In this document: positions 1 through 64,000 of the stretch, one piece after another
Numbering within the stretch: position 1 is the stretch's first letter
How the letters are laid out: each line of letters begins with the position of its first letter
From: Burkholderiales bacterium 70-64
Lineage (GTDB): Bacteria > Pseudomonadota > Gammaproteobacteria > Burkholderiales > Burkholderiaceae_E
Direction: 5' to 3'
Assembly: GCA_001898645.1 (NCBI GenBank)
Contig: MKUQ01000016.1
Coordinates: forward strand, 186,001 to 250,000
DNA: 64,000 nucleotides
Position numbers and translations under genes: made by a program
Notes under the pieces: model-generated
Seen by the model: only the letters and a program-made list of their open reading frames with translations
Database searches by the model: none
Told to the model about the DNA's origin: nothing

Positions 1-634
1 CGGCGGTCGCGTGCGAGGCAACGCCCCCGCCGGGTCGCTGCGCGGGCCTGGTACCCGCCTCGTCGGCCTCGCGCGCCTCGAAGGTCACGAAGTCCCCGCG
101 CGACACGGCGGGCCGTGGCGCGGCCGCCTTCGCCGCGCGCTCCGGATCGGCCCGGGCGACCGACGACACCGCGCGCACGATGCCCGCGTAGCCGGTGCAA
201 CGGCACAGGTTCCCGGCGAGCTCGTGGCGCAGGCGCGTCTCGTCGATCCCGGGCAGGCGCTGCACGATGTCACGCGCGGTGATCAGCATGCCCGGGGTAC
301 AGAAGCCGCATTGCAACGCATGCTCGCGCGAGAACGCCTCGCGCAGCGAGCGCATGGTCGGGTCGTCGTCGAAGCCCTCGATGGTCTGGACAGTGGCGCC
401 GTCGCACGCCGACGCCCAGGTGATGCAGGCGCGCACCGGGCGTCCGTCGAGCAGCAGGGTACAGGCCCCGCACACGCCCTGCTCGCAGGAAACGTGCGTG
501 CCCGTGAGGTGCTGCCCGTCACGCAGGAAGTCTGCAAGGCTCGTGCGTGCATCCACCTGCGCATACACCGGCACGCCATTCACGACGAGGCGGATCGACG
601 TCCGCGTGTCGTCCCGTGCGTCGACGGCACTCAT
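1..634 (-). CDS. 2Fe-2S subunit of a molybdenum hydroxylase (CoxS/CutS type), 3' end outside window
   Basis: Small iron-sulfur subunit of a xanthine-dehydrogenase-family enzyme; it passes electrons from the molybdenum site to FAD. Visible are 211 codons. The plant-type ferredoxin cluster is Cys50, 55, 58 and 70 (CEQGVCGAC plus a later C). The second [2Fe-2S] domain has CGFC at 109-112 and CRC at 144-146. Start ATG at 634 overlaps the TGA of the upstream FAD subunit gene by 4 bp, so the three subunit genes are coupled. Odd point: CoxS proteins usually stop about 10-20 residues after the CRCTGY motif, but here at least 60 more residues, Ala/Arg/Pro-rich, follow and run off the window edge. This could be a tail or the linker to a fused domain. 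Confidence 0.93.
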   Translation of the reverse strand, partial: MSAVDARDDTRTSIRLVVNGVPVYAQVDARTSLADFLRDGQHLTGTHVSCEQGVCGACTLLLDGRPVRACITWASACDGATVQTIEGFDDDPTMRSLREAFSREHALQCGFCTPGMLITARDIVQRLPGIDETRLRHELAGNLCRCTGYAGIVRAVSSVARADPERAAKAAAPRPAVSRGDFVTFEAREADEAGTRPAQRPGGGVASHATA

Positions 635-1458
635 TGCAGCACCTCCTCGAGCGTCTTCCTCAGGATGGTCAGCGCAGCCTGGCGGCGATGGGGCGGCGCG
701 TCGGCGACCAGAGGCTCGATCTCCTCGGCGAGGCGCTCCGTGTCCAGCGCACTGCGTCCGCCGCGTGCGAGGTCGCGCGCGAGCGCGGGCAACGGAGTGG
801 GCCGTGCAGCCGGGGCGCCGAGCAGAACGCGCGCGATGCGCCGATCGGGATCGAAGAGCGCGGCGGCGGCGGCCTCTGCGAACTCGCCGGGCTTGCGGCA
901 GAACTTCCGGTAGGCCCAGCGGGCGCACGAGTGCATTTTCGGGATCTCGACGGCGGCAAGGATCTCGCCGTATGCCAGCGAAGTCGCATAGGGGCCGAGC
1001 ATGAACGCCGCGGCGTCGACCCGGCGCACCCTGCCGGCCCCACGGATTTCGATCGCCGCGCCCAGGGTCGCGAGCACGAGGGGCCAGTCGGCAGCGGGAT
1101 CCGCATGCGCCAGGCTGCCGCCGACCGTGCCGCGATTGCGGATGGCCCGATAGGCGATGCCGCGGGCGACGTGCGCCAGCGGGGCCAGGCCCTCGATGGC
1201 GCCCGCTTCGTCCTCGATGCGCGCATGGGTGACCCCGGCGCCGACGCGCACCGAGTGGTCGCCGACTTCGATCCGGCCCAGCGACTCGATGGTGCCGATG
1301 TCGATCAGGCGTGCGGGACGGGCCAGGCGAAGGTTCAGCATGGGCCCGAGCGATTGGCCCCCGGCGATCAGCTTGGCCTCGCCGGCGGCTTCCTGCAGGG
1401 CAGCGATGGCCTCGTCGACCGTTGCGGCCCGCCGGTAGGCGAAGGCAGCGGGCTTCAA
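631..1458 (-). CDS. FAD-binding subunit of molybdenum hydroxylase (CoxM/CutM type)
   Basis: Medium subunit, 275 aa, the usual family length. It binds FAD and hands electrons from the [2Fe-2S] subunit to the final acceptor. The two FAD-pyrophosphate motifs are visible: AGGQSLGPML at about 32-41 and TVGGSLAHADP at about 111-121. It lies between the large subunit gene (overlapping ATGA at 1455-1458) and the small subunit gene (overlapping ATGA at 631-634). The order L-M-S in transcription direction is common for carbon-monoxide-dehydrogenase-like and aromatic or heterocycle hydroxylases; the FAD subunit itself does not reveal the substrate. Confidence 0.95.
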   Translation of the reverse strand: MKPAAFAYRRAATVDEAIAALQEAAGEAKLIAGGQSLGPMLNLRLARPARLIDIGTIESLGRIEVGDHSVRVGAGVTHARIEDEAGAIEGLAPLAHVARGIAYRAIRNRGTVGGSLAHADPAADWPLVLATLGAAIEIRGAGRVRRVDAAAFMLGPYATSLAYGEILAAVEIPKMHSCARWAYRKFCRKPGEFAEAAAAALFDPDRRIARVLLGAPAARPTPLPALARDLARGGRSALDTERLAEEIEPLVADAPPHRRQAALTILRKTLEEVLQ

Positions 1459-3905
1459 CGGCCCTCCCCCACCTCGAGCGCGCCGGCACGGCCAGGAACG
1501 CTCCCGGCCGCAGCCTCGCTTGCCGCGCGCGACTCTCTCCCCGCCGCGAGCGCCGCCAGGATCTTGGCCGGCGTCGCAGGGGTGCTGGTCAGTTCGGCCG
1601 CGCGTCCGCGCAAGGCGTCGTTGATGGCGTTGAAGATGGCCGCCGGGGGTGCGATGGCACCTCCCTCACCCATGCCCTTGATGCCGAAACGCGTGTACGG
1701 CGAGGGCGTCTCGAAATGCTGCACGCGAATCCGCGGCGCCTCGGTGGCGGCCGGCATCAGGTAGTCCATCAGCGTGGACGCCAGCGGCTGGCCGTTCTCG
1801 TCGTACGGCGACTCCTCGTACAACGCGGTGCCGATGCCCTGCACGATGCCGCCGATGGTCTGGCCCTCGACGATCATCGGGTTGACCATGGTGCCGCAAT
1901 CCTCGGACACGACGTAGTCGAGCACCTCGACCGAACCGAGCTGCGGATCGACCGCGACGGTCACCGCGTGCGAGGCATAGCTGAACACGCCGGTATCGAT
2001 CTTGGGTCGGTACGACACGCTGGCCTCGAGGCCGCCGCGGTCGACGTCGCGCGGAAGCCGCTCGGGACGTACGTACCAGGCGTACGCGACCTCGGCCACC
2101 GTGACCGATCCCTGGGGACCGACGATCCGGCCACGCTCGTAGCGCACCTGCTCCTCGCCGCAGCCGAGCAGCGCCGCGCCGATGCGCACCATGCGCGGGA
2201 TGAGCGCGTCGCAGGCGCTGGCCACCGCGCCGCCCGCCATCACCATGCCGCGCGACGCATAGGTGCCGGTTGAGAAAGGCGTGGCCCCCGTGTCGCCGTG
2301 CACGATCCGGACGCGGTCGAGGTCGATGCCGAGCACGTCGTGCACGATCTGCGCCAGCGTGGTCTCCATGCCCTGCCCGTGCGAATGCACCCCCACGCTG
2401 ACTTCCAGCCCGCCGTCGGGCGTGACGCGCGCGTTCGCCTGGTCGTAGCCGGGCACCAGCGGCAGCCCCCATGAAGCGAAGACCGAGGTGCCGTGGGCCG
2501 ATTGCTCGCAGTAGCTCGCGAAGCCCACGCCGATCAACCGCCCGTCCGGCTCCTGGCGCCGCTGCCGCTCGCGGACCGCATCGAACCCGATGGCCTCGTG
2601 CACCCGGCGCAGGCTGCGCGGATAGTCTCCGCTGTCGTAGTGCTTGCGCGCGACGTTGTCGAACGGCATCTGCTCGGGCCGCACCAGGTTCTCGGCACGC
2701 ACCTCCCACGGTTCGCGGCCCACCTCGCGCGCGATGGCGTCGATCAGTTGCTCGATCGCGAAGCACACACCGGTCCGGGCCACTCCCCGATAGGGCAGGA
2801 AACCGGGCTTGTTGGTCGCGACGCAATGCGTGGTGCAGCGGTATCCCTGGATGGCGTACGGACCGGGCAGGTTGCCCGTGGCCTGCCCCGGCTCCAGGCC
2901 GATGGTGAACGGCCAGTTGGAGTAGGCGCCGCCGTCGATCGTGATCTCCGCCTGCAACGCGAGAAATCGGCCGCGCTCGTCGACGTGCGCGGCCATCCGG
3001 TAGTGATGCTGGCGGGTGTTGGCGCCGGCCACCAGGTGCTCGCGCCGGTCCTCGACGTAGCGAAACGGCCGGCGATAGCGTAGCGCCAGCCAGGCGATGC
3101 AGATTTCCTCGGGCTGCAGCACGCACTTGTAGCCGAAGGCTCCCCCCACGTCGGGGCCGACCACGCGCAGGCGGCGTTCCTCGATGCCCAGGCACTGCGC
3201 CAGCCCGACGCGGATCATGTGCGGTACCTGGGTCGAGCTGTACACGATCAACTGGTCGGCACGCTCGTCCCACCAGGCGACGATCGCCTTGCCTTCCAGG
3301 GGATTCATGGCCTGGCGCGCCAGCGACACCTCGCGGCGCACGATCTTCGAAGCGCGTGCCGCGTTCTCCTCGAAATCCTTCTCGTAGTTCAAGGTGAGGA
3401 ACACGTTGTCGGGCCACTCCTCGTGAACCCGCACGCCCGCATCGGCGAGCGCCGCGTGAGCATCCACCAGCGGCGGCAGCGGCTCGATGCGCACCTCGAC
3501 GCTCTCGGCGAGGTCCTCCGCCAACGCCCGCGTCGGCGCCACGCACATCGCGATGGGCTCGCCGACGAAGCGCACCTTCTCCTTCGCCAGCGGGTGGTGC
3601 TCGGAGAGGCGGTACGAGGGCAGAGTGGACGGCGCGACGATCGGCTTCACGCCGTCCAGATCCTCGCGCAGGAATACGCGGCCCGCGCCGTCCGCCGGCC
3701 TGCCGATGCCCACGATGCGCCCATGCGCGACGGGGCTGCGCAGGAACGCCACCTCGAGCTGGCCCGGCAGCACCATGTCGGACACATACTGGCCGCGGCC
3801 GCGCAACAGGCGTACGTCTTCCTTGCGCGGGACGCGCGCGCCGATGCCCTGGGGCCGAGCGGCCGGAGCCGATGCCAGCGCGGCATGAGGCAGGGAATCG
3901 CTCAT
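1455..3905 (-). CDS. Molybdopterin-binding large subunit of molybdenum hydroxylase (CoxL-like, not form I CODH)
   Basis: Catalytic subunit, 816 aa, of a xanthine-dehydrogenase-family hydroxylase that binds the molybdenum-pterin cofactor and oxidises an organic substrate with water-derived oxygen. Visible motifs: GPDVGGAFGYK at 250-260, the active-site loop PYRGVAR at 371-377, and GMGEGG at 744-749 with the presumed catalytic Glu747. True form I CO dehydrogenase carries AYxCSFR in the active-site loop; this loop lacks the Cys and resembles the form II AYRGAGR type, so a CO-oxidising role is unlikely. ATG at 3905 is chosen because it overlaps the TGA of the TRAP permease gene (ATGA); an open frame continues upstream but only by running through dctM. 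Confidence 0.93.
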   Translation of the reverse strand: MSDSLPHAALASAPAARPQGIGARVPRKEDVRLLRGRGQYVSDMVLPGQLEVAFLRSPVAHGRIVGIGRPADGAGRVFLREDLDGVKPIVAPSTLPSYRLSEHHPLAKEKVRFVGEPIAMCVAPTRALAEDLAESVEVRIEPLPPLVDAHAALADAGVRVHEEWPDNVFLTLNYEKDFEENAARASKIVRREVSLARQAMNPLEGKAIVAWWDERADQLIVYSSTQVPHMIRVGLAQCLGIEERRLRVVGPDVGGAFGYKCVLQPEEICIAWLALRYRRPFRYVEDRREHLVAGANTRQHHYRMAAHVDERGRFLALQAEITIDGGAYSNWPFTIGLEPGQATGNLPGPYAIQGYRCTTHCVATNKPGFLPYRGVARTGVCFAIEQLIDAIAREVGREPWEVRAENLVRPEQMPFDNVARKHYDSGDYPRSLRRVHEAIGFDAVRERQRRQEPDGRLIGVGFASYCEQSAHGTSVFASWGLPLVPGYDQANARVTPDGGLEVSVGVHSHGQGMETTLAQIVHDVLGIDLDRVRIVHGDTGATPFSTGTYASRGMVMAGGAVASACDALIPRMVRIGAALLGCGEEQVRYERGRIVGPQGSVTVAEVAYAWYVRPERLPRDVDRGGLEASVSYRPKIDTGVFSYASHAVTVAVDPQLGSVEVLDYVVSEDCGTMVNPMIVEGQTIGGIVQGIGTALYEESPYDENGQPLASTLMDYLMPAATEAPRIRVQHFETPSPYTRFGIKGMGEGGAIAPPAAIFNAINDALRGRAAELTSTPATPAKILAALAAGRESRAASEAAAGSVPGRAGALEVGEGR

Positions 3906-5362
3906 CGTGAGGATCCTCCCGGGTCGCCGGACTGTCCGAAGGCCGGCGGCGCGTCGGTGCCCGGGTAGGCGCCCGTGCCGTCGTCCTCGGCCCGCGGGAG
4001 CTCGATCCGGACGTTCTGCAGATCGATCGTCTGCCGGGTTTCCACGTACACGAGCGAGGGGATCAGGATCACGAGACCCACCATCGCCAACTGGATCGCG
4101 ACGAACGGGACGGCGCCACGATAGATGGTGCCGGTGGAAATGTCCTTGCTCGCCACCGAGCGCAGGTACATCAGCGCGAAGCCGAACGGCGGGTGCATGA
4201 ACGACGTCTGCATGTTGATGGCCAGCAGCACCCCGAACCAGACGAGGTCGATGCCGAGCTTGTCGGCCACAGGCGCCAGCAGGGGCACGATGATGAATGC
4301 CAGCTCGAAGAAGTCCAGGAAGAAGGCCAGCAGGAAAACCGCCAGATTCACCGCGATCAGGAAACCCGCCGTGCCTCCGGGCAACGACACGAGCAGGTGC
4401 TCGACCCACAGGTCACCGTTGACACCCCGGAAGACCAGGCCGAACACCGTCGCGCCGATCAGGATGAACACCGCGAAACAGGTGAGCCGGGCGCTCTTGT
4501 CCAGCGCCTGGCGGAGCAGATCGAGCGTCAGCCGCCGGCGCAGCAGGGCCAGCACCAGCGCTCCCGCGGCGCCCATGGCTCCGCCTTCGGTGGGGGTGGC
4601 CACCCCGAGAAAGATCGTTCCCAGCACGAGGAAGATCAGCACCAGCGGCGGCACCATCGAGGTGAGCACGCGTGCGAGCAGCGCGAATCCGCGCAGGGTG
4701 CGCGCGCTGTCGGGCAGAGCGGGGGCAGAACCGGGCCGCAGGATGGAATATCCCAGCACGTACAGCACATAGAGGCCCGTGAGCACCAGGCCGGGCAGGA
4801 GCGCCCCGGCGTACATGTCGCCGACGGAGCGGCCGAGCTGGTCTCCCAGCACGATCAGCACGAGCGAGGGGGGAATGATCTGGGCGAGGGTCCCCGAGGC
4901 CGAGATCACGCCGGAGGCCAGGCGCTTGTCGTAGCCGTATCGCATCATGATGGGCAGAGAAATGAGGCCCATCGAGATCACCGAGGCCGCCACCATTCCG
5001 GTCGTCGCCGCCAGCAACGCGCCGACGAAGATCACCGCGTAGGCGAGCCCGCCGGGAACGCCGCCGAACAGTTGCCCGATCGTGTCGAGCAGATCTTCGG
5101 CCATGCCGCTGCGCTCGAGGATCAACCCCATGAGCGTGAAGAACGGGATCGCCAGCAGCGTTTCGTTGAACATGATGCCGAAGACTCGCTCCGGCAGCGC
5201 CTGGAAGAACTGCGGCTGCAGCAGGCCCAGCCCGATGCCGACGAGCCCGAAGAACAGCCCGTTGGCGCCCAGGGCGAACGCGAGCGGATATCCGACCAGC
5301 AGGAAGACGAAGATACAGACGAACATGAGCGGAGCCATGTTCGCGACGAGCAGCTCGGTCAT
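3902..5362 (-). CDS. dctM: TRAP transporter large permease (DctM/SiaM family)
   Basis: Inner-membrane ion-coupled transport subunit of a tripartite ATP-independent periplasmic transporter, 486 aa with more than ten hydrophobic segments. Features typical of DctM are the N-terminal FxxLVGYPLAFALG segment, the central TPTEGGAMGA motif, and HPPFGFALMYL near the end. A hydrophilic tail of about 45 residues (RAEDDGTGAYPGTD region) follows the last helix. The gene overlaps dctQ (ATGA, 5359-5362) and the hydroxylase large subunit (ATGA, 3902-3905). Transport and oxidation genes therefore form one transcription unit and probably handle the same compound. Confidence 0.93.
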   Translation of the reverse strand: MTELLVANMAPLMFVCIFVFLLVGYPLAFALGANGLFFGLVGIGLGLLQPQFFQALPERVFGIMFNETLLAIPFFTLMGLILERSGMAEDLLDTIGQLFGGVPGGLAYAVIFVGALLAATTGMVAASVISMGLISLPIMMRYGYDKRLASGVISASGTLAQIIPPSLVLIVLGDQLGRSVGDMYAGALLPGLVLTGLYVLYVLGYSILRPGSAPALPDSARTLRGFALLARVLTSMVPPLVLIFLVLGTIFLGVATPTEGGAMGAAGALVLALLRRRLTLDLLRQALDKSARLTCFAVFILIGATVFGLVFRGVNGDLWVEHLLVSLPGGTAGFLIAVNLAVFLLAFFLDFFELAFIIVPLLAPVADKLGIDLVWFGVLLAINMQTSFMHPPFGFALMYLRSVASKDISTGTIYRGAVPFVAIQLAMVGLVILIPSLVYVETRQTIDLQNVRIELPRAEDDGTGAYPGTDAPPAFGQSGDPGGSSR

Positions 5363-5916
5363 GGCCGCGGCACCTGCTCTGTCGTGCCCGAGGGCCCGCC
5401 CGAGGCGCGCAGGCGCCGGTACTCGTCGGCGCTCTTGATGAACTGCGACACGCCCTGAAGGAGCAGCAGCCCGAACCCGATCGGGATCAACAGCTTCACC
5501 GGCCAGCGGATCAGCCCGCCTGCGTTGGGCGACATCTCGGCCTCGGTGTACGCGGTCATGAACGATGGCCAGGACAGCACGAGGATCAGCACCGTCACCG
5601 GCATCAGGAAGAACACCGTACCCAGCATCTCGATCACCAGCTGCTTGCTGCGCGGCAGTCGCGACAGGATCACGTCCACTCGCACGTGCTCATTGCTCAG
5701 CAGGGTCGCCCCCGCGCACAGCAGGAAGACCCCGGAGAACAGGTACCACTGGATCTCCAGGGCCGCGTTCGAGCTCAGGTTCAGGGTCTTGCGCGTGACG
5801 GCATTGCCGGCGCTGATCAGGACCGCAGCCAGCACCAGCCAGCTGGCCAGCCGTCCGACCTTGGCATTCAGGCCGTCGATGAGCCTCGACAGCCACAGGA
5901 GTCGATTCATCATCAT
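5359..5916 (-). CDS. dctQ: TRAP transporter small permease (DctQ family)
   Basis: Four-helix inner-membrane subunit that partners DctM, about 185 aa. Hydrophobic segments lie near residues 23-40, 55-75, 95-115 and 140-165. The motif SNEHVRVDV after helix 2 is typical of DctQ proteins. The sequence begins with three consecutive ATG codons (5916, 5913, 5910); the first is used here, but a GGAA-type ribosome site precedes all three, so the true start may be any of them. The stop overlaps the ATG of dctM. A 59-bp gap separates it from dctP upstream. Confidence 0.88.
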   Translation of the reverse strand: MMMNRLLWLSRLIDGLNAKVGRLASWLVLAAVLISAGNAVTRKTLNLSSNAALEIQWYLFSGVFLLCAGATLLSNEHVRVDVILSRLPRSKQLVIEMLGTVFFLMPVTVLILVLSWPSFMTAYTEAEMSPNAGGLIRWPVKLLIPIGFGLLLLQGVSQFIKSADEYRRLRASGGPSGTTEQVPRP

Positions 5917-5975
5917 TTCCGCGGCAACGCAGCCGGCGGCGCAGCCCGCGCCGGCCGGCTGCGTCCGCCCGCCTC

Positions 5976-7070
5976 CTAGCTGGCCTGCCGTCCGACGGCG
6001 GCGAAGGTGTAGTTGTCGAGGACGGTCTCGGCGACGCGGAACCAGCTCGCTTCCTTCACCCTGAACTGCTGCCACTGCGGCAGGATGGCCGCGAAGTCCG
6101 GGTTGTTGTGGGAAAGCTCGGTGTTGAGTTCGGCAGCGGCCGTGAAGCTCGCATCCATGACCGCCTTGGGGAAGTACGCGAGCTTGGCGCCCTGCGCCAC
6201 CATTTTCTTCAGTGCATCGGGATTCGAGGCGTCGTACTTGGCCAGCATCTTCATGGTCTGCTCGTTGGCCGCGCACTCGAACGCCGCCTTGTACAGGGGC
6301 GGCAAGGCCTCCCATGCGGTGGCATTGACCATCGAGGTGATCGACGCGCTGCCCTCCCACCAGCCCGGGGAGTAGTAGTGGTTCGCCACACGATGCAGGC
6401 CGAGCTTTTCGTCGTCGTACGGGCCGATCCATTCAGCCGCGTCGATGGTCCCTTTCTCGAGCGATGGATAGATGTCGGCCGCAGGGATCTGCTGGGGGAC
6501 CACCCCCAGCTTGGACAGCACCATGCCTCCGATGCCACCGATGCGCATCTTCAAGCCCTTCAAGTCCTCGACCGACTTGATTTCCTTGCGGAAGAAACCG
6601 CCCATCTGCACGCCGACGTTGCCGATGACGAAGTTGACGATGTGGTACTTCTTGTAGAGCGGGCGCAATGCCGCCATGCCGCCGCCGTACTGGATCCAGG
6701 CATTGTGCTGGCGCGAGTTCAGGCCGAAGGGCAGGCCGGTATCGAAAGCCAGGGCGCTGTTCTTGCCCACGAAGGCCGAAGCCAGCACGTGATTGCATTC
6801 GATCGTGCCGTTGCTGACGGCGTCCATGTTCTGCGCGGGCGGCACGATCTCGCCGCCCGCAAATGAACGAATCTCGAAGCGCCCGGCAGTGAGCTCGGAC
6901 ACCCGTCTACAGAACTCCTCGGCCGAGCCGTAGATGGCGTCCAGGCTCTTGGGCCAGCTCGTGGACATGCGCCACTTCACCGCCGGCGTGGCCTGGGCCA
7001 TCGCCGATCCGGATGCCAGGGCAAACCCGGCGGCGAGGCTCGTGTTGCCGAGAAAACGACGTCGCTGCAT
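5976..7070 (-). CDS. dctP: TRAP transporter substrate-binding protein (DctP family) with Tat-like signal
   Basis: Periplasmic solute receptor of the TRAP system, 364 aa. The N-terminus MQRRRFLGNTSLAAGF has a twin-arginine-like motif before a hydrophobic stretch ending in AMAQ, suggesting export, possibly by Tat. The body has DctP features (WPKSLDAIYGSA, GRFEIRSFAGGE, LKGLKMRIGG, YYSPGWWEGSA). The arginine in KMRIGG matches the carboxylate-binding Arg of the family, and the later Trp-rich stretch resembles alpha-keto-acid-binding TakP proteins, so an organic acid ligand is plausible. The ATG at 7070 has a GAGGAG ribosome site; a longer open frame upstream lacks one. First gene of the TRAP-hydroxylase unit, divergent from fdxA. 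Confidence 0.92.
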   Translation of the reverse strand: MQRRRFLGNTSLAAGFALASGSAMAQATPAVKWRMSTSWPKSLDAIYGSAEEFCRRVSELTAGRFEIRSFAGGEIVPPAQNMDAVSNGTIECNHVLASAFVGKNSALAFDTGLPFGLNSRQHNAWIQYGGGMAALRPLYKKYHIVNFVIGNVGVQMGGFFRKEIKSVEDLKGLKMRIGGIGGMVLSKLGVVPQQIPAADIYPSLEKGTIDAAEWIGPYDDEKLGLHRVANHYYSPGWWEGSASITSMVNATAWEALPPLYKAAFECAANEQTMKMLAKYDASNPDALKKMVAQGAKLAYFPKAVMDASFTAAAELNTELSHNNPDFAAILPQWQQFRVKEASWFRVAETVLDNYTFAAVGRQAS

Positions 7071-7259
7071 GCATATCTCCTCGAATGGACCAACGAAACC
7101 GGGAATCGGGGCGGGAAAACCCGAATTTTTCTTGGCAGTAACGGCCGACGCCGGCAATCACACATTTACGGGGTTTCCCGGATGTGAGCAGCCTAATGGA
7201 CGCCTACTACCAATTAGAGCAGAGCACTTTATTCTTATGCAATCTATTTATTCTTGTTC

Positions 7260-7287
7260 TCTTGATATCACTCAATGTTAGTATACT
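7260..7287 (+). promoter_or_regulatory. Candidate fdxA promoter in an AT-rich tract
   Basis: About 130 bp upstream of fdxA (7196-7320) is strikingly AT-rich compared with the surrounding GC-rich DNA. A good -10 hexamer TATACT lies at 7282-7287. A -35-like TCTTGA sits at 7260-7265 with a 16-bp spacer. The flanking A/T runs could act as an UP element. The placement is a reading of sequence only. Confidence 0.4.
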
Positions 7288-7345
7288 GATCATTAGAGTC
7301 CGCACAAGCTCTTTCTGGCGAAACGACCCAACAGAGGAAACCCAA

Positions 7346-7669
7346 GTGGCTCACGTCGTCACCGACTCCTGCATCCGCTGCCGCTACACCGACTGCGTCG
7401 ACGTCTGTCCGGTCGACTGCTTTCATGCCGGACCGAACTTCCTGGTGATCGATCCCGAGGAATGCATCGACTGTGCCGTGTGCATACCCGAGTGCCCGGT
7501 CGACGCCATCCGGGCCGAGGACGACGTCCCCGCGGACCAATCGGCATTCATCGGGATCAATGCCGAGCTCGCCCGCGTCTTTCCCGCCATCACCGCCCGC
7601 GAAGCGCCGCTGCCCGATGCGGAGCGGTGGGCGCAGGTCAAGGGCAAGCTCGAGCACCTCCAGCGCTGA
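7346..7669 (+). CDS. fdxA: 7Fe ferredoxin FdxA
   Basis: Small [3Fe-4S][4Fe-4S] electron carrier, 107 aa, the usual length for FdxA. Cluster motifs: CIRCRYTDC...CP near the N-terminus and [12 protein letters not shown] at about residues 38-50. The start is GTG at 7346 because this gives the conserved [12 protein letters not shown]-terminus and has GAGGA 7-8 bases upstream. The open frame continues upstream through the AT-rich tract (from about 7184) and would add a hydrophobic segment. FdxA proteins lack this, so it is treated as leader. The gene is monocistronic by appearance, between divergent dctP and pyrF. Confidence 0.95.
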
Positions 7670-7740
7670 CCGGATCGCCGACTCGCCCGGTTCGGCGAGG
7701 CCGTAGAATCGCCGTGCGCCATCTCACGAGGAGTCGGTCG

Positions 7741-8550
7741 GTGAATTTCTGCGAGTCGCTGAACGCTGCCTGGCAGCAGGCCGATTCGATGCTGTGCGTC
7801 GGCCTCGATCCCGATCCGGCGCGGCTGCCCGCGCACCTCGCAGGCAGCCCGGACGCGATCCTGGCGTTCTGCCGCGAGATCGCCGATGCCACCGCGCCCT
7901 TCGCCTGCGCGTTCAAGCCGCAGATCGCCTACTTCGCGGCCGCGCGCGCCGAGGACCAGCTCGAGGCGCTCATCGCCCACCTCCATGCCGCGCATCCCGG
8001 CAAACCGGTGATTCTCGACGCCAAGCGCGGCGACATCGGCGCAACCGCCGAGCAGTACGCGCGCGAAGCCTTCGAGCGCTACGGCGCCGACGCGGTCACC
8101 GTCAATCCGTACATGGGCTTCGACTCGATCGAGCCCTGGCTCGCCCACCGCGACCGGGGCGTGTTCCTGCTGTGCCGCACCTCCAACCCGGGCGGCAGCG
8201 ACCTGCAGGCGCTCGAGGTCGGCGGCGAGCGCCTGTTCGAGCGCGTGGCGCGGCTGGCCGCCGGGCCGTGGAACACGAGCGGACAGCTCGGCCTGGTGGT
8301 CGGGGCGACCTTCCCCGCCGAGCTGGCGCGCGTGCGCGAGCTGGCGGGGGCGATGCCGCTGCTGGTGCCGGGCATCGGCGCGCAGGGCGGCGACATCGAG
8401 GCGACCGTGCGCGCCGGCGGGCGCCGCCTGCTGGTGAATTCGTCGCGCGCGATCCTCTATGCGAGCCGCGGCGAGGATTTCGCCCGGGCCGCCGCCGACG
8501 CGGCACGCGCCACGCGCGATGCGCTGCGCGCCGCCGCAGCGCGGCTTTGA
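7741..8550 (+). CDS. pyrF: Orotidine 5'-phosphate decarboxylase (type 2)
   Basis: Last step of de novo UMP synthesis: OMP to UMP plus CO2. The protein has 269 aa, typical for the longer type 2 subfamily. The catalytic motif DAKRGDIG is at about 93-100; CVGLDPDP at 19-26 and [10 protein letters not shown] near the end fit the phosphate-binding loops. GTG at 7741 is preceded by GAGGAG at 7728-7733. A TAGAAT hexamer at 7704-7709 could be its -10 box, though no clear -35 was found. A 6-bp hairpin (7682-7699) without a T-run separates it from fdxA. The tRNA promoter overlaps its stop codon. Confidence 0.95.
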
Positions 8551-8575
8551 CAGCGCTTGCGCCGATTCGTAGAAT
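8547..8575 (+). promoter_or_regulatory. Sigma70 promoter of the downstream tRNA(CAT)
   Basis: TTGACA at 8547-8552 and TAGAAT at 8570-8575 are separated by exactly 17 bp. The -35 box matches consensus fully and the -10 box differs at one position. The -35 box overlaps the TGA stop codon of pyrF. The tRNA begins 12 bases after the -10 box. Confidence 0.88.
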
Positions 8576-8587
8576 CCCCGGTTCGCT

Positions 8588-8664
<77 letters not shown>

Positions 8665-8701
8665 TTTTTTCCAGGCCAGCCTGTCGAGGCCAGCCGCGCC
8701 C

Positions 8702-9097
8702 ATGCAGCCCACGCCACCGACCTCCCCTGTGCGCCGTCCCGCCCGGCGGGCCGCCCTGCGCGCCGTGCTGGCGGCCGCCGGCGTGGCCTGGGCGGCCGCT
8801 TCGCCGGCCCAGGTCGTGCGCGCCTTTCCCGAGGCGGCGAAGCTCGGCCGCTTCGAGATGCGCATCTTCCCCGAGGCCGCGCTCGACGGGCAGGCTGTGC
8901 GGCTGGGTGCCGGCGCGCGCATCTACGACGCGCGCAACATGATCGTGATGCCGGCAAGCCTGTCGGGCGTCTTCGATGCGCTGGTCGAGCGCGACCCGAG
9001 CGGCCAGATCGGCCGCGTGTGGCTGCTCACGCCGGCGGAGCTCGAGGCGGCGCAGGCGCGCCAGCGCGAACGCCCGGCCGCCGCCTCGGGTCGATAG
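8702..9097 (+). CDS. Hypothetical exported protein upstream of miaB
   Basis: 131 aa, not assigned to a characterised family. The N-terminus is Arg-rich followed by a hydrophobic Ala-rich stretch ending ASPAQ, a plausible signal peptide. The mature part ([20 protein letters not shown], then [13 protein letters not shown]) looks like a small folded beta-rich domain. ATG at 8702 is used because the frame upstream runs into the tRNA. It lies 16 bp before miaB, so the two are probably cotranscribed. Function unknown. Confidence 0.7.
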
Positions 9098-9113
9098 CCG
9101 GCACGGTGCGGCC

Positions 9114-10448
9114 GTGGCCCGCAAGCTCTACATCCGTACCTTCGGCTGCCAGATGAACGAGTACGACTCGGCGCGCATGGCCGACGTGCTCGAACGCTCC
9201 GAGGGCGCCGAGCGCACCGATTGCCTCGAGGATGCCGACATCGTGCTCTTCAACACCTGCTCGGTGCGCGAGAAGGCGCAGGAGAAGATGTTCTCCGACC
9301 TCGGGCGCATGCGCGCGCTCAAGGAGCAGCGGCCCGGCCTGATCGTCGGGGTCGGAGGCTGCGTCGCCAGCCAGGAGGGCGAGGCGATCGTTCGCCGCGC
9401 GCCGTACGTCGACCTGGTGTTCGGCCCGCAGACGCTGCATCGCCTGCCCGAGCTGCTGGCGCGGCGGCGCGACACCGGTGCGGCGCAGGTCGACATCAGT
9501 TTCCCCGAGATCGAGAAGTTCGACCGCCTGCCGCCGGCGCGCACCGAAGGCGCGACCGCGTTCGTGTCGGTGATGGAAGGCTGCAGCAAGTACTGCAGCT
9601 TCTGCGTCGTGCCGTACACGCGCGGTGACGAGGTGTCGCGCCCGCTCGAGGACGTGCTGGTCGAGATCGCCGGCCTTGCCGACCAGGGCGTACGCGAGGT
9701 CACCCTGCTCGGGCAGAACGTCAACGCCTACCGCGGCACCATGCCCGATGGGGGCGTCGCCGACCTGGCGCTGCTCATCGAGTACGTGTGCGAGATCCCC
9801 GGCATCGACCGGGTGCGCTATACCACCTCGCATCCCAAGGAGTTCACGCAGCAGCTGATCGATGCCTACGGCCGGCTGCCCAAGCTCGTCGACCACGTCC
9901 ACCTGCCGGTGCAGTCGGGCTCGGATCGCGTGCTCGCCGCGATGAAGCGCGGCTACACGGTGCTCGAGTACAAGGCCATCGTGCGCCGGCTGCGCGCGGT
10001 GCGCCCGTCGGTATGCCTGTCGTCCGACTTCATCGTCGGGTTCCCGGGCGAAACCGAGGCCGACTTCGAGCGCACGCTGCGGCTCGTCGAGGAGATCGGC
10101 TTCGACCATTCGTTCTCCTTCGTCTACAGCCCGCGGCCCGGCACGCCGGCCGCCGACCTGCCCGACGACACGCCGCAGGCGGTCAAGCTGGAGCGGCTGC
10201 AGCGGCTGCAGGCCGCGATCGACGCCGGCGCCCGATGCATCAGCGAGGCGATGGTGGGCGGCATCGAGTCGGTGCTCGTCGAAGGCCACGCGCGCAAGAA
10301 TGGGCAGGAGCTGGCCGGCCGCACGAGCAACAACCGAGTCGTGAACTTCGCCGGGCACGAGTGCCTGATCGGGCGCTTCGCCGACGTCCGGATCACCGCC
10401 GCGCTGCCGCACTCGCTGCGCGGCGAGTGGATGCCGGACACGGCATGA
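9114..10448 (+). CDS. miaB: tRNA-2-methylthio-N6-dimethylallyladenosine synthase
   Basis: Radical-SAM methylthiotransferase that converts i6A37 to ms2i6A37 in tRNAs reading UNN codons. 444 aa. The N-terminal UPF0004 domain holds Cys12, Cys49 and Cys83, ligands of the auxiliary [4Fe-4S] cluster. The radical-SAM motif CSKYCSFC is at 157-164, and a C-terminal TRAM domain includes the [11 protein letters not shown] stretch. The start GTG at 9114 gives the conserved [14 protein letters not shown] beginning. In many Burkholderiales miaB is followed directly by phoH; here two surface-protein genes are interposed. The stop overlaps the ATG of the next gene. Confidence 0.96.
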
Positions 10449-11929
10449 CGCACCCCCGGCATCATCGGCCGCAGGCGGCCCCCGGCGCCCGCAGCCGCGG
10501 CGCCGGGCTTCGCTGCGCGCGCGTGATCCTGTGGGTGCTGGCCGCCGCGTTGCCGCTGGCCTCGGCGGCGCAATCGCACCAGGCACCGCTGGCGGTGCCC
10601 CTGCCAGACGCTGTTCGATCGATCGCGCAGGCGCCCGTGCCGGACGAGGCGCCGGCCTCCGCTGCCTCCCGTACCTCGCTGGCCGATCTGCTCGCGAACG
10701 CGCGCACGCTGATCGATGCCGACCGGGCCGAGGAAGCCTGGCGAGCGCTCGAGGCGCGGCTCGACGACTACGCCGGCGACCCCGAGTTCGACTACCTGCT
10801 CGGCCTGGCCGCCCTCGATGCGGGCCATCCGGGCCACGCCATCCTCGCCCTCGAGCGCGTCCTGATCGTGCGGCCCGATTTCCTCCAGGCGCGCGCCGAG
10901 ATCGCGCGCGCCTACTTCAATGCCCGGGAGCGCGAGAACGCCCGCCGCGAATTCGAGACCGTCGCCGCGCAGCGCATCCCCGAACCCGTGCGCCAGGTGA
11001 TCGGCCGCTATCTCGATGCGATCCAGCGCGTCGACGAGGAGAGCCGCGGCAAGCTGACCGGTCTGCTCGAGTTCGAGCTCGGCTACGACTCGAACGTGAA
11101 CTTCGGCAGCTCCAGCGGCCAGTGGGTGCTCGCTGACGGAACCGCGGTGGTGCCGCTCGGCGTCAGCCTTCCGAGAAGTAGTGCCGCGCTTTCCGCGGCG
11201 GGATCGCTAAACTGGACTGCGCCGATCGGCGGCGGCTGGCAGTGGACAGCCGGCGGCCGCGCCACGATTCGCCGCTATCCCGGCGCGCATACACTGGACC
11301 AGGACCAACTCGACCTTTCATCGGGGCTCACCTTCCGACGCGGCTGCCACCGATACAACATGCTTGCCCAGGCCCAGAACCTGCAATTGGGCGGTGCGGC
11401 ATTCCGCAACGCGCTGGGTGCGATCGTCCAGTGGCAGTGCGATCTGGACGCTCGCAACCAGGTCGGTGCCTATGCCCAGCACTTCCTGCTCGACTTCCCG
11501 GACGAGCCGGCGCGCGACGCGCGCCGCAGCGGGGTGGGCCTGACGCTCGCTCACGTGTTCGAGGGCGGCGGACGCCCGATCCTGCTCGCCGGCATCCAGG
11601 CAGGCCGGGAAACGTCGCGCCGCGGGCTGGACAACCTGACCTATGGATATCAGGGCGCACGCGTCGCCGTGAGCCGCACGCTGGGCGACGGCTGGCGCGG
11701 TTTCGCCACCCTGTCGTACGAGACGCGCGACTTCGACGGGATCGAACCCTTCTTCGGCGTCGCGCGCTACGACCGGCAGACCGACCTGGGGATCGGCGCC
11801 GAGCGCCCCCTCTCGGGCGCGTGGTCGATCGCCCCGTCGCTCACCTTCACCCGCAACCGCTCCACGCTGGCGCCCAACGACTTCAGACGCACGCAGGCCG
11901 GGGTGATGGTGCGCTACCGGTTCCCGTGA
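10445..11929 (+). CDS. SLAM-like TPR plus outer-membrane beta-barrel protein (DUF560 type)
   Basis: 494 aa. A signal peptide (hydrophobic [15 protein letters not shown], about 25-40) is followed by a region with TPR-like helices (about 75-200: [58 protein letters not shown]). A C-terminal beta-rich part begins [13 protein letters not shown] and ends in MVRYRFP with a terminal aromatic and Pro. This layout matches surface lipoprotein assembly modulator (SLAM, type XI secretion) proteins, which move client proteins across the outer membrane. The gene overlaps miaB (ATGA) and sits 2 bp before the FecR gene, a possible client. SLAM identity is inferred from architecture; it may only be a related TPR-barrel protein. 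Confidence 0.72.
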
Positions 11930-11931
11930 CG

Positions 11932-14544
11932 ATGGCGGGCGCGGCGCTTCGCGGTTTCCCGGCGGCCCGTGGGCGGACGGCAGGGCCGGCGCGGTGGTGG
12001 GCGCGGGCCTGCGCCGTGCTCGCGTGCGGCCTGTTCGCGCAATGGGCGATTGCCGCGGACGGCCGCGCTCTGGTCGCTTCGGGCGAGGTGACGCTGCAGC
12101 GGCCGCAGGCAACGCCGGTGCCGATGCAGGCCGGCACCGAAGTCGAGCGCGGCGACCTGATCCGCACCGGCAGTGACGGTCGCGTGCAGATCCGCTTCAC
12201 CGACGGCTCGATCGTCTCGCTGCAGCCCGGCACGACCTTCCGCATCGACGACTACCGCTTCGACGCCGGGGGCCAGCGCGGCTTCTTCTTCCTGCTGCGC
12301 GGCGCGCTGCGCACGGTCACCGGCGCGATCGGCAAGCGCAACCACGACGACTACCGGATGCAGACCCCGACCGCCACGGTCGGAGTGCGCGGCACCGAGT
12401 ACGTGGCCGAGCAGACCGTCTGCGATCCGCGCTGCGCGCCGGGCCCGCGCGAAGGGCTGCGCGTCTCGGTGTCGCAGGGCCGCATCGTGGTCGCCACGCG
12501 CGGCGGCGCGCTCGAAGTCGGACAGGGCGAATCGGCGGCGGCGGACGACCCCGATGCGGCCCCGCGCACGACCGAGCAGGGCCCGGTGCTGCCGCCGATC
12601 AGCTACCAGCAGCGCGATACGCCGGCGACGATGGTCGCCAAGGGCGGTGGGCAGGGCGGAAGCGGCGGTTCGGGTTCGGGTTCGGGTTCGGGTGCCGGCG
12701 TGGCAGCGGCGGGCGGCGTGGTGCAGAAAGCCGGGGACGGCGCAGCGGGCACGAGCAACGACCCGGATGCGTCGCCCGGGCCGGGTTCGGCCTTTGCGAC
12801 AAGCCCGACCTCCACGATGGACACGGCTTCGGCGCCGGGATCCGCTCCGGCGTCCGGGCCGGGCTCGGCAACCGGTTCGGGCGCTGCTGCGTCTTCGGGT
12901 TTGGGCACCGGGCGGATGCCGGCCTCCGGATCGGGCGGCGGAGTGGGTGGCGTGGTCGCCGGCGTGGTGATGTCCGCGCCCCCGGATTCCCCGTCCGGCT
13001 CCTCGACCGGCTCGCTGGCCAGTTCTTCGGCCGGCTCCACCTCCGATTCCTCATCGGCTTCGTCGTCGGCCCCGGTCGGTAAGGCGGCCTGGCCCACCGG
13101 TGCCACCGGAGGGCCAGGCTCCGGATCGGCACCCCTCGCGACGACACCGGGAGGGTCGGCGGGTTCCGCGGATTCGGCGGGCGATCTCGCAGCCTGGGGG
13201 TCGGGACTGCTCGCAGGCCCGGGCGGCAGCGCAGGAAATGGCGGGTCGAGCACCGGCGGCGGGGCGGCCGGCAGCGCAACCTCGACCGGCACCTCCACCG
13301 GCACCTCCACTGGGGCTGACGGATCGGTTGCGGAGAATCCGGCAGACGGCGCGGGCTGGCCGGCACTCCCCCAAGAGGACGTCTCGCCGAACCAGCAGCG
13401 GGGTGCGGATGGCCAGCTCGTCGCCGTCTCCGAGGTAGCCGTCGTGACATCGCCTCCGAGCGGCTCGGGAACCGGCAGCGGGGGTGGCAATGCCGGGGGT
13501 GGCGACACGGGTGGCGGCAACACCGGCGGCGGTAGCACTGGCGGGAGCGACACGGGAGGCGGCAGCACCGGAGGCGGTAACAACGGGGGCGGTAGCACCG
13601 GCGGGGGCGACACCGGTGGCGGCAACACCGGTGGCGGCAACACCGGGGGTGGCGATACGGGAGGCGGCAATACCGGCGGCGGCAACAACGGTGGCGGTGA
13701 TACCGGCGGTGGCAATACTGGCGGCGGTGACACAGGAGGCGGCGGCAACGCCGGCAGCAATCCGCCCCCATTGACGCCGGGCGAGGGAAGCATAGGCAGC
13801 GAGCGGACCGTCCTGCTGCGACAGGTCCCGTTCGATGACTGGCTGCGGCTGTTCTCGGCCGGCTCCCGCGTGGTGCTCGACGATACGCTCGGCGTGCAGT
13901 CGATCGGCCTGTGCCCGGATCGATTCTGCGTGTCGCGCGGCACGGCCAAGCTGGCCGAAGCGGGCTCGGATCCCTATACGAGCTGGGGTCGCTGGACCGA
14001 CGGCAAGGTTCAGCTGCGCTTCGAAGTCCTGGGCTTCCAGGCTTCGCTCCCGTCGTCGCTGACGGCCAACGAAGGGATGCACTATCTCGTGGGCGTACCC
14101 TCGGTCAGCATCCCGACCAGCGGCGTGTTCGGCTACAGCCTGATCGGGGCGACCCACCCGACGATCAGCAACGGCAGCGTCGCGCCCGGCACGTTCCAGG
14201 CGACGGCGGGCGTGGCGTTCGCCCCCGGCCAGGCCGCCCGCGTGGGGCTCGACGGCACCGTCACGATCGGCGGAGGCTCGTACGGGTTCGCCACCGCCGG
14301 AGGCGCCGCCGACCCGACGCGCAGCACGCTGACGACGGATGCAGGCCACGCGTTCAGCGGCACGCTCGCGGTCACGCGCACGGGCAGCGGCCCGCTGACC
14401 TGCGGCGGCACCGGCTGCTCGGTGAACCTGCAGGGTGGTCTCTTCGGTCCGGATGCGGCACGCCTGGGCTTGAGCTACCAGATCCAGGCAGGCGCCTCCG
14501 GCAGTCCTACAATCTCGGGAGTTGGAGTCTTCCAGAAGCAGTGA
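11932..14544 (+). CDS. Large exported FecR-domain protein with Gly-rich repeats and C-terminal barrel-like domain
   Basis: 870 aa. Residues 1-42 look like a signal peptide ending AIAAD. A VLAC at 29-32 resembles a lipobox but is preceded by a very short hydrophobic stretch, so lipidation is doubtful. A FecR domain spans about 45-165 (RGDLIRTGSDGRVQI, DGSIVSLQPGT, TPTATVGVRGTEY). Then comes a Gly/Ser/Ala-rich linker (about 235-510), a GGGxT pentapeptide array (516-607) and a 250-residue beta-rich C-terminal domain. That domain contains SLTANEGMHYLVG, LTCGGTGCSVNLQGGLFGPDAARLGLSYQI and a final ISGVGVFQK, recalling the barrel of TbpB-like SLAM clients. No sigma factor is nearby, so it does not look like a FecI/FecR sensor. 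Likely a surface or periplasmic protein; function unknown. Confidence 0.8.
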   Translation: MAGAALRGFPAARGRTAGPARWWARACAVLACGLFAQWAIAADGRALVASGEVTLQRPQATPVPMQAGTEVERGDLIRTGSDGRVQIRFTDGSIVSLQPGTTFRIDDYRFDAGGQRGFFFLLRGALRTVTGAIGKRNHDDYRMQTPTATVGVRGTEYVAEQTVCDPRCAPGPREGLRVSVSQGRIVVATRGGALEVGQGESAAADDPDAAPRTTEQGPVLPPISYQQRDTPATMVAKGGGQGGSGGSGSGSGSGAGVAAAGGVVQKAGDGAAGTSNDPDASPGPGSAFATSPTSTMDTASAPGSAPASGPGSATGSGAAASSGLGTGRMPASGSGGGVGGVVAGVVMSAPPDSPSGSSTGSLASSSAGSTSDSSSASSSAPVGKAAWPTGATGGPGSGSAPLATTPGGSAGSADSAGDLAAWGSGLLAGPGGSAGNGGSSTGGGAAGSATSTGTSTGTSTGADGSVAENPADGAGWPALPQEDVSPNQQRGADGQLVAVSEVAVVTSPPSGSGTGSGGGNAGGGDTGGGNTGGGSTGGSDTGGGSTGGGNNGGGSTGGGDTGGGNTGGGNTGGGDTGGGNTGGGNNGGGDTGGGNTGGGDTGGGGNAGSNPPPLTPGEGSIGSERTVLLRQVPFDDWLRLFSAGSRVVLDDTLGVQSIGLCPDRFCVSRGTAKLAEAGSDPYTSWGRWTDGKVQLRFEVLGFQASLPSSLTANEGMHYLVGVPSVSIPTSGVFGYSLIGATHPTISNGSVAPGTFQATAGVAFAPGQAARVGLDGTVTIGGGSYGFATAGGAADPTRSTLTTDAGHAFSGTLAVTRTGSGPLTCGGTGCSVNLQGGLFGPDAARLGLSYQIQAGASGSPTISGVGVFQKQ
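13480..13755 (+). repeat. In-frame 15-bp tandem repeat coding (GGGxT)n
   Basis: About 18 copies of a 15-bp unit encoding Gly-Gly-Gly-(Asn/Asp/Ser)-(Thr/Asn/Ala). Codons vary between copies (ggt/ggc/gga/ggg, acc/act/aca), so the array is old or has been under drift rather than freshly duplicated. One copy is degenerate (GGSDT). Copy number is likely to vary by slippage without breaking the frame. Confidence 0.95.
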
Positions 14545-15529
14545 AGCACCCGAGACCGCCGCGTTGAGAACCCGCTCGCTCGAATACACGCCCGACGTTG
14601 CCGATAATCGCCGCCTGGCCAACCTGTGCGGCGCCATCGATCAGAACCTGCGCCAGATCGAGGAAGCCTTCGACGTGCGCATCGCGCGCCGCGGCGACAG
14701 CTTCAGCGTGGAAGGGACGGCGGCCGCCTCGCGGCGCGCGGTCGACGCGCTCAAGCACTTCTACGCCCGGGCCGAGCAGGCGCTGTCGCTGGAGGACATC
14801 CAGCTCGGGCTGGTCGAGATGAGGGGTGCGCCTGCCCAGGCGGCGGCCGCCAACGACCCCGATGCGCCCGTGCTGCACACGCGCCGCAGTGACCTGCAGG
14901 GGCGCACCCCGCGCCAGCGCGAGTACCTGCGCAACATCCTGTCGCACGACATCACCTTCGGCATCGGGCCGGCCGGCACCGGCAAGACCTACCTCGCCGT
15001 GGCATGCGCCGTCGACGCGCTCGAACGCGACGCGATCAAGCGCATCGTGCTCACGCGCCCGGCCGTCGAGGCGGGCGAACGCCTCGGCTTCCTGCCGGGC
15101 GATCTCGCGCAGAAGGTCGATCCCTACCTGCGCCCGCTGTACGACGCGCTCTACGACCTGCTCGGCTTCGACCGCACGGCGCGCATGTTCGAGAAGCAGG
15201 CGATCGAGATCGCGCCGCTCGCCTACATGCGCGGACGCACCCTGAACCACTCCTTCATCATTCTCGACGAGGCGCAGAACACGACCCCCGAGCAGATGAA
15301 GATGTTCCTCACGCGCATCGGCTTCGGCTCGCGCACGGTGGTCACCGGCGACATGACGCAGATCGACCTGCCCAAGGGCCAGGCCTCGGGCCTGATCGAA
15401 GCGCGCCGCGTGCTGCGCCGCGTGCGAGGCCTGGCCTTCACCGAGTTCGACAGCAGCGACGTGGTGCGCCACCCGCTGGTCGCGCGCATCGTCGACGCCT
15501 ATGAGCAGGACGCCTCGGAAAACGGCTGA
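14522..15529 (+). CDS. phoH: PhoH-like ATPase (PhoL)
   Basis: P-loop NTPase of the PhoH family, about 335 aa from the upstream TTG. A KH-like N-terminal region (about 30-100) precedes the PhoH ATPase domain with Walker A GPAGTGKT at 149-156 and Walker B LDEAQNTT. Its position before ybeY matches the PhoH-YbeY-CorC order widespread in Proteobacteria and suggests a role in RNA or ribosome quality control. The start is uncertain: TTG 14522 overlaps the FecR gene by 23 bp, while TTG 14564 gives a protein 14 residues shorter; neither has a strong ribosome site. The 3' end overlaps ybeY by 29 bp. Confidence 0.93.
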   Translation: MESSRSSEAPETAALRTRSLEYTPDVADNRRLANLCGAIDQNLRQIEEAFDVRIARRGDSFSVEGTAAASRRAVDALKHFYARAEQALSLEDIQLGLVEMRGAPAQAAAANDPDAPVLHTRRSDLQGRTPRQREYLRNILSHDITFGIGPAGTGKTYLAVACAVDALERDAIKRIVLTRPAVEAGERLGFLPGDLAQKVDPYLRPLYDALYDLLGFDRTARMFEKQAIEIAPLAYMRGRTLNHSFIILDEAQNTTPEQMKMFLTRIGFGSRTVVTGDMTQIDLPKGQASGLIEARRVLRRVRGLAFTEFDSSDVVRHPLVARIVDAYEQDASENG

Positions 15530-15968
15530 ACCCGCGCTGTCGCTCTCGATCCAGCTCGGCGAGGGCGCAGGCGAGCTGCCGGCGTCGCGCCCGCAACTGC
15601 GCCGCTGGGTGGCCGCGGCCATCGAGCGCGATGCGACGCTCACCCTTCGCCTGGTCGGCGAGCGCGAGGCGCGCGCGCTCAATGCGCAGTTCCGCGGGCA
15701 CGACCATGCGACCAACGTCCTGACCTTCCCCTACGACGGCAGCAGCGGGCGCATCGCCGCCGACATCGTGATCTGCATGCCGGTGGTGCATCGGGAAGCG
15801 CGTGCACAGGGCAAGTCGCCCAGGGCGCACCTGGCGCACCTGGTGATGCACGGCGTGCTGCACGCCTGCGGCCACGACCACCTGGAGCCGCGCGAGGCCG
15901 AGCGCATGGAGGCGATCGAATCGGCGCTGCTGGCGCGCTTCGGCATCGCCGACCCCTGGGGCGGCTGA
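15501..15968 (+). CDS. ybeY: Endoribonuclease YbeY, rRNA maturation factor
   Basis: Zinc-dependent endoribonuclease for 16S rRNA 3'-end processing and ribosome quality control, 155 aa. The zinc motif HGxxHxxGHDH is at 117-127 (His117, His121, His127). The conserved TNVLTFPYDG stretch is at about 71-80. ATG 15501 lies inside the end of phoH. The following gene is corC, completing the common phoH-ybeY-corC-lnt order. Confidence 0.96.
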   Translation: MSRTPRKTAEPALSLSIQLGEGAGELPASRPQLRRWVAAAIERDATLTLRLVGEREARALNAQFRGHDHATNVLTFPYDGSSGRIAADIVICMPVVHREARAQGKSPRAHLAHLVMHGVLHACGHDHLEPREAERMEAIESALLARFGIADPWGG

Positions 15969-16037
15969 CGCGGTGCGCCTGGCATGGCGCCCGGCCTTTG
16001 CGGTATGCTGGATCGATCGTCAACCTTCTCCCGACCC

Positions 16038-16919
16038 ATGTCCGGCCCCCGCTCGGGCAGCGAACATCGCAAGCCCCTGCTCGAACGCCTGGCAGCGCTG
16101 CTGCTGCGTGTCCCCGAAGACCGCGAGCAACTGCTCGGCGTGCTGCGCCAGGCGCACGACCGCGCGCTGCTCGACGCCGAGGCGCTGTCGATGATCGAAG
16201 GCGTGCTGCAGGTCGCCGAGCTGGCCGCGGGCGACATCATGGTGCCGCGCGCGCAGATGGACGTCATCGACATCGGCCAGCCGCTGGAGGCATTCCTGCC
16301 GAAGGTGATCGAGACGGCGCACTCGCGCTTCCCGGTGGTCGAAGGCGATCGCGACAACGTGCTCGGCATCCTGCACGCCAAGGAGCTGCTGCGCCTGTAC
16401 CTCGACGAGCGCATCGACGTGCGCGACCTGCTGCGGCCGGCGGTGTTCATTCCCGAGTCCAAGCGCCTGAACGTGCTGCTGCGCGATTTCCGCAGCAACC
16501 GCAGCCACCTCGCGATCGTGGTCGACGAGTACGGCGGGACCTCGGGGCTGATCACCATCGAGGACGTGCTCGAGCAGATCGTCGGCGACATCGAGGACGA
16601 GTTCGACTTCGACGAGGAAAGCGACCACATCGTCGCCGTCGAGCCGAGCGAGCACGGACCGCGCTTTCGCGTGCGCGCCATCGCCGCCATCCGGCAGCTC
16701 AACGAAGCGGCCGGCACGGCGCTGCCCGAGGACGAGTTCGACACCGTGGGCGGGCTGGTGACCGACCAGTTCGGGCGGGTGCCGCGGCGCGGCGAGCACG
16801 TCGACATCGATGGCTGGCGTTTCGAGGTGCTGCGCGCCGACGCCCGCCAGGCGCAGCTGCTGCTGGTCGAGAAGCTGCCTGCATCGCCGGTCGGCGAGCC
16901 CGGTGCCGGCGCCGGTTGA
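16038..16919 (+). CDS. corC: CorC/HlyC family CBS-domain protein
   Basis: 293 aa. Two CBS domains (about 55-180, with ELAAGDIMVPRAQMDVID and HLAIVVDEYGGTSGLITIED) are followed by a CorC_HlyC transporter-associated domain (about 205-285, DEFDTVGGLVTDQFGRVPRRGE). CorC proteins are linked to Mg2+/Co2+ homeostasis, without a transport channel of their own. ATG 16038 begins MSGPRSGSEHRKP, a good family N-terminus; an in-frame ATG at 16005 is possible. The stop lies inside the start of lnt. Confidence 0.93.
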   Translation: MSGPRSGSEHRKPLLERLAALLLRVPEDREQLLGVLRQAHDRALLDAEALSMIEGVLQVAELAAGDIMVPRAQMDVIDIGQPLEAFLPKVIETAHSRFPVVEGDRDNVLGILHAKELLRLYLDERIDVRDLLRPAVFIPESKRLNVLLRDFRSNRSHLAIVVDEYGGTSGLITIEDVLEQIVGDIEDEFDFDEESDHIVAVEPSEHGPRFRVRAIAAIRQLNEAAGTALPEDEFDTVGGLVTDQFGRVPRRGEHVDIDGWRFEVLRADARQAQLLLVEKLPASPVGEPGAGAG

Positions 16920-18654
16920 GCCGGCAGCGCGCCTGCGTCCGGTCCCCGGCGCAGCAGCGGCGCTGATCGCCGGCCTGGTCCACGCGGCGAGCTTCGCTCC
17001 GCTCGGGGCATGGTGGCTGCAGCTGGCCGCGCAGGCCGTTCTCGCCGCGCTGCTGCTGCGCGTGCCGGCCGCGGGCGGCAGTGCGCGTGGCGCGCTGCTC
17101 GGGTTTGCGTTCGGCCTCGGCTGGTTCACCGCCGGCGTGTCGTGGGTGTACATCAGCATGCATCGCTACGGCGGGATGCCGGCGCCGGTCGCGGCGCTGG
17201 CAGTGGTGCTGTTCGCCGCCTATCTGGCGCTGTTCCCGGCCGCCGTCGCCGCCGCGACGCTGCGCGCGCGCGCGTACGCGGCGGCGCGCGGTGCCGGCGA
17301 CACGCTCTCCGGCGCTCCGCTGGCCGGCATCGCGCTGCTGTTCGCCGGAAGCTGGGGCCTGGCCGAGATCGCTCGCGGCTACCTGTTCACCGGCTTTCCC
17401 TGGCTGGCGACCGGCTATGCGCACGTCGACGGCCCGCTGGCCGGCCTGGCACCCGTGGTGGGCGTATACGGCGTCTCGGCTTGCGCGGCGCTCGTTGCGT
17501 TCGGACTGGGCACCTTGGTGCACGGCCTGACGGCGAGGCACGCGCCGCCCGCAGTGGCGCCGGCCGCGTCACCCTCCGTGGTACATGGCCGCGGCGCCAC
17601 GCGCGGCAGCGCAGCCGCGATGGCGGGAGCACTCACCGTCGCCCCGTTGGTCGCGGGCCTGGCCGCCGGAGGGATCGACTGGTCGCATCCGAGCGGGCAA
17701 CCGCTGCAGGTACGCCTGCTGCAGGGCAATGTCGCGCAGGAGATGAAGTTCGATCCCGCGCGCACGCTGGAAGCCATGCGGTCCTACGTCGACGAGGTGC
17801 GGCGCGCCGAGGCCGCGCTCACGGTGTTGCCCGAAACCGCGTGGACCCTGCCGTGGTCGTTCACGCCGGAGCCGCTGCGCGCGGCGCTGGCGGCCCACCT
17901 GGAACACAACGGCGGCATGCTGGCGATCGGCATGCCGCTGCCCGAAGCGGCCGCGTCGGGACGGGCAGCACCCGAGGCCGGCGCGCCGGACGCCGGCGCA
18001 CGGGATGCCGGCGCACCGGTTGCGGATGCGCCGGACGCCGGCATGCCGCGGCTCACCAACAGCGTGGCCGTGATCGGCCCCGACGGGAACATCACGGCCC
18101 GCTACGACAAGCGCCACCTGGTCCCGTTCGGCGAGTTCGTGCCGCGCGGGTTCGGGTGGTTCGTCGCGATGATGGACATCCCGCTGGGCGAGTTCGGCCG
18201 CGGCGCCGCGCACCAGCCGCCGATCGCGATCGGCGACCAGCGGGTGGCGTTCGACATCTGCTACGAGGACCTGTTCGGCGAGGAGCTGGCGGTGCAGGTG
18301 CGCGACGGTGCGACGATCCTCGCCAACGTGAGCAACATCGCGTGGTTCGGCGACTCGCTCGCGCTGCCGCAGCATCTGCAGATCGCGCGCATGCGCGCGA
18401 TCGAGCTGGCGCGCCCGGTGCTGCGCTCGACCAACACCGGCGTGACCGCGGCGATCGATGCGCACGGCCGCATCCTCGGACGACTGCCGGTGTACGTGGC
18501 AGATGCGCTCGAGGCATCGGTGCAGGGCACGGCCGGGCTCACGCCGTATGCCCGCGCAGGCAATGCGGCACCCCTCGCACTGGGCATCGCGCTCGTGCTC
18601 GGGGGCGCGGCGGCGACGCGCGCGCGGCGCCGTGCGCACGGACGAACCCGTTAG
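16903..18654 (+). CDS. lnt: Apolipoprotein N-acyltransferase
   Basis: Inner-membrane enzyme that adds the third acyl chain to lipoproteins. 583 aa. The N-terminal half has about six membrane segments; the C-terminal nitrilase domain carries the catalytic triad Glu311 (LPETAW), Lys403 (YDKRHLVPFGE) and Cys453 (ICYED). GTG 16903 is chosen by the 17-bp overlap with corC and the position of the first helix; a longer frame would run deep into corC. Odd: a low-complexity insert of about 35 residues (GAPDAGARDAGAPVADAP) at about 345-382, within the nitrilase domain between Glu and Lys, coded by short GC-rich repeats. Confidence 0.95.
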   Translation: MPAPVEPAARLRPVPGAAAALIAGLVHAASFAPLGAWWLQLAAQAVLAALLLRVPAAGGSARGALLGFAFGLGWFTAGVSWVYISMHRYGGMPAPVAALAVVLFAAYLALFPAAVAAATLRARAYAAARGAGDTLSGAPLAGIALLFAGSWGLAEIARGYLFTGFPWLATGYAHVDGPLAGLAPVVGVYGVSACAALVAFGLGTLVHGLTARHAPPAVAPAASPSVVHGRGATRGSAAAMAGALTVAPLVAGLAAGGIDWSHPSGQPLQVRLLQGNVAQEMKFDPARTLEAMRSYVDEVRRAEAALTVLPETAWTLPWSFTPEPLRAALAAHLEHNGGMLAIGMPLPEAAASGRAAPEAGAPDAGARDAGAPVADAPDAGMPRLTNSVAVIGPDGNITARYDKRHLVPFGEFVPRGFGWFVAMMDIPLGEFGRGAAHQPPIAIGDQRVAFDICYEDLFGEELAVQVRDGATILANVSNIAWFGDSLALPQHLQIARMRAIELARPVLRSTNTGVTAAIDAHGRILGRLPVYVADALEASVQGTAGLTPYARAGNAAPLALGIALVLGGAAATRARRRAHGRTR

Positions 18655-18684
18655 AATGACGCCTTCGTTCCCTTCCCCCGCGTC

Positions 18685-19561
<877 letters not shown>

Positions 19562-19572
<11 letters not shown>

Positions 19573-21718
19573 GGCCGCGACGGCCCTGCCGAAGGCGGCT
19601 CATCCGCAGACGACCGGCGCAGCGGCAGCCGTCGCGCCGCTGCTGGTGGAGCTGTTCACCGAGGAGCTGCCGCCCAAGGCGCTGCGGCGGCTGGGCGAGG
19701 CATTCGCCGCCGGCGTCGCCGAGGGCCTGCGCAGCCGCGGCCTGGCCGAGGCCGACGCGCGCGTCGAGGCCTTCGCCACGCCGCGCCGGCTGGCGGTACG
19801 CGTGGATCCGGTCGCCGCCCGGGCGCCCGACCGCAGCATCGAGGTCAAGGGCCCCTCGCTGAAGGTCGGCCTCGACGCCGAGGGCCGCCCGACGCAGGCG
19901 CTGCTGAAGTGGGCCGAGCGCCAGGGCGCGGGCATCGATGCCCTGACGCGCGCGAGCGACGGCAAGCAGGAGTGCTTCTGGTTCCGCAGCACGGCGCGCG
20001 GCGAGGCGCTCGACGCCAGCATTCCGGCGCTGCTCGAGCAGGCTCTCTCCAGGCTGCCGATCCCCAAGGTGATGCAGTACCAGCTCGCCGACGGCCGCAC
20101 CACCGTGAGCTTCGTGCGCCCGGTGCACGGGCTGGTGGTGCTGCACGGCGCGCGCGTCGTCGAGGCATCGATCCTCGGCCTGCCGGCCGGCCGCACCACG
20201 CGCGGACACCGCTTCCAGTCCGACGGCACGATCGAGCTCGCCGATGCCCGCGCCTACGAAGGCGCGCTCGAATCGCGCGGCCGGGTGGTGGCCGCGTTCG
20301 AGACGCGGCGCGCGCGCATCGAAGCGCTGCTGCGCGAGCGCGCCGCGGCGCTGGGCGCTTCGCTGGGCGACGAGGAGCCGGTGATGGCGCTGCTCGACGA
20401 GGTCGCGGCGCTGGTCGAATGGCCGGCCGTCTACGCCGGCGAGTTCGATCGCGAGTTCCTGCAGGTGCCGCAGGAATGCCTGATCCTGACCATGCGCACC
20501 AACCAGAAGTACTTCCCTCTGTTCCAGGCCGATGGCCGCCTGCTGCCGAAGTTCCTGATCGTCTCGAACATGGCGGTCGACGACCCGCGCCTGATCATCG
20601 CGGGCAACGAGCGCGTGGTGCGTCCGCGGCTGGCCGACGCGCGCTTCTTCTTCGAGCAGGACAAGAAGACGCGGCTGGCCGATCGCGTCGGCCAGCTCGG
20701 CTCGGTCGTCTACCACGCCAGGCTCGGCACGCAGGGCGAGCGCGTCGAGCGCGTGCGCGAGATCGCCCGCGCAGTGGCCACGCTGCTCGGCGCCGATGCC
20801 GCGCTGGCCGATCGCGCCGCGCTGCTCGCCAAGACCGATCTGCTCACCGGCATGGTCGGCGAGTTCCCCGAGCTGCAGGGCATCATGGGCACCTATTACG
20901 CCCGGCACGACGGCGAGCCGGAGGCGGTGGCGCGGGCGATCGCCGAGCACTACCAGCCGCGCCACGCCGGCGACGCCCTGCCGGCGAGCGAGACCGGCAC
21001 CGTGCTCGCGCTCGCCGACAAGCTCGAGACGCTGGCCGGCATGTTCGGCATCGGCCAGCAGCCCACCGGCGACAAGGATCCCTTCGCGCTGCGACGCCAC
21101 GCGCTGGGGGTCATCCGGATGCTGATCGAGCGCCGGCTCGAGCTACCGCTCAACGCGCTGGTCGATGCGGCTTTCCGCGCCTTCGGCGACCGCGTGAGCC
21201 ATGCCCATGCCGAGCTCGAGACCTTCTTCCACGAGCGGCTCGCCGGCTACCTGCGCGAGCGCGGCTACACGGCGCAGGAGATCGCCGCAGTGGTCGACCA
21301 GCGCCCGATGCAACTGGCGCGGGTACCGGCGCAGCTCGAGGCGGTGCGCGAGTTCTCCCGGCTGCCCGAGGCCGAGGCGCTGGCGGCGGCCAACAAGCGC
21401 ATCGTCAACATCCTGCGCAAGGCGGGTGACGGCATCGGCAGCGCGGTCGACCGCGCCCTGCTGGCCGAGCCCGCCGAGCGCGCCCTGGCCGACCAGGTGG
21501 CCCGGCTCGCGCCGCAGCTCGAGGCGCGCATGCAGGCAGCCGATTTCACCGGCGCCATGACCCTCATGGCGCAGGCGCGCGACGACGTCGACCGCTTCTT
21601 CGACCAAGTGCTGGTGATGGCGGACGACGAGCGCGTGCGCGCCAACCGGCTGGCGCTGCTGTCGGGACTGCGCCACCTGATGAACCGCGTCGCCGACATC
21701 TCGAAGCTCTCCCGGTGA
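19562..21718 (+). CDS. glyS: Glycine--tRNA ligase beta subunit
   Basis: tRNA-binding subunit of glycyl-tRNA synthetase, 718 aa. Conserved landmarks are [18 protein letters not shown] near the N-terminus, [16 protein letters not shown] in the middle, and [27 protein letters not shown] before the C-terminal anticodon-binding part. ATG 19562 adds about 30 residues before LLVELF, an Ala/Thr-rich extension that may be unimportant. It overlaps glyQ and, at its end, gmhB (GTGA). Confidence 0.96.
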
Positions 21719-22248
21719 AGCTGATCATCCTCGACCGCGACGGCGTCATCAACCACGACAGCGACGCCTTCATCCGCAGCCCGGAGGAATGGGTTCCGCT
21801 GCCGGGCAGCCTCGACGCGATCACCCGGCTGGGCAGGGCCGGCTATCGCGTGGTGGTGGCGACCAACCAGTCGGGCGTGGCGCGCGGGCTGTTCGATCTC
21901 GGCACGCTGGGCGCCATCCACGCGAAGATGCACCAGGCGGTCGCCGGCGCCGGCGGCCGCATCGACGCGATCTTCTTCTGCCCGCACGGGCCCGAGGCGG
22001 ATTGCGCGTGCCGCAAGCCCAGGCCCGGCATGCTGCTCGAGATCCTGCAGCGCTTCCGCGCCGCGCCGGCCGAGGTGCACGCGATCGGCGATTCGCTGCG
22101 CGACCTGCAGGCCGCGCACGCCGCGGGCTGCCGCCCGGTGCTGGTGCTCACCGGCAAGGGACAGCGGACGATGCAGGCCGGCGGCCTGCCTCCGGCCACC
22201 GCAGTGCGGGTCGACCTGGCGGCCGTCGCAGCCGAGCTGGCGCCGTAA
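21715..22248 (+). CDS. gmhB: D-glycero-beta-D-manno-heptose-1,7-bisphosphate 7-phosphatase
   Basis: HAD-superfamily phosphatase of ADP-heptose synthesis for the LPS inner core, 177 aa. The nucleophile motif LDRDGVIN has Asp7 and Asp9. The zinc-binding loop CPHGPEADCACRKP and the motif RKPRPGMLLE are specific to GmhB. GTG 21715 overlaps the glyS stop; the gene's own TAA shares one base with the plsC ATG. Confidence 0.95.
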   Translation: MKLIILDRDGVINHDSDAFIRSPEEWVPLPGSLDAITRLGRAGYRVVVATNQSGVARGLFDLGTLGAIHAKMHQAVAGAGGRIDAIFFCPHGPEADCACRKPRPGMLLEILQRFRAAPAEVHAIGDSLRDLQAAHAAGCRPVLVLTGKGQRTMQAGGLPPATAVRVDLAAVAAELAP

Positions 22249-23009
22249 TGAGCCTGGCGCTGCGGTCGGCGCTGTTCCTGCTGTTCCAGATCGTCACGGT
22301 GGTGCCCTACGCGCTGGCCTGCCTGCTGTGGGCGCCGCTGCCGCGCCATCGGCGCTATCGGCTCACGCTAGGCTGGCCGCGCATGGTGATCTGGGCGGCG
22401 CACCGGCTGATCGGCATCCGTCACCAGGTGATCGGCGTGCACCACCTGCCGCAGGGTCCGGCGATCCTGATGTCGAAGCACCAGTCGACCTGGGAGACGC
22501 TGTTCTTTCCGACCTGGATGCCGCGCGAGCTGTGCTACGTGTTCAAGCGCGAGCTGCTCTACCTGCCCTTCTTCGGCTGGGGCATCGGGCTGCTGGACAT
22601 GATCCACATCGACCGCAGCCGCGGCAGGGACGCGCTCGAGCAGGTGATCGAGCAGGGCTCGCGCAAGCTCGCCGAGGGCCGCTGGATCATCCTCTTCCCC
22701 GAGGGCACGCGCACGCGCGCGGGCTCGCAGGGCCGCTACAAGCTCGGCGGCGCGCGCCTCGCCGTGGGCACCGGAGCAGCAGTGGTGCCGATCGCGGTGA
22801 ACTCGGGTGAATGCTGGCCGCGCCGCGCCCTGGTGCTGCGCCCCGGCATGATCACGGTATCGATCGGGCCGGTGATCGTCAGCGAAGGCAAGAGCGCCGA
22901 GCAGCTCAACCTCGAGATCGAAGGCTGGATAGAATCCGAGATGCGCCGGCTCAGCCCTCATCTGTATCGCGATGCCGCATCTGCTGTCACGAGGTCCATC
23001 CCCGCTTGA
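22248..23009 (+). CDS. plsC: 1-acyl-sn-glycerol-3-phosphate acyltransferase
   Basis: Membrane-bound LPLAT-family enzyme making phosphatidic acid, 253 aa. An N-terminal helix (about 8-30) is followed by motif I HQSTWE at 78-83 (His78; Glu replaces the more usual Asp of HX4D, as in many betaproteobacterial homologues). The phosphate-binding motif FPEGTRT is present in the second half. TAATG overlap with gmhB. Confidence 0.92.
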   Translation: MSLALRSALFLLFQIVTVVPYALACLLWAPLPRHRRYRLTLGWPRMVIWAAHRLIGIRHQVIGVHHLPQGPAILMSKHQSTWETLFFPTWMPRELCYVFKRELLYLPFFGWGIGLLDMIHIDRSRGRDALEQVIEQGSRKLAEGRWIILFPEGTRTRAGSQGRYKLGGARLAVGTGAAVVPIAVNSGECWPRRALVLRPGMITVSIGPVIVSEGKSAEQLNLEIEGWIESEMRRLSPHLYRDAASAVTRSIPA

Positions 23010-23848
23010 AACACCGAACCGATCGTTCCCGCCGCCAGCCGCCTGCGGGCGAAGCGGCCCTGCAGCTGGCGCTGCCGCTGTTCGAACCGCCTCCCGCCGA
23101 AGCACGGCCCGCGACGCCGCCGTGCGCACCAGCCCCCGGCCTGCGCTCGACCTGCCTGTGCGAGCAGACGGTGCACTACGAGCTGCGCCGCTCGCGGCGG
23201 CGCACGATAGGCTTCGTGATCGACGATCGCGGCCTGCGCGTCACCGCGCCGCGCTGGGTGCCGCTGGCCGACATCGAGCGCGCGCTGCAGGAGAAGTCGC
23301 GCTGGATCGTGCGCAAGCTGGTCGAGTGGCGTGCCCACGAGGCGCGCCGCGAACGCGTCACCGTGCGCTGGGAGCACGGCGCATCGCTGCGCTTTCTCGG
23401 CACGACGCTCACGCTGGCGCTCGACGCCGATGCGCGCGGCGTCTCGCGCGAAGGCGAGCGCCTGGTGGTGGGGCTGGCGCCGCTGGCAGGCGCCGAGCAG
23501 CTCAAGGACCGCGTGCAGGGCTGGCTGCAGGCGCGCGCACGCGAGGTCTTCGCCGAGCGCATCCCGCTGTTCGCGCAGCGCCTGGGACTCGAGCCGAGCC
23601 GCTGGTCGCTGTCCTCGGCGCGCACCCGCTGGGGCAGCTGCACGCCCGACGGCGCGATCCGGCTGAACTGGCGCCTGGTGCACTTCCCGCTCGAGATCAT
23701 CGACTACGTCATCGCCCACGAGCTCGCGCACCTGCGCGAGCTCAACCACGGACCGCGCTTCTGGTCCACCGTCGGCGAGCTGTTCCCCGATTTCGAGCGT
23801 GCGCGCGCCTGGCTGCGCGAGTTTCCCGACGACATGCCGGTCGGGTAA
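23006..23848 (+). CDS. YgjP/SprT-like zinc metallopeptidase-fold protein (DUF45)
   Basis: 280 aa from TTG 23006, which overlaps the plsC stop as TTGA. The signature HELAH at 238-242 with His248 (HELAHLRELNH) is the YgjP metal site; WGSC and LNWRLVHFP precede it as in the family. About 50 N-terminal residues are Pro/Ala-rich and poorly conserved looking. Members are predicted metal-dependent hydrolases; the substrate is not established. No ATG exists near the expected start, which is why TTG is used. Confidence 0.85.
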   Translation: MKHRTDRSRRQPPAGEAALQLALPLFEPPPAEARPATPPCAPAPGLRSTCLCEQTVHYELRRSRRRTIGFVIDDRGLRVTAPRWVPLADIERALQEKSRWIVRKLVEWRAHEARRERVTVRWEHGASLRFLGTTLTLALDADARGVSREGERLVVGLAPLAGAEQLKDRVQGWLQARAREVFAERIPLFAQRLGLEPSRWSLSSARTRWGSCTPDGAIRLNWRLVHFPLEIIDYVIAHELAHLRELNHGPRFWSTVGELFPDFERARAWLREFPDDMPVG

Positions 23849-23866
23849 TCCACACGAGGAGCGAAG

Positions 23867-24256
<390 letters not shown>

Positions 24257-24261
24257 CCGGG

Positions 24262-24888
24262 TCATAGCCGCAGCAGCCGTCCCCACGCCGGCGCAGGCGG
24301 CCAGTGCGCAGGATCCGGCGCACCCGACGGAGTCGGGGCAGCCGACGCGCCCGGCGGGCTCGGAGCAGACGACGCGCCCGGTGAGCCCGGTGAGCCCGAA
24401 GCAGCCGAGGCGCTGCTGCGCAGCCATTGCGCCGCGCTCAGCCAGCCGCCGTGGGTGACCAGAAGCGCGCGCGGGCGCTCCTCGAGCACGGCGCGTACGC
24501 GCGCCAGCAGCTCGGCCAGCGATTCCCCGCCGCCGGGGCGATGGTGCAGGAAGTCGGCCAGCCACGCGTCGATCGCGGCGCGAGGAACGCTGCTCCAGGC
24601 AAGGCCGTCCCAGGTGCCGAAATCCAGCTCGACGAGCCGTGCGTCGACGCGATGGACCCAGCCGGCTGCACGCAACACGCGCCCTACTGCACGACACCGC
24701 TCGAGCGGGGAGGTCCACACCACCGCGGGCAGCCGCTCGCGCCGCGCCAGCGCGCGCATGCGCTGCGCCAGCCGGCGGGCGCGGCGCGGATCGACCGGCA
24801 GGTCGGTGCGCCCGAGGCACAGCCCCTCTGCGCCGAGCGGACGGGGATGGCGCCAGCAGTGCAGCGACAGCGCGGGCGATGCGGTCAT
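24262..24888 (-). CDS. cobC: Histidine phosphatase, probable alpha-ribazole phosphatase CobC
   Basis: Removes the phosphate from alpha-ribazole or cobalamin 5'-phosphate in the last step of nucleotide-loop assembly. 208 aa. The catalytic His sits in WRHPRP (the family more often has RHG/RHT); GLCLGRTDLPVDP and the second catalytic His in VTHGGW fit the CobC branch. The C-terminal third includes a Ser/Pro/Gly/Ala low-complexity stretch (about 158-190) coded by short GC-rich repeats. ATG 24888 overlaps the cobS stop (ATGA). Last gene of the cobalamin operon. Confidence 0.85.
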   Translation of the reverse strand: MTASPALSLHCWRHPRPLGAEGLCLGRTDLPVDPRRARRLAQRMRALARRERLPAVVWTSPLERCRAVGRVLRAAGWVHRVDARLVELDFGTWDGLAWSSVPRAAIDAWLADFLHHRPGGGESLAELLARVRAVLEERPRALLVTHGGWLSAAQWLRSSASAASGSPGSPGASSAPSPPGASAAPTPSGAPDPAHWPPAPAWGRLLRL

Positions 24889-25763
24889 GCCGCGGCTGCC
24901 CCGGCCTGGAACGCCAGCAAGGCCAGGTAGACCGCCACTTCGCTGACCTGCTGCGCCGCGCCGAGGCAATCGCCGGTGAATCCGCCCAGGCGCGCGAGGA
25001 ACCAGCGGCCGCACAGCCATGCCGCGACGGCGGCGGCCGCGCAGGCCAGCAGCCACGCCGCCGGCGCCGCGTAGCCGGCGCCCGCAGCCGCACCAGCACC
25101 AGCACCAGCACCAGCAGCCACACTTGCACCCGTACCCACCGCCTGCGCACCGGCGAGCGCGACGCAGCCGGCCAGCGCCGCCAGCGGCCACGCCAGCGCG
25201 ACGCCCCAGCCGGCGCTGGTCGATCGCCGAGCCAGCGGCGCGGCCTTGCTGCGCTCCGGCTCGCCGGCATAGGGCAGCCAGCGCATCAGGCCCACGGCCG
25301 CCGCGCGCGATACCGTGTGCGCCAGCACCAGCGCCGCGCAGGCCGTCGACAGCGGCAGCGAGGCCAGGGCCGCGGCCTTGAGCGCCAGCAGCAGGGTGAT
25401 GCCGATCACGCCGTAGCTGCCCAGCCGCGAGTCCTTCATGATCTGCAGCGCGCGTTCGCGATCGACCGCGCCGCCCAGGCCATCGCACACGTCGGCGAAG
25501 CCATCCTCGTGGAATGCGCCGGTCAGCACCAGCGACGCGGCCATCGACAGCAGCACCGCCACCACCGGCGGCCACCAGGCGGCGGCGAGCCACAGGCACA
25601 GGGCGGCCACGCCCCCGACGGCGGCGCCGACCAACGGGAAGTAGCGGGCGCTCGCCTCGAGCCACTCGGCGCGATAGCCGACCCATTGCGCGAGCCGGCG
25701 CGGCAGCGGCACGCGCGTGAGGAACTGCAGCGCGACCAGCAGCAGGCGCAGCTCGTGCTTCAC
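24885..25763 (-). CDS. cobS: Adenosylcobinamide-GDP ribazoletransferase
   Basis: Integral membrane cobalamin synthase joining AdoCbi-GDP with alpha-ribazole(-phosphate). 292 aa, with multiple hydrophobic helices. The family motif [15 protein letters not shown] is at about 84-98, followed by [14 protein letters not shown] 25763 overlaps the cobT stop (GTGA). A Gly-Ala repeat (about 210-230) lies in a loop between helices and is coded by a short hexanucleotide array. Confidence 0.93.
25091..25114 (+). repeat. Hexanucleotide CACCAG repeat, four copies, inside cobS
   Basis: Four perfect tandem CACCAG units. On the coding (minus) strand they read CTGGTG and encode alternating Gly/Ala in frame. 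The repeat extends with imperfect copies on both sides. The array is a likely slippage site, and in-frame change would only alter loop length. Confidence 0.85.
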
Positions 25764-26806
25764 GACGGCAGGGCGCCGGAAACCCCCGCGCTCTCGAAGC
25801 TGGCCATCTCGTCGAGCAGGCGCACGGCCGACTCGATCAGCGGCCAGGCCAGCGCCGCGCCCGAGCCCTCGCCGAGCCTCAGGTCCAGCGCGATCAGGGG
25901 CTGCGCGTCCAGTGCGTGCAGCAGGCGCGCGTGGCCGGGCTCGTGCGAGCGATGGGCGAACACGCAGTAGCCGCCGACCGCCGGCACGAGCCGCTGGGCG
26001 ACCAGCACGGCGCTGCCGGCGATGAAGCCGTCGACCACGACCAGCCGCCGCTCGGCGGCTGCCTGCAGCACCGCGCCCACCATCATCGCGATCTCCAGCC
26101 CGCCGAAGGCGGCCAGCGCCTGCAGCGGCTCGACCGCCTCGGAGTGCCGCTGCAGCACTGCGTGCAGGACCGCGATCTTGTGCGCCAGCGCCTCGTCGCC
26201 CAGCCCGGTGCCGCGCCCGGTGCATGCCTCGATCGCCGTGCCGGTGAGCCGCGCCAGCAGCAGCGAGGCGGCCGAGGTATTGCCGATGCCCATCTCGCCC
26301 AGCAGCACGGCATTGCCCGGCAGCTCGCTCACCACCTGACGGCCGGCGGCGATCGCCTCGCGGCACTGGGCGTCGCTCATCGCCGGGCCGGCGAGCGCAT
26401 CCTGCGTGCCGGCGGCGATCTTGCGCGATACCAGCCCGGGGCGCGGAGCGAAGTCGTGACGCACGCCCGCATCCACCACCGTCAGCGCCAGCCCGTGCTG
26501 GCGCGCCAGCACGCAGATGGCAGCGCCGCCGGCGAGGAAGTTCTCGACCATCTGCCAGGTGACCTCGCTCGGGTAGGCCGACACGCCGCGCGCGGCCAGG
26601 CCGTGGTCGGCCGCGAACACCAGCACCTGCGGCTCGGTCAGGCGCGGCCGCTCGGTGCGCTGCACCAGCCCGATGCGCAGCGCCAGGGTTTCGAGCACGC
26701 CGAGCGATCCGAGGGGCTTGGTCTTGCCGTCCAGGGCCTGCTGGAGACGTTCGGCCAGGGCGGCGTCGGCGACGTCGGCCACATCGACAATGGGGGGCAG
26801 CATCAT
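25760..26806 (-). CDS. cobT: Nicotinate-nucleotide--dimethylbenzimidazole phosphoribosyltransferase
   Basis: Activates the lower ligand base of cobalamin by making alpha-ribazole phosphate. 348 aa. Conserved stretches: [50 protein letters not shown], and near the end [14 protein letters not shown] with the catalytic Glu. ATG 26806 is used, 10 bp after the cobQ stop; an in-frame TTG at 26824 would overlap cobQ. Confidence 0.95.
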
Positions 26807-26816
26807 GGGGGTCTCG

Positions 26817-28310
26817 TCAGGCAAGCCGCGACGCGTCCGCGCCGCCGGGGGTGGGGGAATCGAGCAGCCCCATCAGCGCACCCGGCGCGAAACGGGCATC
26901 GATGAAGTCGGCCAGGCCGTCGAACACCTGGTCCAGCGTGTGCGCCGCGGCGCCGAACAGCGCACGCAGCACTGCCGGCGCCTCGAACAGGCCGTGCACG
27001 TACAGGCCGAGCACGTTGCCCGCCTGCCAGCCGATCGGCTCGTCCGCAGCGTTGCGCAGCACCACCTGCGCGGGCTGCGCGCCGGTCTGTCCGAACGTGC
27101 GGCCGTGACGGATCTCGTAGCCGTCGAAGGCCACGCCGGACAGCGGCGTCCACTCGCCGCCCAGCGCATCGAAGCGCGCCGCCGTGGCACGCAACAGCTT
27201 GTCGCGCTCGAAACGGGTGACCAGCGGCAGCAGGCCCAGGCCTGGAGCGTTGCCGTCCACGCCATGGGGATCGACCAGCGCCTCACCGAGCATCTGCAGG
27301 CCGCCGCACACGCCGAGCACCGCGCCGCCGCACGCGGCATGGCGGGCGATCGCCGCGTCCAGCCCCTGCGCCCGCAGCCAGGCGAGATCGCTGCTGGTGT
27401 GCTTGGAGCCGGGCAGCACGATCCAGTGCGCACCCTCGAGCTCGGCCGGCGTGCGCGCCCAGCGCAGGCTCACGCCGGCCAGCGTGCGCAGCGGCTGGAA
27501 CTCGTCGAGGTTGCTGATGCGCGGCGGCGCCACGATGGCGATGCGCCGCCCGCTGCCGTCGCCGCTGGGCGCGGCGTCGAACACGCCGTCTTCCTCCGGC
27601 AGGCCGTGGCCGCGCCACATCGGCAGCACGGCCAGCGTCGGCACGCCGGTCAGCTCGAAGAGACGTTGCGGACCGGGCTCGAGCAGGCCGGCGTCGCCGC
27701 GGAAACGGTTGAGCACGAAGCCGCGCAGCGCCACACGTTCGGCCTGCGGCAGCAGCTGGTGCGTACCGTAGAGGTGCGCGAACGCACCGCCGCGATCGAT
27801 GTCGACCACCAGCAGGCAGGCCGCGCGCGCCTCGAGCGCGGTGCGCATGTTGACGTAGTCGCTGTCGTGCAGATTGATCTCGGCCGGCGAGCCGGCACCT
27901 TCGATGACCACGACATCGTGCCCGGCCAGCAGTGCATGCAGGGCCTCACGCGCATGGGGCCACAGGCGCTCGCTGCGCATCCGCCACGGCACGCTGGCCA
28001 GGTCCTCGCGCACCTGCCCGAGCACCACCACCTGGCTGGCCGTATCGGCCTCCGGCTTGAGCAGCACCGGGTTCATGCGGACATCGGGATGCGCGCGCGC
28101 GGCCAGCGCCTGGAAGTACTGCGCGCTGCCGATCTCGCCGGCGCGCCCCTGCGGCCCGGGCACCACGCGCGCGTTGTTGCTCATGTTCTGCGCCTTGAAG
28201 GGCGCGACCTTCAGCCCCTGGCGCTCATACCAGCGGCACAGCGCCGTGGCGAGCCAGCTCTTGCCGGCACCGCTGGTGGTGCCCAGCACCATCACCGCGC
28301 GCGCCGTCAT
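26817..28310 (-). CDS. cobQ: Cobyric acid synthase
   Basis: Glutamine-dependent amidation of four peripheral carboxylates of adenosylcobyrinate a,c-diamide. 497 aa. The N-terminal dethiobiotin-synthetase-like domain has [11 protein letters not shown] and [11 protein letters not shown]. The C-terminal glutaminase domain has the nucleophile Cys in [10 protein letters not shown] and the catalytic His in GLYVHGLFE. It overlaps the aminotransferase gene upstream by 4 bp. Confidence 0.96.
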
Positions 28311-29362
28311 GGGTAGGGCCTGTTCACGCTATCGCCCCCGCGCCGGGTCTGCCGAGCCGCCGAACGAGGCGGCGCCGGCGCACGGCCGCGCGGCCGTGCC
28401 GATGCCCGCCATGCATCGAGCAGCGCCCGCTGGGCCGGCGGGGGCTGCACGCTCAGGCGCACCCAGCCCGGCAGGCCGAGCGAGGCGGCATCGCGCAGCT
28501 TGACCCCATGCGCGCGCAGCCGCGCCAGCGTCGCGGACAACGGCGGACCATCGTCCCAGCGCGCGACGAAGAACGGCGTGACGCTCGGCCGGCAGTGCCA
28601 TCCGAGCCCGCTCAGGCATTCGAGCTGGCGCTGCTTCCACCTGGCCAGGCGCCCCAGGCTGGCGCGCAGCCAGTCGTGCGTCGCGGCCTGCGTCCAGCTC
28701 TCGAGCAGCGCCACGCCGTGCGCGCCGAGCGGCCACGAGGGCGCCAGCGCGGCGAGCCGTTCGCGCAGCGCCTCGCCGGCCGCCGGCGCGATCGCATAGG
28801 CCGCCCTCACGCCGGGCAGGCCCAGCGCCTTGTTGGGGGTCCACAGCTGCCAGGCCGCGGCAGGCAGCGCCGGTGCGGCCCCGGTCAGGCGCAGCGGCGC
28901 GTAGGCGCAATCGATCACCTGCACGGTGCCCGCGCCGCAGGCGTCGATCGGCACCGAGCCGCCGTCCGGGCTGGCCGGCTCGGCATGCCAGGCGAGGCGC
29001 GCACGTTGGTCGCGGCGAGCGAGGGCCAACCCGGCCGCTCGCGCGGCGGCTGCGTAGTCGGCATAGCCCGGCCGCGGCGCGCCCACCGTGGCCGACGGCC
29101 AGCGCCGAGCGACGGCCGCGGTCATGCGCACGATGAACTCGCTGGCGCTGGCGGAGATCACGATCCGCTCGGGGCGCACGCCGTGCAGGGCGGCCAGCGA
29201 TTCGCGCAGCGCCTGGTAGGCCGGATCGGGATAGCGCGCGGCGTCGCAGCGGCGCAGCGCGCGCAGCACCGCCGGGGCCGGGCCGCAGGCATTGGCGTTG
29301 GTGGAGAAATCCCATCGCGGCACGCCGAGGGCATCGGGGCCGCCGTGCTCGATCACGCCCAC
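28307..29362 (-). CDS. cobD: L-threonine-O-3-phosphate decarboxylase (CobD/CobC-type aminotransferase fold)
   Basis: PLP enzyme making (R)-1-aminopropan-2-ol phosphate, the linker between corrin and nucleotide. 351 aa, class I aminotransferase fold. DFSTNANACGPAP near the N-terminus and the PLP-lysine motif TPNKALGLPGVR fit the family. Start GTG 29362, overlapping cbiB by 10 bp. The C-terminus is Arg/Pro-rich. An ordinary histidinol-phosphate aminotransferase is less likely given the operon. Confidence 0.9.
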   Translation of the reverse strand: MGVIEHGGPDALGVPRWDFSTNANACGPAPAVLRALRRCDAARYPDPAYQALRESLAALHGVRPERIVISASASEFIVRMTAAVARRWPSATVGAPRPGYADYAAAARAAGLALARRDQRARLAWHAEPASPDGGSVPIDACGAGTVQVIDCAYAPLRLTGAAPALPAAAWQLWTPNKALGLPGVRAAYAIAPAAGEALRERLAALAPSWPLGAHGVALLESWTQAATHDWLRASLGRLARWKQRQLECLSGLGWHCRPSVTPFFVARWDDGPPLSATLARLRAHGVKLRDAASLGLPGWVRLSVQPPPAQRALLDAWRASARPRGRAPAPPRSAARQTRRGGDSVNRPYP

Positions 29363-30321
29363 GCCGGCCTCGCCAGGCAGGCCAGCGCGGCCAGCACCAC
29401 GCCAATCGAGGCAGCACGCGCGCCCAGCCGCAGGGCCTGGGCGGTGTGCTCGGCGCGCGGCGCGGGCGCCTCCTCATTGAGCCGGTAGGCACCCGGCTTG
29501 GCCAGGCACACGCCGAGGCGCAGGGCCATGGCGCCCATGGGCCAGCCGCCGTTGGGCGAAGGCGTGCTCGCCGCCTGCGCACGCAGCTCGCGCCATGCCC
29601 GCGGCATCGGCAGCAGCAGCACGGCGGTGATGCGCGCCGGCAGCCACGACAGCAGATCGTCGGCGCGCGCCGCCCACTTGCCGGCCCATTCCCATTGGCC
29701 GCGGTAGCCCCACATCGCATCGGTCGTGTTCGCGAAACGATACAGCACCGCCCCCGGCAGACCGCCCAGCGCATACCAGAACAGCGGGGCGACGACCGAG
29801 TCGTTGAGGTTCTCCGCGAGGGTCTCGATCGCGCTCTCGCGCAGCGCCGGCTCGTCCATCGCGGCCACGTCGCGGCTGACCAGCCGGGCCAGCCGACAGC
29901 GTGCCGCGACGAGCCGGTCGGGTGCGGCGGCGCGCGGCCCGCCCGCCGGTCCGCTCAGACAGGCTTCGACCGCGGCGACCTCGTCGCGCAGCATGCGCCA
30001 GGCGAACGTCGGCGCGAACGCCAGCGCGAGGAGCGGCACGGCCAGCAGCACCGGCGCGGCCAGCAGGACCGCCTGCAGCACGGCCGCCGCGGCCACCAGC
30101 GCGGCAGCCAGGACCAGCCACAGCACAGCCCCGCCGGCGAATGCCGGCGCGGGAGGCAGCCGGCGCAGCCAGCGCCCCGGCGCCGCCAGCAGGCGCCCCA
30201 GCCACGCCACCGGATGCCAGGCATCGGGCGGTTCCCCGAAGCGAGTGTCCGCCAGCCATGCCAGCGCCAGGGCCAGCGCGAGGACGATGCCGGAGTCGGG
30301 CGGGAAGACCGGTGCGATCAT
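29353..30321 (-). CDS. cbiB: Adenosylcobinamide-phosphate synthase
   Basis: Membrane protein joining cobyric acid to aminopropanol phosphate. 322 aa. Landmarks: DTRFGEPPDAWHPVAWLGRL near the N-terminus, ETLAENLNDSVVAPLFWYALGGLPGA in the middle, and FANTTDAMWGYRG and PSPNGGWPMGAMA later. ATG 30321 overlaps the preceding ATPase gene (ATGA). Confidence 0.95.
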   Translation of the reverse strand: MIAPVFPPDSGIVLALALALAWLADTRFGEPPDAWHPVAWLGRLLAAPGRWLRRLPPAPAFAGGAVLWLVLAAALVAAAAVLQAVLLAAPVLLAVPLLALAFAPTFAWRMLRDEVAAVEACLSGPAGGPRAAAPDRLVAARCRLARLVSRDVAAMDEPALRESAIETLAENLNDSVVAPLFWYALGGLPGAVLYRFANTTDAMWGYRGQWEWAGKWAARADDLLSWLPARITAVLLLPMPRAWRELRAQAASTPSPNGGWPMGAMALRLGVCLAKPGAYRLNEEAPAPRAEHTAQALRLGARAASIGVVLAALACLARPAWA

Positions 30322-31001
30322 CGCTCGCCGCCTTCCAGGATCAGCGTCTGGAACACCAGCTCGGTCGGCGCCAGCGGCGGGGTCGAGGCGACCCGGCGTT
30401 GCGGGCCGCTGCGCACGGGCAGCGGGTGCGAGAAACCCGGCGCATCGAGCACGAAGGTGTGGAACTCGCCGTCTTCGCCGCACGGACACACGCCGGCCGG
30501 CAGGCGCTCGAGCAGCTCGGGCGTGTAGTCGAGACCGCAGAACGCGGCGCCGAGGCGCCGCGTGTCGACGCAGACGATGCGCGCCCTGATCCCGCGCGCG
30601 ATCACGCTGCGCGCGACCTCCGCGCGCGAGCGCCCCCAGAGCGGAAATACCGCCGCCAGCCCGGCCCGCGCGCAGGCCGGCTCGAGCCAGTCGCGGTGCG
30701 CCTGGAGGTCGATGTCGCCGAAGATCATGTGGGTATGGCTTTCGGCGCGCAGCCGGCGCAGCGCTTCGTCGAACACCTGCGCATAGCTGCCGGGAGCCGT
30801 GCGCGCCTCGCGCCACGCCCCGCCGGCGGCCGCCACCTGGGCGGCGAGCAGCGCCGGCGCGAGGGCGTGCGACTTGCTCGCTCCGTCGGCGTCGCACAGG
30901 GTGAGGAAGGTGCTCACCTCGAACCCTTCGTCCTTCGCCAGCAGCCAGGCCAGGCACGCATCCTTGCCGCCGCTCCAGCTGATCGCCGCGCGCATGCCCA
31001 T
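30318..31001 (-). CDS. ATP-pyrophosphatase of the diphthine-ammonia ligase family (PF01902-like)
   Basis: 227 aa. The N-terminal PP-loop SWSGGKDACLAW (about 8-19) is the ATP-pyrophosphatase signature. FGDIDLQAHRDW, FPLWGRSR and the C-terminal GEDGEFHTFVLDAP match the diphthine-ammonia ligase/ATP_bind_4 family. The eukaryotic relative amidates diphthine using ATP and ammonia; bacteria have no diphthamide. Here the gene is embedded between cobO and cbiB with 3-bp and overlapping junctions, so a role in corrinoid amide chemistry or corrinoid processing is a reasonable guess but unproven. Confidence 0.85.
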   Translation of the reverse strand: MGMRAAISWSGGKDACLAWLLAKDEGFEVSTFLTLCDADGASKSHALAPALLAAQVAAAGGAWREARTAPGSYAQVFDEALRRLRAESHTHMIFGDIDLQAHRDWLEPACARAGLAAVFPLWGRSRAEVARSVIARGIRARIVCVDTRRLGAAFCGLDYTPELLERLPAGVCPCGEDGEFHTFVLDAPGFSHPLPVRSGPQRRVASTPPLAPTELVFQTLILEGGER

Positions 31002-31004
31002 CGC

Positions 31005-31574
31005 TCAATCCTCGATGCCGCGCTGCGCCGGCACGCCGGCCTTGAAGTGGTGCTTGATCATGGTCATCTCGGTGACCGTGTCGGCGAGATCGATCAGCTC
31101 GCGCGGCGCGCCGCGGCCGGTGAGCACCACGTGCACCGACTCGGGCCGCTCGCGCAGGCAGGTCAGCACCGGCTCGAGCGGCAGCCAGCCGTAGCGCAGC
31201 GGGTACATGATCTCGTCGAGCACCACCAGGAAGTGCGCGCCGGCGCGTATCGTCGCCTCGGCGCGCTGCCATCCGTCGCGCGCCAGCTGCGCCGAGTGCT
31301 CGATGTCGCGGCTCTTCCAGCTGAATCCGTCGCCCAGCCCCTCGATCGGCACCCCGAGCTGCTCGAATGCGCGATGCTCGCCGAAGCGCGCGCTCGGCAC
31401 CTTCATGAACTGGTAGATCTTCACCGGCTTGTCGCGGCCGTGGGCACGCAGGGCCAGGCCGAAGGCCGCCGTGCTCTTGCCCTTGCCGTCGCCGGTATGA
31501 ATGATCACCAGGCCGCGGCGCTCGCCTTGCGGCTTGTCGCTGCGGCGCTCGGTCGGGAGCGATTCGATCTGCAT
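31005..31574 (-). CDS. cobO: Cob(I)yrinic acid a,c-diamide adenosyltransferase
   Basis: ATP:corrinoid adenosyltransferase of the BtuR/CobO family, attaching the 5'-deoxyadenosyl upper ligand. 189 aa. P-loop GDGKGKST at about 28-35; LDEIMYPLRYG and LTGRGAPRELIDLADTVTEM are family hallmarks. ATG 31574 lies 3 bp after the ABC ATPase stop. It serves both imported and salvaged corrinoids. Confidence 0.95.
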   Translation of the reverse strand: MQIESLPTERRSDKPQGERRGLVIIHTGDGKGKSTAAFGLALRAHGRDKPVKIYQFMKVPSARFGEHRAFEQLGVPIEGLGDGFSWKSRDIEHSAQLARDGWQRAEATIRAGAHFLVVLDEIMYPLRYGWLPLEPVLTCLRERPESVHVVLTGRGAPRELIDLADTVTEMTMIKHHFKAGVPAQRGIED

Positions 31575-31577
31575 GGC

Positions 31578-32384
31578 TCATGGCTCCAGGTTGGGGAGAG
31601 CGGTGTAGCGGCACGCGCCGGCGCCGCCGGACGCCGCCCGCGCACCGTCGCCGAGCCGCTCGATGCGCAGCGCGCCGTCGAATGCGTCGACCAGCGTGGC
31701 ATGCAGCGCGGGGCAGTCGTGCGCGCCGTCGGCCCGGACGCGCCCATCCTGCAGCACCACCAGCCGGTCGGCCTGTAGCGCCAGCGGCAGATCATGCAGC
31801 ACGCTGACCACGACGTGGGTGCGGCCGAGATCGCGCAGCAGGCGCACCATGGCGACCTGGTGCGGCGGATCGAGATGGGTCGTCGGCTCGTCCAGCAGCA
31901 GCACCGGCGCGCCGGCGCCGAGGGCGCGGGCGAGCAGCACGCGCTGGCGCTCGCCGCCGGAGAGCTCGCGCAGGCGGCGGTGTTGCCAGGCGCCGCAGCC
32001 GGTGGCGCGGATGGCCTCGTCGACCGCTGCCTCGTCCTCGGCGCCGGGAGCGGCGAACAGGCCGAGGTGCGGCAGACGGCCCAGGTGGACGACCTCGCGC
32101 ACGGTGAGCTCACCGGTCACCTCGCCGTTCTGCGACATCCAGGCGAGCCGTCGCCCGCGCTCCCGCGCGCTCCAGCGCGGCAGCACGCGGCCGGCCAGCT
32201 CGACCTCGCCGGCCGAGGGCACGAGCAGCCCGGCCATGGCCCGCAGCAGGGTCGACTTGCCGGCACCGTTGGGACCGACGATCGTCGTCCAGCCGGTGGC
32301 GAAGTCGAGCGATACCCCATGCAGCACTTCGACGCCGCCCAGGCGCACCCGCAGCCCTCGCGTGCACAGGCCTGCTTCGCTCAT
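31578..32384 (-). CDS. btuD: Cobalamin ABC transporter ATP-binding protein
   Basis: 268 aa ATPase of the FecE/BtuD family. Walker A GPNGAGKST, signature LSGGERQR, Walker B LLLDEPTTHLD and the switch His in VLHDL are all intact. ATG 32384 overlaps the permease stop (ATGA). With btuC and btuF it forms a complete B12-type importer in the inner membrane. Confidence 0.92.
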   Translation of the reverse strand: MSEAGLCTRGLRVRLGGVEVLHGVSLDFATGWTTIVGPNGAGKSTLLRAMAGLLVPSAGEVELAGRVLPRWSARERGRRLAWMSQNGEVTGELTVREVVHLGRLPHLGLFAAPGAEDEAAVDEAIRATGCGAWQHRRLRELSGGERQRVLLARALGAGAPVLLLDEPTTHLDPPHQVAMVRLLRDLGRTHVVVSVLHDLPLALQADRLVVLQDGRVRADGAHDCPALHATLVDAFDGALRIERLGDGARAASGGAGACRYTALPNLEP

Positions 32385-33388
32385 ACCCTGCTCCGCGCGT
32401 GCAGCAGCCACAGCAGGTAGCCGCCGCCGAGCACGGCGGTGAGCACGCCAACCGGCAGCTCCTGCGGCGCGATCAGGGTGCGCGCCAGCACGTCGCTCGC
32501 CAGCAGCAGCGTGCCGCCCATCGCCGTGCTGGCCGCGAGATTGAAACCATGCGCCGAGGGCGCGAAGCGCCGCACCAGATGCGGGGCCGCCAGCCCGACG
32601 AAGGCGACCAGGCCGGACTGCGACACGGCCAGGCCGGTGGCCAGCGCCACGACGCCGACCAGCACCATGCGCACCCGCCCCAGCGGCAGGCCCATCGTGC
32701 GCGCGCTGTCCTCGCCCAGCGTGAGCGCGTCCAGCGCGCGCGCGAGCCGCAGCGCCGGCGGCAGCAGCAGCGCCAGCCCGGCACCGAGCACCGCCGCGCT
32801 GCCCCACCCCAGGTAGCCGGTGGTCCCGAGCAGGAAGATCTGCTTGCCGCGCAGCGCGTCGGGCGCGACGCTGGTGACGAGGTCGCTGACTGCGCCCAGC
32901 ACCACGCCCACCACGACGCCGGCCAGCAGCAGCCGGGCGGTCTGCTCGGCGCCGCGCGCGAGCGCCAGGGTGAGCAGCACGCCGATCAGGGCGCCGAGGA
33001 AGGCTGCCGCGACCAGCCCGATCCGGGCCAGCAGGCCGGCGGTGGCCAGACCGATGCCGTGCCCGGCCAGCACGCCGGCCGCCAGCACCAGCACCACCGC
33101 CAATGCGGCACCGGCTGCCGAACCCAGCAGGTAGGGATCGGCCAGCGGATTGCGGAACAGGCCCTGCGCCACGGCCCCGGCCAAGCCGAGCAGCGCCCCG
33201 GTGAGCCAGGCGCCGAGCGTGCGCGGCGCGCGGATCTGCGCCACGATGGTCGCGGCATCCGCATCGGACAGCGCCCGCCACGACCAGCCGTCGCTGCCGG
33301 CGACCAGACCGGCCAGCATCCCGCACAGCGCAGTCAGCGCGAGCAGCAGCGAGAGCCTGCGGCGACGCAGGCGGTCGGCCTGCGGCAT
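32381..33388 (-). CDS. btuC: Cobalamin ABC transporter permease (FecCD family)
   Basis: 335 aa, about ten hydrophobic helices. FecCD motifs: RAPRTLGAWLTGALLGLAGAVAQGLFRNPLADP near the start of the core, and LVAFVGLAAPHLVRR, the site that contacts the ATPase. ATG 33388 shares one base with the btuF TGA; an in-frame ATG at 33418 would lie inside btuF. Confidence 0.92.
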   Translation of the reverse strand: MPQADRLRRRRLSLLLALTALCGMLAGLVAGSDGWSWRALSDADAATIVAQIRAPRTLGAWLTGALLGLAGAVAQGLFRNPLADPYLLGSAAGAALAVVLVLAAGVLAGHGIGLATAGLLARIGLVAAAFLGALIGVLLTLALARGAEQTARLLLAGVVVGVVLGAVSDLVTSVAPDALRGKQIFLLGTTGYLGWGSAAVLGAGLALLLPPALRLARALDALTLGEDSARTMGLPLGRVRMVLVGVVALATGLAVSQSGLVAFVGLAAPHLVRRFAPSAHGFNLAASTAMGGTLLLASDVLARTLIAPQELPVGVLTAVLGGGYLLWLLHARSRV

Positions 33389-34269
33389 CAGGAGCGCGTA
33401 TTCAGCTCGGCCAGGCATCGGGCAAGCTCGAGCGCCGCCTCGCCCAGGCGCGGCCCCGGGCGGATCAGCACTTCGTAGGTCTCGATCGGGAACCCGCAGC
33501 TGCGCTGCCGCTGCAGGGCGCGCAGGCCGGCCCAGCCGGGGCGGCGCGCCATCTCGGCGAGATCGCGCCGCGTCGCCATGACGATGTCGGGCTGCAGCCG
33601 GACGACGAACTCCGGGTTGAGCCGCGGGAACGGCCCCAGCTCGGCGGGGACGGCATTGGCCATGCCCAGCCGCCTGAGTGTCTCGTCGATGAACGAGCCG
33701 ACGCCCGCCGCGTGCGGCGCGGCGGTGATCTCGAAATAGACGCGCTGGCCGCGCAGCGCGGCAGGCACGCGCTGCGCGGCGCGCTGCAGGTCGGCCTCGA
33801 TGGCCGCCCACAGGGGCTGCGCCGCCTCGGGCCGGCCGAGCAGCCGCGCGAGCGTCTCCAGCATGTGCCGCACGTCGGCATGGGTCTGCGACTGGATCGC
33901 CACGACCTTCAGGCCCAGCGCCTCGAGCCGGTCGATCGCGCGCACCGAGGGCCCGAGCAGCACCACGTCGGGCCGCAGCGCCACGACGCGCTCGATCTGC
34001 GCGTCCTCCATGCTCCCCACCTTGGGCAGCCTCGCCACCTCGGCCGGCCAGTTCGAGAAGCGGTCGATCCCCACCAGGCTGGCGCAGGCGCCCAGCGTGC
34101 ACACGGCCTCGGTGAGCGAGGGCAGCAGGCTGACGATGCGCGTCGGCACGGCCGCGAAGCTGGTCGTCACGCCGCGATCGTCGCGTATCGTGATCTGCGC
34201 ACCGGCCGATGCGTGAGCGACCAGCGCGATCAGGCAGGCGGCGAGCGCACGCGCCAGCACGGCCTTCAC
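33388..34269 (-). CDS. btuF: Periplasmic cobalamin-binding protein
   Basis: Class III substrate-binding protein, 293 aa. Signal peptide about 1-24 (ALAACLIALVAHASAGA). The mature protein has RIVSLLPSLTEAVCTLG and LRPDVVLLGPS, as in BtuF. GTG 34269 overlaps the cobU stop (GTGA). BtuF identity rests on family pattern plus the cobalamin operon; siderophore or heme binding is less likely here. Confidence 0.9.
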   Translation of the reverse strand: MKAVLARALAACLIALVAHASAGAQITIRDDRGVTTSFAAVPTRIVSLLPSLTEAVCTLGACASLVGIDRFSNWPAEVARLPKVGSMEDAQIERVVALRPDVVLLGPSVRAIDRLEALGLKVVAIQSQTHADVRHMLETLARLLGRPEAAQPLWAAIEADLQRAAQRVPAALRGQRVYFEITAAPHAAGVGSFIDETLRRLGMANAVPAELGPFPRLNPEFVVRLQPDIVMATRRDLAEMARRPGWAGLRALQRQRSCGFPIETYEVLIRPGPRLGEAALELARCLAELNTRS

Positions 34270-34832
34270 TGTCCGCCTCCCGTCGCCGCCTTCACCGGCA
34301 CTTCGATCCCCGCCACCATCAGCGTGACCCGCGAGCATAGCGCGGCGAGCGCCTGGTGCAGGCCGCCCAGCACGTCCACGAAATGGCGCGCCTCGCGGCT
34401 CATCGGCGACACGCCGAGGCCGATCTCGTTGGAGACCAGCACCACCGGCCCCGGCGCGGCCCGCAGCGCCTGGCACAGGCCCTCGCACGCCGGCAGCGGG
34501 TCGACCGGACCCGGCGCGCTGCCCTCCAGCGGCATCATCAGGTTGGTCAGCCACAGCGGCAGGCAATCCACGACCACCAGGCAATCGGGCGCCGCATGCG
34601 CGGCGACGGCACGCGCCAGCTCGAGCGGCACCTCGACGGTCGCCAGCCCGGGCACCCGCGCGGCCCGCTCCCTGCGATGGCGCTCGATGCGCCGGCGCAT
34701 CTCGGCGTCGCCCTCGCGCGCCGTGGCCAGCAGCACGGCGCGGCGCGCCGGCGCGGCCAGCCACGCCGCGGCGCGCCGCTCGGCGCAGCGCGACTTGCCG
34801 CTCTTCTGGCCGCCGAGGATCAGCTCGCGCAT
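34266..34832 (-). CDS. cobU: Adenosylcobinamide kinase / guanylyltransferase
   Basis: Bifunctional enzyme phosphorylating cobinamide and attaching GMP. 188 aa. P-loop GGQKSGKS at about 7-14, VVVDCLPLWLTNLM in the middle and LVSNEIGLGVSP near the end are diagnostic. It lies 28 bp downstream of btuB. Together with CobS, CobT and CobC it gives the whole nucleotide-loop pathway. Confidence 0.96.
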   Translation of the reverse strand: MRELILGGQKSGKSRCAERRAAAWLAAPARRAVLLATAREGDAEMRRRIERHRRERAARVPGLATVEVPLELARAVAAHAAPDCLVVVDCLPLWLTNLMMPLEGSAPGPVDPLPACEGLCQALRAAPGPVVLVSNEIGLGVSPMSREARHFVDVLGGLHQALAALCSRVTLMVAGIEVPVKAATGGGQ

Positions 34833-34860
34833 GGCTTCGAGGCGTCCGGGATGACCGGGC

Positions 34861-36756
34861 TCAGAGGCCGCGCCAGGACAGCGTCACGAACGCCTCGCGC
34901 CCGGGCTGGTCGTAGCCGTAGACGGTCTCGTAGCGCTTGTCGCCGACGTTGTTCAGCCGCAGGCCCAGCAGCCACTGCCTGGTGAGACGCCAGTCGGCGC
35001 GCAGGTCCAGCGTGGTGTAGCCGCCCAGGCGCAGCGCATTGGCCGCGTCGTCGAAGCGATGGCTGAACGCGTTGAGGCTGCCGCCCATGCGCCAGGCGCC
35101 GAGCTCGGTGTCGGCAGCCAGCCTCAGCGCGTCCTTGGCGCGCCGCGGCAGCACCTTGTCGTAGGACGCGCCCGGCGTCACGTTGCGCGGGTCGAGGTGA
35201 TCGAGCGACGCGGCCATCGTCCAGCCCGACCACTGCGCCTCGTACGACAGGCTGAAGCCGTCGATGCGGGTGCGCGGGATGTTGGTCGGCAGGGGGCCGC
35301 TGCTGATGTAGCCGCGGATGCGGTTGTCGAACCACGCCGCGCGCAGCTGCTGGCCGGCGCCGGCCCAGCGCAGGCTCACCTCACTCTGCTTGCCCTCCTC
35401 CGGCTGCAGGTTCGGGTTGCCGAAGTTGGGATAGTAGAGCTGGTTGAAGCTCGGGGCCACGAAGCTGGTGCCATAGGAAGCGCCGAGCCGCCACGCCTGC
35501 GTGATGTCGAAACCGTAGCCCACGGTGCCGTTGGTCTGCGAGCCGTACTGCGAGTTGCGGTCGTTGCGCACGCTCGCCTGCCAGGTGTGCGGGCCATGCT
35601 GGCCGTCGAGCCCGAGCGCGATGGCATTGATGGTGCGGTCGGCCACCGTGAACGGCGTGCCGGGCCGGCGCACTTTCTGCTCGAGGTTCTCGAGCAGCAG
35701 GACGGCCGCGCCCAGCGGGGTCGCCACGTGGTTCTCCCAGGTGATCTGCTGCTGCTCGGTGGCGATCGCGCCGGTATCGAACGCGGACGCGGTGGACAGG
35801 GTGTCGTAGACGTCCTTGGAGTGCGACAGGCGTAGCGCGCTGTGCCAGGAACCGGTGACCGGGCCGCCGAAGCGCACCGTCTGCACCTCGGTGTGCAGCT
35901 TCGCCCGGCTGTCCACGCCCAGCCCGTCGTCGAACTGGGTCATGCCGTCGGACTGCAGCAGGTTCACGTCGGCACGCCAGGCCGCGCCGAGCTTCACGCC
36001 GAGGTTGGCGCTGGCCGCCGTCTGCCAGAAGCCGTCGTCGTCCGGGTTGAAGTTGCCGAACTGCACGCGCGGATTGGTCACCGAGTAGCCTCGCGTCACG
36101 GTGCGGTCGACCCGCACCGCACCGTCGAAGATGCCCTGCCCGAAGCGCAGGCCGCCGCCCAGCTGGGCGGAATGGTGCGATCCGGCGGTGACGCTCGCGT
36201 CCGGATGCACGCCCTCCGCACCCCGCCGCGTGAAGATCTGCACCACCCCGCCGACCGCCTCGCTGCCGTACAGGCCCGACATCGGACCGCGCACGATCTC
36301 GATGCGCTCGATCTGGTCGAGCGGGATGTTGTCCAGGTTCGGCGTGCCGGTGGTGGCCGAGTTGTAGCGCACGCCGTCGACCAGCAGCAGCGTGTGGCGC
36401 GCCTCGAGGCCGCGCAGGTAGATCGAGGAGGTCTTGCCCAGGCCGCCGTTGGAGGAGAACTGCACGCCCGGCTGGCGCGACAGGAGCTCCGGCAGCGTGC
36501 GGCCGGTCGCCTGCTCGATCTGGGCGCGATCGATCACCGTCACCTCGGCGATGGTCTCGTCCACGCGCATCGGCGTGCGGCTGGCAGTGACCGCGACCGG
36601 TGCCAGGGTGGGGACATCGGACTGCGGCTGCACCTGCGCCATGGCGGCGCCGCAAGCGAAGACCGGACATGCGAACAGGGAGGGCAGGAACTGCGAACGT
36701 GCAGCGGCGCGCACCCGGCGGCCAGCCGAACGGAACGGAACGGAATCGGAAACCAT
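34861..36756 (-). CDS. btuB: TonB-dependent corrinoid receptor (BtuB-like)
   Basis: Outer-membrane TonB-dependent receptor, 631 aa, typical BtuB size. A signal peptide region ends AMAQ at about 41. A TonB-box-like stretch (LAPVAVTASRTP) precedes the plug domain (IDRAQIEQATGRTLPELLSRQPGVQ, YLRGLEARHTLLLVDGVR, IEIVRGPMSGLYGSEAVGGVV). The barrel ends FVTLSWRGL. ATG 36756 gives a normal signal peptide; the open frame that extends to 36912 runs through the riboswitch and is rejected. Expression should fall when corrinoid binds the leader. Confidence 0.93.
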   Translation of the reverse strand: MVSDSVPFRSAGRRVRAAARSQFLPSLFACPVFACGAAMAQVQPQSDVPTLAPVAVTASRTPMRVDETIAEVTVIDRAQIEQATGRTLPELLSRQPGVQFSSNGGLGKTSSIYLRGLEARHTLLLVDGVRYNSATTGTPNLDNIPLDQIERIEIVRGPMSGLYGSEAVGGVVQIFTRRGAEGVHPDASVTAGSHHSAQLGGGLRFGQGIFDGAVRVDRTVTRGYSVTNPRVQFGNFNPDDDGFWQTAASANLGVKLGAAWRADVNLLQSDGMTQFDDGLGVDSRAKLHTEVQTVRFGGPVTGSWHSALRLSHSKDVYDTLSTASAFDTGAIATEQQQITWENHVATPLGAAVLLLENLEQKVRRPGTPFTVADRTINAIALGLDGQHGPHTWQASVRNDRNSQYGSQTNGTVGYGFDITQAWRLGASYGTSFVAPSFNQLYYPNFGNPNLQPEEGKQSEVSLRWAGAGQQLRAAWFDNRIRGYISSGPLPTNIPRTRIDGFSLSYEAQWSGWTMAASLDHLDPRNVTPGASYDKVLPRRAKDALRLAADTELGAWRMGGSLNAFSHRFDDAANALRLGGYTTLDLRADWRLTRQWLLGLRLNNVGDKRYETVYGYDQPGREAFVTLSWRGL

Positions 36757-36837
36757 GGAAATCTCGTACGCAGAGGCGCGCGCGCCAGCTTCCCCGCGGA
36801 GCGCGCTCAATGACGCACCACAGGGGCACGTCGCCCG

Positions 36838-37012
36838 TTGGCCGGTATCCGGGCTGGCGGACCGATCCGTGTCTCCTTCCCAGACGCCGAGGCGTCCAGT
36901 GGACGATGACACGAGCCGAAGACCGGAGTCTTCGTCCGCTTACCGTTGCGGGGGCAGCGCAGGTTGGAGTTTTCCCGGAGGGAACGACTCGCCCTGCTTC
37001 CCGTTTAACCGC
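36838..37012 (-). promoter_or_regulatory. Cobalamin riboswitch upstream of btuB
   Basis: On the minus strand the leader begins GGTTAAACGGGAAGCAGGG, then carries CTGCGCTGCCCCCGCAACGGTAAGC and ends with the B12 box GCCAGCCCGGATACCGGCC at 36840-36858. These are the conserved elements of the adenosylcobalamin riboswitch in the right order. A GGGC/GCCC hairpin (about 36824-36836) follows the B12 box and could be part of the expression platform. About 80 nt separate the box from the btuB ATG. A weak -10-like TATCAT lies at 37048-37053. The stretch 36757-37106 holds no gene. Confidence 0.95.
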
Positions 37013-37106
37013 ATCGACATGACGCCGACGCGAGCACCAACGGCGGCATGATACCTAAAATCGCCCGCGCCGCGAACGGCCGGGCTGCGCGCCGAAGGAA
37101 GGAACC

Positions 37107-37601
37107 TCACGATGCATCGTCAGCCGGCAGCCGCAAGGCATCGCGCGCGTTGCGGGCGAGCAGCAGCGTGACCATCGCCTGGGCCAGCACCTCCACCACG
37201 CCCATCACGCCCGCACCGGTCACCGGCCGCGCCGCCGCCGCCCAGCGCAGGCCGAGCAGCGCCGACGGCAGCAGCACCAGCACGGAAGCCACCAGCACGA
37301 AGTACAGGCGCTCGCGCAGCCGCCTGAGATCGTCGGAGTCGGTGCCATCGGACAGGCGCGAGGCTGCGAAAGCGCTGGCGGCCAGCGCGAGCGCCAGCAG
37401 TGTCATGCCCGACCCGAGCAGCCCGGTGCGCAGTGCGTGCAGCACCGCGCGATCGTCGACCGCCAGCGAGGCGATCGTTCCCACGAGCAGGCCCGCGCAG
37501 GCCAGCGTCGACACCACGCACGACGCCTGCAACAAGCGGACCACGGCGCGCCTTGCGCGCTGCGACGAGTGATCGCCGGGGGCTTGGGTCACCTCGCCCA
37601 T
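37107..37601 (-). CDS. Hypothetical four-helix membrane protein
   Basis: 164 aa. Four hydrophobic segments: about 25-48 (LLQASCVVSTLACAGLLVGTI), 58-80, 95-115 (YFVLVASVLVLLPSALLG) and 125-150. A charged loop SDGTDSDDLRRLRERLY links helices 2 and 3. The start ATG 37601 has GGAGG five bases upstream. I do not recognise the family with confidence. It stands alone between the riboswitch promoter region and rsmA; the 167 bp upstream (37602-37768) shows nothing clear. Confidence 0.65.
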   Translation of the reverse strand: MGEVTQAPGDHSSQRARRAVVRLLQASCVVSTLACAGLLVGTIASLAVDDRAVLHALRTGLLGSGMTLLALALAASAFAASRLSDGTDSDDLRRLRERLYFVLVASVLVLLPSALLGLRWAAAARPVTGAGVMGVVEVLAQAMVTLLLARNARDALRLPADDAS

Positions 37602-37768
37602 GACGCCTCCAGGGAGATACGACCGCGGCGCGCGGCGCCGCACCCGCGACGGCGTGGTGCTCCATGGAGTGCCTGTCGGACGCGCGGGTCGAAGCGACTC
37701 TGCGCCGAATCGACCGATGCGTCAACGCTGCACCGCGATCCGGCCGGCGGCGGCGCGGGCGCGATGAT

Positions 37769-38575
37769 TCAACTCCGCGGGACTCCCAGCCGCGCGGCGA
37801 GATCGAGCCACACGTCAACCGGAAGATCCTCGGGCCGCAGCGTCGGATCGAGGCCGGCATCGGCCACGCCGGCCGCGGCCAGCCACGGCAGCAGCGTCTT
37901 GCGGATCATCTTGCGCCGCTGCCCGAAGCCCGCCGCCAGCACGCGCTGCAGGGGCGCGGGGTCGAGCTGCGAGCGGTCGCGGCGCACCGACATGCGCAGC
38001 ACCGCCGAATCGACCTTGGGCGGCGGATCGAAAGCCTGCGGCGGCACGGTGAACAGGCTCTCGACCTCGTAGAACGCCTGCATCAGCACCGACAGCCGGC
38101 CGAAGGCGGCCGAGCCGGGCTCGGCCACGATGCGATCGACCACCTCCCGCTGCAGCATGAAATGCTGGTCGTCGACGTGCCGGCGGCTGGCGAGCAGGTG
38201 CACCAGGAGCGGGCTCGAGATGTTGTAGGGCAGGTTGCCCACCAGCCGCAGCCGCTGCGGGCCGTCCGGCGCCGCGAGGGCCGCGTAGTCGAAGCGCAGG
38301 GCGTCGGCCACGTGCAGGCTCAGGTGCCGCTCGTCCCAGCGCCGGCGCAGGCGCGCGGCCAGGTCGCGATCGATCTCGACGGCGTGCAGGTGATCGACAC
38401 GCTCGAGCAGCGCCGCCGTGAGCGCGGCGAGCCCCGGACCGATCTCGACCAGGATCTGCCCCGGACGCGGATGGATCGCCTCGACGATCGCTGCCACCAC
38501 CGAGGCGTCGACGAGGAAATGCTGCCCGAAGCGCTTGCGCGCCACGTGGCCGGCGACCGGCCGCGCGGCGCTCAT
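37769..38575 (-). CDS. rsmA: 16S rRNA dimethyladenosine transferase
   Basis: Dimethylates A1518 and A1519 of 16S rRNA (KsgA). 268 aa. RKRFGQHFLVD near the N-terminus, SAM motif LVEIGPGLAALT, and catalytic NLPYNISSPLL are intact. ATG 38575 overlaps the surA stop (ATGA). In many relatives pdxA lies between surA and rsmA; it is missing here. Confidence 0.96.
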   Translation of the reverse strand: MSAARPVAGHVARKRFGQHFLVDASVVAAIVEAIHPRPGQILVEIGPGLAALTAALLERVDHLHAVEIDRDLAARLRRRWDERHLSLHVADALRFDYAALAAPDGPQRLRLVGNLPYNISSPLLVHLLASRRHVDDQHFMLQREVVDRIVAEPGSAAFGRLSVLMQAFYEVESLFTVPPQAFDPPPKVDSAVLRMSVRRDRSQLDPAPLQRVLAAGFGQRRKMIRKTLLPWLAAAGVADAGLDPTLRPEDLPVDVWLDLAARLGVPRS

Positions 38576-39902
38576 TCCAGCTTGTACTCGACGTAGGTGC
38601 GGTCGCGCAGCTGGCGCAGCCAGTCCTGGTAGTTCTCTTCGCTGCGCCGCTCGCGCAGCGCCTGGCGGGCCATCTGGCGCACCCGGTCGGGCGAGGCCTC
38701 GTCGGTCCGGCGTTCGACGACCTGGATCAGGTGCACCCCGAAGGGCGTGCGCACCGGCTGGCTGAGCTGGCCCGGCTGCAGCGCGTTCATGGCGCGCTCG
38801 AATTCCGGTACGGTGTCGCCCGGATAGATCCAGCCGAGGTCGCCGCCGCGTCCGGCGCTGCCGTCGGCCGAGTACTGCCGCGCCATCTCGGCGAAGTCGG
38901 CGGCGCCGGCCTCGATGCGCTGGCGGATGTCGCGCAGCCGGCGCTCCGCCTCGTCCGCACTGATGATCTCGTTGGGGCGGATCAGGATGTGGCGCGCATG
39001 CGTCTGGGTGATCGGCGTGCCGACGGCCGCGCGCGGCACCCCGGCGCTGCGCCGGTCGACCAGCTTGAGCACGTGGAAGCCGGCCGGGCTGCGCTGCAGG
39101 GGCGCGACCTCGCCCGGACGCAGCGACGACACCGCATCGACGAAGAGCTGCGGCAAGCGGTCGGCCGAGCGCCAGCCCATCGCCCCGCCGCTCATCGCAT
39201 CGGGCGCGTCGGAGAAGGCCGCGGCCAGCCGCGCGAAATCGGTGCCGCGCTTCAACTGCTCGATGATCTCCTCGCCGCGCAGCCGCTGGCGCTCGATCTG
39301 CTCGGCGCTGGCGCCTTCGGGCAGCGCCAGCAGGATCTGCGCGATCTGCAGCTCGGCGGCCGGCTGCGCGGCGCCCGGCTGCGACGCCAGGAAGGCATCG
39401 ATGTCGGCGTCGCTGATCTGGATGCGGTTGTCGACCTCGCGCTCGCGCAGGCGCTGGCGGATGATCTCGCCGCGAATGTCCTCGCGGAACTGCTCGAAGC
39501 TCGTTCCGTCGCGCTCGAGGCGTTCGCGCAGCTGCACCGGCGTGAGGTTGTTGGATTGCGCGATCGAGGCCACCGCGCGATCGAGCTGCGCCTCGTCGAC
39601 GCGGATACCGTCGTCGCGCGCCAGCTGCAGCTGCGCGCGGTCGCTGATCATCCGCTCGAGGACCTGCTTCTCCAGCACGTCGGTCGGCGGCACCTCGATG
39701 TTCTGCTGGCGCAGCTGATGCTGCGCCATCTGCACGCGCTGCCCCAGCTCCTGGGCGGTGATCGCCTCGCTGTTGACCACCGCGACGATGCGGTCGAGCT
39801 CGCGCACCGCCGCTGCCTGCGCCACGCCGGGCAGGCTCGACAGGATCAGTGACAGGGCCGGCAGCGCGGCGACGGCCAGGCGGAGAATCGATCTTGGATG
39901 CA

Positions 39903-39906
<4 letters not shown>
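38572..39906 (-). CDS. surA: Periplasmic chaperone / peptidyl-prolyl isomerase SurA
   Basis: Chaperone for outer-membrane proteins, 444 aa. Signal peptide about 1-31 ending AQAAA; SurA_N domain (LDRIVAVVNSEAITAQELGQRV), then two parvulin domains (about 190-290 and 300-400; VGTPITQTHARHILIRPNEI and GRGGDLGWIYPGDTVPEFE). It lies directly after lptD, its best-known client-assembly partner, with a 4-bp overlap at ATGATG. Two adjacent ATGs are possible starts. Confidence 0.95.
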
Positions 39907-44079
<4,173 letters not shown>

Positions 44080-44082
44080 TCC

Positions 44083-45414
44083 ATGCTTCCGTATTCCGAA
44101 CGCCGGCTCCGGCTCGCCGATGCCATGCGCGCGCAGGGCGGCGGGGTGGCCATCGCGTTCACCGCGCCCGAGCGGCCGCGCAACCGCGACAGCGAGTACC
44201 CGTACCGCTGGGACAGCTACTTCTACTACCTCACCGGCTTTCCCGAGCCTGAAGCTGCGCTGGTGGTGATCGCCGAGGCCGGACGCACCGAATCGATCCT
44301 GTTCTGCCGCGAGAAGAACCCGGAACGCGAGACCTGGGACGGCTTCCGCTACGGCCCCGAAGCGGCCAGCGAACGCTTCGGCTTCGAGCGCAGCCTGCCC
44401 TTCGGCAGCCTCGATGAGGAGCTGCCCAGGCTCCTGGCCGATCGGCCGGCGCTGTGGTATGCCCTGGGCGCCGACGACGCGCTCGACGCGCGCCTGCAGC
44501 GCTGGCTGGGATCGGTGCGCGCCCAGGCGCGCACCGGCGTGACCGCGCCCGCGCGCGCCTTCGACCTGTACGCCGTGCTCGACGAGATGCGCCTGTTCAA
44601 GGACACGCACGAGCTCGCCACCATGCGGCGCGCCGCGCAGATCTCGGCGGCGGCGCACGTGCGCGCGATGCGCGTCACGCGCGCGGGCTGCCGCGAGTAC
44701 GAGATCGAGGCCGAGCTGCTGCACGAGTTCCGCCGCAACGGCTCGCAGTTCCCCGCCTACGGCTCGATCGTCGCCGGCGGCGCCAACGCCTGCGTGCTGC
44801 ACTATCGCGGCAACGACGCCCGGCTGGCCGACGGAGACCTGCTGCTGATCGACGCCGGCTGCGAGCTCGACGGCTACGCCTCCGACATCACGCGCACCTT
44901 CCCGGTCAACGGCCGCTTCGGCGCGGCGCAGCGCACCCTCTACGAGCTGGTGCTCGAGGCGCAGCGCGCGGCCGTCGACGCCACGCAGCCGGGCGCGCGC
45001 TTCGCCGCGCCGCACGACGCCGCGGTGCGCGTGCTGGCGCAGGGCATGATCGACTGCGGGCTGCTCCAGGGTACGCTCGACGGGGTGATCGAGTCCGGCG
45101 CCTATCGCCGCTTCTACATGCATCGCACCAGCCACTGGATGGGCATGGACGTGCACGACTGCGGCGAGTACCGCGAGCCGGGCGAGCCCGCCGCCGGCGA
45201 GGCCGGCCGGCCGTGGCGCATCCTGCACCCGGGCATGGTGCTCACCATCGAGCCCGGAATCTACGTGCGCGCCGCCGACGACGTGCCGCAGGCCTTCCAC
45301 GACATCGGCATCCGCATCGAAGACGATGCGCTGGTCACCGATACGGGCTGCGAGATCCTCACCCTCGATGCGCCCAAGCGCCCCGAGGACATCGAGGCGC
45401 TGATGCGTGGCTGA
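44083..45414 (+). CDS. pepP: Xaa-Pro aminopeptidase
   Basis: M24B metallopeptidase, 443 aa. AMP_N domain at the N-terminus (RRLRLADAMRAQGGGVAIAF), then the pita-bread fold. Metal ligands are visible in DAGCELDGYASDITRTFP (two Asp), HRTSHWMGMDVHDCG (His), TIEPGIY (Glu) and GIRIEDDALVT (Glu). ATG 44083 is 3 bp after the murU stop. The pepP-ubiH pairing is common in Proteobacteria. Confidence 0.95.
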   Translation: MLPYSERRLRLADAMRAQGGGVAIAFTAPERPRNRDSEYPYRWDSYFYYLTGFPEPEAALVVIAEAGRTESILFCREKNPERETWDGFRYGPEAASERFGFERSLPFGSLDEELPRLLADRPALWYALGADDALDARLQRWLGSVRAQARTGVTAPARAFDLYAVLDEMRLFKDTHELATMRRAAQISAAAHVRAMRVTRAGCREYEIEAELLHEFRRNGSQFPAYGSIVAGGANACVLHYRGNDARLADGDLLLIDAGCELDGYASDITRTFPVNGRFGAAQRTLYELVLEAQRAAVDATQPGARFAAPHDAAVRVLAQGMIDCGLLQGTLDGVIESGAYRRFYMHRTSHWMGMDVHDCGEYREPGEPAAGEAGRPWRILHPGMVLTIEPGIYVRAADDVPQAFHDIGIRIEDDALVTDTGCEILTLDAPKRPEDIEALMRG

Positions 45415-46609
45415 GCCGGACCGCCCCGGATCGCTGCGCATCGAGGGCCGCGGCCCGGTGGCGATGGCGCTCGCGCTGTTCCTGGCCCGCCAGGGGCTGC
45501 GGCCGCCCGAGGTCGACATCGATGCGCCGGCTGGCGAGATTCCCGGCTGGCTGGCCGCGCGCTGCCTGGCGCTGTCGCTGGGCAGCTGGCAGCTGCTGTC
45601 GCGCATCGTCGCGCTGCCGCGTGCGGAGCCCATCCTGCGCGTCGAGGTATCGCTGCGCGGCCGCGCCGGGCGCACGCGCATCCATGCAGGCGACGTGGGC
45701 GCGCCGGCGCTCGGCTACGTGCTGCGCTACGGCGCCTTGCATCGCGCGCTGGCCGATGCGCTGACCGGCGACCTGGCCGGGGCGCCGGCCGGTACGTCCG
45801 CCGCGTCCACTACGCCCACGGCGCCTGCCGCACCCACTGCGCCCGCCGCGGGTACCGCCGGTACCGTGGATGCCGCGGGGGCCGCCCGCGGCGAGGCGAG
45901 CGCCAGCTCCGGCCGGGCGATCGCGCTCACCGTGGTCGCCGACGGCGACCCGGGTGCAGCGGCCCGCGTGCACGACTTCGACCAGACCGCGCTGCTGACC
46001 GAGGTCGTCGCCGAGCGCGACGGCCAGGGCGCGGCCTTCGAGCGCTTCACCGACGAGGGTCCGCTCGCCCTGCTGCCGCTGCCCGAGCCGCATCGCCATG
46101 CGCTCGTGTGGTGCGCGCGGCCGGTCGAATCCGAGCGGCGCGCCGGGCTTGCGCCCGAGGTACTCGCCCAGGAGCTGCTCACGCACTTCGGCCATGCGCT
46201 CGGCGCGCTGCGGCCGGCCGGCGAACGCATCCTCGCGCCGCTGCAGCGCCGCGTGCGTACGCCCGGGGACGATCCGCGGCGCATCGCGATCGGCAACGCG
46301 GCGCAGTCGCTGCATCCGGTGGCCGGCCAGGGCCTGAACCTGGGCCTGCGCGATGCCTTCGAGCTCGCGCAGCGTCTCGGCGAGCTGCGCGCCGCGGGCC
46401 GCCCGCTCGAGGAGGCGCCGGCGGCCTTCGAGCGCACGCGCCGGCTCGACCGCGGCATCGCCGTGGCGCTCACCGACGCGCTCGCACGCGTCTTCACGGC
46501 GCGCGGCCTGGGCCCGTTCGAGTCGATCGCGCTGGGCGCGCTCGATCTCGTGCCCCCCGCGCGCAACCGTTTCGCCGATGCGCTGATGTTCGGCTTCCGA
46601 TCCCCCTGA
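45407..46609 (+). CDS. Divergent UbiH/COQ6-family FAD-dependent hydroxylase-like protein
   Basis: 400 aa, overlapping pepP by 8 bp, the normal place of ubiH. The C-terminal FAD motif GNAAQSLHPVAGQGLNLGLRDA is intact. The N-terminal dinucleotide fold is eroded: GRGPVAMAL replaces GxGxxG, and there is no Glu at the end of the second strand. The DG motif is also altered (ADGDPGAAAR, lacking the usual Ser). A Thr/Ala/Pro-rich insert (about residues 125-165) interrupts the middle. It may be a working but unusual ubiquinone hydroxylase or a protein that has lost catalysis; sequence alone cannot decide. Confidence 0.78.
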   Translation: MAEPDRPGSLRIEGRGPVAMALALFLARQGLRPPEVDIDAPAGEIPGWLAARCLALSLGSWQLLSRIVALPRAEPILRVEVSLRGRAGRTRIHAGDVGAPALGYVLRYGALHRALADALTGDLAGAPAGTSAASTTPTAPAAPTAPAAGTAGTVDAAGAARGEASASSGRAIALTVVADGDPGAAARVHDFDQTALLTEVVAERDGQGAAFERFTDEGPLALLPLPEPHRHALVWCARPVESERRAGLAPEVLAQELLTHFGHALGALRPAGERILAPLQRRVRTPGDDPRRIAIGNAAQSLHPVAGQGLNLGLRDAFELAQRLGELRAAGRPLEEAPAAFERTRRLDRGIAVALTDALARVFTARGLGPFESIALGALDLVPPARNRFADALMFGFRSP

Positions 46610-46718
46610 TGTCGGGATGCGCGTGCGTGTCGGATGCGGTTCGGCGCGCAACCTTGACCGAGCGTCTTTTTTTTCTCTTTTCCTGCCCTGCACGCTTTTT
46701 AGGCAGCGCCGTTTTGGA

Positions 46719-46724
46719 TAGAAT
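46719..46724 (+). promoter_or_regulatory. Candidate -10 box of the dusB-fis-purH unit
   Basis: TAGAAT in an AT-rich island (46668-46724, including a T8 run at 46668-46675). The position 17 bp upstream reads TTTTTA, a weak -35. The island lies between the end of the UbiH-like gene and dusB, about 100 bp before the dusB ATG. The T8 run could also end transcription from upstream, though no strong hairpin was found. The gap 46610-46822 holds no gene. Confidence 0.4.
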
Positions 46725-46822
46725 CGCCTCCCTTCGTCGCATCGCGCGTCGATCGCAATGCTGCCGCGCGCGACGATCCCCCGTACACCGGAAACACCGG
46801 AAGACCGCCGCCCTTTCCTGCG

Positions 46823-47872
46823 ATGACTGAGTCCGCGATCAGGATCGGCCCGCACGTGCTGCGCAACCGCGTGTTCGTGGCCCCGATGGCCGGCGTCACC
46901 GACCGCCCGTTTCGCCAGCTGTGCAAGCGCCTCGGCGCCGGCTACGCGATCTCCGAGATGGCGGCCTCCGATCCGCGCCTGTGGCACAGCGTGAAGACCT
47001 CGCGGCGCATCGACCACCAGGGCGAGATGGAGCCCCGGGCGGTGCAGATCGCCGGCGCCGATCCCGCGATGATGGCCGAGGCGGCGCGCTACAACGTCGA
47101 TCGCGGCGCGCAGGTCATCGACATCAACATGGGCTGCCCGGCCCGCAAGGTGTGCAACGTGGCCGCAGGCTCCGCGCTCATGTCCGACGAGCGGCTCGCG
47201 CTGGCCATCGTCGATGCGGTGGTGCGCGCGGTGCCGGTGCCCGTCACCGTCAAGCTGCGCACCGGCCCCGCGCCCGGGCGGCGCAATGCGGTGCGCCTGG
47301 CGCGCGACTTCGAACGGGCCGGCGCGGCGATGCTCGCGGTGCACGGCCGCACGCGCGCCTGCGCGTTTCGCGGACGCGCCGAGTACGCGACCATCGCCGA
47401 GGTCAAGGCCGCCGTGTCGATCCCGGTCGTGGCCAACGGCGATATCGACTCGCCGCAGGCCGCGCGCGAGGTGCTGCGCGCCACCGGCGCCGACGCGGTG
47501 ATGGTCGGGCGCGCCGCCCAGGGCCGGCCATGGATCTTCCGCGAGATCGCGCACTTCCTCGCCACCGGCTCGCTGCTCGCCGAGCCCGACGACGCCGAGA
47601 TCGGCGCCGTGCTGCGCGATCACCTGCTCGATCACTACGCATTCCACGGCGAGGCCAGCGGCGTGCGCAGCGCGCGCAAGCACGTCGGCTGGTACCTCGC
47701 GAAGCGGGAAGGCGCGCGGGCGTTCCTCGCGCACTTCCACACCCTCGAGTCGCCCGAGGCACAGCTGGCCGCCATCGGGCTCCACTTCCAGCGGGCGAAC
47801 GTCGGCGATCCCGCGCGGCCGCAGGGCCGCGCCGCCAACGACCGGAAGTTCCTGCGGAGCGATGCAGCATGA
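46823..47872 (+). CDS. dusB: tRNA-dihydrouridine synthase B
   Basis: FMN enzyme reducing uridine 17 in the tRNA D-loop. 349 aa. [13 protein letters not shown] at the FMN site and the catalytic Cys in [15 protein letters not shown] are present; IPVVANGDI and [13 protein letters not shown] close the TIM barrel. It is the leader of the dusB-fis operon, a conserved pair in Proteobacteria, and overlaps fis by 4 bp. Confidence 0.95.
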
Positions 47873-48105
47873 GCAGAAGATCCCCTATCGACGATGCCGT
47901 GGTCCACAGTCTCGAGCGCTACTTCCGCGACCTCGAGGGTGCGCAGCCCTGTTCGATCTACGACATGGTGATCCACGCCGTCGAGCGTCCGATGCTGGAG
48001 GTGGTCATGCGCGAGGCGCACGGCAACCAGCTGCGGGCCAGCGAGATGCTCGGCATCAACCGCAACACGCTGCGCAAGAAGCTGCAGCAGCACGGGATGC
48101 TCTGA
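47869..48105 (+). CDS. fis: Fis family DNA-binding protein
   Basis: 78 aa nucleoid-associated regulator. The N-terminal half ([14 protein letters not shown]) forms the dimer helices, and the C-terminal helix-turn-helix is [22 protein letters not shown]. It is shorter at the N-terminus than enterobacterial Fis (98 aa), as usual in Betaproteobacteria. Start ATG overlaps the dusB stop. Confidence 0.95.
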
Positions 48106-48107
48106 AC

Positions 48108-49703
48108 ATGACCCTTCCGATCCGGCGCGCCCTCATCAGCGTCTCCGACAAGACCGGGGTAGTCGAGCTGGCGCGCGCGCTGGCCGGCCTCGGCATCCAG
48201 CTGCTGTCCACCGGCGGCACCGCGAAGCTGCTCGCGCAGCACGGCATCGCGGCGACCGAGGTATCGGCGCACACCGGCTTTCCCGAGATGCTCGACGGCC
48301 GCGTGAAGACCCTGCATCCGACCATCCACGGCGGCCTGCTGGCGCGCCGCGAGGTCCCGGCGCACATGGAGGCGATCGCCGCGCACGGCATCGTGCCGAT
48401 CGACCTGCTGGTGATCAACCTGTACCCCTTCGAGGCCACCGTGGCGCGCGCCGGCTGCACGCTCGAGGAGGCGATCGAGAACATCGACATCGGCGGGCCG
48501 GCGATGGTGCGTTCCGGCGCGAAGAACTGGCGCGGCGTGGGCGTGCTCACTGCCGCCGACCAGTACGCCGGCGCGCTGGAGGAGATCCGCGCCACCGGCG
48601 GCCTGTCCGACCCGACGCGGTTCGCGCTCGCCGTGGCCGCGTTCAACGCGGTGTCGAACTACGACGGCGCCATCTCCGACTACCTTTCCTCGCTCGAGCC
48701 CGACGGCGCGCGCAGCGAGTTCCCGCGCCAGGCCAACGGCCGCTTCGTCAAGCTGCAGGACCTGCGCTACGGCGAGAACCCGCACCAGCGCGCCGCCTTC
48801 TATCGCGACCTGTACCCGGCGCCGGGCTCGCTGGTCACCGCGCGCCAGCTGCAGGGCAAGGAGCTGTCGTACAACAACATCGCCGACGCCGATGCGGCCT
48901 GGGAGTGCGTGAAGAGCTTCGACACGCCGGCGTGCGTCATCGTCAAGCACGCCAATCCGTGCGGCGTGGCGCTCGGCGCCGACGCCGCCGATGCCTACGC
49001 GCGCGCGTTCCGCACCGACCCCACCTCTGCGTTCGGCGGCATCATCGCCTTCAATCGACCGCTCGATGCGGCCGCGGCGCAGGCGGTGTCGAAGCAGTTC
49101 GTCGAGGTGGTGCTCGCGCCCGGGTATTCCGAAGAAGCGCGGCAGGTGCTCGCGGGCAGAGCCAATGCGCGCGTGCTCGAGATCGCGCTCGACCAGGTGC
49201 GCGCCGACGGCGCCACCGACTGGGCACGCGGGCGCAACGCGCACGACGTCAAGCGGGTCGGCTCGGGGCTGCTCATGCAGAGCGCCGACAACCATGAAGT
49301 GACCCTCGCCGACCTCAAGGTGGTCACGCGCCGCGCCCCCACTGATGCCCAGCTGCGCGACCTGCTGTTCGCCTGGCGCGTGGCGAAGTACGTGAAGTCC
49401 AACGCCATCGTGTTCTGCGGCGACGGCGCCACCGTGGGGGTCGGCGCCGGCCAGATGAGCCGCATCGACTCGGCACGCATCGCCTCGATCAAGGCGGCCA
49501 ACGCCGGGCTGCAGCTCGCCGGCTCGGTGGTCGCCTCCGATGCCTTCTTCCCGTTTCGCGACGGGCTCGACGTGGTCGCCGACGCCGGCGCCGTGGCCGT
49601 GATCCAGCCCGGCGGATCGGTGCGTGACGACGAGGTGATCGGCGCGGCCGACGAGCGCGGCATCGCGATGGTGTTCACCGGCGTGCGCCATTTCCGGCAT
49701 TAG
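48108..49703 (+). CDS. purH: Bifunctional AICAR transformylase / IMP cyclohydrolase
   Basis: Last two steps of purine synthesis. 531 aa. N-terminal MGS-like IMP cyclohydrolase domain ([34 protein letters not shown]), C-terminal AICAR formyltransferase domain ([29 protein letters not shown]). ATG 48108 follows fis by 2 bp. The dusB-fis-purH-ruvC order is shared with many Burkholderiales. Confidence 0.96.
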
Positions 49704-49712
49704 CCCGGCGCG

Positions 49713-50270
49713 ATGCGCATCCTCGGCATCGACCCGGGCCTGCGCGTCACCGGCTTCGGCGTCATCGACGTCCAGGGCAGCCACGGCCTGCGCTACGTCG
49801 CCAGCGGCGTGATCCGCATCCCGCCCGGCGCCCTGGCGCCGCGCCTGAAGGTGATCCACGACGGCATCGCCGAGGTCATCGCCGCGTACCGCCCGACGCT
49901 GGCAGTCGCCGAGATCGTGTTCGTCAACGTCAACCCGCAGTCCACGCTGCTGCTCGGCCAGGCGCGCGGCGCGGCGATCACCACGCTGGTCGCGCACGGG
50001 CTGGCGGTGCACGAATACACCGCCCTGCAGGTCAAGCAGGCCGTGGTGGGCTACGGCCGCGCCGCCAAGTCGCAGGTCCAGGCGATGGTGCAGCGCCTGC
50101 TGCGGCTGCCCGGCGTGCCTTCCACCGACGCCGCCGACGCGCTCGCCTGCGCGATCTGCCACGCGCACGCGGCGGCGATGGCTCGAGCCGCCGGGGCGTC
50201 CGCGCTGGCGGCGGGGGTCGAGGCGCCGGCGGCACGCCGCCCGGGCCTGCGGCGCGGGCGGCTCCGATAG
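49713..50270 (+). CDS. ruvC: Crossover junction endodeoxyribonuclease RuvC
   Basis: Holliday junction resolvase, 185 aa. First catalytic Asp in [14 protein letters not shown] (Asp7); Glu in [12 protein letters not shown]; the last acidic pair in [16 protein letters not shown]. The C-terminal 20 residues are Arg-rich and extend beyond the usual end. Between it and ruvA (50271-50349) is a GC-rich gap with two copies of CTGCTCCGGCAG. Confidence 0.95.
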
Positions 50271-50349
50271 CGGCAGCGTCCTGCTCCGGCAGAAGCCTGC
50301 TCCGGCAGCGGGCGGCCCCGGCAGCAGGCGCCTCCGGTAAGATCCGCGC

Positions 50350-50928
50350 ATGATCGGTCGCCTTTGCGGAACCCTGCTCGACAAGCGCCCGCCGACGCTG
50401 CTCGTCGACGTGGCCGGCGTCGGCTACGAGGTCGACGTACCGATGAGCACCTTCTACGACCTGCCGGCGGCCGGCGAGCGGGTCACCCTGCTCACGCACC
50501 AGGTCGTGCGCGAAGACGCCCACCTGCTGTACGGCTTTCTCGGCAGCGACGAGCGCGAGGCGTTCCGCCAGCTGATCCGCATCTCTGGCGTCGGCCCGCG
50601 CACCGCGCTGGCAGTGCTCTCCGGCATGTCGGTCGCCGACCTGGCCCGGTCGGTCACCCTGCAGGAGTCCGGGCGCCTGCAGAAAGTGCCCGGCATCGGC
50701 AGGAAGACCGCCGAGCGGCTGCTGCTCGAGCTCAAGGGCAAGCTCGCCCCCGAGGTCGACGCCGGCGCGCACGCCGCGCCCTCCGATGCCGGCATCGACG
50801 TGCTGCACGCGCTGCTCGCGCTGGGCTACTCGGAACGCGAAGCCGGTGCCGCGATCCGCCAGCTGCCGGCCGGCATCTCGGTGGCCGACGGCATCAAGCA
50901 GGCGCTCAAGCTGCTGGCCAAGCCATGA
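50350..50928 (+). CDS. ruvA: Holliday junction branch migration protein RuvA
   Basis: Tetrameric junction-binding protein, 192 aa. OB-fold N-terminus ([15 protein letters not shown]), two helix-hairpin-helix motifs ([15 protein letters not shown] and [16 protein letters not shown]), and the C-terminal RuvB-binding domain ([16 protein letters not shown]). The stop overlaps ruvB by 4 bp. Confidence 0.96.
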
Positions 50929-52013
50929 TCGAGCACGACCGCCTGATCGCCGCCTCGCCCGCCTCGCCCGCCGAGGAAGTGGTCGAGCGCGCGCTGCGGC
51001 CGCGCCGCCTCGCCGACTACGTGGGGCAGGCGAAGATCCGCGAGCAGCTCGAGATCTTCGTCGCCGCGGCACGCCGGCGCGAGGAGGCCCTCGACCACCT
51101 GCTGCTGTTCGGTCCACCGGGGCTGGGCAAGACCACCCTGGCGCACATCGTCGCGGCCGAGATGGGCGTGAACCTGCGCCAGACCTCGGGCCCGGTGCTC
51201 GAGCGCCCCGGCGACCTCGCGGCCATCCTCACCAACCTCGAGCGCAACGACGTGCTCTTCATCGACGAGATCCACCGCCTGTCGCCGGTCGTCGAGGAGA
51301 TCCTGTACCCGGCGCTCGAAGACTTCCAGATCGACATCATGATCGGCGAAGGACCGGCCGCGCGCTCGATCAAGCTCGACCTGCAGCCGTTCACGCTGGT
51401 GGGCGCCACCACGCGCGCCGGCATGCTCACCAACCCGTTGCGCGACCGCTTCGGCATCGTGGCGCGGCTCGAGTTCTACGAGGTCGAGGAGCTCACCCGC
51501 ATCGTCGCACGCTCGGCACAGCTGCTCGGCGCGCCCACCGGCGAGGACGGCGCGCGCGAGATCGCGCGCCGCTCGCGCGGCACCCCGCGCATCGCCAACC
51601 GGCTGCTGCGGCGGGTGCGCGACTACGCCGAGGTGAAGGCGCAGGGCCGCATCGATGCGGCCGTCGCCGACGCGGCCCTGCGCATGCTCGACGTCGACGC
51701 GAGCGGCTTCGACGTGATGGACCGCAAGCTCCTGCAGGCGGTGATCGAGAAGTTCTCGGGCGGGCCGGTCGGCCTGGACAACCTGGCCGCGGCCATCGGC
51801 GAAGAGCGCGACACCATCGAAGACGTGCTCGAGCCCTACCTGATCCAGCAGGGCTATCTGCAGCGCACGCCTCGCGGGCGCGTGGCCACCGCGGCCGCCT
51901 GGCAGCATTTCGGGCTGGTGCGCCCGGCCGCCGCCGAACCCGAGCTGTGGTCCGGCGACAGCGCGACGGGAAGCGGCACCGCGGCGGGGACCGGCGCGTC
52001 CGAGCGCACCTGA
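50925..52013 (+). CDS. ruvB: Holliday junction branch migration helicase RuvB
   Basis: AAA+ motor, 362 aa. Walker [10 protein letters not shown], Walker B FIDEIHRL, sensor 1 [10 protein letters not shown], sensor 2 [14 protein letters not shown] winged-helix C-terminal domain ends with [14 protein letters not shown]. About 30 residues of Ala/Gly/Ser-rich tail follow the usual family end. Confidence 0.97.
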
Positions 52014-52067
52014 ACGCGCCCGGGTGCGCCCGCATGGGTGCGGTGCGTGCATTGGTAGAATCCGCCC

Positions 52068-52604
52068 GTGACCGCACCCGTCCCCGCGCCCACGTCCCCG
52101 GCCGGCCCGTACGCCGAGGCGCCGCCGGCGCTGCCCTCGGCACGCGGCAACGCCGGGCCGGCGCAAACCCCGCTGCCGTCGTTCTCGATCCCGGTGCGCG
52201 TGTACTACGAAGACACCGATGCCGGCGGCATCGTCTACTACGCGAACTGGCTGCGCTTCTTCGAGCGCGCCCGCACCGACTGGCTGCGCGCGCTCGGCGC
52301 CGCCCACACCCGGATGGCCGAGGAGCAGGACATCGCCTTCGTGGTGCGCGAGATCGCCGTCGACTACCGCCGGCCGGCGCGCCTCGACGACGAGCTGCAC
52401 GTCGACGTGCGTCTGGTCAAGGCGCGCCCCGCCTCCTGGATCCTGTGGCAAAGCGCCCGCCGCCACGGCGATCCCTCGCCCCTGGTGGCCGCCAGCGTGC
52501 GCATCGCGGCGATCCGGCGCAGCGACGGCCGCCCGACCGGCATTCCCCGCTGGCTCCACGAACGGGCGGCGGCGAGCGCTGCGCACCCTCCTGCCGGAAC
52601 GTGA
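52068..52604 (+). CDS. ybgC: Tol-Pal-associated acyl-CoA thioesterase YbgC
   Basis: Hotdog-fold thioesterase, 178 aa. The catalytic motif YYEDTDAGGIVYYANWLRFFERARTD is near residue 45. Start GTG 52068 gives about 40 Pro/Ala-rich residues before the domain, longer than usual, and no other good start is visible nearer. A TAGAAT hexamer at 52056-52061 ends only 6 bp before that GTG. This would make the mRNA nearly leaderless if it is the true -10 box. First gene of the tol-pal cluster. Confidence 0.92.
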   Translation: MTAPVPAPTSPAGPYAEAPPALPSARGNAGPAQTPLPSFSIPVRVYYEDTDAGGIVYYANWLRFFERARTDWLRALGAAHTRMAEEQDIAFVVREIAVDYRRPARLDDELHVDVRLVKARPASWILWQSARRHGDPSPLVAASVRIAAIRRSDGRPTGIPRWLHERAAASAAHPPAGT

Positions 52605-52611
52605 ACCCCTC

Positions 52612-53283
52612 ATGAACAGCGAACTGTCGGTCGTCAGCATGGTGGCCAACGCCAGCGTGCTGGTGCAGTTGATCATGGCGCTCCTGCTGCTGATCTCGCT
52701 CGGCTCCTGGAGCGTCATCTTCCGCAAGTGGTTCGCCATCCGCAGCGCGCAGCGCGCCACCGATCGCTTCGAGGCCGAGTTCTGGACCGATCGCGACCTG
52801 GGCACCCTGTACCAGCAGATCCGCGGCGAGGGCAGCGACCACGGCTCGCTCGCGCGGATCTTCGAATCGGGCATGAGCGAATTCCTCAAGACCCGCCAGC
52901 AGAAGCCCGGCGACATCGCCGCCATGCTCGACGGTTCGCGCCGCGCCATGCGCGCGGCCTACCAGCGCGAGCTCGACGCGCTCGAGTCCAGCCTCGCCTT
53001 CCTCGCCTCGGCCGGCTCGGTGAGCCCCTACATCGGCCTGTTCGGCACCGTCTGGGGCATCATGAACTCGTTCCGCGGCCTGGCCAACGTGCAGCAGGCC
53101 ACCCTGGCCTCGGTGGCGCCGGGCATCGCCGAGGCGCTGGTCGCCACCGCCATCGGCCTGTTCGCGGCGATCCCGGCGGTGGTGGCCTACAACCGCTTCG
53201 CCTACGACATGGATCGCCTGTCGACGCGCTTCGAGAGCTTCATCGACGAGTTCTCCAACATCCTGCAGCGGCAGGCGCACTGA
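52612..53283 (+). CDS. tolQ: Tol-Pal system proton channel subunit TolQ
   Basis: Inner-membrane motor protein of the MotA/TolQ/ExbB family, 223 aa. Three membrane segments: about 13-35, 135-160 (GLFGTVWGIMNSF) and 168-190 (APGIAEALVATAIGLFAAIPAVVAYN). It works with TolR to energise TolA during cell constriction. The gene is followed by tolR after one base. Confidence 0.96.
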   Translation: MNSELSVVSMVANASVLVQLIMALLLLISLGSWSVIFRKWFAIRSAQRATDRFEAEFWTDRDLGTLYQQIRGEGSDHGSLARIFESGMSEFLKTRQQKPGDIAAMLDGSRRAMRAAYQRELDALESSLAFLASAGSVSPYIGLFGTVWGIMNSFRGLANVQQATLASVAPGIAEALVATAIGLFAAIPAVVAYNRFAYDMDRLSTRFESFIDEFSNILQRQAH

Positions 53284-53284
53284 G

Positions 53285-53728
53285 ATGCCAGCCATCGGAC
53301 AGAGCGCACGTGCCGGCGGTCGGGGCCGCCGACTGGTCAACGAGATCAACGTCGTACCCTACATCGACGTGATGCTGGTGCTGCTGGTCATCTTCATGGT
53401 CACGGCACCGCTGATCCCGCCGGGCACCATCGACCTGCCGCGCGCCGGGCGCAGCAACACCAAGCCCGACCGCTACATCGAGGTGCAGGTGCGCGCCGAC
53501 GGCGGGCTGCGCGTGCGCGGCGTCAATACCGGCGATCCGTCGGAACGCCGCGTCGCACGCGGCGACCTGCCCGGCGCGATCGAGCAGCTGCGCGGCGACG
53601 ACGCACAGATGCCGGTGGTGATCAGCGGCGACCGCTCGGTGCGCTACGAGGTCGTGATCGAGGTCATGAACGCCCTGCAGAAGATGAACATCGGACGCAT
53701 CGCCCTGATGGTCAAGCCGGCCGGCTGA
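53285..53728 (+). CDS. tolR: Tol-Pal system protein TolR
   Basis: 147 aa ExbD/TolR protein. One N-terminal membrane helix carries the proton-relay Asp (VVPYIDVMLVLLVIFMVTAP), followed by a periplasmic domain. Directly after tolQ. Confidence 0.95.
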   Translation: MPAIGQSARAGGRGRRLVNEINVVPYIDVMLVLLVIFMVTAPLIPPGTIDLPRAGRSNTKPDRYIEVQVRADGGLRVRGVNTGDPSERRVARGDLPGAIEQLRGDDAQMPVVISGDRSVRYEVVIEVMNALQKMNIGRIALMVKPAG

Positions 53729-53756
53729 ACCGCTCTCCCGGCACCCACCGCTGCAC

Positions 53757-54773
53757 ATGCCCGCCCCGACCTCCTTCGACCCCGCCGACGGCCTGCCCTC
53801 CGGGATGCCGCGCTCGGGCGGCGCCGGCCCGGCGCGCAAGCCGCCGGTGCCGCGCGGACGGGGCCGCGCCTTCGCGCTGGCCGTGATGGTGCATGGCTTG
53901 CTGCTGCTGATGCTGTTCGTCGGCATCCGCTGGCAGACGCAGCCGCCCGGGCCGGTGGCCGCCGAGATCTGGACGCCGTCAGCGCCGAGCGCGCCGCAGC
54001 CGGTGGCTCCGGCGCCCGAGCCGCCCAGGCCGCCGCCCCCGCCGCCCGTCACCCAGGCCACGCCCGAGCCGCCCGTTCCGAAGCCCGACATCGTGCTCGA
54101 GCAGCAGCGCGAAGCCGAGCGCAAGGCGCGCGAAGAAGCGGCCCGGCGCGAGGCGCAGCGGCGCGCCGCCCAGCAGAAGCAGGAAGAGGCGCAGCGCCAG
54201 GCCGAGCAGCGCCGCAAGGAGGCCGAGGCGCGCAAGGAAGCCGAAGCCCGCAAGGCGGCCGAATTGCGCGCGAAGGAGCAGGCCGAGGCCAAACGCGAGG
54301 CGGAGCAGAAAGCCCGGCGCGAAGCCGAGCAGAAGGCACAGCGCGAAGCGCAGGAGAAGGCCCGCCGCGAGCAGGACGAGAAGCAGCGCGAGGCCTATCT
54401 CGAGCGCCTGCGCGCCAAGGCCGGCACGCCCGGCGACGTGGCACGCGCCGGCGCCGCATCGGGAGTCGAGGCCGGCGGCGGGGGCGGCGGCACCGATGCC
54501 GGCTACGTCGCGCGCCTGTCCTCGCTGATCCGCTCGAACACCATCTACCAGGTGCCGGCCGACCTGACCGGCAACCCCAAGGCGGTGTTCCTGGTGTCGG
54601 TGGCGCCTGATTGCTCGATCACGTCGGTGAAGCTGCGCCGTTCCAGCGGCGTGCCCTCCTGGGACGAGGCGGCCGAGCGCGGCATCCGGCGCTCCGACCC
54701 GTTGCCGCGCCAGCGCGACGGCACCTGCCCGTCGCAGCTCGAGATCGACCGGGGCCCGCGGGATGATCGCTAG
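53757..54773 (+). CDS. tolA: Tol-Pal system protein TolA
   Basis: 338 aa. Arg-rich cytoplasmic N-terminus, one membrane helix (about 40-60, AFALAVMVHGLLLLMLFVG), a Pro-rich stretch (about 78-104), a long Ala/Glu/Lys/Arg coiled-coil helix (about 115-225), and a C-terminal TolA/TonB-like domain (SLIRSNTIYQVPADLTGNP). It links the inner-membrane motor to TolB and Pal. Confidence 0.94.
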   Translation: MPAPTSFDPADGLPSGMPRSGGAGPARKPPVPRGRGRAFALAVMVHGLLLLMLFVGIRWQTQPPGPVAAEIWTPSAPSAPQPVAPAPEPPRPPPPPPVTQATPEPPVPKPDIVLEQQREAERKAREEAARREAQRRAAQQKQEEAQRQAEQRRKEAEARKEAEARKAAELRAKEQAEAKREAEQKARREAEQKAQREAQEKARREQDEKQREAYLERLRAKAGTPGDVARAGAASGVEAGGGGGGTDAGYVARLSSLIRSNTIYQVPADLTGNPKAVFLVSVAPDCSITSVKLRRSSGVPSWDEAAERGIRRSDPLPRQRDGTCPSQLEIDRGPRDDR

Positions 54774-54816
54774 ACATCCGTCCTATAATCCGCGCTTGGT
54801 CTTCATGAGGAGCTTC

Positions 54817-56079
54817 ATGAGGCATCTGCTCCTGGCTCTGCTCTTCGCGTTCGCCCTCCCCGCCGCGCATGCACAGATGCGCATCGATGTTTCCGGCGTG
54901 GGAGCGACCCAGTATCCGATCGCCATTGCCGCCTTCGCCACCGACGGGCGCTCCACGCAGCAGGCGGTCGACGTGGTGCGCGCAGACCTCTCCCGCAGCG
55001 GCGTCTTTCGCGTCATCGACCCGCAGGCGACCCTGTCCGAGACGGCATCGGTGAACTTCACCGACATCCGCGCGCGCGGCGCCGACTCGGTGCTCACCGG
55101 CTCGATCGCACGCCTGGCCGACGGCCGCTACGAGATCCGCTTCCGCCTGAGCGACGCCGTGCGCCAGAACGTGCTCGGCGGCGAATCCCTGGTGGTGAGC
55201 GAGCCCGATCTGCGCTACGGCGGCCACCGCATCGCCGACTGGGTGTACGAGAAGATCACCGGCGAGAAGGGCATCTTCTCCACGCGCATCGCCTTCGTGT
55301 CCAAGCAGGGCAACCGCTACCGGCTCAACGTCGCCGACTGGGACGGCGAGAACGTCGTCTCCCCCCTGACCTCGCCCGAGCCCATCATCTCGCCCTCGTG
55401 GTCGCCCGACGGCACGCGCCTGGCCTACGTCTCGTTCGAGAGCCGCAAGCCGGTGGTATACGTCCACACGCTGTCGACCGGGCAGCGCCAGGCCGTGGCG
55501 AACTTCAAGGGCAGCAACAGCGCACCCGCCTGGTCGCCCGACAGCCGCACGCTGGCCGTCGCGCTCACCCGCGACGGCCTGTCGCAGATCTACCTCATCA
55601 ACTCCGACGGCTCGGGCGCGCCGCGCCGCCTCACCAGCTCGTCCGGCATCGACACCGAGCCGGTATTCGCCTCCGACGGCAAGAGCATCTACTTCACCTC
55701 CGACCGCGGCGGCTCGCCGCAGATCTACCGCATCGCGGTCACCGGCGGCGAGGCCACCCGCGTCACCTTCGGCTCCTCGTACAACGTCAGCCCGCGCATC
55801 AGCCCCGACGGCAAGATGCTGGCCTACCTCACGCGCCGCGACGGCCGCTTCCTGGTGGCGGTGCGCAGCCTCGCCGGCGGCAGCGAGACGCTGCTGTCGG
55901 ACGGCGGTCGCGAGGAATCGCCCAGCTTCTCGCCCAACAGCCGGTGGGTCATGTACGCGACCCAGGCCGGCGGCCGTGATTCCCTGGTCGCCGCCAGCGT
56001 CGACGGGCGGGTGCGCCAGCGCCTGACGTCGAACGCCGGCGACATCCGGGAACCGACGTGGGGACCGTTCGTCAAGTGA
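54817..56079 (+). CDS. tolB: Tol-Pal system beta-propeller protein TolB
   Basis: Periplasmic protein, 420 aa. Signal peptide about 1-20 (LLLALLFAFALPAAHAQ), TolB N-terminal domain (about 22-130), then a six-bladed beta-propeller with repeats such as SPSWSPDGTRLAYVSF, APAWSPDSRTLAV and SPRISPDGKMLAY. ATG 54817 is preferred because GAGGAG lies just before it; ATG 54805 is in frame upstream. A TATAAT hexamer at 54784-54789 lies between tolA and tolB and could give a second transcript. Confidence 0.95.
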   Translation: MRHLLLALLFAFALPAAHAQMRIDVSGVGATQYPIAIAAFATDGRSTQQAVDVVRADLSRSGVFRVIDPQATLSETASVNFTDIRARGADSVLTGSIARLADGRYEIRFRLSDAVRQNVLGGESLVVSEPDLRYGGHRIADWVYEKITGEKGIFSTRIAFVSKQGNRYRLNVADWDGENVVSPLTSPEPIISPSWSPDGTRLAYVSFESRKPVVYVHTLSTGQRQAVANFKGSNSAPAWSPDSRTLAVALTRDGLSQIYLINSDGSGAPRRLTSSSGIDTEPVFASDGKSIYFTSDRGGSPQIYRIAVTGGEATRVTFGSSYNVSPRISPDGKMLAYLTRRDGRFLVAVRSLAGGSETLLSDGGREESPSFSPNSRWVMYATQAGGRDSLVAASVDGRVRQRLTSNAGDIREPTWGPFVK

Positions 56080-56137
56080 CGGCGCGACGGCCCGAGGTTC
56101 CACCAACAGTCACGACCTCCCCCTTGGAAGTACAGAC

Positions 56138-56692
56138 ATGAGACTCTCGATCCGATTCCTCCTGATGGCAGTGATGGCATCCTTCCTCGTCGCCTGCGGC
56201 TCCAGCGTCAAGCTGGAAGACGAGGCGGGCAAGGGACCGGCGCCGATCGAATCGCGCAACGGCGCGGCCACCAGCGGCGCGGCGGCCGGCGCCACCAGCG
56301 AACGCGGCGTGGCCGAGGTGCAGGCCGGCGCCACCGACGAGCTGAACAACCCGAACAGCCCGCTGGCCAAGCGCAGCATCTACTTCGACTTCGACAGCTT
56401 CGTGGTCAAGGACGAGTTCCGCCCGGTCATCGAGGCGCACGCACGCTACCTGGTGAGCCACAAGGATCGGCGCGTCGCGCTCCAGGGCAACACCGACGAG
56501 CGCGGCAGCCGCGAGTACAACCTCGCGCTCGGGCAGAAGCGCGCGGAAGCGGTCCGGCGCTCGCTGTCGGCGCTCGGCGTCGCCGAAGCGCAGATGGAGG
56601 CCGTCAGCTTCGGCGAGGAGCGCCCGCGCGCCACCGGCCAGGACGAAGCCTCCTACGCCGAGAACCGCCGCGTCGACGTGGTGTACCAGTGA
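56138..56692 (+). CDS. pal: Peptidoglycan-associated lipoprotein Pal
   Basis: 184 aa outer-membrane lipoprotein. Lipobox LVAC with Cys20 near the end of the signal. An OmpA-C peptidoglycan-binding domain (about 80-184) has [12 protein letters not shown] and [19 protein letters not shown] with the Asp and Arg that hold meso-diaminopimelate. GTGA overlap with cpoB. Confidence 0.96.
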
Positions 56693-57468
56693 AGCTGCGC
56701 GCAGCCCTGTCGGCACTCGCCGCCGCGGCGGCGCTGCTCGGGGCCGCGCCGGGCGCACACGCCGCGTTGTTCTCCGACGACGAGGCGCGCCGCGCCATCC
56801 TCGACCTGCGCGGGCGCGTCGACGAGCTGTCGCGCCAGCTCTCGGCGCTCGGCGCGCGTGTCGAGCGCATCGAGCAGACCTCGCGCGGACAGCTCGAGCT
56901 GCAGTCGCAGCTCGATGCCATGCGCCAGGAGGTCGCCCGGCTGCGAGGACAGCTCGAGGTCCAGACCAACGAGCTGGCCACCACGCAGCGCCAGCTGCAC
57001 GAGCAGCTGGCCACCGTGGACACGCGCATCAAGCGCTTCGAGCCGGTCAGCACGCAGATCGACGGGCGCACCGTCACCGTCGAGCAGAGCGAGAAGCGCG
57101 CCTTCGATGCGGCCCTGGCGCAGTTTCGCGGCGGCGATTTCCGCGGCGCGCTCGGCGCGTTCCAGCAGTTCCAGGCGCAATACCCAGACAGCCCGTTCAT
57201 GCCCGGCGTGCTGTTCTGGATCGGCAGCAGCCAGTTCGCGCTGAAGGACTACAAGGCCGCGATCGCCAGCCACCAGGCGCTGCTGGCGCGCTATCCGGAC
57301 AATCCGCGCGCCGCCGACGCGATGCTCAACGTCGGCTATGCGCAGGCCGAGAGCGGCGACCGCCGCGCCGCGCGGCGCACCCTCGAGACGGTGGTCCAGA
57401 AGTACCCGGACAGCCAGGCCGCACAGCTGGCGAAGGAACGCCTGGCGAGCCTGCCGGCCGCCAAATGA
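56689..57468 (+). CDS. cpoB: Cell division coordinator CpoB (YbgF)
   Basis: Periplasmic TolA-binding protein coordinating peptidoglycan synthesis with outer-membrane constriction. 259 aa. Signal peptide about 1-23, a coiled-coil trimerisation region (about 25-115, rich in RxQL heptads), and TPR repeats (about 137-250: [38 protein letters not shown]). Start GTG 56689 overlaps pal, and its stop overlaps queC. Confidence 0.94.
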
Positions 57469-58151
57469 CGCGCGCGGTGGTCCTGCTCTCGGGCGGGCTC
57501 GATTCGGCCACCGTGCTCGGCCTGGCGCGCGAGCAGGGCCGCGAGTGCTTCGCGCTGTCGCTGCGCTACGGACAGCGCCATGCCGCCGAGCTCGACGCGG
57601 CCGCGCGCATCGCGCGCACGCTCGGCGCCGCGCGCCACGAGATCGTCGACCTCGACCTCTCCCGCTTCGGCGGCTCGGCGCTCACCGACGCCTCGCTGGC
57701 CGTGCCCGAGCGCCCCGGCGCGCCGGGCACCATCCCGGTCACCTACGTGCCGGCGCGCAACACCATCATGCTCGCCGTCGCGCTGGGCTGGGCCGAAGTG
57801 CTGCAGGCCGGGGAGATCCACTTCGGCGCCAACGCCGTCGACTACTCCGGCTACCCCGACTGCCGCCCCGCCTTCGTGGCCGCCTTCGAGCAGCTGGCCA
57901 ACCTCGCCACCAAGGCCGGCATCGAAGGCCGGCCGATCCACGTCAGGACGCCCATCATCGACATGCCCAAGGCGGCCATCATCCGCGAGGGCGTGCGGCT
58001 CGGCATCGACTACTCGGCCACCGTCTCGTGCTACCAGGCCGACGAGCAGGGCCGGGCCTGCGGCACGTGCGACGCCTGCCGCATCCGGCGCGAAGGATTC
58101 GCCGCCGCCGGCCTCGCCGACCCGACCCGCTACCGCCAGCCGCCCCGATGA
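57465..58151 (+). CDS. queC: 7-cyano-7-deazaguanine synthase
   Basis: ATP-dependent conversion of 7-carboxy-7-deazaguanine to preQ0 for queuosine. 228 aa. PP-loop [12 protein letters not shown] near the N-terminus; the zinc site [17 protein letters not shown] near the C-terminus has four Cys. It overlaps cpoB and the transporter gene downstream (ATGA). Queuosine genes commonly trail the tol-pal cluster in Proteobacteria. Confidence 0.96.
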
Positions 58152-59266
58152 TCCAGGAAGCCGACCTGCCCGCGCTGCACGCGATGGTGGTGTGGAGCAT
58201 CTTCGCGCTCGGGCTGGTGCTCGGCGCGGTGATGAACCGCACCAACTTCTGCACCATGGGCGCCATCTCCGACATCCAGAACATGGGCGAATGGACCCGC
58301 ATGCGCATGTGGCTGTGCGCGATCGGCGTGGCCATCGTCGGCGCGCAGCTGCTCGATGCCGCCGGCCTCATCGACGTCACCAAGTCAATCTACGCCGTGC
58401 CCGCCTTCACCTGGCTGTCCTACCTCGTCGGCGGCTTCCTGTTCGGCTTCGGCATGGTGCTCGCCTCCGGATGCGGCAGCAAGACCCTGGTGCGCATCGG
58501 CGGCGGCTCGCTCAAGGGCGTGGTGACCTTCCTCGCCCTCGGGCTGGCCGCCTACATGACCCTCAAGGGCGTCTTCGGCGTGGTACGCGTGGCCACCGTC
58601 GACACCGTCTCCGCCCGGCTCGCGCCCGGCCAGGACCTGCCGCGCCTGCTTGCCGGCGACGACGCCGGCGCGGTCGATACTCTGCGCATCACGCTGGGCC
58701 TGGCGATCGGCGGCGCCCTCATCGCCTTCGCCTTCGCCGGCCGCGAATTCCGCCGCTTCGACAACGTGCTGGGCGGCGTCGCCACCGGCGCCGTGATCGT
58801 CGCCGCCTGGTACGTCTCGGCGCACCTCGGCTACGTCGCCGAAGATCCCCGCACCCTCGAAGAGGCGTTCATCGCCACCAACTCGGGGCGCGCCGAATCG
58901 TTCTCCTTCGTCTCGCCGGTGGCCTACACGCTGGAGCTGCTGATGTTCTGGAGCGACGCCAGCAAGCACGTCACCGTCGGCATCGCCGCCGTGCTCGGCA
59001 TGATCGCCGGCTCATTCCTGTACGCCGTCGCCGCGCGCCGCTTCCGCTGGGAAGGCCTGCACGGCGCCGAAGACACCGCCAACCACCTGGTCGGCGGCGC
59101 GCTGATGGGCGTGGGCGGCGTCACCGCCCTCGGCTGCACCATCGGCCAGGGGCTCTCGGGCGTGTCCACGCTGTCGCTCGGCTCCTTCCTCGCCCTGGCG
59201 GCCATCATCGCCGGCGCGGTCACGGCGATGCGCTACCAGGTCTGGCGCGTCGAACGCATGGCGTGA
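58148..59266 (+). CDS. YeeE/YedE family transporter (thiosulfate/sulfur compound importer type)
   Basis: Inner-membrane protein of 372 aa with about nine to ten hydrophobic segments in two similar halves. Three conserved Cys motifs are visible: [11 protein letters not shown] (N-terminal), [13 protein letters not shown] and [12 protein letters not shown] (C-terminal). In the TsuA-type thiosulfate channel such Cys residues relay the substrate. No TusA-like partner gene is adjacent. Its ATGA overlap with queC suggests coupled expression, but a functional link to queuosine synthesis is not obvious; the substrate is inferred from the family. Confidence 0.88.
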
Positions 59267-59341
59267 GCGCCGCCGCGCGCGGCACACCCTCGCAGCGACG
59301 CGCGCCGGCCTCACGCCCCACCCTGCCCACACCCCCGTCGT

Positions 59342-59370
59342 TTGACCCGCCCGGTGCGAACCCATAAAAT
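59342..59370 (+). promoter_or_regulatory. Sigma70 promoter of tRNA-Lys
   Basis: TTGACC at 59342-59347 and TAAAAT at 59365-59370 are separated by 17 bp. Each box differs from consensus at one position. The tRNA begins 44 bases after the -10 box, allowing a short 5' leader. Confidence 0.82.
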
Positions 59371-59414
59371 GGCGGGCTTCGCGAGCGAACGAGATCGGCG
59401 ATCGCCGCGCGAAC

Positions 59415-59490
59415 GGGCCGTTAGCTCAGCTGGTAGAGCAGCGGACTTTTAATCCGTTGGTCACTGGTTCGAATCCAGTACGGCCTACCA
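59415..59490 (+). tRNA. tRNA-Lys (anticodon TTT)
   Basis: 76 nt with an encoded CCA end. Acceptor GGGCCGT pairs with ACGGCCT (first pair G-U); D arm GCTC/GAGC; anticodon stem CGGA/TCCG with loop CTTTTAA; T arm CTGGTTCGAATCCAG. The anticodon TTT reads both Lys codons. Confidence 0.97.
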
Positions 59491-59512
59491 ACGCTTCAAG
59501 TGCTTGTTCGAC

Positions 59513-59540
59513 AAGGGCTTCCTCTCGGAAGCCCTTTTGT
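59513..59540 (+). terminator. Rho-independent terminator after tRNA-Lys
   Basis: A perfect 10-bp stem AAGGGCTTCC / GGAAGCCCTT with a TCTC loop, followed by a short T-rich tail (TTGT). It begins 23 bases after the tRNA CCA end. Confidence 0.85.
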
Positions 59541-59688
59541 CTCGAGGCGCCCGGCACGGCCGGCGCGTCCGCCGTGAAGGTCTGCATCTTCCATCGGGAA
59601 TGCAGCCGTCGTGGGTATCTGCAGGTGCGCTATGATCCCCCGTCAGCCGAGGTAACCCTCCCGATCATTCACATCACCTGCACGCACC

Positions 59689-59997
59689 ATGAGCCTGTTC
59701 GAAACGATGAAGGGGGTGCAGTTACCCACGACCGACGCCGAGAGGAACGAACTCGTCGTCACCGAGGGCTCCAACGGCTACTGGAACTACCATCTGTCGC
59801 GTCGCGTCAACCTCCTGCGTGCCCTGTGCGGTACGCCGACCATGCCGACGGCAATTCCCGTTTCGGCTTGGGGTGCGCAAGCGGAAGAGAACCTTCCCAA
59901 GTCTCCCACTTACTGCCAGGCGTGCGCACGCCGGGCGTGGCCGCAGGCTGAACCTGCCGAGGATGCAGCGCGCCCGGACCCTGGGCACACCGGGTGA
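59689..59997 (+). CDS. Small hypothetical protein with paired Cys (zinc-ribbon-like)
   Basis: 102 aa, family not recognised with certainty. It contains LCGTPTMPTAIPVSAWG (about 47-63) and SPTYCQACARRA (about 72-83). A lone Cys plus a CxxC pair could bind a metal. Similar small proteins occur near integrated elements in Betaproteobacteria as far as I recall, but this was not checked. A TATGAT hexamer at 59631-59636 may be its -10 box. It lies between tRNA-Lys and the czc genes, in DNA that reads less like the housekeeping run. Confidence 0.55.
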   Translation: MSLFETMKGVQLPTTDAERNELVVTEGSNGYWNYHLSRRVNLLRALCGTPTMPTAIPVSAWGAQAEENLPKSPTYCQACARRAWPQAEPAEDAARPDPGHTG

Positions 59998-60035
59998 CGC
60001 TCACGGCCGACACCGTGATCGGTCGAAGTTCGGGC

Positions 60036-60404
60036 ATGCGCCGGCTCGTCGTCATCTTCCTGGCATTCCTCGTGGTGTTCCAGGCATCCTGGGCAGTGGC
60101 CGCGCCCTATTGCCGCCACGAGGGCACGAGCAAGGCGACGCATCTCGGGCATCACCCGCACGAACATGCCTCGGTCGACGCGAAGAAGGCGGCCGACACG
60201 CCGGACGGCACCGTCGACTCATCACTGCCGGGCGCCGATTCGGATTGCTCGACGTGCCACGCAGCCACTGCGGCGATCCTGTTCGCCGCGCCCCGGGTCG
60301 TGGCCGAGCCCTTGGCGCGCGAGCGCTTCGTCCCGCCCCCGTCCGGTGCACCGCCCGCGCCGGTGACACGCATCGATCGCCCCAACTGGCCTGCACTCGC
60401 CTGA
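60036..60404 (+). CDS. czcI: CzcI-like periplasmic metal-resistance protein
   Basis: 122 aa. Signal peptide about 1-22 (LVVIFLAFLVVFQASWAVA), then a mature N-terminus with clustered His/Cys (APYCRHEG, HLGHHPHEH) and a DCSTCH motif further on. This fits CzcI, a small accessory protein at the head of czcCBA clusters. ATG 60036 is preferred; an in-frame upstream start overlaps the preceding gene. Confidence 0.8.
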   Translation: MRRLVVIFLAFLVVFQASWAVAAPYCRHEGTSKATHLGHHPHEHASVDAKKAADTPDGTVDSSLPGADSDCSTCHAATAAILFAAPRVVAEPLARERFVPPPSGAPPAPVTRIDRPNWPALA

Positions 60405-60547
60405 GTCGGCGAGGCGGGCAGGGGCAAGCCCGACTTCTGTTCTGATTCGCGAGACCGACGCCTCGGTTCGAGGCGCGGTGTCCAACAGTGCGCGGCAAGC
60501 GCACCCCTCGCCGACTTTCCCCATGTGGTCCATCACTGGAGAGTCGG

Positions 60548-61846
60548 ATGTTCCGTATTCTTCGGACGCGTGCGCTGGTCGGGATGCTGGCCGCGGGCGC
60601 GCTCCTGGCAAGTCCCCCGGCGTGGAGCCAGCCGCAGCCGTCGCTTTCGACGGCCGAACGGGTGGGTCCACCGAGGGCGCTCACCCTGTCGCAAGCCTTC
60701 GAGACGGCCTGGGCTTTGCAGCCTCCGGCGGCATCGCGCCTCTCGCGCCTGGACGCCGCATTGGCGGCACGACAGGCCGCCGCCACCTGGACGGCCGGCC
60801 CTCTCGTGGCCGACATCACGGCCCGCACCGACCGTGTCGGCTCGAGGTCGGGAGAGCGCGAGTACGACGTCGGCCTGTCGGCGCCGCTGTGGCTGCCCGG
60901 CGAGCGTGAACGCACCGCCCGACTGGCCGACGCGCAGCTGGCGGCCGTCGATGCGCGGGTGTCCGCAGCCCGGTTGAGGCTGGCCGCGGCGATTCGCGAC
61001 GCCTGGTGGGAATGGCAGCGCGCCGAGCTCGAGCACGGGCTCGCCGTCGACCGCCTGGAGAACGCTCGTCGATTGAACGCAGACGTGCTCAGGCGCCAGC
61101 AGGCAGGCGAGCTGTCCCGCGCCGACCTGTTCCAGGCCGAAGGCACGGTGGCGCAGGCCGAAGTCACGCTCGCGGATGCCGCCGCCGCACGTACTTCGGC
61201 TCGCCAGGCACTCGCTGCCCTCGTCGGCATCCCCTTGGAAGGCGCCGTTCCCGAGTCTGCGCTGCGCAGCGAACCCGAGCCGACCGGCACGCCGCAGCCG
61301 CAGCAGCTCGACACGGCCCATCCGGCGCTCGCGGAGCTGGCCGTGCTGGGCGAGCAGAGCCGACGTGCCGCCGACCTCGCGGCCGTTCAGCGACGCGCCA
61401 ATCCCGAAGTCGTCATCTCCGCAATCGCCGAGCGGGGCGCCTTCGGTGAGTCGTACAACAACAGCCTCGTGTTCGGGGTGCGCATCCCCTTCGGAGCCGG
61501 TCCGCGTGCCCAGGCACGCATCGCTTCCGCCCGGGCCGATGCGGACGAACTGACCGCCCAGCTCGGTCTCGAGCGCGCCCGGGTGCTCGCCGAGATCGAG
61601 GGTTCGCGCGCAAGGCTGCAGACGGTACGGGAGCAACTGACGGCTGCCGAGCGGCGCGCTGCGCTCGCGCGCGACGTGCGCGGCTTCATCGAGAGGTCCT
61701 TCAGGCTCGGCGAATCGGATCTGCCCACGCGGCTGCGCGTCGAGCTCGAGGCCGTCGAGGCGCAGCGCCAGGCCGCGCGGACCCGCGTCGCCGTCGCCAC
61801 CGCCGTATCCGCGCTGCGTCAAGCGCTGGGCCTGCTGCCCGAATGA
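60548..61846 (+). CDS. czcC: CzcC-like outer membrane factor (TolC family)
   Basis: 432 aa outer-membrane channel of a tripartite heavy-metal efflux system. Signal peptide about 1-24, then two OEP repeats with long amphipathic helices (LTLSQAFETAWALQPPA, AELEHGLAVDRLENARRLNADVLRRQQAGELSRADL, and VFGVRIPFGAG in the second half). ATG 60548 has a GGAGAG-like site. 143 bp separate it from czcI; it overlaps the next gene (ATGA). Confidence 0.92.
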   Translation: MFRILRTRALVGMLAAGALLASPPAWSQPQPSLSTAERVGPPRALTLSQAFETAWALQPPAASRLSRLDAALAARQAAATWTAGPLVADITARTDRVGSRSGEREYDVGLSAPLWLPGERERTARLADAQLAAVDARVSAARLRLAAAIRDAWWEWQRAELEHGLAVDRLENARRLNADVLRRQQAGELSRADLFQAEGTVAQAEVTLADAAAARTSARQALAALVGIPLEGAVPESALRSEPEPTGTPQPQQLDTAHPALAELAVLGEQSRRAADLAAVQRRANPEVVISAIAERGAFGESYNNSLVFGVRIPFGAGPRAQARIASARADADELTAQLGLERARVLAEIEGSRARLQTVREQLTAAERRAALARDVRGFIERSFRLGESDLPTRLRVELEAVEAQRQAARTRVAVATAVSALRQALGLLPE

Positions 61847-62427
61847 ACCGGACAACCGACATCATGCGATTCGAACGATTCAACACATGCCTGGTCGGCG
61901 CCCTGCTCGCCGCGTCGCTTTCCACGCCCCTCATGGCGGGGCCGGGACACGACCACGACGACGCGCCGCAGGCGCCCGGCACTGCCGCATCGCCCCGGTT
62001 CGAGGCGGTCTCGGACGCGTTCGAGCTCGTCGGCATCCTCGACGGCAGACACCTCACCCTCTACCTCGACCGCGCCGAGGACAACAGCCCGGTCACCAAC
62101 GCCCGACTCGAGGTGGAGCTCGGCGGCACCAGGCTCGCTCTTTCCGACGAGGGCGACGGGGTGTTCGAGGCCGAGCTGGGCACCGCGCCCGCGCATGGCG
62201 TCACTGCGGTGACGGCCATGGTGACCGTCGGCCGCGAGTCCGAGCTGCTGGCCGGCGAGCTCGACATCCACGAGGAAGAACACCCGGTCGAGGCATCCGC
62301 CTCGTGGGTGTCGGGTCCGTACGCCACTGCGGCCGGCATCGGGATCGGCTCGATCGCGCTGCTGGTCCCGATGGCATGGGCGGCGCGTCGCCTCACGACG
62401 CGCAATCGCACGGGAGACGCGAAATGA
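61843..62427 (+). CDS. Periplasmic His-rich protein of the czc cluster with C-terminal membrane anchor
   Basis: 194 aa. Signal peptide about 1-32 (LVGALLAASLSTPLMA), a mature start with GPGHDHDD, a beta-rich domain (about 55-150: VGILDGRHLTLYLDRAEDN, ARLEVELGGTRLAL), and one C-terminal membrane helix (about 163-183, TAAGIGIGSIALLVPMAWAA). It lies between czcC and czcB with 4-bp overlaps on both sides. No named family is assigned; a periplasmic metal-binding or fusion-protein-like helper is plausible. Confidence 0.78.
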   Translation: MNRTTDIMRFERFNTCLVGALLAASLSTPLMAGPGHDHDDAPQAPGTAASPRFEAVSDAFELVGILDGRHLTLYLDRAEDNSPVTNARLEVELGGTRLALSDEGDGVFEAELGTAPAHGVTAVTAMVTVGRESELLAGELDIHEEEHPVEASASWVSGPYATAAGIGIGSIALLVPMAWAARRLTTRNRTGDAK

Positions 62428-63542
62428 AGCGCCTCGCACCGACGCTGCTCGGTTTCGCCCTGTTCGGCGCTTGCCTGCTGTTGCCGGCGCCGGTCTACGC
62501 CGGCCCCGGGCATGACCACGACGAGCCCGTGGCCGCGGCATCGGGCAACGCCCCCAAACGGCTGCCCGACGGCAGCGTGTTCCTGCCCAAGCCGGCACAG
62601 CGCCAGTTGAACGTCCGGACGATGCGCGTCCAGCGGCATGCCATCCCGCGGACCCTGGAGCTGGCCGGGCGGGTGGTCATGGATCCCAACGCCGGTGGGC
62701 GCATCCAGTCGTCCATCGCGGGTCGGCTCGAGGCCGCCCCCAAGGGGTTACCCGGCATCGGCCAGGTCGTTCGCAAGGGCGAGGTGCTCGCCTACGTGAT
62801 GCCCACCGTGGGATCCATCGAGCGCTCCAACCAGGTCGCGCAACTGGCCGAGCTGCGCAGTGCCAGGTCGGTGGCCGAGAGACGCCTCGCGCGACTGCGC
62901 CAGCTCGAGGACACGGTCGCACGGCGCGACCTCGAGGCGGCCGAGGCGGACGTGGCCAGCCTGACCGAACGCATCGCGGCACTGGGCGCGGGCCTCGGCA
63001 ACCGCGAGGCGCTGGTTGCGCCCGTCAGCGGCGTCATCGCAACGGCCAACGCGGTTGCCGGACAGCTCGTCGACGCCCGCGAGCTGGTCTTCGAGGTCGT
63101 CGACCCGACGCGCCTGCGCATCGAAGCGGTGGCCTACGACCCTGCAATGGCCTCCGACGTCGGCGGCGCGAGCATCGCCATCGGCGACCAGAAGGTGCCG
63201 CTCACCTTCCTCGGCGCGGCACGCAGCCTTCGAGAACAGGCGCTGCCCATGAGCTTCGCTGCCGACGGCAAGGCACTCGGCCAGCTCGCCGTCGGGCAAC
63301 CGGTGCGGGTCTTCGTGCAGTCGAAGACCCGCGTCGACGGCATCCCCGTTCCGGCCAGCTCGCTGGTGAGGAACCCGTCGAACCAGACCATCGTCTGGGT
63401 CAAGACGCGCCCGGAGCGATTCGAGCCGCGCGTGGTCACCACCGAGCCGCTGGACGGCACGCGGGTCGCCGTGGGATCGGGGCTGCAGCCGGGCGATCGG
63501 GTGGCGACGCGCGGCGCCACGCTCGTCAACCAGGTCCGCTGA
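62424..63542 (+). CDS. czcB: CzcB-like membrane fusion protein
   Basis: Periplasmic adaptor of an RND efflux pump, 372 aa. Signal peptide about 1-26, then GPGHDHDE, the same motif as the preceding protein. HlyD/CusB-type core: barrel-sandwich halves (GRIQSSIAGRLEAAP and EALVAPVSGVIATANAVAGQLV) around a short helical hairpin (about 135-190), then a beta-barrel region and a C-terminal GLQPGDRVATRGATLV. Confidence 0.92.
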   Translation: MKRLAPTLLGFALFGACLLLPAPVYAGPGHDHDEPVAAASGNAPKRLPDGSVFLPKPAQRQLNVRTMRVQRHAIPRTLELAGRVVMDPNAGGRIQSSIAGRLEAAPKGLPGIGQVVRKGEVLAYVMPTVGSIERSNQVAQLAELRSARSVAERRLARLRQLEDTVARRDLEAAEADVASLTERIAALGAGLGNREALVAPVSGVIATANAVAGQLVDARELVFEVVDPTRLRIEAVAYDPAMASDVGGASIAIGDQKVPLTFLGAARSLREQALPMSFAADGKALGQLAVGQPVRVFVQSKTRVDGIPVPASSLVRNPSNQTIVWVKTRPERFEPRVVTTEPLDGTRVAVGSGLQPGDRVATRGATLVNQVR

Positions 63543-63552
63543 GGAGCCGGCG

Positions 63553-64000
63553 ATGTTCCGATGGCTTCTCGAATCGAGTCTCGCCAACCGGCTTCTCGTG
63601 CTGATGCTGGGCGCGATCCTGATGGCGTACGGCGCGTTCACGCTCACGCGCACGCCGGTCGACGTGTTCCCGGATCTCAACCGGCCCACCGTGACGGTGA
63701 TGACCGAGGCCGGCGGCATGGCCACCGAGGAGGTCGAACAGCTCATCACCTTCCCGCTCGAGACGGCGCTCAACGGCCTGCCCGGCGTCGAGGGCATCCG
63801 CTCGGTGTCGAGCGCGGGCCTGTCGTTCGTCTACCTGACCTTCGACTGGGCGACCGACATCTACCGCGCCCGACAGGTCGTCGCCGAGCGCCTGGCGACG
63901 ATGGAGGGAACACTGCCCGAAGCGGTGCAGCCGCGGATGGGACCGGTGAGCTCCGTCATGGGCGAGATCCTGCAGGTGGCGCTGCCCATCGACACGAGCA
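63553..64000 (+). CDS. czcA: CzcA-like heavy-metal RND transporter, 3' part outside window
   Basis: First 149 codons of an HME-RND pump (family length about 1,030-1,060 aa). ATG 63553 has GAGGAG seven bases upstream. The N-terminal helix (LANRLLVLMLGAILMAYGAF) is followed by TPVDVFPDLNRPTVTVMTEAGGMATEEVEQLITFPLE, typical of CzcA/CusA proteins. Metal specificity motifs in helix 4 lie beyond the window, so zinc/cobalt/cadmium versus copper/silver cannot be decided from this part. Confidence 0.92.
   Translation, partial: MFRWLLESSLANRLLVLMLGAILMAYGAFTLTRTPVDVFPDLNRPTVTVMTEAGGMATEEVEQLITFPLETALNGLPGVEGIRSVSSAGLSFVYLTFDWATDIYRARQVVAERLATMEGTLPEAVQPRMGPVSSVMGEILQVALPIDTS

Follow-up and report, generated by a model that had tools for sequence, protein, structure and literature searches.

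The T11SS/Slam outer membrane proteins (OMPs; DUF560, SlipAM; Slam1, NilB and HrpB) consist of TPR repeats followed by a barrel, which in Slam has 14 strands, and are encoded alongside a gene for a cargo barrel. T11SS cargo proteins (hemophilin/HphA, TbpB and fHbp, and the soluble type represented by HrpC) end in a handle and a barrel, and the barrels of TbpB, hemophilin, NHBA and fHbp are soluble domains. TbpB and Slam1 have been co-expressed in E. coli K-12 (PMC9090332). The FecR domain is usually associated with iron signalling within the cell envelope and has a signalling role in FecIRA. Of ten T11SS OMP clusters, nine are reported to have no characterised member, their sources being mostly water and soil (PMC8406197), and marine cluster 3 of these OMPs is reported to adjoin barrel cargo only seldom (PMC12282271). 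Here we compare with these systems two adjacent genes in the window, the whole 64-kb stretch of DNA analysed. We read them, with a probability of about 0.74, as a type XI (Slam/DUF560) pair in which the FecR protein is exported as cargo and its FecR domain lies outside the cell. The features of the two genes are as follows.

10445..11929, + strand: SLAM-like (T11SS OMP-type) protein, 494 aa (ORF and translation; PF04575 SlipAM, 25.2 bits; tree branch)
10445..10570, + strand: presumed signal peptide of the SLAM-like protein, cleavage near A42 (by eye)
10661..11044, + strand: TPR helices (TPR_19 and weak TPR_Slam matches; model helices 31-158)
11051..11923, + strand: predicted 14-strand outer-membrane barrel (model strands 161-451; SlipAM residues 212-480)
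11932..14544, + strand: FecR-barrel protein, 870 aa, proposed cargo (ORF, translation, Pfam)
11932..12054, + strand: presumed SPI-type signal peptide, cleavage between AIA and ADG (by eye; no lipobox common to relatives)
12154..12411, + strand: FecR domain (PF04773; residues 75-160, E = 7.4e-14)
12622..13767, + strand: low-complexity linker, 33% Gly and 16% Ser (composition of residues 231-612)
13480..13749, + strand: array of 18 Gly-rich pentapeptides (residues 517-606; TRF periods 15 and 60 nt)
13777..14541, + strand: C-terminal beta domain, predicted handle-like strands and TbpB/hemophilin-type barrel (AlphaFold2, Foldseek, profile search)
14122..14538, + strand: last eight strands of the model, presumed to form the barrel and to serve as translocation signal

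The coordinates given by the sequence-only reading are right, as is its placing of the pair between miaB and phoH. The start ATG of the SLAM-like gene runs into the miaB stop (ATGA overlap), 2 nt separate the two genes, and phoH and ybeY lie downstream of the FecR-barrel gene. The order miaB, SLAM-like, FecR, barrel, phoH, ybeY was complete in 21 of 37 family loci. In another 15 the contig ended before miaB, with the barrel still followed by phoH and ybeY; a single locus (L071) was placed elsewhere. Reading of the ORFs at 6-19 kb by eye recognised no sigma factor near the pair, in agreement with the earlier claim that none lies close by. The OMP gene comes first and the partner second, and no TonB receptor was recognised by eye at the window locus, in which the arrangement differs from that of T11SS/Slam OMPs.

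The SLAM-like protein matched SlipAM at 25.2 bits, only just above the Pfam cut-off of 22, and its TPR_Slam score was below that family's own cut-off. Its structural model (mean pLDDT 82.8, pTM 0.64) has TPR helices followed by 14 long strands; two further, short strands lie where its confidence is low. With the signal peptide judged by eye, these results bear out the layout of signal peptide, TPR and C-terminal barrel first proposed for this gene. The relation to SlipAM was stronger elsewhere in the branch: 10 of the 12 members of the A6 alignment, the window protein included, matched at E ≤ 1 (best 1.5e-12), and a survey of 300 genomes from across the order gave 41 A6-type places that also matched at E ≤ 1e-5, with up to 60.6 bits, the places being paired by reading the coordinates of both searches. 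The protein had no match in the plasmid collection. With SlipAM at gathering score, a predicted N-terminal TPR region and C-terminal 14-strand barrel, and an adjacent gene for a cargo with a predicted TbpB-type barrel, the model-based assignment of the SLAM-like protein is to the T11SS OMPs.

The partner has the composition that had been proposed for it, a FecR domain, a long Gly-rich linker with a pentapeptide array and a C-terminal beta domain, on which Pfam, composition, TRF and the model agree. FecR was the sole Pfam domain above cut-off, with no anti-sigma or LysM domain. The protein thus shares PF04773 with FecR of the FecIRA and LysM-FecR/CHASE2 systems and differs from them in having a cargo-type barrel and neither of the two other domains by Pfam (PMC5192318). 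We rejected a FecIRA-type anti-sigma regulator on this sole domain and on the direct neighbours miaB, SLAM-like and phoH. Searches with NCBIfam gave matches of the FecR region to the Leptospira proteins LipL45 (E = 2.4e-10) and Lsa33 (1.5e-5), surface adhesin or lipoprotein by name, both far below the curated cut-offs; we know of no SLAM pair or cargo barrel for either.

AlphaFold2 modelling of the C-terminal domain with 18 relatives (pLDDT 89.6, pTM 0.88) gave handle-like strands and then eight last strands of about 6-12 residues. All 33 best PDB matches of this model in Foldseek were hemophilin/HphA, TbpB, NHBA or fHbp, in superpositions that were loose (TM 0.29-0.44 by query length and rmsd 7-19 Å for the first 29 matches). 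TbpB was also the top match of the family profile A1 against PDB sequences (E = 2e-4), and Pfam TbpB_B_D was found at E ≤ 1 in 20 of 37 family members (best 2e-4). TbpB was reached by family profiles and not from the single sequence: the window domain alone had no meaningful Pfam match and stayed below the TbpB_B_D cut-off, and its single-sequence searches of Pfam, NCBIfam, PDB and genome contigs gave nothing useful. The expectation of a TbpB-like eight-strand barrel was therefore borne out by prediction, and the predicted fold of the C-terminal domain is that of T11SS cargo. Besides the predicted handle and barrel, the protein shares with such cargo a terminal G-x-[FL]-[FY]-G-x-x-A-like motif, and its presumed SPI-like signal, read by eye, would resemble that of soluble TXISS-1B cargo (PMC8406197). 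Unlike known cargo it adds an N-terminal FecR domain, a 380-residue Gly/Ser linker and a conserved WGR motif (37 of 37 sequences in A1; as WGRW in 36 of 68 order-wide).

The prediction that the two genes would often co-occur held. Among 74 genomes of the family (Lautropia/Zeimonas relatives), both genes were found at strong scores in 36 and neither in 36; of the remaining two, one had the barrel only, on a contig that ends just past fecR (G016), and one had weak, unlinked matches to each gene (G029). Order-wide, a FecR ORF lay directly downstream of 72 of 77 SLAM-like ORFs of the A6-type branch, in varied neighbourhoods, the SLAM query being derived from FecR-linked loci and thus favouring FecR-linked orthologues, and three of the 72 FecR matches being weak (L137, 23 bits; L163, 32; L155, 45). 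Of the 96 genomes in which a SLAM-like match was found, a FecR survey took in 79; it served for orientation only. The FecR-linked SLAM pairs span 26 family codes and include the named genomes Zeimonas arvi (L083) and Pseudorhodoferax aquiterrae (L088); outside the order, 13 of 22 loci were FecR-linked. FecR adjoined A6-type SLAMs in 9 of 9 loci and SLAMs of other branches in 0 of 18, and in a quick tree the FecR-linked SLAMs, with the window protein, formed a group separate from other T11SS/Slam OMPs. None of the published T11SS cluster numbers was matched to this branch. The only families recurring in nearly all of 71 loci were SLAM (71) and FecR (69), the recurring neighbour families having been identified only in part, with a polymer gene possibly among them. 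Adjacency, as first noted at the window, holds for the 72 order-wide cases and fails in genus g11, where other genes separate SLAM and fecR (L066) or precede fecR with the SLAM gene on a different contig (L065). We conclude from the kept order in family loci and the recurrence in varied neighbourhoods across the order that the gene pair is more than chance.

We asked how widely the barrel accompanies FecR, using a clean profile derived only from the window family and SLAM-adjacent FecR proteins. The same barrel was detected in 54 of 72 order-wide FecR partners and was absent by this profile from 18, some of which are cut or split. Order-wide homology of the barrel rests on iterated profiles, because Pfam TbpB_B_D at E ≤ 0.1 was found in 1 of 68 partner C-termini. 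The clean profile also found FecR-less SLAM neighbours in 4 of 21 loci (L217, E = 5e-8; L199, 1e-6; L202, 1.5e-6; L212, 4e-4), and did not reach the cargo-like protein next to the genome's own second SLAM. At L145 FecR is missing and the barrel still lies next to SLAM. The partners at L174 and L175 had no FecR by Pfam, their N-termini being FecR-like to the eye. Among 12 FecR ORFs other than downstream partners, two had the barrel (a tandem copy at L124 and one by a broken SLAM at L168), and a third (L161) was found by a wider profile only; these ORFs form a weak control, as 11 lie in the order's SLAM loci, some probably as second-frame shadows, and one lies elsewhere in the genome of the window. 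Among FecR-linked loci outside the order the barrel was found in 2 of 13, and seven, outside the class, had a complete FecR ORF (314-458 aa) without it. With the 54 of 72 order-wide partners that have it, the barrel is usual among FecR partners, not universal.

The architecture of the two proteins, their predicted folds, the similarity in sequence of one partner to T11SS OMPs and of the other to T11SS cargo, and their linkage in many contexts underlie our reading of the locus as a branch of the T11SS with FecR cargo; predicted folds, SlipAM and linkage likewise favour the dedicated translocon and client of the sequence-only reading. The FecR protein would be exported by Sec via its type-I signal peptide and kept unfolded in the periplasm. 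The TPR and 14-strand SLAM-like protein would then recognise the C-terminal TbpB/hemophilin-type barrel and pass the FecR protein through the outer membrane, leaving the FecR domain outside the cell on a long flexible linker, either released or held at the surface. FecR would stand where known cargo has an N-terminal effector domain that binds transferrin, heme or factor H. Translocation, its direction and the surface location of the FecR protein are what we infer here. The FecR domain had been proposed to be the displayed part; because the protein looks soluble by eye, of the signal peptidase I type and not lipidated like TbpB, 'displayed' may have to become 'secreted'. The function of the exported FecR domain, for which we can offer a guess, might be ligand or matrix binding, or sensing.

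Alternatively, the pair might form an envelope sensor. The TPR-barrel protein would be an outer membrane receptor on which the barrel of its periplasmic FecR partner docks from inside, and the FecR protein would pass a signal inwards to, for example, CHASE2 cyclases. Such a sensor agrees with the signalling role of FecR in FecIRA and with the FecR partners that lack the barrel. It also agrees with the CHASE2 cyclase genes located close by in 7 of 71 loci; in L088 such a gene immediately follows the pair on the 3' side. A further point in its favour is a Campylobacterota cluster in which a FecR 'outer membrane protein' adjoins a TPR protein, together with a CHASE2 adenylate cyclase. The passages on this cluster do not describe it as T11SS; compared by description, its FecR-TPR pair may be related to that of the window (PMC9239204). 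However, the fetched stretch of 64 of the 71 loci held no CHASE2 cyclase, searching the 64-kb window with the cyclase query gave nothing at E ≤ 1e-3, and the C-terminal fold is predicted to be that of secreted T11SS cargo beside an OMP of the SlipAM type; we consider the sensor unlikely. A CHASE2 cyclase as a fixed third partner was rejected: at E ≤ 1e-10 only 8 of 60 loci had one, and in one of these the match was weak.

It is much less probable still that the TPR-barrel protein is a BcsC/PelB-kind polysaccharide porin, or another porin, and the FecR protein a wall- or polymer-binding accessory. The best 50 fold matches of the SLAM-like model were BcsC, OmpG, PelB, porins and other barrels, with no Slam among them, and NCBIfam gave weak BcsC and MamA TPR matches. 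These fold matches may reflect a general TPR and barrel plan; SlipAM scored above cut-off, whereas no NCBIfam equivalog did (BcsC, 16.1 of 858 bits), and a porin leaves the cargo-type barrel of the partner unexplained. Membership among the BcsC/PelB polymer porins was rejected, the BcsC equivalog score falling short and the similarity being one of fold only. Least credible is an OmpA/OmpX-like membrane barrel with FecR hanging in the periplasm, to which the eight C-terminal strands would point, since the 33 best fold matches are soluble domains and C-termini such as VGVFQKQ and VAVMKRE do not end in the aromatic beta-signal that BAM clients are expected to carry.

Returning to the exported-cargo reading, our searches of the literature yielded no FecR cargo. 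A more far-reaching version is conceivable, if rather doubtful: a T11SS branch that is frequent in Burkholderiales and also occurs in other Pseudomonadota would have evolved export of FecR domains, which outside the cell would serve generally to bind ligands or matrix or to sense, with a downstream-encoded GT41 (O-GlcNAc-transferase-like) enzyme glycosylating the cargo in one sub-branch and CHASE2 cyclases reading out the state of the system in others. The absence of the barrel from complete FecR partners outside the class makes this version less probable. The pair gives a distinct SLAM branch a recognisable, usually adjacent candidate cargo, and moves FecR, regarded as a periplasmic signalling domain, to a possible place outside the cell; a FecR gene should not always be annotated as an anti-sigma factor. 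As similar pairs occur in many environmental bacteria, an uncharacterised branch of the T11SS may have a recognisable cargo.

Two genes on the + strand separate miaB from phoH in the window, and the second encodes a FecR domain followed by a Gly-rich pentapeptide linker, both as the sequence-only reading had described them:

Ending at 10448: miaB, flanking the pair on its side
10445–11929, + strand: SLAM-like gene, 494 aa, its ATG overlapping the miaB stop
11932–14544, + strand: FecR-barrel gene, 870 aa, starting 2 nt past the SLAM-like gene
Residues 75–160 of the 870-aa protein: FecR domain (Pfam)
Residues 517–606 of the 870-aa protein: 18 Gly-rich pentapeptides, within the linker
About 14522–15529: phoH, flanking the pair on the other side

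The SLAM-like protein has a signal-like N-terminus and TPR repeats, and matched SlipAM (PF04575) with 25.2 bits versus a Pfam cut-off of 22. SlipAM was matched by 10 of the 12 members of an alignment that includes the window protein (E ≤ 1, best 1.5e-12); by sequence, the protein is assigned to this family. A model predicted from 12 sequences (pLDDT 82.8, pTM 0.64) contained TPR helices and 14 long strands; its 50 listed fold matches were BcsC, OmpG, PelB, porins and other barrels, with no Slam among them.

The FecR protein also begins with a signal-like N-terminus, and its linker of ~380 residues is 33% Gly and 16% Ser. Searched alone, its C-terminal domain was recognised by neither Pfam, NCBIfam nor PDB sequences. 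An alignment of 37 such domains from the family (Lautropia/Zeimonas relatives) had 20 invariant columns, including WGR, HY and glycines in the terminal segment. The cargo-barrel family TbpB_B_D was matched by 20 of the 37 (E ≤ 1, best 2e-4) and was the sole Pfam family matched by more than one of them. Against PDB sequences, the alignment profile found TbpB at the top (E 2e-4), with hemophilin among the matches (E 0.29). An AlphaFold2 model from 19 sequences (pLDDT 89.6, pTM 0.88) predicted handle-like strands and then eight last strands at 116–254. The 33 best PDB fold matches of this model, all loosely superposed, were solely HphA/hemophilin, TbpB, NHBA and fHbp, so that the predicted structure upholds the TbpB-type C-terminal domain proposed earlier. 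Type XI secretion (T11SS) cargo named in PMC12282271 includes TbpB, hemophilins and fHbp.

The C-terminal domain was found in 38 of the 74 family genomes (26 of the 47 good ones), mostly Burkholderiaceae, Burkholderiales, Lautropia or Zeimonas arvi. The co-occurrence of the two genes, on which the proposed pairing depended, was upheld: 36/74 genomes carried both with strong matches (E < 1e-100 for the SLAM-like gene, E < 1e-20 for the barrel) and 36 carried neither. Genome G016 had a barrel without a SLAM-like gene, on a contig ending just past fecR, and G029 had weak, unlinked matches to both. Among the 37 fetched family loci, 21 kept the order miaB, SLAM-like, FecR, barrel, phoH, ybeY; 15 met a contig end upstream and still kept barrel, phoH, ybeY; and one weak match (L071, from G029) lay elsewhere. 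In one genus (g11), ~0.6–2.5 kb separated the matched stretches of the SLAM-like and FecR genes (L061, L066, L067, L068, L070); in L066 (2369–4029) other ORFs lie between them, one resembling, by reading, an AAA/zeta-toxin-type protein. Other genes also directly precede fecR in L065 (599–2573), the SLAM-like gene of that genome being on another contig.

Leaving G016 aside, we examined the slot in 15 of the 37 family genomes that lack the strong pair. In 12 of them, ~40–175 bp lay between the matches to miaB and phoH, the orthologous locus was not found in one (G069), and the remaining two (G002, G003) had an unrelated protease-like gene there:

L228, 2735–5755: slot protein of ~1000 aa, zinc-protease-like motif HEVGHTLGLRHN
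L229, 2920–5994: slot protein of ~1000 aa, zinc-protease-like motif HEVGHTLGLRHN

The slot thus seems to accept different genes. The pair therefore occupies a slot within a cluster of housekeeping genes, or has been lost from it.

In a 300-genome sample of Burkholderiales, 96 genomes matched the SLAM-like profile at E ≤ 1e-8, and we fetched 60 loci, which hold the 61 best-scoring places in genomes outside the family, and 16 of those ranking next. For 72 of the 77 SLAM-like ORFs (>100 bits, >250 model positions), a FecR ORF followed on the same strand at a distance of no more than 0.45 kb, a proportion that applies to this SLAM branch and not to all SLAMs, because the query was built from FecR-linked loci. 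The 72 ORFs were spread over 71 loci and 26 family codes; three of the downstream FecR matches were weak (23–45 bits). Among the other five ORFs, FecR was just upstream (L161), on the opposite strand (L108) or not seen in the fetched locus (L107), and in L145 the next gene downstream encodes a barrel protein that lacks FecR. The fifth is the second copy in L127, a locus with three FecR ORFs whose two SLAM-like genes belong to different branches. Across these 71 loci, only SLAM (71) and FecR (69) recurred almost everywhere; other same-strand families containing a recognisable gene occurred in 12 loci at most, family identification being partial. A clean profile, built only from the barrels of the family and of FecR proteins adjacent to a SLAM, found a barrel in 54 of the 72 FecR partners (55 with wider iteration). 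The 18 others include ORFs ending at contig ends (L111, L141) and loci with the barrel on another ORF overlapping or following the FecR ORF (L137, L138); some seem to lack it.

As a control, the same 300 genomes were searched with Pfam SlipAM (59 with a match), and 30 loci were examined. FecR was downstream in 9/9 FecR-type SLAMs. No FecR was found in the flanks (~1.5 kb, some shorter) of 18 loci whose SLAM scored <100 bits with the SLAM-like profile, nor downstream in three intermediate loci (L214, L215, L217), of which L215 had FecR upstream. Of these 21 other SLAMs, 4 (L217, L199, L202, L212; E 5e-8 to 4e-4) have a neighbouring protein that the clean profile reached and 17 do not, and the four matches tie the FecR barrels by sequence to ordinary T11SS cargo. 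A quick tree was built from 70 SLAMs, with only every third FecR-linked row kept from the order loci that were fetched; some of its branches are long. One group of 46 rows (SH-aLRT 99) contained 39/39 FecR-linked rows and 7 others; the second SLAM of L127 fell outside it. The linkage label changed 7 times versus 23 in shuffles.

The SLAM-like profile matched 26 of the 397 genomes sampled from the phylum at E ≤ 1e-15. FecR was directly downstream in 13 of 22 loci outside the order, with a barrel in only two of the 13; six are truncated where the fetched sequence stops and seven have a complete FecR ORF (314–458 aa) without a barrel. FecR linkage is therefore wider than detectable FecR-barrel fusion. 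In L174 and L175, from another class, FecR-group SLAM-like genes are followed by proteins with FecR-like-looking N-termini in which Pfam found no FecR; that of L175 has a Pro-Thr repeat and a barrel. These partners are reminiscent of the 'Sphingomonas surface proteins' described in PMC12282271. Very long partner or neighbour ORFs occur in L106 (1891–6993, 1701 aa), L090 (7477–11400, 1308 aa) and L138 (1379–6160, 1594 aa), where whole-sequence barrel E-values far exceeding one-domain expectation suggest several barrel copies.

The source genome has a second T11SS locus on another contig (C44), comprising FecR, a TonB-receptor-like gene (by eye), a hemophilin-like small protein and a SLAM with 125.8 SlipAM bits:

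L150, 9195–10085, − strand: part of the C44 locus
L208, 1501–2637, − strand: part of the C44 locus

The hemophilin-like end of the small protein scored 24.8 bits with TbpB_B_D versus a cut-off of 26; the wider barrel profile matched the protein and the clean one did not. This arrangement is more canonical than the FecR-barrel pair and similar to the Lysobacter operon described in PMC11233812 (sigma factor, FecR, TonB transporter, Slam-dependent lipoprotein, Slam). There are thus two associations of FecR with T11SS: as neighbours in iron operons, and as a fusion in the pair.

In the most likely mechanism, the FecR protein would be exported by Sec and then kept unfolded in the periplasm, as PMC9090332 describes for TbpB with Skp, and the SLAM-like protein would recognise it by its barrel and move it out. 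AIA|ADG-type cleavage sites (by eye) suggest a soluble rather than lipidated cargo. Downstream of the FecR gene, 12 loci from 8 family codes carry a gene of a GT41 glycosyltransferase family (TPR + GT41, O-GlcNAc-transferase-like, by Pfam on one representative); the distance is about 200 bp or less in 7 of these loci, and the enzyme could glycosylate the cargo:

L098, 8911–11055: GT41-family gene
L099, 2616–4532: GT41-family gene
L103, 2304–4508: GT41-family gene
Nine further loci: GT41-family gene

CHASE2 cyclases (Pfam on one representative) lie near the pair in 7/71 loci; in L088 (Pseudorhodoferax aquiterrae) a CHASE2 adenylate/guanylate cyclase homologue is directly 3′ of it, from about 10564. 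In Campylobacterota, a CHASE2 adenylate cyclase is described in a cluster with a TPR protein and a FecR outer-membrane protein (PMC9239204); in Burkholderia, LysM-FecR is described alongside a CHASE2 kinase (PMC5192318).

No description of a FecR cargo of type XI secretion was found in the open-licence literature, a scope in which absence is no proof; the word FecR is absent from the two main T11SS surveys. That the pair represents a type XI branch with FecR cargo is well supported by computation, with the export step proposed, and the FecR-SLAM pair is more widespread than the window alone could show.
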